Shown here one piece after another: positions 1-64,000 of a DNA stretch of 64,000 bases. The notes below the pieces were generated by a model that was not told the DNA's origin, did not search any database, and was given only the letters and a program-made list of their open reading frames with translations. Positions within the stretch are counted from its first letter, which is position 1. Every line of letters starts with the position of its first letter. Location: the NCBI RefSeq assembly GCF_949628215.1, contig NC_134288.1:10547682-10611681 (forward strand), written 5' to 3'. The position numbers and the translations under genes are program-made. The DNA is from Phalacrocorax aristotelis. Its lineage: Eukaryota > Chordata > Aves > Suliformes > Phalacrocoracidae.

Positions 1-113
1 GGGATGCCCCCTCCGAGGGAGGAGAGGAAAGGGTCGCCTTTGCCATCCCCGTGTAGGGCTGGAGCGGTGGGGAAAGCACAAAAGCACAGCAACGGAGCAA
101 GTGCGAGGGTGAC

Positions 114-119
114 TTTAAT
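114..119 (-). terminator. CRH2: CRH2 poly(A) signal ATTAAA
   Basis: The plus strand reads tttaat at 114-119, which is ATTAAA in CRH2 orientation, about 185 bases past the stop codon. It is the only poly(A)-type hexamer I see close downstream of the gene. Confidence 0.6.
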
Positions 120-302
120 GCACAACAGTGAGAGCAACACACGGGACGCAGTGACGGGGACCCCACTGGGCAAGGTGAGGGGGGGCTCCCTGGGCACAGC
201 TCCAGCCTCCAGCTGGGCAGCAGCATCCCCCCTCTCTTCTCCGCTCTGCCATGGCCACTCGCTATGGGGTTGGTCTCCTTCATTCCCTCCCACGACCCTC
301 CC

Positions 303-695
303 TCATTTTCCTATACTCTGCAGCAAGAGCTTATTGCTGAGCGCCTTCTGGGCCAGTCTTTCCTCCCGGGACATTTCCAGGAACTCGCGCAGGAGGTGGA
401 AGGTGAGATCCAGTGAGTTGGGTTTGCCGTCTCGCCTCTTGCCAGTTTGCAGCGCCCGTGGGGTGCGTGGGACTGGGGTGGGCTCTGCCTCACGGGGCTG
501 GCACAGTCTCTGGGGCAGGGGGCTGGCAGCGGGGTCGGGGGGTCGCGGGGCTCCCGGCCAGGGCTCCCAGGTGGGTTGGGGGGCCAGGGTCAGCCTGCGG
601 GTCGGGCCCCGGGGCCACTGCAGGGGTGAGCAGGTCTCCGAGGGCAGGAAGAGCAGGACGAGGACGGAGGCAGCCGAAATCATCCTGACCCGCAT
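303..695 (-). CDS. CRH2: Corticotropin-releasing hormone 2 (CRH2) precursor, complete
   Basis: Secreted neuropeptide precursor of 130 residues. The first Met codon is at 695-693 and the stop TGA at 305-303. A signal peptide (about residues 1-22, hydrophobic core ASVLVLLFLP) precedes a Pro/Arg-rich propeptide, a KRR cleavage site and a C-terminal peptide with the CRH-family core SLDLTFHLLRE. It ends IGK-stop, the Gly amidation donor followed by a basic residue, as in CRH and urocortins. The whole coding sequence lies in one exon behind a 5' UTR intron, as in other CRH-family genes. Family knowledge: such peptides act on CRHR1/CRHR2, and CRH2 of birds stimulates pituitary TSH and ACTH release. 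The predicted 40-residue peptide, the peptide sequence and the position next to UCKL1 favour CRH2 over CRH, UCN or UCN3. A second in-frame Met (683-681) has A at -3 and could be the start instead; the signal peptide survives either way. Confidence 0.9.
   Translation of the reverse strand: MRVRMISAASVLVLLFLPSETCSPLQWPRGPTRRLTLAPQPTWEPWPGAPRPPDPAASPLPQRLCQPREAEPTPVPRTPRALQTGKRRDGKPNSLDLTFHLLREFLEMSREERLAQKALSNKLLLQSIGK
309..431 (-). other. CRH2: Mature CRH2 peptide plus amidation glycine
   Basis: The predicted peptide starts at Asp (431-429), right after Lys-Arg-Arg (440-432), and ends at Ile (314-312). The Gly at 311-309 donates the C-terminal amide. This gives 40 residues. It keeps the family core LDLTFHLLRE and a long amphipathic helix, and ends LLLQSI-amide. 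Its N-terminus (DGKPNS) differs from the SEEPPIS of classical CRH. The length agrees with the 40-residue CRH2 reported for chicken. Confidence 0.88.
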
Positions 696-779
696 CACAG
701 ACGCTCCGGGGCCAGTTGCCTGCAAGAGCAGTCCCCCACCCCGGACCCTCACATCCCCCCCGATGCGGTCAGGGGGCAC

Positions 780-1130
780 CCACGGGGCTTCACGCCATGG
801 GGAACCCCACCCCAGGGATGACACCCCCCCCCGGGGATGGGACCCCCCTCCCCTGTCCCTGGGACGGGACCCCCCCCGGGGGCTGGAACACCCCACCCGG
901 GAATGGGACACCCCTGCTCCCGGGGTGAGACCCCCTCCCCTCCCGGGCCATGGGGCACCCTTGGTCGCTGCGACAGGATCCCGCCCCGTGATGTGGCACC
1001 CCCGGGATCTGGGACGCGACCCTCCGGGGGTGGGATACCCCCCAGCCCGGGCACGGGACCCTCATATCCTCGGGACTGGACACCCCTCCCCGGGGTTTGG
1101 GGCTTCCCGCCCCGGGCCGGGACCGGCCGG
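780..1130. repeat. GC-rich degenerate minisatellite in the CRH2 intron
   Basis: Degenerate units of roughly 20-30 bases built on gggacccc / ccccggggatggg / gggacacccc recur through this stretch. Runs of C on the plus strand are G-runs in the CRH2 sense strand. Long open frames across it are by-products of the repeat and low stop content. Confidence 0.7.
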
Positions 1131-1183
1131 GGCTCCTGAGTGGGGCGGAGTGGGGTGGGGGTGCCCGCCCCGGCCGCGCTCAC

Positions 1184-1240
1184 CGCTCGCCGCCGCTCCG
1201 GCCGCTCCGCTCCGCTCCGCACCGCACCGCTCCGCACCGC
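1184..1240 (-). other. CRH2: CRH2 noncoding exon 1 (5' end approximate)
   Basis: A good donor (exon ending at 1184, then GTGAGC) lies downstream of the TATA box. With transcription starting about 30 bases from the TATA box, exon 1 is roughly 55 bases and noncoding. The intron (1183-720, 464 bases) then joins exon 2 just before the start codon, the usual CRH-family arrangement. The exon consists largely of near-repeats of cgcaccgcaccgctc (1203-1258), so a GC-rich structured leader is expected. Confidence 0.6.
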
Positions 1241-1264
1241 ACCGCTCCGCACCGCCGCCCGCCA

Positions 1265-1350
1265 CCGCGCTATATAGGGGCGGCGGCGGGGCCCACGTGA
1301 CCGCGCTATAGCCGGGCGGTGCGGGGCGCACCCCCACCCCACGCGTGACG
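1265..1350 (-). promoter_or_regulatory. CRH2: CRH2 core promoter: TATA box, E-box, CRE-like half-site
   Basis: The palindromic ctatatag around 1270-1277 is a TATA box in CRH2 orientation. Upstream of it for the gene are an E-box CACGTG (1294-1299) continuing as CACGTGAC, and TGACG (1346-1350), half of a cAMP-response element. CRH genes are known for cAMP/CREB control, so the half-site is suggestive only. The string ccgcgctata occurs at 1265-1274 and again at 1301-1310, which suggests a short promoter duplication. Confidence 0.6.
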
Positions 1351-1399
1351 AGGCGCGGGGCCGGGGCGGGGGAGCTGTCCGGGGTGCTGAACGGCCGCG

Positions 1400-2000
1400 G
1401 CGAGAGGGAGGGGCGGGCGGGGGGGGCACGGGGGTACGTGGGAGTGAGAGTGTGAGAGTCTGGGGGGAACACGGTGGGGTAAGAGTCTGGGGGACCACAT
1501 GGGGGGGCACGAGGCTACGTGGGGGTGCGAGTCTGGGGGTGCACATAGGGTTACGTGGGGGGGGACATGGGGCTACGTGGGGCTGAGAGTCTCAGGGAGC
1601 ACATGGAGGTACGTCAGGGTGCAAATCTGGGGGTACCCGGGGGAACCTGGGGCTGAGAGAGTGTGAGTTTGGGGGGCACGTGGGGGTGCGAGTCTGAGGG
1701 AGGTCACACGGGTGTACATGGGGGTGAGAGGTTAAGAGTCTGGGGGGGACACGGAGGGTGTGTGGGGTTGAGTCTGGGGGTATTTGTGGTGGGGGTGTGT
1801 GAGTGTTTTGGGGGATATATGGTGGTCCCAAAGTGGTGTGAGGGGTGCAGGGTGCAGCTGCAAGAAGCACACATGGTTTGTGGGGTGTTGCTGTGTGTGT
1901 CAGAGGGGTGGCAGTGTTTGGGAGATGCGGGGGCCGGGGTGTGTGTGTGTACACATGCATGTGCGTGAGGGACCCCGTGTGTGTGCTGGGGGCGATGGGG
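1400..2000. repeat. G-rich minisatellite upstream of the CRH2 promoter
   Basis: Degenerate tandem units such as gagagtctggggg, cacatgggg and tacgtggggg repeat through 1425-1780, followed by looser GT-rich sequence to about 2000. It has no credible coding content. Confidence 0.75.
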
Positions 2001-5000
2001 GGTGCAGCAGGACCAGCCAGCCGAGCCCCCCGCTCCCGTGTCGCACAGGGACATGTTTCCAGGTGCTCGGCCGCGAATCCACGCTCAGCTCCCTGAACAC
2101 CCCCTCGGAGCACCGTGGTCCCCACGGGGGCAGCAAAGGGGCACGCCGGGGCGCACACGCGTGTGCAGGATCTCCAGCCCCTCGTTATGCAGGGGAAGTC
2201 TTCCCCACCAGCACCGGCGGCTCCTTCAGAAGTTGGCCATCGAAGGCAACCCTGGCACCCTCCCCGGCTCCTCCGAGCGATCCGTCTCCTTGCATCAAGC
2301 AAATGAAAACTTCACTTCAGAAGCACAAATGCGCTTCTGGAGCGCAATTTCCCCCCCCTTGGCAGTGTACAAAAGGCACGTTCCTTCCCTGGCCCGATCG
2401 CCCAGCACAGATACACACCTCGGGGTGCAAATCGGGGTCCGAGGGATTCAAGCATGCGATTCATTTGCGTTTTCCTCCCTCCCTGCTGGAGCTTCCATCA
2501 TTCGGCACTTGGAGCTTAGCAATCACTTCACCTTGCAAATGTGCTGCTGTCTCTAAAATTAAAATTCCCTCATGAGGAATAAACATTTCAAGAGAAGAGG
2601 AAAAATATAAAAACCAAAACCCCAGCCCACAGGAAACAGAACTTGAATGAATGGCAAGAACCCCCTGCCCTCCTCCAGGTAAGGAGCCACCTGAAAAACG
2701 AGGGCTCTGCTGCTTTCTGGAGGGTCCCCAGGAAGGGCTAAGGGCATTTGTGAGGGCGGGAAGCCGGGGGCTCCCCCACTCCCCCTCAGCTGCAAAATAA
2801 CTCCCAGCAGAAGCAAAGCGGCCGTTGGGCAGGCGGGAGGGGGGAGCATCCGCCTCCCACTTGCTTTGTGCGTGGTGCATTGTGTAAGTCCTTTTCTTTA
2901 CTGAATCATCGAGAACTGCTGTCATTTCCAGTGCTCCACCTGAGCCTGCTTCTCCCTCTGTCCCCCGAAGCCTGACCCCGTGCCGTGGCTGTGCCGGGCG
3001 CTGAGCCTGCCCCCGCCGTGCTGGCGGGAGCCCTCGGCCGCGCTGGCAGGGTGCTGAGCTTGCCTACAGCTCCCAGGCGCCTCCCAGACCTGCTGGGTGC
3101 TGGGGGCAAATGTCACCCCCCACATCCCAAGAGGAGAAGGAAGAGGCTCCACCACTAGAGCCCCAGCCCTGGGGAGCCCCAGTGCAGGGGGAACGGAGCT
3201 GCCCCCCATGCTGCCCAGCTGCTCATGGGGGTCCCCGGCATTGTTTTAAGTCTCGAAATTGAACCAGGACTTGGTGGGCACTGGTGCTCCCTGCCTGCCC
3301 GGCCGCTCGCTGACGTGGGGCAGTGTTGGTGCAACACATGAAAGCAAATCTGGTGTTTATTTTTACGTAGGCCAAGCGCAGGGAAAGGTCGCCGCAGGTG
3401 ACTCGGAGCCACAGCAGCTGAGGCCGGGCACCGACAGCCAGGGAACCCTCGCTGCAGGGGCGGCCCATGTTTTAGGGCTGCTCTGCCCGCCGGCTGGTAG
3501 TGGCTGTGCCCGAGAGTCCCAGCGGCAGAGGTTTTGGCTGCTCCCCTGCACGTGGGCCTGGGCTCTCTCCCCAAAACTCTTTTTTCCCCCATCTCCTGGG
3601 GCTGCTCTGAAGAAGGAACTTGGGAGGGCCAACGGGTGTGGGGTGGGAGAGCTGCAGCAGAGGGGCATCACCCGTGGAGCTTTGGGGGCCGCACTGGCTT
3701 GGGAGGAGCAAGCCAGCAGCTCTGGGCAGGGAGAGCTGCTCCTGCACTGACACCCTCACGGCCGGGATGCTGCAGGGAGGTACAGCTCAGTTCATCTGTT
3801 ACCCCCCCACAGCAAGCACTGGGGCTGGTAATGCTTTAGACTACTTTTCTTTCAGTCCATATGCTTTAGAATTAGTCATTTAATTGTAGGAAAGACAGTG
3901 AATCCGACAAGTGGGTCTTGTACTTGTGTTTTATTTAGGAAGCTCAACTTGGAAAAAAAAAAAAATATTTTTTTCTGCTCCGTTCATGAATTACTGACGC
4001 GTTCAGCGCTGAAGGACCCCGCGTGCTGCCTGGGGATTCATTATCGTCACTTTTAGGGATGTCACTGTCTCTTCCTCTAGTCAGGAGTGCAAGGAGCGAC
4101 GTGTTAATGATGCTTTCAGGGATGCCAAATTCACCCCTCGGCTGTGCTCATTGGCTCGCAGAGGCATGGATCTGGCGGCCTCGCAGCTGGTGGGAGTCAG
4201 AGAGGCTCCTAATTAGGCGCTTTTAGCACTTGGAGCCTTCTGTCTCGCGAACAGCAAGTCGCACGTGGCAGCCGCTGCTTCGCCGACCGTGACAGCTTTG
4301 GCGCTAAAGTGTGGCTGAGCTTCCAGCAGCTTCTCCTAAGGAACTGGTGGGACTTGGCAGCCACTTTCCTCCCTTTGTTCCTTGGGGGATGGTACCCACC
4401 CCGGTCCTTCCCCATCGTCACAAAGAGCCATACCAGGGTTCACACGTGTATCGGAGGAAGGCTGCAGACAAAGATCCGGTGCCCCTCTGCTCCCCGCCGC
4501 GCACCCCCTGCGTGTGGGGTGGAAGGGGCAGCCACGGTGCCGGTGAGGGCCGACGCTGCCTGTCCTGCTCTGGAGAAGGCGTCTCATGGGCTGACGAACC
4601 TGAGATTGACCCTTATGTTTCACCATTCTCAGGTTAGACAGTCCTTGAGATGCCCCTCGCTTGGGCAGCCGCCGAACCCCCTGGCATGTGCCCTATGCCC
4701 CAACCCCCCCCAGTCTTTAAGGAATTTGGAAGAGGAAGAAGACAAGCAGCCCCTTGGCTCTGCCCTCCCACAGTAGCATTTCAGCTCATTTCCATCCCGG
4801 CTCGACCCCTGGTCTCCGCATGGAACAGCCCCTTCCCAAAGGTTTGCTGGTGGGAGGCTGTTTTCCCCTGGGGCTGCACTGACACAGAGGTCCAAGGCCC
4901 TTGCAGAGGGCCAAACCCCTGCCTGCACATGGCTGGTGCCGGGCTGGCAGCTTGCCCTCCACACTTTTCCCTTTATTTTCATTCCCACCATTGCACATTG

Positions 5001-5160
5001 CCGGGGAGGCTCACGGCAGCACCCACGAATGTTTCTAGGCTTGGCATCCTGAAGCGGGTGCCGAAAGGGGCAGGAAGAGGGCTGTGTCCCTGGGCTGGGG
5101 ACGTGCAGCCATGGGCCAACCAAATGGCCATGTGCATGGGTTTAACAGCCAGCAGTGGGT
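2000..5160. other. Intergenic, no gene recognised
   Basis: No exon pair, protein family or RNA gene is supported on either strand. An A run lies at about 3953-3964. The interval 4021-4290 is denser in non-repetitive sequence and contains the homeodomain-type core CTAATTAG, but I cannot show conservation. Confidence 0.6.
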
Positions 5161-5505
5161 CATAGAATCATAGAATTATAAAGGTTGGAAAAGACCTCTA
5201 GGATCAAGTCCAACCATCAACCCAACACCAGCATCCCTACTAAACCATGCCCTGAAGTGCCACATCTACACGTCATTTGAACACCCCCAGGGATGGTGAC
5301 TCCCCCACCTCTCTGGGCAGCCTGTTCCAGTGCCTGACCACTCTTTCAGTGAAGAAATTTTTCCTAATATCCAATCTAAACCTCCCCTGATGCAACTTGC
5401 GGCCATTTTCTCTTGTCTTATTGCTAGTGACCTGGGAGAAAAGACCAACAGCCACCTCATTACAGTCTTCTTCTACAGTTGTATAACACGATAAGGGGTA
5501 TTTTT
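5161..5505 (-). mobile_element. CR1 LINE fragment (3' end)
   Basis: The fragment is inverted: it opens on the plus strand with catagaatcatagaa, the reverse complement of the CR1 3' terminal repeat. Typical CR1 text follows, such as ggttggaaaagacctctagg and gggcagcctgttccagtgcc. It fades near 5505. It is a 5'-truncated copy with no intact reverse transcriptase. Confidence 0.92.
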
Positions 5506-8500
5506 GTCTGTGTTATCAGGTGGCACTAGGACTCTAGTTTTTATGCTGGGGTTGCCTATGGGACCTACCTGATCCTCCTACCTACCTGGCCCCATAGGCT
5601 TTGAGCCACTTGATTAAAATTCCTGCTCAAGGCAAAGTGCTGGAGCACATGGGCATCTCCTTCTGATTCAAACTGGACGAGCCACAGGGCTTTGCTCCTG
5701 TAAGGACCTGGTTGTGGCCCTGCAGGTTTTGCAACCGGAAAGTGGAGGCAGGAGGGAGGCTCGTGCCATGCATACAAGACTTGTCCCACTCCAGCCACCG
5801 AGGTGAATGGCAGGAGGCGCCCAGGGCCTCTGGGAGCACAAGCTGCATCAGGCAGGGACCCAGAGAGAGTGGTCAGTGTGAACCATCTCCAGCCAAGCGC
5901 TGTGCATGGGCTTAGCGAGGTTGGGAAGGCAAAGCAGGGATGGTCATGGCCACCAGACAGTGGCAGGGGCTGTGACTCCACAGCAGCTTGCCTCTGCTGG
6001 CTCCACGCTGTGCTCCTGAGCAGCCGGGGCTGCACGTCATCCTGCATTTGGTGGTGGAGGAAAAGTTCACCCTTTACCTTGATGGGAGCACAGAGGAGGG
6101 TAACCACGTGAGTGTGGGCCCTTTGAAATCCTGGCCCTACTTCTCTTCTGTGTGGCTTTTTTTTGGTTTTAAAGGAAAGGGGGTGCATGCCTGGGTGTGC
6201 TACAGCCTTTTGGTAGGCACATGACAGGGGGCTGCAGGGAGAAGGAAGGCTGCATGCCTGCTAGAACAGGCATCAGCTGCATTTCAATACGTGTAGTAAG
6301 TTGGGGAGCACGTGGAGCAGTCTGGCTCTGCTGGTGCATCTCGCAGTGTCGGGCAGAGCACTGGGCTTCATGAGCATAGAGAGGCTGAAATCACCCAGTG
6401 CTGGACACGGGGGCTCAGGGATGCAGTGCCCCAGGTTGGGAACATGCAGAACCCTGTATGGGGCTGCAGGGGACCAAAAGGGCGCAGAGTTCAGCTCCAG
6501 GCTATCGCACAGCGGGTTGCACCCCTGCAAACAAAAGTCATGCAGGCCCTGGGGCACATACAACCCTGCAGGTCCCCCTCCTCCACTGTCAAGTACCGGG
6601 GAGCTGGCACACACCGCGTCACTGCCAAGCGCAGTTGGGTCCTGCAGGTGCCAGGCTGGGCTCAGGAGGAGTCTGGGCTTGGCACGGGCTGCAGGGTTAA
6701 CTCTGACTTAACCGTTTTCGAGAGCTGCCTGTTCCTAGAAACACCACTCATGGAGAGTCTGCCTGAACCCCAGGAAAACCTCTAGCACCTCATTGTCTTC
6801 AAATGGTCTTCATGGCTAATGCATTTCCCTTGCTGCGATTCCTTGGGCCATCAGCCACGGAGGAAGGGAAGAGCAGACCTCCTTCCCCTTCGCAGCAGCT
6901 GCTCCCCTGGTTGCAGATGGCAGCACCCATGCGAGCAGCAGGAGTGGCAGAACATGCTCCTGCGGGGGCTGCCCTGGATTTTGAAATTCGGCAACACAAA
7001 AATCTTCTGCCCATCTTTGCAGGTAAGGGGGGAGTTTCCCGATTAGGTTTGCTAATGCTATGGGATGCTGAAAATTGCTTCTCTGGGGGAAAGGGATCGC
7101 TTGCTGCCACTTGTGGCAGCCTCATGGCAGAGTGATTTGCCATAACTGTGGAAAAATGAATGTTAAAAGCTCATCAATTAAAATGAGCGAACAAACTACA
7201 AAATCAAAGGGAAGGATTTTTCAGGATTGACTACGACAAGCTCCATGCAAGATGTGAGCAGGCCTAGAAAAGCTGTCAGAAAAAGGCACAGAGAAACATG
7301 TCATCTATTTTCAGCCCCTTTCTGGATTTTTTGTTCTGTTTGGGTCCTAACACATTCCCACATATATGGGGTGGGCTGAGCCAGATGAATCTCTAGGTAC
7401 CCCGTACACAGCCAAGACAATCTTCTTCAATGGAGCGACTCTTGGATTTTCGCGGGAGCAAAGCAAAGAAAAATCTTTCAGGCAGGAACTAAGGGGATTG
7501 TGGAGGCCACAGCACAGCTTTAGCTTCTGAATACCTCTATTGGAAATCTGTGATCAGCTTTTGGGCGTTTTTAAGCTTTGCATTATGATCTTGCAAAGAC
7601 CAGAAAAAGAGAAAAAGGGAAATAGAATTAGTTTCTCAGAGCAAGGTTAAGTTTTAGGTAGTTTGGGAAAGAACGATGAAGAGGCAGACTCCTCCCGACC
7701 TCCTCCGTTGCAAGGGGATGAACAGAAATGCAATGAGGACTTCCAAGAATAAATAGGAACCACTTCTGGAGAAGGGAGAAACAGAAGGTGCAGGGCAGTG
7801 CCTGCCTTACCTGCGAACCTTCAGCGTCCCCAGGGAGGTGAAGTAGATGCCGGCTGCCCTGCGCCGGCTGCCCGGCCCCAGCCCCTCTCGCCTGCTCTCC
7901 TCCACCCTGCCACCCCCACGCCGGCTTTTATGGCCTTTCTTGTCACTCGGCTGAGTTGAGCCAGGCTACAGCGAATTGCCACACTTTCTGCTGGCTTCCT
8001 GTTTGTTCATCGCAAGCGTCTGTGGTAAAATTTCCATTACACGCTGGACAGACAGGGCGGCAAAGAGAAGTGAAGCAAAAAAAAAAAAAAAGCCACCACT
8101 CCTCTATGTTTTAGTGGTTCTCTTGAATCATTTGAAAATGAGAAAGTGCCTGGCTGCTGTTAGACAGAGGGCAGTGAGGAGGGATGCCCTGGCTGTGGGA
8201 GCTGCAGAGCATCCTCCAATACTGGGCCCAGCCCAGGCACAAAGCTACTCTGGGTTCCCCCTTCTCTGTCCCTGAGGGGTTGGAGAGGTCCTGTTCCTCA
8301 GTTCAACATGCAGAAGACTCTCATTTCTACACCACTCACCCAAAAAACATGTTTCCTCATTGCTGCCTCTCTGAATGGAGCCAGAGCACAAGGCAAAGCT
8401 CTGTCCTGCCCTGACCGAGGGCTGCATCCCCCTCCCTGCTAAAGCCACTCCAGCTCAGCCAGCAGATCCTCCATGGAGGCCAAACCTGGAGTGGAGAGCA

Positions 8501-11500
8501 GCTCCCATGTCTTGCAGCTCTAAGAGTGCAGATCTGGAGGGGAGAGATTAATTTTGAGCTTTCATTAATCCTTGGCACACCCAAAGAGCTGTTTTGGCTG
8601 TAGAACAAAGGAAAAGGTGGAAAACCAGCTGCCATGACAATACAGGTGCTGCCAAAGGATCCAGGCACATCTGAAGCAGCACCCCTTGGTCTGGAGGGGC
8701 ACGGCACATTCCTGTGGGGCTGGAGCAGTGTGTGTACATGGAAGGACACACTGCTGTGGGGCAAGCTGTGCTCCTCACCGCCTCTGCAAAGGGCAACTTC
8801 CATCAGCTGTTGCGGTCTCCAATAGCTCCTGGTCTGCTCCAGCCTGTTTTTCTCCCCTGGCCCCACCAGTGCCCTGGGCTGTCCCTGTCTCATCCTGACT
8901 CTGTGCCCTGCTTTAGGCGGTGTAAAACACCCCATGTGCTGCTTTCCGAGCTGAAATGGGGCTGCACAGGTGAGCGGTGGTAATGGTGGAGGGAGGCATC
9001 CTGGTGGCTCAAGGACCTGCGTTTGGTTTGCTGCCTCGCATGGGACATCGCTTCCTCAGCGCCCCTTCCCAGGAGGTCCTGCACGACAGTGTAGGGGTTG
9101 TGGAGCTGCAGCCCAGCTCTTCCCGAGCTCTGTGTGTGAATGCTGTGCTACCTCTGGGAAAGCTGCAACATTGGGAGTTGCTGTGGCCCTGGCATATGTA
9201 TCTGCATGGGATCCCTGTGGCGGGAACCATCTGCAAAACCTCCTCAGCTGCAGCAGGCAGCGTGTGTGTCTCTCCACACCAGCAAAGGCAGCGATGAGTG
9301 CAGGAAATGCCTCAGTACCAGCACCAGTGGTCGGTGCTGGACATTTGAACGGTATATTTAGCCAACTGAGCCACATCCTTCAAAGACAACTCAGACTGGA
9401 TATCCTGGTGTCGGAGCAGCTCCCGGGTGCAGCAGGCTCAGGGTGCCTCATAGTGAGTGGAGCTCTCCATCTCGGCCCTGCCAGGGCTCGTCTGCAGTCC
9501 CCATGGGACGGATGCCCGCAGGGAGGCTGTGAGCCCTGCACGCTCTGCCCTTGCAGTCTCTCCTTTCAGGGCTTTTGTTTTTCTCCCTGTTTGTGTCCAA
9601 CCCAGGCTGCTCAGGGACTAAGCAGTACCTGTAACAAACTTGTTAGCATAGCTCAGCAAGCTGCTTGGAAAGGCTGCGCTGCTCAAACCCTCCTTTTCTC
9701 TTATCGCATGAGAAAGGAAGGGAGGGGGGCACTTGCATGTTCTTTGTTTTTTCTTTCAGTTTATTAAAAGCAGAGAAGGAATACTTGGGTCCCAAGGTTT
9801 CTTCCTCTGCTCCGTGTGTGTTTCAACGCCCGTGTTTTTCCCAGAGCACAGGTGTCTCCCTTAGAGGTGCCCAAACTCGGCAGCAGTGGGACGCACGGCA
9901 GATCCTGGCATGGCAGGGCCCCGTACCTTTGGCTTGAGCCAGCCTGCTACTAGCCGGCAAGGAAGCCCACACGTGCAGCCTGCACCCACGGGTGCTCCAC
10001 GCTAAACCTACCCTTTCCCAGCACAGCTTGTGGTACTAGAGAGAAAAAAAGGTGGTCAGTTAGACAATGTGACTCTCTCAATAGCTATCTGTCTTCCCAG
10101 CTATGGCGTGCAAGTGTGTTGCTGCTTTTGTACCTAAGACCCTGCAAGTTATCATTAACACCACAGTATCATTTCCCATTAATTAATATTTTAAAAATTG
10201 TGGCAGCGAGGAAGATAGATGAAATAGCACAATTTTGCAAATGTATTTGCTGGGCACTGGGAAATGAAGCAGCATCTGAAAAACTCCTGAAACTCTTGCT
10301 GCTGCTTTTCAAGATTGTTGTACTGAGTTTCAAGGTGTATTGTGATTTTACTGGCTAACCAACCGTATAAAACACGGGGATAAGGCTTAGAAAAGAAAGC
10401 CAGATGAGTTTGGACTGGCTGCTAAAAGCTACCAAATGTGTGCGTGCAAAACTCTGTGGCTGCCGTTAACCAAACTCCTGCACCCCCAGTTGACCGCAAC
10501 CAGACCCCCCCAGACCTGTGACACGTGGAGCAGCCCCACGCTGGTGGTTGGTACGGCTCCACCGTGGTGGCTTGGCCACGGCAGAAATTTGGCACTGACC
10601 ATTTTGGTCACCAGATATTGCTCTCCACATGCACAAGGCCAGTGAGAACAGCAGGACAATTGCACAGCCCGGCTCTAAACATGGCTGAGACATCTGTATC
10701 CATGGGCTTGCAAAGGACTACCAAAACAGGGAGAAGCTTCCCAAAGTGCTGCACCACAAAATCCCAAATGCTGGAAGCTTGAGCTGTGGACACTGCAGTG
10801 GGCTTCAGGTTTTTCCTGTGCTTTGAATCTTTTTATTGAACTATTTCCCTATCCTTTCTCTTCTTATTGCAATTATTCAGTCTATGGGTTGATGGGGTCA
10901 CATGAATCTTCAGCGTACATTTGCTGAGGTTGGATAAAATCTTTTAACTGTCTTTGATTTTTAGAAATGTCTCTGTGGTCAGTGAGCTTCACCAAGGACT
11001 GCTTTCAGCAAGAGATGGCGTGAATTTAACTTAAGGTGTTGGTGAAAAAGTTTCCAGCAGCACCAGGTAAGCATGTTAATGTATAATGTGTCAGATGCAT
11101 TGTCTGATTGCCGTCTCAAATACTCCTCATACAACAGCTTAAAAATACCCCATTTTCCATTGCTGTTTTGATACCGACTTCTGAAAAACCGCCTCTGTTA
11201 GCAGAGCAGCGTTTTTAATGTAAGCCCAGCCAGTGGTTGTTTGCAACAAATTTCCTGGTTTATAATACACAGAAATTAAGCGGTTTTTTAACAATTAACC
11301 AGGATTATATCCTGCAGAGCTGTGGGATGGAGCTGCCAGGTCCAGAGGGCCGCAGCATGCTGCTCTGCCCAGACCCAGGTGCCAGGAGGTAGCAGCGAGG
11401 CTGCTGCTCACGCTTCTCAGTGCAGCTCACTCCTGCAATGAATTGCCAAGTTCTCAAATGAGTGGTGGGGCAGCCCACAAGTTCTGCCTCTTTCTGTACA

Positions 11501-13082
11501 AATAGGAAACAAGCGGGTAGCAAGCTTGAAAGGAAAATGAGCCATTTATTCTGACCTGATTGATCATTGGGTTGCTTTCCAGCCCCACCAAGCCCAAGAA
11601 TGGGGCAGTCACCAGCCCTGGAGATGCCTCAGGCAGTTACCTCGGGCTGGCATCAATGAGATATTTCATCTGTTTCAAAGAAAACCAAGCCCATCTGCTG
11701 CAGAAAAAGAAAATACAACCTGAAAGTTCTCCTCTCAGGTGCTCCTGCCTCGAAATGAGTGTGTTTTCTCTTTGATGGTCAAGCAGATATTGTTCTCTTT
11801 TTTTTTTTTTTAAACTGCTCCAATCTATCTTTAGTGACAAGGGGATGGTGTTCAAAAGTCTCTGCTGCTGGTCAGGTCAGCTGTGGTTTGTGTTGCTCCC
11901 GACACTGGGCAGGAAGCCAAGCAAAGACTGTCCTGGCACTGCACTGGGTCTGCAGGCGCTGCCGAGACCGGGGGTCCTGCGGTGGTGGGGTGGGACCCCA
12001 ACTTTGGCAGGGGGGACTGCAGCCAAGCCTGCAGGCACCTTGAAATAGCAATAAATCAAACAGCTTTGGGAGGTTTTTTGGTTATTTTAATGGTAGAGCT
12101 GGAAATGTGGCATTGCCCAGACGTGTAATGAGAAAAAAGGGATTTCCCCCACTGCCACCTTTCTCACGTATCCCCATGTTTTGGAAGGAGGCCATGGGGA
12201 GACCGGCTGTGGCTGCTGCAGGGGTGGCTGTCCTGCAAGGTGTCCCTGTGTGCTGTACGGTCCTGGCCAGGCTGGTCAACAGAGGCAGAAAGCTGGAGCT
12301 GGAGCAGTGTGCGAGGGTGGCTGCTGCCTCTCCCGGTCAGGGTCTGGGGAGCGCTGTGCTTGGCCATGGCAGCCGGGCACCATGCTACGGCTCAACAAAC
12401 CACCACATTTGCCCCTTTTTCCACTTAAAGAAAATGGTGTGACCCTATGGGGCTTTTTGGGCTGGTGAGGAGAGCAGCGCTGCCGAGGGGTGCAGCAGCA
12501 GTGTGGGCAGCACCAGTCACCCCTGCTGTGAGGCAGCCTCAAGGCCAGGGCTGTCTAAGAAAGCCTTAGATCAGTATCTTGGCAAAAAAGAGTGGTTTTA
12601 TTTGTTCTCGCTCTCACCACCCCAGCCTGTGAGCGGTCAGCACGGCCAGCGCTGAGGAGCACGCATGCATCCCGGCCAGGAGGGCAGAAAGGCAGAGGTG
12701 GGGAGGGGACCTGCCTGCCTCCCACGCAGAGTTTCCGACGTGGTGTGCTTGCTGCCAGAAGCTTGTCACAAACAAAAGAAAAATCAGTCTTGTAGCACTG
12801 GTGATGGCGGCGCTGGGGAGAGGGGCCTGGCAGCCGTTCAGGACCATGGCCACAGGAAGCTGAGGGGATCTAAGATGGCACCATGGCCCGGGGATGAGGG
12901 CAGTGATGGTGGTGAGGAGGCTGCCTGGGTTCGAGGCCACTAGCCACAGCATTTGCTGCTAAATTCGCCATTGCCACCTCCAGCAGGGTGCAGGGAAGGA
13001 GGGGAGGGGAGGGCGCCATGTTTTCAAGTAGTGGGAGCAACCTTCCCTGGGGGAACTGTTGGTGTGGGTGCATGGCTGGTTT
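5506..13082. other. Intergenic, no gene recognised
   Basis: About 7.6 kb of unique-looking sequence with only short open frames and no recognisable domains or coherent splice pairs. Poly(A)-like runs lie at about 8080-8093 and a T run at about 11800-11812. Two AT-richer blocks (7140-7700 and 10110-10360) look less degenerate than their surroundings and could be noncoding regulatory sequence; this is a guess. Confidence 0.55.
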
Positions 13083-13280
13083 GCTGAGGTAAAATACGGC
13101 TGTGTAGTGGCAAAAACTGGGTTTGTCGGAGTGAAATGTGGATGTGCTGAGGGAAAATACGGGTCTGCTGAGTGAAAATGTGGATCTACTGAGGTAACAT
13201 GAAGATCTGAGGGAAAATGTGGATCTGCTGAAGGGAAGTGCAGATGGGCTGAAGAAAATTATGGATGTACTGGGTTAAAA
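13083..13280. repeat. Minisatellite, unit about 23-25 bases
   Basis: Degenerate tandem units read like gctgagggaaaatgtggatct. At least seven copies run from gctgaggtaaaatacggctg near 13083 to the last copy near 13260. Confidence 0.75.
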
Positions 13281-15474
13281 GCAAGAATTGCCCTAGATGC
13301 GAAGGTCTCTGGGACCTTCCTCCACCCTGGGAGCATGTCTGTGTCACTTAAGCCTTAATGCAGTGGGCAAGGTGGGGGCCATGCCACACTCTGCTGTGCC
13401 ATCATGGGTGTGGTAGCCACTGGCCATGGATGCTGGGGACTGCCTGGGTGCGTGGGTGGCATTCAGCAGCCTGGAAGTGCTGCAAAACAAGACGTGGCTG
13501 ACTGAGGCTCTGGTTATGCCTCCTCCTCCCCACACCCTTCATGCCCCAATTTTTGTCTTCCTCTCCCATAGCTGAGTACCCTACAGCTGCTGTCTATGCC
13601 CATCATAGGCTCATCGGGGCCATGGGATGGACCATGGGTGCAGGACACCCTCTGATGCTCTGCATGGTGGGTCACAGCCCCATTGTCCCCAGTTCTTCTC
13701 CATCCACATGCCTTCCTGGGCCACTTCCTACACATTACCCATCATAGGGGCCCAGATAGGCTGTATCCATGATGTTTCAAGGAGGTTGGGTGTGTGGATT
13801 GGGATAAAGGATGCTAGGGAAGAAAAGGTGCTTTGCCCCCTCCCCCCCCCGAAGGGGGTGTTGTAGGATCTCCACCCCCACGGAGGACCCTGGGGGCAAA
13901 CCCTGCTCAAGACCCACACATGGTCTTGTCTCCCTCAAGGAGGCCAACAGCACCGCTCAAACAATGCCTGCTGGAGCTTTATGCATGAAGGATGATGGCA
14001 GTATTCATTCATGGGGTTGAGCATGGTCTAGCAAGAAGACACTGGGCTCCTCCAGCACTGAGCTCCTGCACTGGTGACTGCAGCCCAGGGGAAGGACTCT
14101 GGGTGCAGATGTGCTCCTCCACGGGCCTGACGATGCTGCTGTCCCTTGTCCCACTGCTGCTCACCTGGTGCCCCAGCCAAAAAACACTGCGTCTGCCTAT
14201 CCTCCTGTGTTTGTGCTTATGAGCTCTCCTTCCACCTACGCAAGGAGCTATTTTTAGCAGACACTAATCAAGTGTCAGTGCTGGCTCTGAGCGTGGCTTT
14301 CAAGCCGAGGGCTCGTGCTTTCGCCGAGCGCTTGCAGAAACTCGGGCATGTGTCTTCTTTTAAATTTAGTTGAGACTTTATCCAACACGCCGCAGAGCAG
14401 TGGCAGTTATTTCGGGCTCATCACACCCGAGCCCACACTGAGTTATCACCAGGCGACTCTCCATTTCAGCAAGGGCCTGGCAGAACACCCCCCTCCCTGC
14501 CCCACTCTCCTCCCTGCTGGCAGTGCCTGCCTTGCCTAACCCCTCAGGAGCCGGCTCTGAGCCAGGGACACCCAGCCATAAGGTAGGTTTGCTCCTCTTG
14601 GCCCATTTATGTCCAGGACAAGGATGTTGTATTGGTACTTAGAATCATGCAGGAAAGGAAAATACTCTGTGTACAGCCACAGTGGTCACAGCCTCCTCTG
14701 ACTAAATCCACCTTGTGGGGCTGGCCGGCTCCCCTTCCGCTGAGGTTACTCTGGCCTGCTAACAGCTTCCTGCAGACCGTTACGAGATCTGCTCTTCACC
14801 ACGTTGTGAGCGGCTCCGATTCAGCAAAAGCAAGCTGGTGTTTGGGTGAGCTGTGTTTCACTTTGGCTGCTGAACTGAAACAGGGGCTTGATGCTTCTTA
14901 AGCTAAAGCATGACGTGATCCGAGCTGAGCTTCAGCTTTTGTGCAGATGTGAAGAACTGCCTCTCCTCTGGTACCAACCCTTCACTTGGATCTAGAGCAT
15001 GGTAGTTCCTCCCTGGCGCACAGCAGCAAGAGGCGGGAGTTGGGGAATGGGAGTGGTGGGTTTTTCTCCTGCTCACAGCCCTGCTGCAGGCAGGAGACCT
15101 TGGTTTGAAGAGAGTTATGCTGTCCTTGCAGAGAGGCCACAGGGTGCTCTCTGTCCCCACCAGCTCCCATGAGGCGAAGGCTCCCTCCCTGCCTCAGTAG
15201 CATCGGACAGAGTGAGCGCATCCTGTAGGGCAGGGTCTCCCTGGGGTGTAAGAGCCTCAGTGTTCACCAAAGAGAAACAACCACCACCTGCCTGTAACCA
15301 GCACAAAGACAGAGCCATAATAACTGCTCCCCGGCTGCAGGGTCAGCCTGCTCCCCAGCAACAGGGTCTCTACTTTGCCACTCACGGCATCTCCCCTCCC
15401 AGGGCAGCAGTGATGAAGGGCTACAAATCCTTCTGGGCACCCCCAGGGCGTGACAAAGAATGGCCCCATTCAAG
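13281..15474. other. Intergenic between UCKL1 3' end and CRH2, no gene recognised
   Basis: No coding exon is supported. 14215-14400 is unique, non-repetitive sequence, possibly regulatory. Nothing else stands out. Confidence 0.55.
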
Positions 15475-15768
15475 AAAACCAGACAAAAAAATTTATTATT
15501 TTTCTTTATAAAATATCTCCAATAAGTTATATAGGCAAATATTTAAATTAAAATAAATAAACTCCGCTCTATGCTGGGACACGCAACTGTCCACAAAGTC
15601 AAACTAGGATTTGCGTTTCTTTGAAAAAATATGACCTAGATCTCCAATGTAACATCTGAAAAAAATATCTATGCTTGGTGAGAAGGAAGGAGAAATCTCT
15701 GCAGTGGACAGAAGGGGTTAAGGTGCAGTGCTGAAGCTGCCTGTAGCCAGTGGCATCTTCACATCCAG
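15475..15768 (-). other. UCKL1: UCKL1 3' UTR
   Basis: About 290 bases from the stop to a poly(A) signal AATAAA (plus-strand tttatt at 15492-15497). AT-rich, especially at its distal end. The cleavage site is inferred 15-20 bases past the signal. Confidence 0.75.
15492..15497 (-). terminator. UCKL1: UCKL1 poly(A) signal AATAAA
   Basis: Canonical hexamer on the minus strand, about 270 bases past the stop codon, followed by the unique intergenic sequence. Confidence 0.75.
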
Positions 15769-39218
<23,450 letters not shown>

Positions 39219-39359
39219 GGTGCTGCGGGAGGGGCCGCGGCGGGCGGGAAGCGGCGGGATACGGGAGGAGAGGGGCGGGGCCGGGGCGGGGCCGGGGCGG
39301 GGCCGCCGCGCGGCTCCCCGGGACTTGTAGTGCGGGGGGGGGGGGAGGGAGGGGCGTGG

Positions 39360-39735
39360 GCGCTGTGAGTGCGGGGGGTGCTGTAGGGCGGGGGGGGGTG
39401 CTGTGGGTCGCGGGTGGGTGCTTTGGGGTGCCGATGGGTGCTGTGGGCGTGGGTGGGTGCTGTCAGGTGCTGACGTGTGCTGTGGGGTGTAGGTGGGTGC
39501 AGTCAGCATAGGTGGGTGCTGTGAGGCACGGGGGGTTGCTGTAGGGTGCAGTGGGTGTTTTGTGGGGCACAGGTGGGTGCTGTGGGCATGGGGGGTGCTG
39601 TGGAGTGCAGGTGGGTGCTCTGGGGTCTAGGTTGGTGCTGTGGCATGCAGGTGGGTGCTCTGGGTATGGGTGGGTGCCGTGGGCTCAGACTGGTGCTGTG
39701 GGCATGGGTGGGTGCTGTGAGGCTGCTGTGCAGGA
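39360..39735. repeat. Minisatellite, unit about 20 bases, between UCKL1 and ZNF512B
   Basis: Degenerate tandem copies of gtgggtgctgtggggtgcag; about 17-18 copies fit the interval. It starts just upstream of the UCKL1 promoter. Open frames over it are repeat artefacts. Confidence 0.88.
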
Positions 39736-40599
39736 GCACCCATGCCCAAGCACCTGAGGAGCTGCCAGCAGAGCTGGGGGGCATCAGGGATTTGCGTGGC
39801 CCCAGGGTCTGAAATGGTCACAGGGCACAGGGGAGCGGGGAGGCTGGGAGGACCCCAGCCCTGCAGGGGCTCTGGGGCACCAGGGTTCTTGGGGATCCGT
39901 TTTTTCTCAGCATTGTGCTCCCTTCTCATGGCCTGGGTCCCCTGGGGCTGAGGTTTGTGGTGCCACGTGTTTGGAAGGGCGAGGGCCAGCACCCCTCCCC
40001 CTGGTCCCCAACACACCCTTGGGGAGCCGGGACCATCCGTCAGGGAACACAGGGTTAATGGTCAGCAATGGAGGGATTGGCCTAAATCTGATGCTTATTC
40101 GGGTTCTGTGCCAAAAAAGACATTAGGAAGCAGAAGAGGACTTTTTCCCACGCTGGGGTGGCTGGGGGTGCCTGGGGGTGCCACGGGTCCCACCGGGCTC
40201 CCTGGGGGGAAAGGTCCCGCTCTGGATGTGGCCCCTGGTGCTGGGAGACGTTGGCTGCTGCTAACAGAGGGGCAGATTTGGGGTGATTTTTGCCATGGGG
40301 GCAGCTAGGCACTGGGCTGTGGGTCTGGTGGTAGCCTCCCGGCACTAGGGATGGGTGGCTGGGCCGAGCACAGGCACGGGAAGCATCACCAGTCCTCGCC
40401 CCGGCCCCCCCAGCTGCTGCACTCTGGTTTTGGGGGCAACGCTGGGATGAAGACTGTGAGCTCCATCCTCACCACCAAGCTGAGCTGTCCTGGGAGGCTT
40501 CCTCAGCCACCACCAGCTGCCCACGGAGGGAGGACAAACCCAGCCTATCCTGCATCAAACCCTCCCACTGAACTGCAAAATAATGATGATAATAGTAAT
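39736..40599. other. Intergenic gap UCKL1-ZNF512B
   Basis: Unique GC-rich sequence with no gene recognised. It separates the UCKL1 promoter from the inferred ZNF512B poly(A) site, so the two genes lie head-to-tail about 1.4 kb apart. Confidence 0.6.
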
Positions 40600-40618
40600 A
40601 ATAAAAAATCAATAAACA

Positions 40619-40624
40619 TTTATT
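40619..40624 (-). terminator. ZNF512B: Distal poly(A) signal AATAAA, probably ZNF512B
   Basis: Plus-strand tttatt within aacatttattcg. It is the last of three such hexamers (others at 40773-40778 and 40805-40810) before GC-rich intergenic sequence. Confidence 0.5.
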
Positions 40625-40829
40625 CGATACAGCTGTTTTTAATACATACAGTACATCGAGTTACCCCTCTGCGGTGCTCGGCGGCGCGGCTGTTAAGAGC
40701 TGCTGTTACAGTACTCTCCAACTGAGGATTTGTCAATGATTAACAAAAGAACAGATCGTCACAAATCGGGAGTTTATTATAAGATAGTTTACTGTTAAAA
40801 CAATTTTATTTTTTGCAAATAAACACTTT

Positions 40830-40862
40830 TTAATATATATATTTATATATTTATATATATGG
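40830..40862. repeat. AT-rich (TA/TTTA) tract
   Basis: Alternating ta and ttta units (atatatatatttatatat), able to form AU hairpins in RNA. It lies in the inferred ZNF512B 3' UTR. Confidence 0.85.
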
Positions 40863-41732
40863 TTACAAGTGATAAATTGAAAATTCTTTTTTTTTCCATT
40901 TTCTTTTTTTCCCCAAAATACACTTATGCACTAATAACTGGCATTGACGAGAAACATTCGGATATGCCGTGGGATGGGTGTCACCAGGAGAGAAAGAAAA
41001 GAACAAAGCACTCCCAGCGTTTGTGGGTGCGAGTGATGCTCCAGGCCGGGGCAGCTCTCGCTTCCTGCCCTGCCGGCACAGCACAGCCAACCTCACCAGC
41101 GTGCCATGGTCACGCCGAGGGTTTCCCGCCCATGGCAGCCCCTGGTGATTGAAGCTTTCGGGGACAGCTCATGATGTTTTCCCGTGGGGTCACAACCCGC
41201 CCGTCCCCATGGAGGTTTAGCCCTTTCCCCAGGGGCACGGGCGGCAGGACTCTGCAGCGGTGGAGGTGCAGGAGCTGCAAGAGCGGCGGTGCTGCGGTCC
41301 CCAGAGCCACCCAGGGACAAACGGGGCTGCAGCTGGAGGAGCCGCCCCGAAGCCCCCACCATGCTCGCAGTCCCCACACTCCCATTTACCTACCATGAGC
41401 CACCCCGCCCCAAGCACCCCAGGCAGTGAGTCGGGACCGTGGGGTGACAACCGCTCCCCACCACCCCTCCCCTTCGTGGGGCTTTACATTAACCGTAGGT
41501 TATTCCCTGCTGCCTCAAGGGATGACCCTCTGCTCAGGCCCCTGGCCAGTGCACAGAGGGCAGGGACGCCAGGCCCAGGGGGTCCCACACTGCCAGACCT
41601 GAGAGTCTCCAAATGCCCACGGGTAAGGGGACGGGAGAGAACGTGCTTGTCCCCCATTACACCCTGCAGCCTCTGCCCGCCCCTCTGGGTTGAGTTTCCC
41701 CCCCCCAGTCACTGCCTCAGCGGGAGCACCCC

Positions 41733-41823
41733 AACGGGCACAACCCAAGTGGCACAACACAAGAGCAACCCAATGGGCACAACCTGATGGGCACAACCTG
41801 CCAGGTACAACCCAACAGGCTCC
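41733..41823. repeat. Short tandem repeat (gggcacaaccc-like units)
   Basis: About six degenerate copies of a 14-17 base unit (caacgggcacaaccc, aatgggcacaacctg, gatgggcacaacctg), in the inferred ZNF512B 3' UTR. Confidence 0.8.
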
Positions 41824-44800
41824 CATGATGCCACCACGGCTCGTCCCTGCCAGCTCACATGCCGTGGGGCAGGCAGCTGCCAGTATTCCTGGTATCGCTC
41901 TGGAGCCTTCCCTGGACAAGCAGGAGACAACAAGATCTTTCATGAAGAAGGTGGTGGTGGGAGAATATATTCCTCTTGAGTGATGACTACTGGGGGGAAA
42001 ATACCTTTTAAGGGGGGTTAAAAACCCTGAAGAGTTCGCTTTCTCATAAAAATTTCCATTTGACCAAGGCGCTGCTTTCACAGGGGCTGTGAGGAGTGTC
42101 TCCCAGCTCTGAGGGTGATGGGGGACAGCCCCAGCACTGGGACCACCAGCCCCACTGCCCTGAGCCCATCACCTGCCCCGAGACCCCAGACCGTCCCTGG
42201 GGTTCCCTCTGAGACTGTGTCGTCCCCACGATGGCACTGCGGCTGTCCCCGCTCCTGCCCCTCGCTCCTCCCAGGACACTCGCTTGGAGACACTCTTGTT
42301 ACTGAAGCAGCTGGACAGGTTTCGAGCCAGACCCCAAAATGACCCCCCGCCAAGTCAGCCCTTCGCCAGGTCTCCTGCACCGAGTAGCTCCTGGCCGAGC
42401 GCCTGCACCGGGGCTCACCCTCAGCATGGAGCACAGTGCTGGCTGTTAATTTAATCAATGAGAAGCCAATTAATTGCATGTTAATGAGAATCGAGCCCTG
42501 TGCTATCCCCAAGGGGAGGTGGTGGGATTATAAGGTCACCATCCAAACCAGCAGCCGGGGCCATGTGGGTCCCCCCTCCCCGGGCCTGGAGCTTTGCCAG
42601 GGCGTTTCCCCCATGGAGGGATTTCAGGATCCAGCGGCTCCCTCCACCCCTTCACAGAAATTTTGGTGCCAAACTCTGTGCCAGGTCCCCAGCTCTGCCT
42701 GCTCTCCCCATCCTGCCACTGCCTACACCCCCAACAGCCATGGCGTGCCCCCAAGAACCTTCCTTGGGTGCAGGGGTCCCTCCTCACTGACCTTTCCAGT
42801 GGTTATTGCTTTGGCAAGCGGGTGTGGAGCTCTGCACGCACCCGGCGCCATCCCTCGGGCTCAGCACAGCAAAATGCCATTGCCAGGACAGCGTCCCCAC
42901 GTCCCCATCGTGACAAAGACTGAGATGGCTCTGAGAGCGTGGGTCCTACAGTTCCTGAAGCTCTCCTCCCTTCCCTGGGGAGGCAGGATTTGTATCGGCG
43001 ACACCATCAAAACAAAGATTGGATGGAATGCAAGCAGCAAACAGGCTGAGCCGCAGCAACTAATTAAGCTTTCTTACTAATTGCTTCAAAATCTGGCGCA
43101 ACTAGCAGTGCTCGGACGGGTTCCATTGCCTGCAGGCACGTGCCCAGCTCGTGGCCGAGCACGCCGGGTGATGCAGATGGTGGCATCTGGCTGCCGGGAG
43201 CCGCAGCCGGAGCAGGAGCATCGGCTCCCCCGAGAACCCACCCTGGATTCAGACACTGCCGTACCCTCCCTCCCTCCGTGGCTGTAATAACCTGCCAGTG
43301 GAGAAGGATGACAATTATTACTGAGTGGCTCCTCAGAGCAGGGAAATGATACTGAGCCTCCGGTGGGCGGAGGACAGGCAGTGAAGAGTGGCGAAGGAAA
43401 CTGAGGGTTAGAAGTTTTAATTGATTAAAGTAAAAGCAGAAGCTCTCCTCCCCCCGACTCCACCTTCCTGACTCCTGCATTGGGGAAAAGAATTGAATTA
43501 AGGTTTTTCTGTTCTGTTACCAAGAGAAAACGTGCCTGTTTCACAAGGACCGAGGTAGCCTGGTTTTTGTCTGGAGACAGACACATCCTGGTCCAGGGAT
43601 GGTTCCCTCCAGGCCAGAGCGAGGTGTTACGATGGTATTAGTACAGACGCAAATAAAAGCCCGGGGAAAGAGAGCAAGCGAGGGACAGCGCACCATGCAC
43701 GGACTTCCCTACCCCCAAGGAAGACGGGTGGGGGCTTGGATGCATACGGGTGGGCCAAGACTCACCCCACGGTGGGTCCCAGCTGGAGGGACAAGGCAAG
43801 TGCGACATGCTGTAAAGCAGGACCCATGATTGTCACTTGATGCTGCCCCCTGTCCCTGTCCCATTCCGCAGCTGCAGCTGGGTGACCGAAACCCCGTTTG
43901 TCCTTCCTGGGCAATCAGCACCTTTGGGATGGGGTGCAATGGGGCCCCTGAATCGCCCTTTCTGCCAGCTGGACCTGCCCGCACTGGTCAGGCAGCTCGA
44001 CGGCTGCTGGCTCACCCTGACCCCAGCACTGCCATCGCGGCATTGCCATTGCCGCTGCAGTGCTCCACGTCCAGCTACATTTGCAAAGACAACTTGAGCA
44101 CTGGGGCGCAGCTCCCTCCATCACACCCCTGCCACGGTCTCACCGTGATGCTCCACAGCGCTCACGGCATTCCCACAACTTTAGGTTAGGCCCTCCAACC
44201 TGACCCGTCCTACAGCAACCCCCTCTCCCATCACCTTCCAGGGGTGCTCACACCTCCCGCACCCCCTCTCACAGCCACGGCCAGCCCCGCCATCTCGGGA
44301 CGATGCTGTGCCGGCCCCATGCCACGCTCCTCTGCCTGTGCCTTGCGCTGCCAAGACAAACCCCTGCACTGTGCTGGCCACACAGCCAACTCACCACGCA
44401 GCCGGTCCCCGCCGAAGCACGTTCCCTCTCAGCCCAAGGCTGTGAGGAATGCATGACCAGGACCCCCAGTGCATCAACTGCCAGACCCTGCCATCCCTCT
44501 GCCCCTACTCGGCCGCTTGCATGGGTCAAACATCTTTGGAAACATTGTCCTGGGAGCAGGGATGCAGGTGCTGCCTGCACTGGGAGGCTGGAGCCCGCCG
44601 GAGGCTGCCCAGACAGGCAGGCAGCACTGCCGCGGGCAGCCCCCTGCTCCGGCACGCAGCTGCAGAGAGACCCCATCCAAGGGGACCCCGCTGCTATTGC
44701 ACTTTTCTTTCGCTCAAGTGTCACCAGTTTGGCGCAGGGAGTAAGAAGGGAAGTCACGGGCAGGGCGAGGGGGGAAGGCAGCAGGGTCCTGCCAGGCAGG

Positions 44801-44928
44801 GGTGCAGGCAGAGGGGTATGTACATGGGCGGGGGGTGGAGAACGGTCCAGCTTGCTTGATCCTGTTTGTTTTCCAGTGTGAAACAAGGTCTGTGACTTGT
44901 TTAAAGTGGTTAATTGGTATTTTCTGTC

Positions 44929-44955
44929 TCTTTTTTTTTTTTTTTTCTTTTTTGT
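44929..44955. repeat. Poly(T) tract
   Basis: A T run broken by single C bases, about 120 bases past the ZNF512B stop in transcript orientation, where it reads as A-rich. No transposon body adjoins it. Confidence 0.8.
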
Positions 44956-45075
44956 AAAAAGGGGTGAGTGGAGGGTGGGGGGGAGGTGGGATGGGGGGGA
45001 CAGAAAACTGGGAGAGACCCCCACCCTGTTACCCTGGGCTGTAAACGAATCCTCGGAGACGAGTCTCTGAGCTGC

Positions 45076-45369
45076 TCATTTCTCGGGCATCTTACTGGCT
45101 CCCCCCTTCCGCTGGCTCGGGAGCTTGGGGACACGCTCGTCCCTGTCGGGGCTGCCTCGGGAGCCTTCCCAGTGCTCGAGGGTTTTCTTGTGATTAGTCT
45201 TTGCTGCCACACTCTCTCTGCCCTTTGGGGACGTTTCTGGAGGCCTCTCCTTGGGTTTTCTCCCCCTTTTCTTCCCGCTTGTGCTTTTTTTTTTCTCTTC
45301 CTTGCTGGAAGAAAGCTGTTCCCTGTTTTTCTTTTTCCGGCTGGCCTCTGCAGAGGTTCGGAACCAGTT
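45076..45369 (-). CDS. ZNF512B: ZNF512B terminal coding exon
   Basis: Acceptor CACAG|AAC. Encodes NWFRTSAE then a Lys/Arg/Ser-rich tail with GKKRGRKPKERP (AT-hook-like, likely nuclear localisation) and ends ASKMPEK, stop TGA at 45078-45076. Human ZNF512B also ends in APEK. Confidence 0.94.
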   Translation of the reverse strand, partial: NWFRTSAEASRKKKNREQLSSSKEEKKKSTSGKKRGRKPKERPPETSPKGRESVAAKTNHKKTLEHWEGSRGSPDRDERVPKLPSQRKGGASKMPEK

Positions 45370-48300
45370 CTGTGTCCATGGGGTGACACAGAGGTTAGTG
45401 ACCATCCTGGGGCCAGGCACTGGCACACATAACCCATGCCTCACCTGCCCATGCCTGGACCACCCCACGCCCCACTGGTACCACCTCCCCGACGACAAGC
45501 TGAGCAGTGCTGCGCAGCTGCAACTGGCCCAGGGGTGTTGGGGACTCAAAAGGGGGACAGGGAGGTCCCCCTCAGGCTGTCAGCATTGCTGATGCTGCTG
45601 GGAGCTGCTGTGCTCTGCACTTGGCAGACATGGATGGATGGAGCGGGACAGCCTGAGGATGGGTGTGTTGGAGCAGGGACAAGCCTGGATCAGCCCCTGC
45701 CATTTCCTTACCTCTGAATGAGCCTTGATGATGTGGTATTTGACCCCGCTTTCGGAACTGAACTCCTTCTGGCACAGGAGGCAGCGGTACTTGCCCACCG
45801 AGTGGTCGCCCTGCAAGACACAGCATCCTCCTGCAACCCCAAGCAGAGCTGAAACACCCTGGAGGGGTGGCCCTCCCTGCTGTGCTCCCCTCTAAGCAGA
45901 GAGGATGATGCTAGAACCTCGAAGCAACAGAAAATAGATACTCATTTCTAAACCACCAGATTTCTGCTTGCTTTTGGTCACAGGCCAGGAGCTTACAACT
46001 GCCTCTTCTGCTCTGAATCTCAGCCCATGCTGGTTGTGCCGCTGCAGCTTTGGCAGTGATGGCTGTCGAGGTGCTGGTGCCAGGCATCAAAGTGTCGCGT
46101 CCTAGGAGCTCAGAGGGCAGCGAGGGGCAGGTTTTGCTGCCTGTGCATCCCCAACACTGGTTGTTACATTACCTCCAACACGGTGTGTGTCCCTGGGCAT
46201 TCGCGAGGCTGACAGGGCCGATCGCCCCATTTCATCACTGTAGCAGATTTGTGATCTCCTGGGACTGAACCGCCACCTAATTTATGTCCAACACACTCAC
46301 CTAATTTTCCTTTTATGCTGTCAAAGAGATGCAGCCACTGCTGGATTTCTGTCATTAGAGCCCTTGTGGGGATGACTGATCTCCCAGCTCTGCTGCAGTT
46401 CACGGCACAGGGGAGATAATGTGCTCTCTATTGACGAGGGGTTTATGGATGGGCCCCTCCAGGCGATATATATGCTCCCTGGGAATTTCTTCACTGCTCG
46501 CTCTGCGCTGTAAATCTGGAGTTAGACAGGTCTTTCATTTCAGGGACAGGCAGGACGCGGGCAGGCCTGGCCCCACTGCAGGCCGGCTTCAGAAACACTC
46601 ATGCAAAAATCACCTCTGTGCATCAATACCTGCTGAGGATGGGGCACTGCCTGGGAGCATCCTCCGCTCTCAGTAAGGCTTGATGTATTTCAACCAATTC
46701 TGCAGGATTTTACAGCAGAAATCACAGGCCAGCTCAGGAGGAGCTGTGATTTATGCCAGATTTGGTGGCCCATATATCCATTGCAAAAGTAAATCCTCTG
46801 TAAAGGCGAGAGTCCTGCTGATGGCAGCGTGTGGGGGACATGAAGCAGCTAACTCCCCCAGTGGTGACCCCCAGTACTCAGCCCCAGCTACGCTGGACTT
46901 GCCGGACTTGAAGGGTGCAGCTCAGCGGTTAAAGAAAATGCTCTTGCAAACGCCTGGCTGCTTTCTGTGCGCAGAATCAGCCAGGAAATGGCTCCATTTT
47001 CTCTTGGAGACTGTTTGCTGGTGGGCTGCCTGGTGCTGCAGGCTAGCAAAGGAACTGCCCTAGTCTCCTGCGTTTGCACTTTTATCCTGAATAAATACAG
47101 CTTCTTCTGCTGGATCTCTGCAGCCCATTTTCTAAATGATCTCATTAGGGTTTGATGTTCCAGCTAGTGTTGGAGGAGTGCAGGAGTTTGTGTTTTTAAT
47201 AACTACGGGGTATGTATTGGAGCTGCCTCCTGGAAGCTCCATTCAATGGAAGCTGCAGCTGGAAACGTTTCAGGGTATAAAGCTTTACCAGCTCTTACTC
47301 AGCTCCAATTTGAGGGACCTACGCTGAGCTCCCGATCCCTCCCCCACGGCGGCTGCAGGCCACCGGAGCTCACTGAGGCAGCAGCGTTGCTGCTCTGTTG
47401 AGCGAGAGGGCACTGGTCTCTGCAGAGAGCGGCCGCCTCTTCCGGCCTCACCTCCATCCCCAGGATGCACCCCACCAGCATCTCTCCAGCTGGGGAAACC
47501 GCTGACCTTCCAGAGGGGCTGCAGGCTGCCCAAATGAATGGAGAAAGACCCCTGATTCCCACCTGCCTCAGATAACGTTCAGCTTCCAACACTCCACCCC
47601 CTGGCTCTGAGCTGCTGTGGCTGATGCGTGGCTGTGTGCAAGGTGCTGGCTGCGCTGGGTAGCTAAAGGCTCGCACACAACTCGGGTTGCAGAAGCCGTG
47701 CTAGGTAGGGGCTGCTGCAGGACAGGGACGCTGAGGTGGAAGAATGCGAGGTAGGCGGGCTTGCTCCCACTGCCCCACCTCCGAGGCACCGGGTGTGTCA
47801 GAGGTCTAGGCTCTTGGGTGAGACATTTGTGTTGCAAGACCTGTCCTCCAAGGCTGGGGCGGTAGCTAAAACCCCTTCATCACATCCCCCCCCGCACCTG
47901 GAGCCTCTCTGCCTTCAGCTGCGGGTTTGATCCTGCCCAGGAGGATGGTGCTGAGGGCGAGCAGCTGGACTGGGATGGTGCAACAACGGGCTGAGCGGTG
48001 ACAACTCAACAGGCAGTGGCATGGCTCGGCCAGCCCTCCTAGCAGTCATGTTCCTTTAACCTGTGCCATTGTCCCTTGGCCTGTCACTTCCCAACAACCC
48101 TGGGGGGAAAAAAACCCAAAATCTAACCCCATCTCTGAGCTGAGACTGTAAAAGGAGGGACCTACCTTGTTGCAGTTGGCCAGGTGAGCTTTCAAACCCG
48201 AGACGCTGGAGTAAATGGCTTCACAGCACTGTGGAAGAAACAAAGCAGAGTTTGCCACAATCCCCCCTCATCTCCGTGCCTTCCTCTGTGCCAGGGCCAG

Positions 48301-51300
48301 GAGCCTGCTGCGCCAGCAAGGCCACCGGTCCAGGCTAAGCAGCATGAGGTTAATGCTCTGCAAGACGCGGAGGGCTCTGGTCACACGTTTCCTATTAGCG
48401 CTAATGGGAGTCATGTGGCCACATCCCTCTGCAACGGGCTGAAAAATGTCTCCCCTAAATGTCTCCATGGAAAACGTACATTTGTGAGCAGTCAGGAGGT
48501 CCTGCTGGGCTACAGGAGTTCTTGGAGCCACAGCAGACGCTTAACGGAGAAGAGAAATCACCCGGGCAGCAGCATGACCAGTTTCTGAGCAACGTCTTTT
48601 CAAAGTGCCTGTGTATGACATTAATTAGCCAGCGCGTCTCCCCCGGCCTTGCGGTAACAGCCTCGTTCAAAACTGCCATTAGCAAGGCTTTGTTTCAGAT
48701 GATAAATCAACAGCCCAGCATGAGGGTGGAGTTCACCTCCCTGCCAGATCAGGCCAATGCTGCACGGACACGCACCACGTCCCTGAGGTCTTTGCCTATC
48801 ATAGGGCTTTAAAAAGAACGGCTTAAAACCAGCCTCGGCTTTACTCTGGGAAAAGCAGGTTCTCTGCATAAAAAGGCTCTTGAGCATAGAGTGTGCAGCC
48901 TTTGCCCAGTCTGGATCTCAGGAGCTCCCCAAACGCAGCTCCAGATCCTGAATCAGGCAATGCTGAACCATCAGCCCAAGGGCACCTGGGGAGAGGGTGG
49001 CCTGGTCCCCGAGGCCAGTGGCTCATGCGCACCAGGATGGTTCCAAAGGTGGGACACACTTCAATCAGGCATGGCAACAACCCCAGGGAGAGGGGGTGAA
49101 ACAAGGGTCTGAGCATCACTGCTAGCTTTGTCTGGGGCCCAACAAGAACCTGCCCCAAAACTCCCACCTTCCTCCCACAGACTGAGACCAGCTGGCATGG
49201 AGAAGAACAGAGATGGTCCTTACGTTGTTGGGACAGTTGATGTGGCCCTTTTCCTTCACTTCGTTCTTCCAGTTTTCCAGCAGCCTTGGATTGAGTTTTG
49301 GAAGCCCCGGTCGGGTGTAATTGAGCTGCAAACAATGGAAGATGGTTAGCAGAGCGGCACGCACCAGTCTGGTCCTCAGTGGAGTCCTCGCTCTTCACAT
49401 GGGTCTTGCCCACCCCCTCGGAGAAGTGAATCAGGGCTGAAAACTAGTTGGAAGGCTTGACCCAGAGATGTCATCTCCCCCCTGGGGCACTGTACAGCAG
49501 GGGGGTGGCTCTGCCCACTGCTCTGCTACCGGCAAGGTGGCAGCTGGGCTGAGGGGTGGCTGTGGGCGAGGAGCAGGGCAGGAGCCCCCTGCACTACAGC
49601 CACCACATGGTGCTGGCACACGGGAGAGAGGAGGCTCCTGCTCCTGCTCCATGGTGGGGCCAGGCCTGGACCCGCTGTTTTCAGTGCATCGCATTGGCGT
49701 GGCCCTTCCGCTGCGTTTCATAACCAGAAGAATATACAGCCCTGCACACTGGGCAGAGGGGACGGATGCCAAGAGCCTCCATGGCTGCCTTCCACTGATG
49801 AATGGGCACAACCCGTTAAACAATGAAAGGCTCTTGTGTCTCTGCCTCTCCTTCTGGCAGGGCAGCTCTTTCCAAGTGCTTTTAATTACCACTTTATTAG
49901 CAACTTTGAGGTCTAGCATAGCAGACCGGCCTTCCCAACTCCATTTCTGCGTGTTCAGCACAAGCAAACGTGGCTGCAGCATCTCTGTGCCTCCCAACTG
50001 TGGCACTTAGCCTTACCTGCAGGGCCAGTCTCTGCATTCCACCACGGCACAGTCCACAGGGGACAGGAGACTGCTCTGCCTGCAATCTGAGCTGCCTGAC
50101 TGCCTGCTGCACAATGTCAGCACAACTCCCAGCCCAACCTACTGAGCTCTGCTAGGTCTGATGGATGCTGTTTTGGTCCCAAGCCCCAAACTTGCCCCAA
50201 GCTGGAGCAGGGCTGGGTGCGCTTGCACATGGCATCCTATGGGCACGGGTACCCGAACACATGCTGCTCTCCGTGGGCACCTCCAAGCATGGGGCACAGC
50301 TGCATCAAAGCATCCATGCTGGCTGGGGAAGACACACAGACAAACGGTACTTGCAGAGGTGCAAACCCAGGCCCTGTTTTCGAAATGTGCCCCTAGGACA
50401 TGGAGCTTGTGGTTCTGACGCAGCAGGGAGGCAGCTGGCTGGATTTCTTTTTCAGCTGTGATTCTCACTGAACATGCTGATGAAGCTGTGAAATTTGCCT
50501 TTGTCCAGCTCCCTCCAACAGGCTGCTCCCAAACCTTCCTGCAAAGGGGAGCTTCCACCAAGGGCTGGGGATGTGGAAGGCTCAGACAGCAACTGCTTGT
50601 TTCCACCCAAATTTAAGTGATCCACAAGCCTCCACAGCCCCACCTCAGCACACGGAGGGGCATGGCTGAAGAAGGGAGCCTGCGGAGAGCTGGGCCCCAT
50701 GTGAGGGGCAGGGGCAAAAGGCCTTGGGAAACAGTGCTATGAATGCTGGTGAGGACGGATGTGGAAAAATCCCTGGAGCCCCAGTGTGCTGCTATTCTGT
50801 TGTGCTTCGCGGCTGGGGGAGATGCCAGCAGAGCTCTCTGAAGCACTGGGATGGTACATATACCAACCGCCTGGTCCTCACAGCCTGGGGAAGGCAATGC
50901 CACCTCCAGGGGAGAACACAGGAGTCCCTTTTTGTCATTGATACTGAGAGCCAGGACACCAAACGGCCTCCTTAATTAAAAACCAATCAATCCCATGAAT
51001 GAGTAAACATTAACGGTAACTGCACACAGCCCCAGCAACAACCTCTCCCTCCGCGCATCCCTGGGGAACAGACGAGGGGGATATTCAGAGATGCAGACTC
51101 CGCTGCTCCAGCTTCCCACTCCAGAGAAAAATCCCTCCCCACTCTCCTCCAACAGCCCTGCACAATAACATGCAAATCCCATGTCTTCCCGGGGCGCTGC
51201 GGTTCTGGGAATGTCAAAGTCATCTTTATGTCTCTATTAAGGGGGAGCCCCAGGCATGGAATATTTTAATTTTTTTTCCATTTATTTTCCTCAAACAGCC

Positions 51301-54300
51301 TGTAAGTGAAAATCTTCATGGCCAAATCACTAAACGACTACAACTGGTTTTGGCCACAGCCCATCCCTTCTGAACAGTCGAAGGATGCTGGGGTGGGAAG
51401 ACTTGTTTTCTTTGACTGATGGTTTTATTTAATTAACTTTCATATTTCAATCCTCTCCACTCCCTAGACAGCTCGCTCTCCCCTTCCCCAAAATATATCA
51501 CAGTAAATGAGAACCATGCAGGCTGCCTCGGCCCCAGCCAACAAACTCCCCTGGAAGCCTTTCCGAGGTCCCCAGCGTGAGGCACGGCTCTCCCATCGTC
51601 CTGTGGAAACCGTGGCTGATGCTGTCTGGGAGGCAAAGCCAAAACACGCCCAGGGGTGCTGGCCAGCAGCCGGGTCCCATACGCGGCTCCGGGCAGCTGG
51701 GTCACACCACACTGGCGCTGCCGAGCAAGGGGAGGAAGGATGGACTCGGCCTGGCCAAGCTCCGGGTCAGCAGCTGGAGCTGGGATCTGTTTTGGCCCAC
51801 CAGTGACATGAGTCCGCAGGGCTCAGCCTGGCTCCCACCCGGATCGCAGGGCCATTGTTTTAGGGGATCAACCCAAGCCAGGCTTTTCTGCTCTGGAATC
51901 TATCCTGGCTCCAGGATGGGGTTTTCTTAAAAACTCGAGCCTGGACATGACTTGTCCCCTTCAGCTTTATGACTGGCCTATGGCAACCCTTTGCTCTGGA
52001 CCCCCATCACCCCACCATGCAGCACCCAGGCTCTGGGGGGATGTGCAGCCTCTGTGGCTGCTCCCAGCCCTGCAGCAACACCCAGGCCCCAAGCTGTGGG
52101 GAGGTGAACAGGGTGCTCTTGCACCCCACAGAGGAGCTCTGCATCCCTCCCTGTGCGGCACCACCACCTCCAGCACAGTGTTCACGGCATCTTGAAACAA
52201 GCCACCCACCTCGAGCTCCACAGGGAACGCATCACACCATGGAAGAGTGATGTTTCCATGGCGTTACCTCCTCTTTCGCCTCTTCGATGCCTCCTCCCTC
52301 TGCTCGAGGAGGCTATTTCTCTCAATCCAGCCTCCAAAATGCATAAGGTCATCATACCCTGCCAGATTCCAGAGGCTACCACAGCCTGCCTGCACCACCA
52401 AGCTGGGAACCTGCCTGCCTCTCACTCCTTCCATGGCAGCCCCACAACAGCTCATGGGCAGGCGATGGCCCCGGTGAAGACCAGAGGAGGGTTGGAGGAT
52501 CGGCATCATCTTCACAGACCTTCTGGAATGGGGATTTTTTTTCCCAGAAAAGCAGCAGGGGTGTGCCCTTCCCCATCTGACATCCCCAGCAAGCGGCTGT
52601 TGTGAAACATCCCATCTGTTTCAGCTTATCCAGAGGCAAATAAAGATCGGAGCGAGAAAATAAGACTCCAGTGTATATTTAGAAATGCTGGATTTGGTTA
52701 GTGCAGAATGAAGGCAGAGCAGGGCCTGGGATCGAGCAGCAATCGTTTATTCTAATGCCATTGCTTTGGTGCGAAGGAATCCATCCTCCCGGGGAAAGGC
52801 GAATGCATCCCGGCATGGGCCACCAACAGGATCCAAACCCGAAGTCCCTTCTCCCTGGCTGGGATCAGCTGCCACGTGGGCCATGCCTGCCATGGGGCTG
52901 CAAACCCCTGTATCTCACTAGCCTGCTGAGAAGCTGCTTGCCTTCCCCTGGGGAAAAGCTTTGCTGCCTGGAGAAGGGATGGAGAAGAGGGGTGGCTTTC
53001 TTCAACAGCTCCCTTGAAATCCACGTTGACTTCTGGGGCCACGGAGGGTAACTGGAGACCTTGGGGACAGAGCAGGTCCTGTGCTGCAGGAAGTCCAGGT
53101 GCACCCAGCCATCACTGGTTACAGACTAGAGCTGGGAAGCATCCGTCCCTCTGGGACCATGGAAATCCCCTGGTCCTGCTGAGATGGTGCAGGAGCAGCT
53201 GCAATCTGCCACCAATCCCTGACATCCCACCTCTGTCCAGGTCCAAGCCAGCGAGGGGGGCCTGCAGGCCCGGCAGCATACTCCCAATGGCTGGATATGG
53301 TCCGTGGGAAGGCAGCATTGCTGGTAACCATGAGTCCTACTGCCCTGGTCATGGTTCACTGGTGTTTGTCTTTCTGCAGCTCCAGTGCCTCCAGGCTGTT
53401 GGCTCCCTTGGAGGGATGGTCACCATGTGTGCTTGGCAGGGTGGTGGCATGGGGACGTGGGGATGCTGCTGCTCCTCCAAACCTCCTGCGCTGCCCAAGG
53501 CTGGACCCGCCACAGAGCTGTCCTGCTGTCATGGCTGAAGCCACTTCCAAGGGAATGGCTATTTTTGGGGCTGTAACAGGGTCAACAGGGTGCTTGCTGG
53601 CATGTCTGAGTTGCTCGCATTTGGGAGGTTTTTTCCCTGCACACTGAACTTGTAAATGTAGACCAGTCCTGAGCGGTGCAAGAGGCTGCTCAGTAGTGCA
53701 GCACAGAGTGTGCTGAAGTCAGCAAGCTCCCACCAGCCTCCCCAGGCAGAACCTGCCTCCCTCCTCCTTCCAGCACCGCTTGTTAAGAAAAAATGTCATA
53801 GACTGAACAGATTATATTTTAGAATGTTGTCAAGGGAACGTGACAGTCACTGCAAGACGCACCCGCAGGCACACTCACAGCTACGTATGCACTGGCCCAC
53901 TGCACTGACCTCCTCTGAAATCCATCTGTGCGACACACAGCCAGGACAGCCAGGGAGAGCAGCCCATGCAGGGCCCAAGGTCCTGATCCAGATCAAGAGA
54001 CTTGTTTTGCCACCTGGGAGTTGGTCCAGCTCCCTCCTTGCTCATCTTTAATGCAGACCTCCTTCCACCAACCTCACAGCAATTCTCTTTGTTTTTCAGT
54101 GCCAAGATGGGGCTCAATTAAACTTGAACAATTAGATTCTGAACACTAGAAATGTCTTATAAACACCCCCCCACATACCCCCAGCATTTCATGGAGCAAT
54201 TAGACCAGTTGCTGCAACCTTTACAATGCCTTTGTATGTCAGCGTGCACATGGGCCCCTTGTCCAGGCCTGGGACTCTTGGCTGCTCCCTCAATTCAAAC

Positions 54301-57300
54301 AGAAAATACCCAAAGTCAGGAGTAAGGCGAGCAATTCAAGGAGGAAAGTGAGGAATGCAAGTGCTGAGGCTGGAGCGGGGAGAAGACAGCACCACACCTC
54401 TCCTCCCACAACATTTGAAATGAAACAGCTACTTTGGGCTTGATTTTTTTATGTTATAAATGCATTGCAGCTGGAGTCATCTGGAAACGAATAATGACAA
54501 CACCAAGCATTGGGGAAATAAAAGGTTTGCAACCAGTTCTGGCCCTAAACCCTCCAGCTCTGCTCCAAGGCGGATGGCAGCACCATGGCTGGATCTCCTC
54601 CTGCGCTAGCTGCCTCACCAGATGCCAAGGTGGGTAAAGAAGACATTGGTTTGTTTGTATGCTAGTTTTTCACCTCTCCACTGTGTGCAGACTGTGAGCG
54701 GAGTCAGGCTCAGCTCCTCCAGGTCTCTGCAGGATGACGGTGGCTCTTCTGAGAACACACATGTGCCAGGACAGCGTGGGACAGGCTGCAGCAGCTGGAA
54801 GACGTTTTGGCTGAAGCTCTGCTGTTGTGCCACCTATTTTCCTTGGGTGAGCCGCATCACTTCTGCAGGCTGGCTCTCGGACTTGGGCTGTTTTCCTGGC
54901 TTGAGACAGGTCCTTTGGGCTGGGGCTGTCCTACACTGCATGCTCGTGGCAGAGGTGCCGCCACACTCTCCTGCTGTGGCAAAGCTTTAACCTGTTTCCC
55001 TGTCCCTCACTCTCCTCTTTGCAACGTGCCCAGTATCCTGCCCAGGGTGAATTTCAGAGCACTGGACAAGAGACATTCAACTGTTCAGAGCAAGGAAAAG
55101 ACCTGGCATCTAGCTGGAGAGTTACTTGCTCAGGAAACAGGCTGCAGCTTGTGCAGAGACTTGCAGATTGATTCTGCTTTGAGTCCCAGTGCTGGCCAGA
55201 AAGTATTGACTACAGGATTAAAAAACTCTTGACTCCCTCTCTTTTTTTCCTTTTACACTGAAAAGGTTTATGATCCGTTGCTGCTTATTCCTTTTACAGT
55301 CCAGAAGGAGGGTTCCTGGAGGGAACTTCCAACTTTGGGACACTCCCAGGAATCACCTCCTCCCACAGCCAGGAGGGATGTTTAACATGTTACTTCAATG
55401 CCTCCAGGAAGCTCAAGACTGCCAAGGCACCAACTTTCACCATACCGATCCTGCAGCACCAGGCCACAAACATCACTGCTGGGGACTGCAGGGCTGAGCC
55501 CTTCCCCCACGCCCCAGCCTCCTCCACTCGCAGGAGCACTGCTCTGGCAATACTGCTGGCCCTTTACCTCCAGGGAAACATCTCCCAGAAATTAAGGAAA
55601 AGACATGGAAGAGAGGAAATTCTGCCTGGGGCATCTTTGCTCTCTGACAATGCAAAGGAGATCTTTTCAGATCTGACCTCCGCTCTCTCCTTATGCTCCT
55701 CTTGGCTGGCAGCCCTACTTCGCTGCTGAGCATGGACCAGAACTGACCCCCCTCCACAACAACCTCTGGGCTGGACTCTGATCTCTCCACTGCCCACAAA
55801 GCACCACCTTTTGTTCCATTTAGATCTGGGCCCTTGCAGTGGCAAGGGCAAAGCTGCCTGCTGCCAGACTTGTATGGAGCCTCCAGACCACTGGGGCTCA
55901 ACCTGTTCTGGGTGGGCTTTTCAGGAATAAATTTACTACCTCAGCTAATTGATTTAACGCACAGAAAATGAGCCACATGAGCCCTCAGCCAGCTGGGGCC
56001 GCAATGGTGTCCCAGGATCTCTGTGCCTGGCTAGCACACACACATAAAAAAAAAGTAGAAATAGAAGGTTCTCACCCGCTTTGTTTCAGGCACCAGGTCA
56101 TCCTTCATCCTCCGCTTGGTCCAATCCCTGGCAAGCTCGTCCTCCGCAATCTCCTGAAGGTGGAAGACGGCTACTTGGGCTGATGTCCGACGGATGCGGC
56201 CACTCGGGGTCCTTTCAAAATCTTCTATGGGGGTGGGCTCTGGCTTCACCTCTGGCTCCTCCGGAGGCTGTAACAGAGATAGAGTTAGGAAGGGCACAAG
56301 AAGAAGAGAAGCAGCAAGCTCTCCAGCCCCAGGACAGGGATGCTGGTGTTTGGGCTGTGCATCTGTATACCTGCTTTGTGCAAGCAAGGGCTGCAGACAC
56401 CCCAGTGTGCCTCTGCACCCAAGCATGGGAACAAGTGGAGCACCCCGCCTCCTGCAGCCCAGCAGATAGACACGTGCTGGACTGATTGCATCCTTTCACA
56501 CTCCCATGTGTATAAGCGTCTCCATTTATTAGTCAGGGAGCTATTAGCATTGGATGCACTGTCAGTAGGGATCAAGAGAACAGAAAAGGATGCTCCCCAG
56601 GGAGAGATCCTGCCACCCCACCACTGGCGAGCAGTTGGTGCTTGCTTGCTGCCCAGGGAGGGGCCTGAGATGTTTCTCCCTGCAGAGCACGAATGCAGGG
56701 TGGGCTGGAGCACAGCCCTATGGGCACCAGGGAGGGGGAATGTTGCCAACTGCTCTGCTCCCATAAACACAGCTCCCCGCTTTCTCAGAGGGGCAGATGG
56801 GGCTGCAGCCTGTTCCCCCCGCAACACCACATCGTACAACACGTGCACAGTGATGTGAGGGAGAAAACAACATCGGTCTGATGTCTGCACCTGCCTTGCC
56901 CGGCCTGGCCCTGCCCGGCTCTGTCCTGCCCACAGGCTCTGCAGCTCTGCAGTCGCCCCCCAGGGTGGATGGCCCCGCTCCTCGGGCTGTGGAGGCGTCC
57001 GGGGGGCTCACTGAGGCCGTGTGTTCTGACCGCACATGGTAGTCATGGCCAGCCTTGGATTTGTACTTCTTGCCACAGTGTGGACAGCTGAAGACAGGCT
57101 TGTCGGCCTCGGTGAGCTGCTTCCCACACCGCTTCTGGTGGTACTGGTAGCCCATCAGGCTGGAGAAGTTGGCCATGCAGCCCTATGGAGATGGGAAGAA
57201 GCACAGGGTTAAGGAGGGCTGGGGCTTCACACGCCCATGTCAAAACCATCGAGTGCCATTGCTCCAGGGAGGAACATGACCCGAGGAGCCCCCTTCGCAG

Positions 57301-60300
57301 ATCAGCTCCACCAACCCATCCCCTCCAATCAATAGGGGACTGCTGGCCAGCCCCTCTACCCCAAAGAGCCACACACAGGCATGACAGTGCCATGGAGGGA
57401 TGGGGGAGCGGCCCCTGTCCCCGGCGCTACCTGCCCAGCACACCGACAGGGCTCTCTGGACAGATGCACAGTGGGAAGTGGGAAGGCATTGGGGAAGGCC
57501 TGTGCGGAGAGAAAGCATCTGTGGGGACAAACCTTTGCCACATGCCCCCATTACCTGTTAGTGACTTGTCTGCAACCAGCTCGTGACTGGTTTTGGTGTG
57601 GTTTGGTTTAGTTTTGCGCTGTACCCAGGACAGTGCCGGCTGTGCCCCTTCCTGAGTTCAGGAGGCAGGACCTGCCCTTCAGCACTCCTCAACCTGCCCT
57701 ATGCCCACCCTCCTGCCGCAATGGCCTGTTGCCGGAGTGCACGGAGTCAGCAGGACAAGGGCTAGGACGGCTGAGCTAAGGCGGAAAGGTCGAGTGCATG
57801 CCAAGGGATGCCAGGAGAATGCACATCCCCCTCTGGACTCACTCCTTCCACCTTTTCACAGAACGAGAAACAAGAATTATTCTCGCACCTCATTGGGGCA
57901 TTTCAGTTTTCCCATCTGCTTTAGCACTTTCCTCAGCCTTTCCCGCTCTTCCTGTTCACCAAGTCCAGTGGTTTCCACAGGAACAGGCTGGAAACAAGGA
58001 AGTAACAGAAGTGACAGAGTCAACCATTTGCTCATCTCCTCTGTGCCAGGACTGGGTGGTAAACCTCTGCCATGCTGGAGCTGCCCTTGGCTGGGTGGAA
58101 CCTCTCGTTAGAAGAGCTGGATCTCCCACTGCTTTACCACATGCCAACGCCTTTATCGTTAGGTACCAGATCTGCTCATGCCTTTCCTGTGTTTGCACCC
58201 AAAGGGCCAGCTGAGAAACCCAGGAGCAGTTCCTGCACTGAGGATTCACCAGCCAGACTGAAGAGCAGGAGATTAATGCACAGGTAAATGACAAGTCACA
58301 ACTAGTAAGCATGGGACATGAAGAAATGTAGTTATGCCTTGCCCTGGTATCTTGGAGATGTACATGACCAGATTTTTAAGAACAGCATCTAAGTTGTTGC
58401 TTGCCAGGTTTTGTTCATGATAAATTCTGTGGCTACTTCTCACATGCATGGTGGAGAGATAAAGACTGGATTTTGAGAATCGTGCAAGGCAGAACCCATC
58501 AGTCCCAGATCTGCGGGCACAGTTCTGGAGACAGAGCTTTGCCACTCAAAATTTGCCTCATCGTATTCACTGAATCTTTCCCTGTTCTGGGATTTGAAAT
58601 CTTGTTTTATTTTCCAGTCCTCTGCTCTGCTCCCTGGGACCAACGTGAGCCTAACTAGCTGCTTGGAAAAGAACGGCTTTGCTTGGCAGGGAGGAGGAAA
58701 GGCCACTGTTCGGTCTGAGCACTATGTGAAATGCTGCAAAGATGGTGTTGTGAATTCCTCCTTTACAAAGACAAAGGAAAGCAGGCTGCTGATAGCTTCA
58801 TCTTCTGCATCTACATCAAGAAACAAGGCATGAGACAAGAACAGCCCAGCTCTCTTACCTTGCTGACGTGTTCAGCCATGGTGTGGTAATTCAGCCCAGC
58901 TTTGGACTTGAATTGCTTTTTGCAGTGCTGACACTTCAAGGCATCCTGCAGCTGAAGAAATTAAAGGCAAGTCACTGTGGAGGCCGCAATCCACTACTGA
59001 TTCTTCCAAGGGCTGCTGCTGCTCATCATCAAGCCCCAGGGGTAGCTGTTGCTGCAGCAGTACCCAGCAGTGGGACCCAGCAGGCAACACAGCATCCCCG
59101 TCCCCCATCCCAATCCCAGCCTGCAGCTCAGAGTTTTCTCTCTGTTGTCCTGCATACTGTTATCAAACCCACATGCCCCAATTTTTGGAAAACATTCCAT
59201 TTTGGATGTAGATTTAAAGCCCCACTGGCTGGAAACATCTGGACCTGGCATCTTAGTCTTCCTGTTAAAGGGTTAGGAAAGAAAAGATGCTTTGATCTAC
59301 CAACATGTTAGCGGACTGTGTTCTGCAGCCCTATTAACTACAACAGATGCTGGTGTACGATACGCTTTATGGGTGCCTGGGCTGTTTGAAATTAAGACAG
59401 TGCTGGACACGATCACAGCAAAATACTTCCCCTCATATTGCTCTGCTGTTTGACCCAACTTGGCCCCCTGAGTGACTAGGAAGATGCACTGAATGCACAC
59501 ACATTAAACGTACAGAGGAAACTTGCACAGCGAGTATGCAGATCATAACTTTTGCTGGGGCAGGTACCAGAATTTATTGACTCAGGAGGTGAACACTCTG
59601 GGCACCAAGAGACAGAAGGACTCGATAGGGAGCCAGTTCCTGGACAGCCATGGCCATTCCTGCTCCTTCTGCCTGGCTGATGCTCCGCCTTCACCAGTTC
59701 CCCTCCAATCAAGCCTGGACTAGAAGTTGGAGAGGGGACGAAGATGGAGCTGCAAATCCCTCCTCATCCTGAAGCTCTGAGGAAATGAAGAATAAGCCCA
59801 CTGCAGCCAGTTGGGAATGACTCGCTTATAGTTGTGCTCCCATCAGTTAATCTTGTTCCAGATGTCAAGTGTTGATCCTAACAAGGTAGATGCTAAAAGC
59901 TCCTTGACTCATCAGATGCCAACACCAGCCAATTTGGGGTTTACTCCTCCAGTCAACACTGAAGAACATGCCACATCCATATTCTAACAAGCCCTCCCAC
60001 CTGGTACGCCAGGAGAATACACCTGCCCTCATCTGCTTTGAGCCCAAGCATGTTGCAACCATCCCATACCTTATTTCCTTCACAAAAAAACCAAAGAAAA
60101 CAGGGCAGACTGCTTAGTGACAATGAAGCAATGGAGGAATCAATTTCTGTTGTTTTTTTACAAGAGTTTTTAGAGGCCTCACTAAGGACGTGCCATAGGT
60201 TCATCTCAGAGGTGAAATGCTGAGAGCTGGACCTGTGGTCGCACACACAGAGCTTGGCGACTGTCCTCCCTGGGCCACAGGCTGCTCTGGCAGGTACACT

Positions 60301-62973
60301 GCAAAGCACCCCAGCTCCCAGAGCGGCACAGCCAGCCCCAGCAAGGACCATGCCTCCTGGGGAAGGGTGAGAAAACATCCACTCCTTGGGCTGGAGCCCT
60401 GATTCCTCGGCTGAACACCCACTGGCCTATTTATAGCGAGGAAAACAGGCCTGAGTGCTCTGGCAGCATCACGCTCAGCAGGCTGGCTGGCCGTGCAGCC
60501 CGCGCAGAGCCTGCCTGGCTTGGGAGATGCTCCAAAGTGCAGGAGATGTGAGCAGTGGTGGCCAAGATCCCCACTCCACTGAAGCCAGGAGAACATCAGA
60601 GGAGGCAGGATTCTGCCACCATCAATGTAGCATGGGGTTTGAAAGGGAGAGTAGCCTCCCACTGCTGTATAAATAGCAAGGCAAAGGCTGAGGAGGCATT
60701 TACAGAAAATGAATGTGGAAGCAAAACCAAGCCACATATTTTCAAAGCAGGAGGCATCGATCCCACGTTGGCTTTCGGCGGCAATGGCTCTGCACCACAC
60801 CAGGTGACGGATGAAGACGTAATCCTGTGCTCTGATGGATGGCAGTGCAACAGAGAGACAATTTTTCACTGTGCCATTACTGAACTCCTGTGTCTTAACA
60901 GCCTGCCTGAGCACATCCAAGCTCGGTGTCTCCCCAAGACGTGCTCTCATTCAACCACAATTTATCTGGCCTGATGCAAGGCATGGCACACAGTGAAATC
61001 CCTCAGCCAGGGCTCCAGATGAGACCAGATTAGAGACAACCCCAAAAAACTCTCCAGCCTTAAAACTATTCGTTTAGCTACTAGAAACACCAGACTCTGC
61101 TGGAGACACTGGGGCAAGGGGCCCAGACCACAAAATGATTCAGAATCACTGAGAATTAGGTGTCCAAATCCCTCTGAATTGATGCAAGGCAGCCAGCTCT
61201 CTGAAGATGACTAGCAAGTGCTCTATAAAACACAGCCCAGAACTGGTTTTAGGGGCACCAATATGCATTTAGGAGTGGCACATGTACATGTCCATTCCCC
61301 TCCAAAATCTGTATGTGCGTGATTTAATAAAGCAAGTCCTTACTTTCTGGCAGACATCCATGTGCTTTTTGAGCCCCACAATAGTTTTCCTGGTTATAAC
61401 ACTGCAGGTTGGACAGGCAACTTCTCCCTTCTCGCTGATCTCCCGCTGCCACTGGTCCTCGGGGTTTGCTGGTGAGGGAGAGGAGAGGAGAGAGGTGTTA
61501 CACCCAGCCGCAGAGACCACAACCTGCCTGGGCTGCTCGGCAGAGAGCGCTATCGTAAACCTTGGTTTGCTACATTGAAAAGCACTGAATTGGAAAAAGT
61601 TCCTGATGTTAAAAAAAGAATACTCTCCCAACCGTGGTCCAAGCCAGGCACAAACAATGCAGGCACTTGCAGCTCTGCTTGCCCCGCACCTCCTGCAGCT
61701 GCCTGAGCAAACTGGATCTACTGGGCCAATTTACGTGGAGTTACGTGGCCTGCCAGCATTTCATGGGGAAAAGGAGGTTCACCTTCCCAACCCTGCTGGT
61801 ATCCTGCATGCTGGGAGTCAAAATGTAACGATACCCCTGGCCACCTCATCTTGTCCTGCCTGTAGTAACTCCCCCTGGCCAAACGAAACAATTAGCGGGA
61901 GTGAAACAAAGGTGGGTGAGCATCTTGGCTCCAAACGGATGTGTGCCTGGAAAGCTTCCCTGGCACTCCTCTTCCTGGCAGACACACAGGCAGCTAGGGG
62001 AGTGCTAGCTTCCATGCATGTGTTTATTTGAATGGCTGTGACCAGCTTAAAAAACACCTGAAGTAAGAGATACATGGGGCTAAAACCTGCTCCCAGGTCC
62101 AGAGTTCACACTGCGTTCTCAGCAAAACAGCACTGGGCTTCCAGCAAGGGAAGCCCAGTCTGAATAAAATCCACCAAGTCTGTTTATTTGGCTGCTTTTG
62201 CATGGCTGTGAGATCAGAGAGTCATTTATTTGACTTTGAAAGCAGTGTAAGGCATTGCAGCTGTGTTTATCTTGCACATCCTGCATTTCTCCTGCTGTCA
62301 GAGCTCCCAGGGAAAATCAGCAACCTGTGCTAGGGTGTAGGCTGCACCTCGGAGAAGACATAATTATGCCAGAATTGCGCACTGGCATCATTCACAGAGA
62401 TGATGTTAGAAAAATGCCATCACCCCAGACACTGACCCAAATTGTGGTCAAAGTGAAGCCAGGTGAAACCAGGATTCAGTTATCTCCCAACACTTGCAGC
62501 AGTCTGTCCTGGCAGTGAAGCAAAGGTCAAGTAACCCTTTTGGGATGTTAATTGTGGCTGCACAAATATTTTAGGAGCAGCAGCTGCCCCCACATCTGTG
62601 CTACACCTCAAAAGGGCAGGAGCTGTGTGCCCTGCTGTGTACTTCTGATTTTGTGCTGCTTCTGCTCACAAACCTGCTAGAAAACTGGCCCGGCAAAGAG
62701 CCTGCTGGACTGGGAGGGGTGCAGGCACCACTAGTTGCAGGTGAAGAGAGAGACCACGCGGCCTTGGAGCAGAGCACAGGATAAGCAGCTAAGCTGCACA
62801 CAGAGCTGCTGCCAGTGCTTTGCCTCCACCAGCCTTACCTGCTGGTAGATGCACAGCTGTTTCCTTCTTCACACCAGCTCCTGGAGGTTTCTTTTTCAGC
62901 TCCTCCATGTTGGTGTTTGCCTCCAACTTCTTGGCTCGATGTGCTTTTGCCTTGTCCTCTGCTTTGACAAGAC
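45076..62973 (-). CDS. ZNF512B: ZNF512B, 3' part (ten exons; 5' end outside the window)
   Basis: Nuclear zinc-finger protein; the human homologue is reported as a negative regulator of TGF-beta signalling. Exons: 62973-62839, 61468-61344, 58951-58859, 57987-57889, 57182-57012, 56267-56076, 49325-49224, 48228-48166, 45810-45712, 45369-45076. They total 1373 nt, 457 residues to TGA, all in frame, with one base of the first codon coming from an exon beyond the right edge. Six finger-like units are visible, alternating C2HC (CPTC...HMDVC; CPNEGC...HQKRC; CPNNCC...HLANC) and C2H2 (CQHC...HTMAEH; CPHC...HVRSEH; CLLC...HIIKAH). A conserved block FHLLQEIAEDELARDW-like (read here as FHLQEIAEDELARDW) and a basic tail with KKRGRKPKE (AT-hook-like) follow the pattern of human ZNF512B. 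The human protein is about 890 residues, so roughly the N-terminal half is not in view. ZNF512 is a paralogue, but synteny with UCKL1 favours ZNF512B. Confidence 0.95.
45712..45810 (-). CDS. ZNF512B: ZNF512B exon, last C2H2 finger
   Basis: 33 whole codons; acceptor TTGCAG|GGC, donor GAG|GTAAGG. Encodes GKYRCLLCQKEFSSESGV then KYHIIKAHSE, a full C2H2 finger. Confidence 0.95.
45811..48165 (-). other. ZNF512B: ZNF512B intron before the last C2H2 exon
   Basis: 2.4 kb of unique sequence with nothing recognised. The shorter introns 49223-48229, 57011-56268, 57888-57183, 58858-57988 and 45711-45370 are likewise empty. Confidence 0.7.
48166..48228 (-). CDS. ZNF512B: ZNF512B exon
   Basis: 21 whole codons; acceptor CCACAG|TGC, donor AAG|GTAGGT. 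Encodes CCEAIYSSVSGLKAHLANC, finishing the finger begun in the previous exon. Confidence 0.95.
49224..49325 (-). CDS. ZNF512B: ZNF512B exon
   Basis: 34 whole codons; acceptor TTGCAG|CTC, donor AAC|GTAAGG. Encodes LNYTRPGLPKLNPRLLENW and EVKEKGHINCPNN, with the first Cys of the next finger near its end. Confidence 0.95.
49326..56075 (-). other. ZNF512B: ZNF512B intron (largest in view, 6.7 kb)
   Basis: No exon, RNA gene or transposon recognised. Sequence is unique with modest GC. Open frames inside are short and family-less. Confidence 0.7.
56076..56267 (-). CDS. ZNF512B: ZNF512B exon, conserved spacer
   Basis: 64 whole codons; acceptor TTACAG|CCT, donor CGG|GTGAGA. Encodes an acidic/Pro lead (PPEEPEVKPEP), then RTPSGRIRRTSAQVAVFHL and EIAEDELARDWTKRRMKDD, nearly invariant between this bird and human. 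Confidence 0.96.
57012..57182 (-). CDS. ZNF512B: ZNF512B exon, two fingers
   Basis: 57 whole codons; acceptor CCATAG|GGC, donor TCA|GTGAGC. Completes the C2HC finger (GCMANFSSLMGYQYHQKRC) and contains the next C2H2 finger CPHCGKKYKSKAGHDYHV ending RSEH. The donor has A rather than G as last exon base. I chose it because it gives phase 0 and the human-like join TA-S/PPEEP. Confidence 0.9.
57889..57987 (-). CDS. ZNF512B: ZNF512B exon, helical linker and start of next finger
   Basis: 33 whole codons; acceptor TTCCAG|CCT, donor GAG|GTGCGA (a weaker, non-AAG donor). Encodes EQEERERLRKVLKQMGKL and KCPNE, so the finger Cys lies at the exon end and is split from its partner. Confidence 0.93.
58859..58951 (-). 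CDS. ZNF512B: ZNF512B exon, C2H2 finger
   Basis: 31 whole codons; acceptor CTTCAG|CTG, donor AAG|GTAAGA. Encodes LQDALKCQHCKKQFKSK and AGLNYHTMAEH, a complete C2H2 finger. Confidence 0.95.
58952..61343 (-). other. ZNF512B: ZNF512B intron
   Basis: 2.4 kb with no recognised feature. 60620-60960 is unique sequence with several short open frames on both strands but no splice-consistent exon. Confidence 0.65.
61344..61468 (-). CDS. ZNF512B: ZNF512B exon, C2HC finger
   Basis: Acceptor CACCAG|CAA, donor AAA|GTAAGG. Encodes NPEDQWQREISEKGEVACP and the finger CPTCSVITRKTIVGLKKHM ending DVCQK. Confidence 0.95.
61469..62838 (-). other. ZNF512B: ZNF512B intron
   Basis: 1.4 kb with no repeat or additional exon recognised. 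Confidence 0.65.
62839..62973 (-). CDS. ZNF512B: ZNF512B exon (first in view)
   Basis: Acceptor TAACAG|GTC, donor GCAG|GTAAGG. Encodes LVKAEDKAKAHRAKK and a Lys/Pro-rich linker ending HLPA, matching the linker before the first finger in view. It begins in phase 1, so a further upstream coding exon must exist; none is seen to 64000. Confidence 0.9.
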
Positions 62974-64000
62974 CTGTTAGACAGAGAGAGGATTTTTATT
63001 CAGTACTTGCTGAAGTACTCAGACCAACTTGCATTTAGCAGGTAAAAAAACCAGGGACACTGAACTGGCTGTAGGCCTGCCAAGGCTGTATGGGTAGGAT
63101 CAGGTCTATAATTATGACAAGCAATATCATAACAGCTTATGGTGTTTTATAAACAGAACCATTTCCCCAACCCGGACAGTTTATGAACTATGGAAACACC
63201 ACAGCAAAGCAGGGTATGATGCTTCTAGCAAGGCAGACTGTGGGGAAGACAGGCTGGGTAGGAGGCAAAGGGCATTTTGCAAGAAACTGAAAGGGGGAAC
63301 TGAAACAACAAATTCAGGATGTAAGTGATGCTCCTTCTGATGCTCCTGTACTGGAAATGCTGTCTAACTGCTTATGCCAAGGAACTGCGGTCCCTCTTAG
63401 AAAACTGGGCAAACTTTGGGATCCCAGACACCAGCTCCCACAGGACCTTTCATCCCTGGATCTGTACGCAATTGTCACGATGAACACAGGTCTCTCCTGG
63501 TCCCACTGGGTGCTGGGAAGGAACAGGAAAGAACAGAAAGACAAAAGGGGTGACTGGGTGACAGGCGCACGGGGAACAGGAAACCTGGTGCAGCTACCCT
63601 GGGTTGCTGGCGACTGTCACTAACCCTGCCTGCAAAGTGGAGAGGAACTTGAAGGCAGGGCTTTCAATGCAGGGCAGAGCGCCAGGCTCTCAGCCAGCCT
63701 CTCCCAAATGCACCCACCCTCGCACCTTGCCTGTGCCTCATCCGCACAGGACTGCATAGACAAAATGTGTGCTGCTAAAGGCACCGCTGCCAACCACTGA
63801 TGCATCCTCCCTGCACCGAGCAAGGCCAAGTGAGCAGGAGGAGGGTCAGCACATGCTAAGAGCACCCCAGCAACGGCAGTGCTGCACGATCCCCTTCTGT
63901 TGTGCAGAATCCCTCAGCAGTTCCTGGCTGACATAAGAAACGGAAAAATGTGACTTGTAAATGATGCTTTGGAAAGGCTGGTAAAGAGAGGAGGGGGGCT
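62974..64000 (-). other. ZNF512B: ZNF512B intron, running off the window
   Basis: The next upstream exon, which must supply one base of a split Gly codon and the preceding Lys-rich region, was looked for on the minus strand and not found up to the edge. The intron is therefore longer than 1 kb. Confidence 0.7.

Follow-up and report, generated by a model that had tools for sequence, protein, structure and literature searches.

The question raised by this locus is whether a short reading frame near one end of a 64-kb stretch of Phalacrocorax aristotelis DNA (here called the window, by which we mean the whole of the stretch analysed) is an intact copy of the neuropeptide gene CRH2, and what the sequence just upstream may tell us about how the gene is controlled. 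An initial annotation had placed a precursor of the CRH family on the minus strand, and its coordinates for the coding sequence and the splice junctions were exact to the base. The gene and its promoter are laid out as follows.

303..695, minus strand: CRH2 coding sequence, whole in exon 2; 393 bp from ATG to TGA, 130 aa plus stop
312..431, minus strand: mature CRH2 peptide, residues 89-128 (DGKP...LLLQSI), 40 aa, with codons counted from the ATG at 695
306..311, minus strand: Gly-Lys amidation tail (residues 129-130), directly before the TGA at 305-303, from reading the sequence
432..440, minus strand: KRR cleavage site, residues 86-88, from reading the sequence
696..719, minus strand: 5' UTR part of exon 2, 24 nt
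720..1183, minus strand: predicted 5' UTR intron, 464 bp, GT...AG, from the sequence
1184..1247, minus strand: predicted untranslated exon 1, 64 bp, its start at 1247 placed with the TATA box at -29, as in chicken
1270..1277, minus strand: TATA box CTATATAG, from the sequence, with matching chicken codons at -29
1294..1299, no strand assigned: E-box CACGTG, flanked by two TATA-like boxes and reading YSAVTW in the chicken model P0071
1306-1311: second TATA-like box CTATAG, from the sequence
114..119, minus strand: polyadenylation signal ATTAAA, from the sequence

By reading, the protein has the parts of a CRF-family precursor, namely a leader, a basic cleavage site, a C-terminal peptide and a Gly(-Lys) tail. 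The hydrophobic leader MRVRMISAASVLVLLFLPSETCS, assigned as signal peptide by eye from the hydrophobic start, is followed by a proline-rich variable spacer, by TGKRR and then by DGKPNSLDLTFHLLREFLEMSREERLAQKALSNKLLLQSI-GK. The 40-aa mature peptide is DGKPNSLDLTFHLLREFLEMSREERLAQKALSNKLLLQSI, with KRR before it and Gly-Lys and the stop after it, and the cleavage site, the 40-residue peptide and the Gly donor of the initial annotation are all in the places given for them. The precursor matched the Pfam CRF model (PF00473) at an E-value of 4.2e-8 (33.6 bits; curated cut-off 22.1), and in a search of the PDB its best relative with a solved structure was corticoliberin 6p9x (E 4.6e-9). This match to the family is far above chance and bears out a minus-strand CRH-family precursor at 695..303.

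The predicted intron starts with GTGAGC at 1183 and ends with ...CTCTTGCAG (TTGCAG), which precedes base 719 of exon 2, giving the CRH2 plan of two predicted exons with the entire coding region in the second. Both the 5' UTR intron (GT-AG, 1183..720) and the TATA promoter (CTATATAG, 1277..1270) that had been put forward are found in the sequence as predicted elements. A 36-bp unit repeated 1.9 times at 1264-1331 duplicates the TATA-like box, so that one copy lies on either side of the E-box CACGTG, and the protein reading of chicken P0071 is compatible with both TATA-like boxes. On the opposite strand, a 436-codon ORF antisense to CRH2 (1-1308, plus strand) is open at the window edge and has no Pfam match; it is likely a by-product of the high GC content.

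For the placement of the gene within the family, we searched about 5.8 billion proteins with the CRH2 precursor as query at an E-value of 10 or better. All 110 relatives carried the CRF domain PF00473 (best E 5.2e-74), and the six nearest were 91-95% identical to the query across the entire precursor. With a human CRH precursor as query, a second search found 652 matches; the best 120 of them, which were listed, included bird CRH1, and a third search, with human urocortin, found 111. From 342 proteins, 39 rows were chosen for a first tree (22 CRH2, the window included, 10 CRH1 and 7 urocortin/urotensin), in which a branch supported at 80/86 set off CRH2 with the window inside it, and CRH1 (86/90) and urocortin/urotensin (100/99) each lay on their own side of a branch. 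The CRH2 branch was present in 78% of 200 bootstrap trees, and because the analysis carried a long-branch warning a second tree was rebuilt with 25 rows. There the 11 sauropsid CRH2 rows, again including the window, came together (89/94), as did CRH1 (89/99); the placement of gar and bowfin CRH2 was not settled, the long-branch warning persisted, and a branch separating all CRH2 from the rest was recovered in only 26% of 200 bootstraps. We regard the support that these trees suggest for CRH2 as a whole as moderate. In both of them the protein falls with sauropsid CRH2 and apart from CRH1 and UCN1, which is the outcome on which the initial annotation had staked its CRH2 identity.

At least four bird species had both CRH1 and CRH2 rows in our searches (CRH1/CRH2: ostrich, Struthio, P0225/P0046; magpie goose, Anseranas, P0227/P0036; Pezoporus, P0221/P0050; Phaethornis, P0229/P0040), and since these birds carry both rows, CRH2 is a locus separate from CRH1. 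That the gene might instead be this bird's CRH1, the ordinary corticoliberin, or its urocortin 1, as the LDLTFHLLRE core common to CRH1 and CRH2 and the database names 'corticoliberin-like' or 'CRF protein' of most bird relatives could suggest, has a negligible probability against two trees that set the protein apart from both, a separate CRH1 in at least four of the bird species searched, a mature peptide that matches human CRH at only 25 of 40 residues and human UCN1 at 16 of 40, and UCKL1 as the neighbour. We conclude that the locus is almost certainly the avian CRH2 gene, to judge from its sequence an intact copy with an intron-less coding region, a TATA promoter and a predicted 5' UTR intron.

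As a gene it is not new, the finding being an orthologue of the CRH2 already known from chicken and many other birds. The accompanying statements of the initial annotation, that CRH2 is missing from placental mammals and known in chicken, are already published, as two papers relate (PMC9353778; PMC6727040). Its suggestion that standard annotation may have overlooked the gene did not hold for birds generally, as 67 of the 110 relatives were bird-named, mostly under the labels 'corticoliberin-like' or 'CRF protein'. Earlier surveys missed CRH2 in chicken, a failure that Bu et al. ascribe to gaps in the assembly and to high GC content (PMC6727040); the present gene, ordinary as bird genes go, is nonetheless a clean and complete copy of one once missed in chicken. 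As to the database rows themselves, five models (P0052, P0053, P0054, P0055 and P0057) were 98-105 aa long, with about 30 spacer residues of their relatives absent, and such short models perhaps reflect a false annotation intron; the Falco naumanni row P0013 has 130 aa and the Falco tinnunculus row P0055 has 98 aa. Three further rows (P0065, P0108 and P0110) are named urocortin or urocortin-like yet have the CRH2-type peptide PNSLDLTFHLLREFL, and are likely misnamed.

The surroundings of the gene agree with the synteny of CRH2, with UCKL1 exons on the same strand.

15772..31375, minus strand: UCKL1 coding exons, from tblastn with a human UCKL1 query
4570..4662, minus strand: mir-1388 precursor over its full length, scoring 100.2 bits (gathering score 58)

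The tblastn search gave 13 UCKL1 blocks, ten at 72-96% identity and three at 30-69%, the latter probably run-on alignments. From the end of the last mapped block (15772) to the predicted start of CRH2 is about 14.5 kb, with mir-1388 between the two genes and on the same strand as both. At this distance, the description of CRH2 as next to UCKL1 is a fair one. In ray-finned fish, uckl1 has been placed on the crh2 paralogon (PMC9353778). Between position 1595 and the last UCKL1 block, 13 stop-to-stop ORFs of at least 150 aa were compared with Pfam; with matches counted up to E 0.1, one of the 13 had any (DUF4630, E 0.0071, below cut-off), in a screen that shorter exons escape. Human DNAJC5 had no match in the 64-kb window. 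The idea that a single deletion removed mir-1388 and CRH2 together in placental mammals was dropped, mir-1388 having been identified in pig small-RNA data, by low-confidence BLAST and a read profile (PMC4124155). Farther along the window, a minisatellite of units of about 20/59 bp lies at 39356-39723, within a GC-rich stretch at 38-40 kb. A weak reverse-transcriptase reading at 27163-27837 on the plus strand (Pfam RVT_1, E 0.0047, below cut-off) is, we assume, probably an old CR1-type element. A zinc-finger-like exon at 56721-57182 on the minus strand gave a weak match to ZNF512 (E 0.0032, below cut-off), which would fit ZNF512B, presumably to be expected beside UCKL1 from gene order.

An open frame may also belong to a copy that is decayed or unexpressed, with the gene out of use. 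The parrot CRH2 rows P0048, P0050, P0058 and P0061 have 3 to 8 changes among the 40 residues of a peptide that is otherwise steady in birds, and the budgerigar row P0061 is without the two basic residues before the peptide; relaxed constraint on CRH2 in parrots is possible, and so the gene may lose its constraint within birds. For the copy studied here such disuse is very improbable, since its reading frame and splice sites are intact, as are the TATA box and poly(A) signal and, in the precursor, the cleavage site and amidation tail, and since its mature peptide, identical in 43 of 111 rows (window counted), is the commonest form.

The fresh detail of this locus, absent from the initial annotation and the part that we consider worth follow-up, is a candidate control element upstream of the promoter.

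1371..1391, minus strand: match to the RE1/NRSE (REST-binding) consensus, TTCAGCACCCCGGACAGCTCC, at predicted -144..-124; putative REST-binding site

The element TTCAGCACCCCGGACAGCTCC matches TTCAGCACCNNGGACAGCNCC, which we take to be the RE1/NRSE consensus, with no mismatches, and agrees at 18 of 21 bases with a fuller form of the consensus. A shorter form, beginning TTCAGCACC, is in print (PMC2733102). As in a REST target, a 21-bp RE1 consensus lies near the gene (1391..1371), and its end is 93 bp upstream of the TATA box. A single 21-mer match is no proof of binding, and an RE1-like sequence could arise by chance in a GC-rich promoter and have no part in REST control, with the silencing seen in chicken owed to some other cause. 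Against such an accident, the exact consensus matched once in 64 kb and in none of 100 whole-window shuffles, and in 400 local shuffles of 1001-1800 the fewest mismatches to RE1 were four, reached in six shuffles. When up to three mismatches were allowed, the element was still the sole match in the window (0.20 expected), and 18 of 100 window shuffles had a match, a figure that leaves chance more room.

In chicken, removal of the promoter from -989 to -113 raised reporter activity in DF-1 and HEK293T cells, and Bu et al. suspected silencers within -518/-113 (PMC6727040). They name TATA, CREB, Sp1 and AP1 sites in the promoter, and the words REST, NRSF and RE1 are absent from their text (PMC6727040). 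Our search for REST/NRSF control of CRH2 in the literature, among open-licence papers and with subscription papers mostly outside its scope, found no claim of it. When chicken primers were compared with the window DNA, the coding qPCR antisense primer matched at 17 of 20 bases, and for the six others the best ungapped match spanned 12 to 15 bases, lying in four cases outside the promoter or gene; the promoter comparison therefore rests on the protein reading of the RefSeq chicken model P0071 (XP_024998126.1, isoform X3), from which, and not from DNA, the chicken RE1 was inferred.

The first 87 residues of this model are promoter sequence in translation (...GRSAPRTAPRPVSREE...YSAVTW...RRRPYIARS), and in the window GRSAPRTAP and RRRPYIAR stand in frame leading into exon 1. 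The numbering was anchored by the printed chicken -112 primer, which leads to PVSRE, on the assumption, taken from the name of the construct, that its first base is -112; with this anchor the chicken TATA codons fall at -29, the expected position of a TATA box, which provides a check on the method. On this numbering the chicken residues RSAPRTAP permit a full RE1 at -135..-115 (0 mismatches, by protein reading), at a similar distance to that in the window; the -112 construct just fails to include this stretch, which lies close against the edge of the suspected silencer interval -518/-113, on its inner side. The recurrence of the same 8-residue reading in chicken argues against a chance match, as does its being the only zero-mismatch RE1-compatible 8-mer in frame among 13,968 (from the proteins of the 110 relatives and the window's own), in a control that is weak because it is mostly coding sequence. 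The red-winged blackbird model P0032, which reads RSAPRTDL at the same stretch and is off the motif by at least two bases, speaks for chance. The other extended CRH2 models had no RE1-compatible reading in the three frames searched, and may not span the site. The long N-terminal extensions of P0071, P0032 and P0025 resemble translated promoter, with the TATA-fitting PYIAR, PYKAR and PFIAR, and such extensions are probably annotation artefacts or rare upstream transcripts.

We propose that transcription would start some 29 bp downstream of the TATA box and that REST, bound to the RE1 just upstream, would damp CRH2 transcription in non-neuronal cells. The first intron of the CRH1 gene contains a conserved RE-1, the disruption of which raises basal activity in REST-rich cells (PMC2733102), and because of this intronic element and the chicken deletion data together, REST control is a natural inference for CRH2. 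The deletion data are compatible with silencing through RE1 but do not pinpoint it, and the element leaves unexplained the strong activity obtained from -989/-519 alone and the second promoter that Bu et al. proposed there (PMC6727040). In chicken, every tissue tested contained CRH2 mRNA, with abundance in brain, spinal cord and pituitary (PMC6727040), and therefore any silencing would be partial or incomplete; this wide expression also adds to the case for a fortuitous motif. A match due to chance is a possibility to be taken seriously, although it falls on the doubtful side of even. The REST step in the control of CRH2 we hold to be somewhat probable. If this reading of the RE1 is true, the suspected silencer of the published reporter data gets a name, the control of CRH1 and that of CRH2 become linked, and the abundance of CRH2 in brain and spinal cord becomes a question that can be asked.

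The peptide itself raises a second point. From family knowledge, signal peptidase and a prohormone convertase would cut the precursor, a carboxypeptidase would remove the Lys, the Gly would then amidate the C-terminal Ile, and the released peptide would activate class B receptors. The chicken peptide acts preferentially on CRHR2 rather than on CRHR1; it raises TSH-beta expression and, with lower potency, the secretion of ACTH (PMC6727040). At positions 22-25 (human CRH numbering), the window and 94 of the 110 relatives have SREE, and ARAE was found in 100 among the best 120 of the 652 CRH-search matches listed, with 10 of the 120 unreadable. Fish and shark CRH2 rows had A-K/R-A-E in 10 of 11 cases (P0101-P0111), and two reptile-like rows had AREE (P0098 and P0100). 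The ARAE motif, above all Ala22, is important for CRH-binding protein, and replacement of Ala22 by Glu largely cuts binding (PMC10886364). We offer it as a prediction only that sauropsid CRH2 would bind CRH-binding protein less well, one that is tempered by Ser for Ala being a mild replacement. A literature search on CRH2 and CRHBP in birds returned only PMC9601729, where CRH2 occurs once, in the reference list. With the SREE change, whether CRH-binding protein buffers CRH2 becomes a question that a binding test can answer directly.

Joined into one account, these points would make bird CRH2 a gene silenced by REST through RE1, with chicken -135..-115 as the unnamed silencer; CRH1 and CRH2 would both be held down outside neurons through differently placed RE1s, and the sauropsid SREE may let the peptide partly escape CRH-binding protein and act on CRHR2 as a stress and thyrotropic signal with less buffering. 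We consider this full account to be evenly poised between right and wrong.

Chicken CRH2 (KU887752), cloned by RACE with a 107-aa precursor and a 40-aa mature peptide (Bu et al. 2019, PMC6727040), has a mature peptide that differs from the present one at residue 1 only, with E in chicken and D here. Like the chicken gene, this one has an untranslated exon 1, an intron-less coding sequence in exon 2, a TATA box, an ATTAAA signal and a Gly-Lys tail (PMC6727040). A longer spacer brings the precursor to 130 aa, compared with 107 in chicken; the intron is 464 bp against 416, and the predicted exon 1 is 64 bp against 35 (PMC6727040). Of the two nearest named rows, that of Grus americana (P0004) differs by a few spacer substitutions and three residues fewer and has an identical mature peptide, and the Caloenas nicobarica row P0003 has a few spacer substitutions and a mature peptide that differs at residue 2. 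With neuronal genes controlled by RE1/NRSE, the present gene shares an exact TTCAGCACCNNGGACAGCNCC match near the predicted start, in CRH2 a putative RE1. With CRH1 it shares the two-exon plan and the LDLTFHLLRE core. It differs from CRH1 in the mature peptide, of which 25 of 40 residues equal human CRH and in which the ARAE of CRH1 at 22-25 is replaced by SREE, and in the place of the predicted RE1, which lies upstream of the promoter in CRH2 here and in the first intron in CRH1 (PMC2733102).
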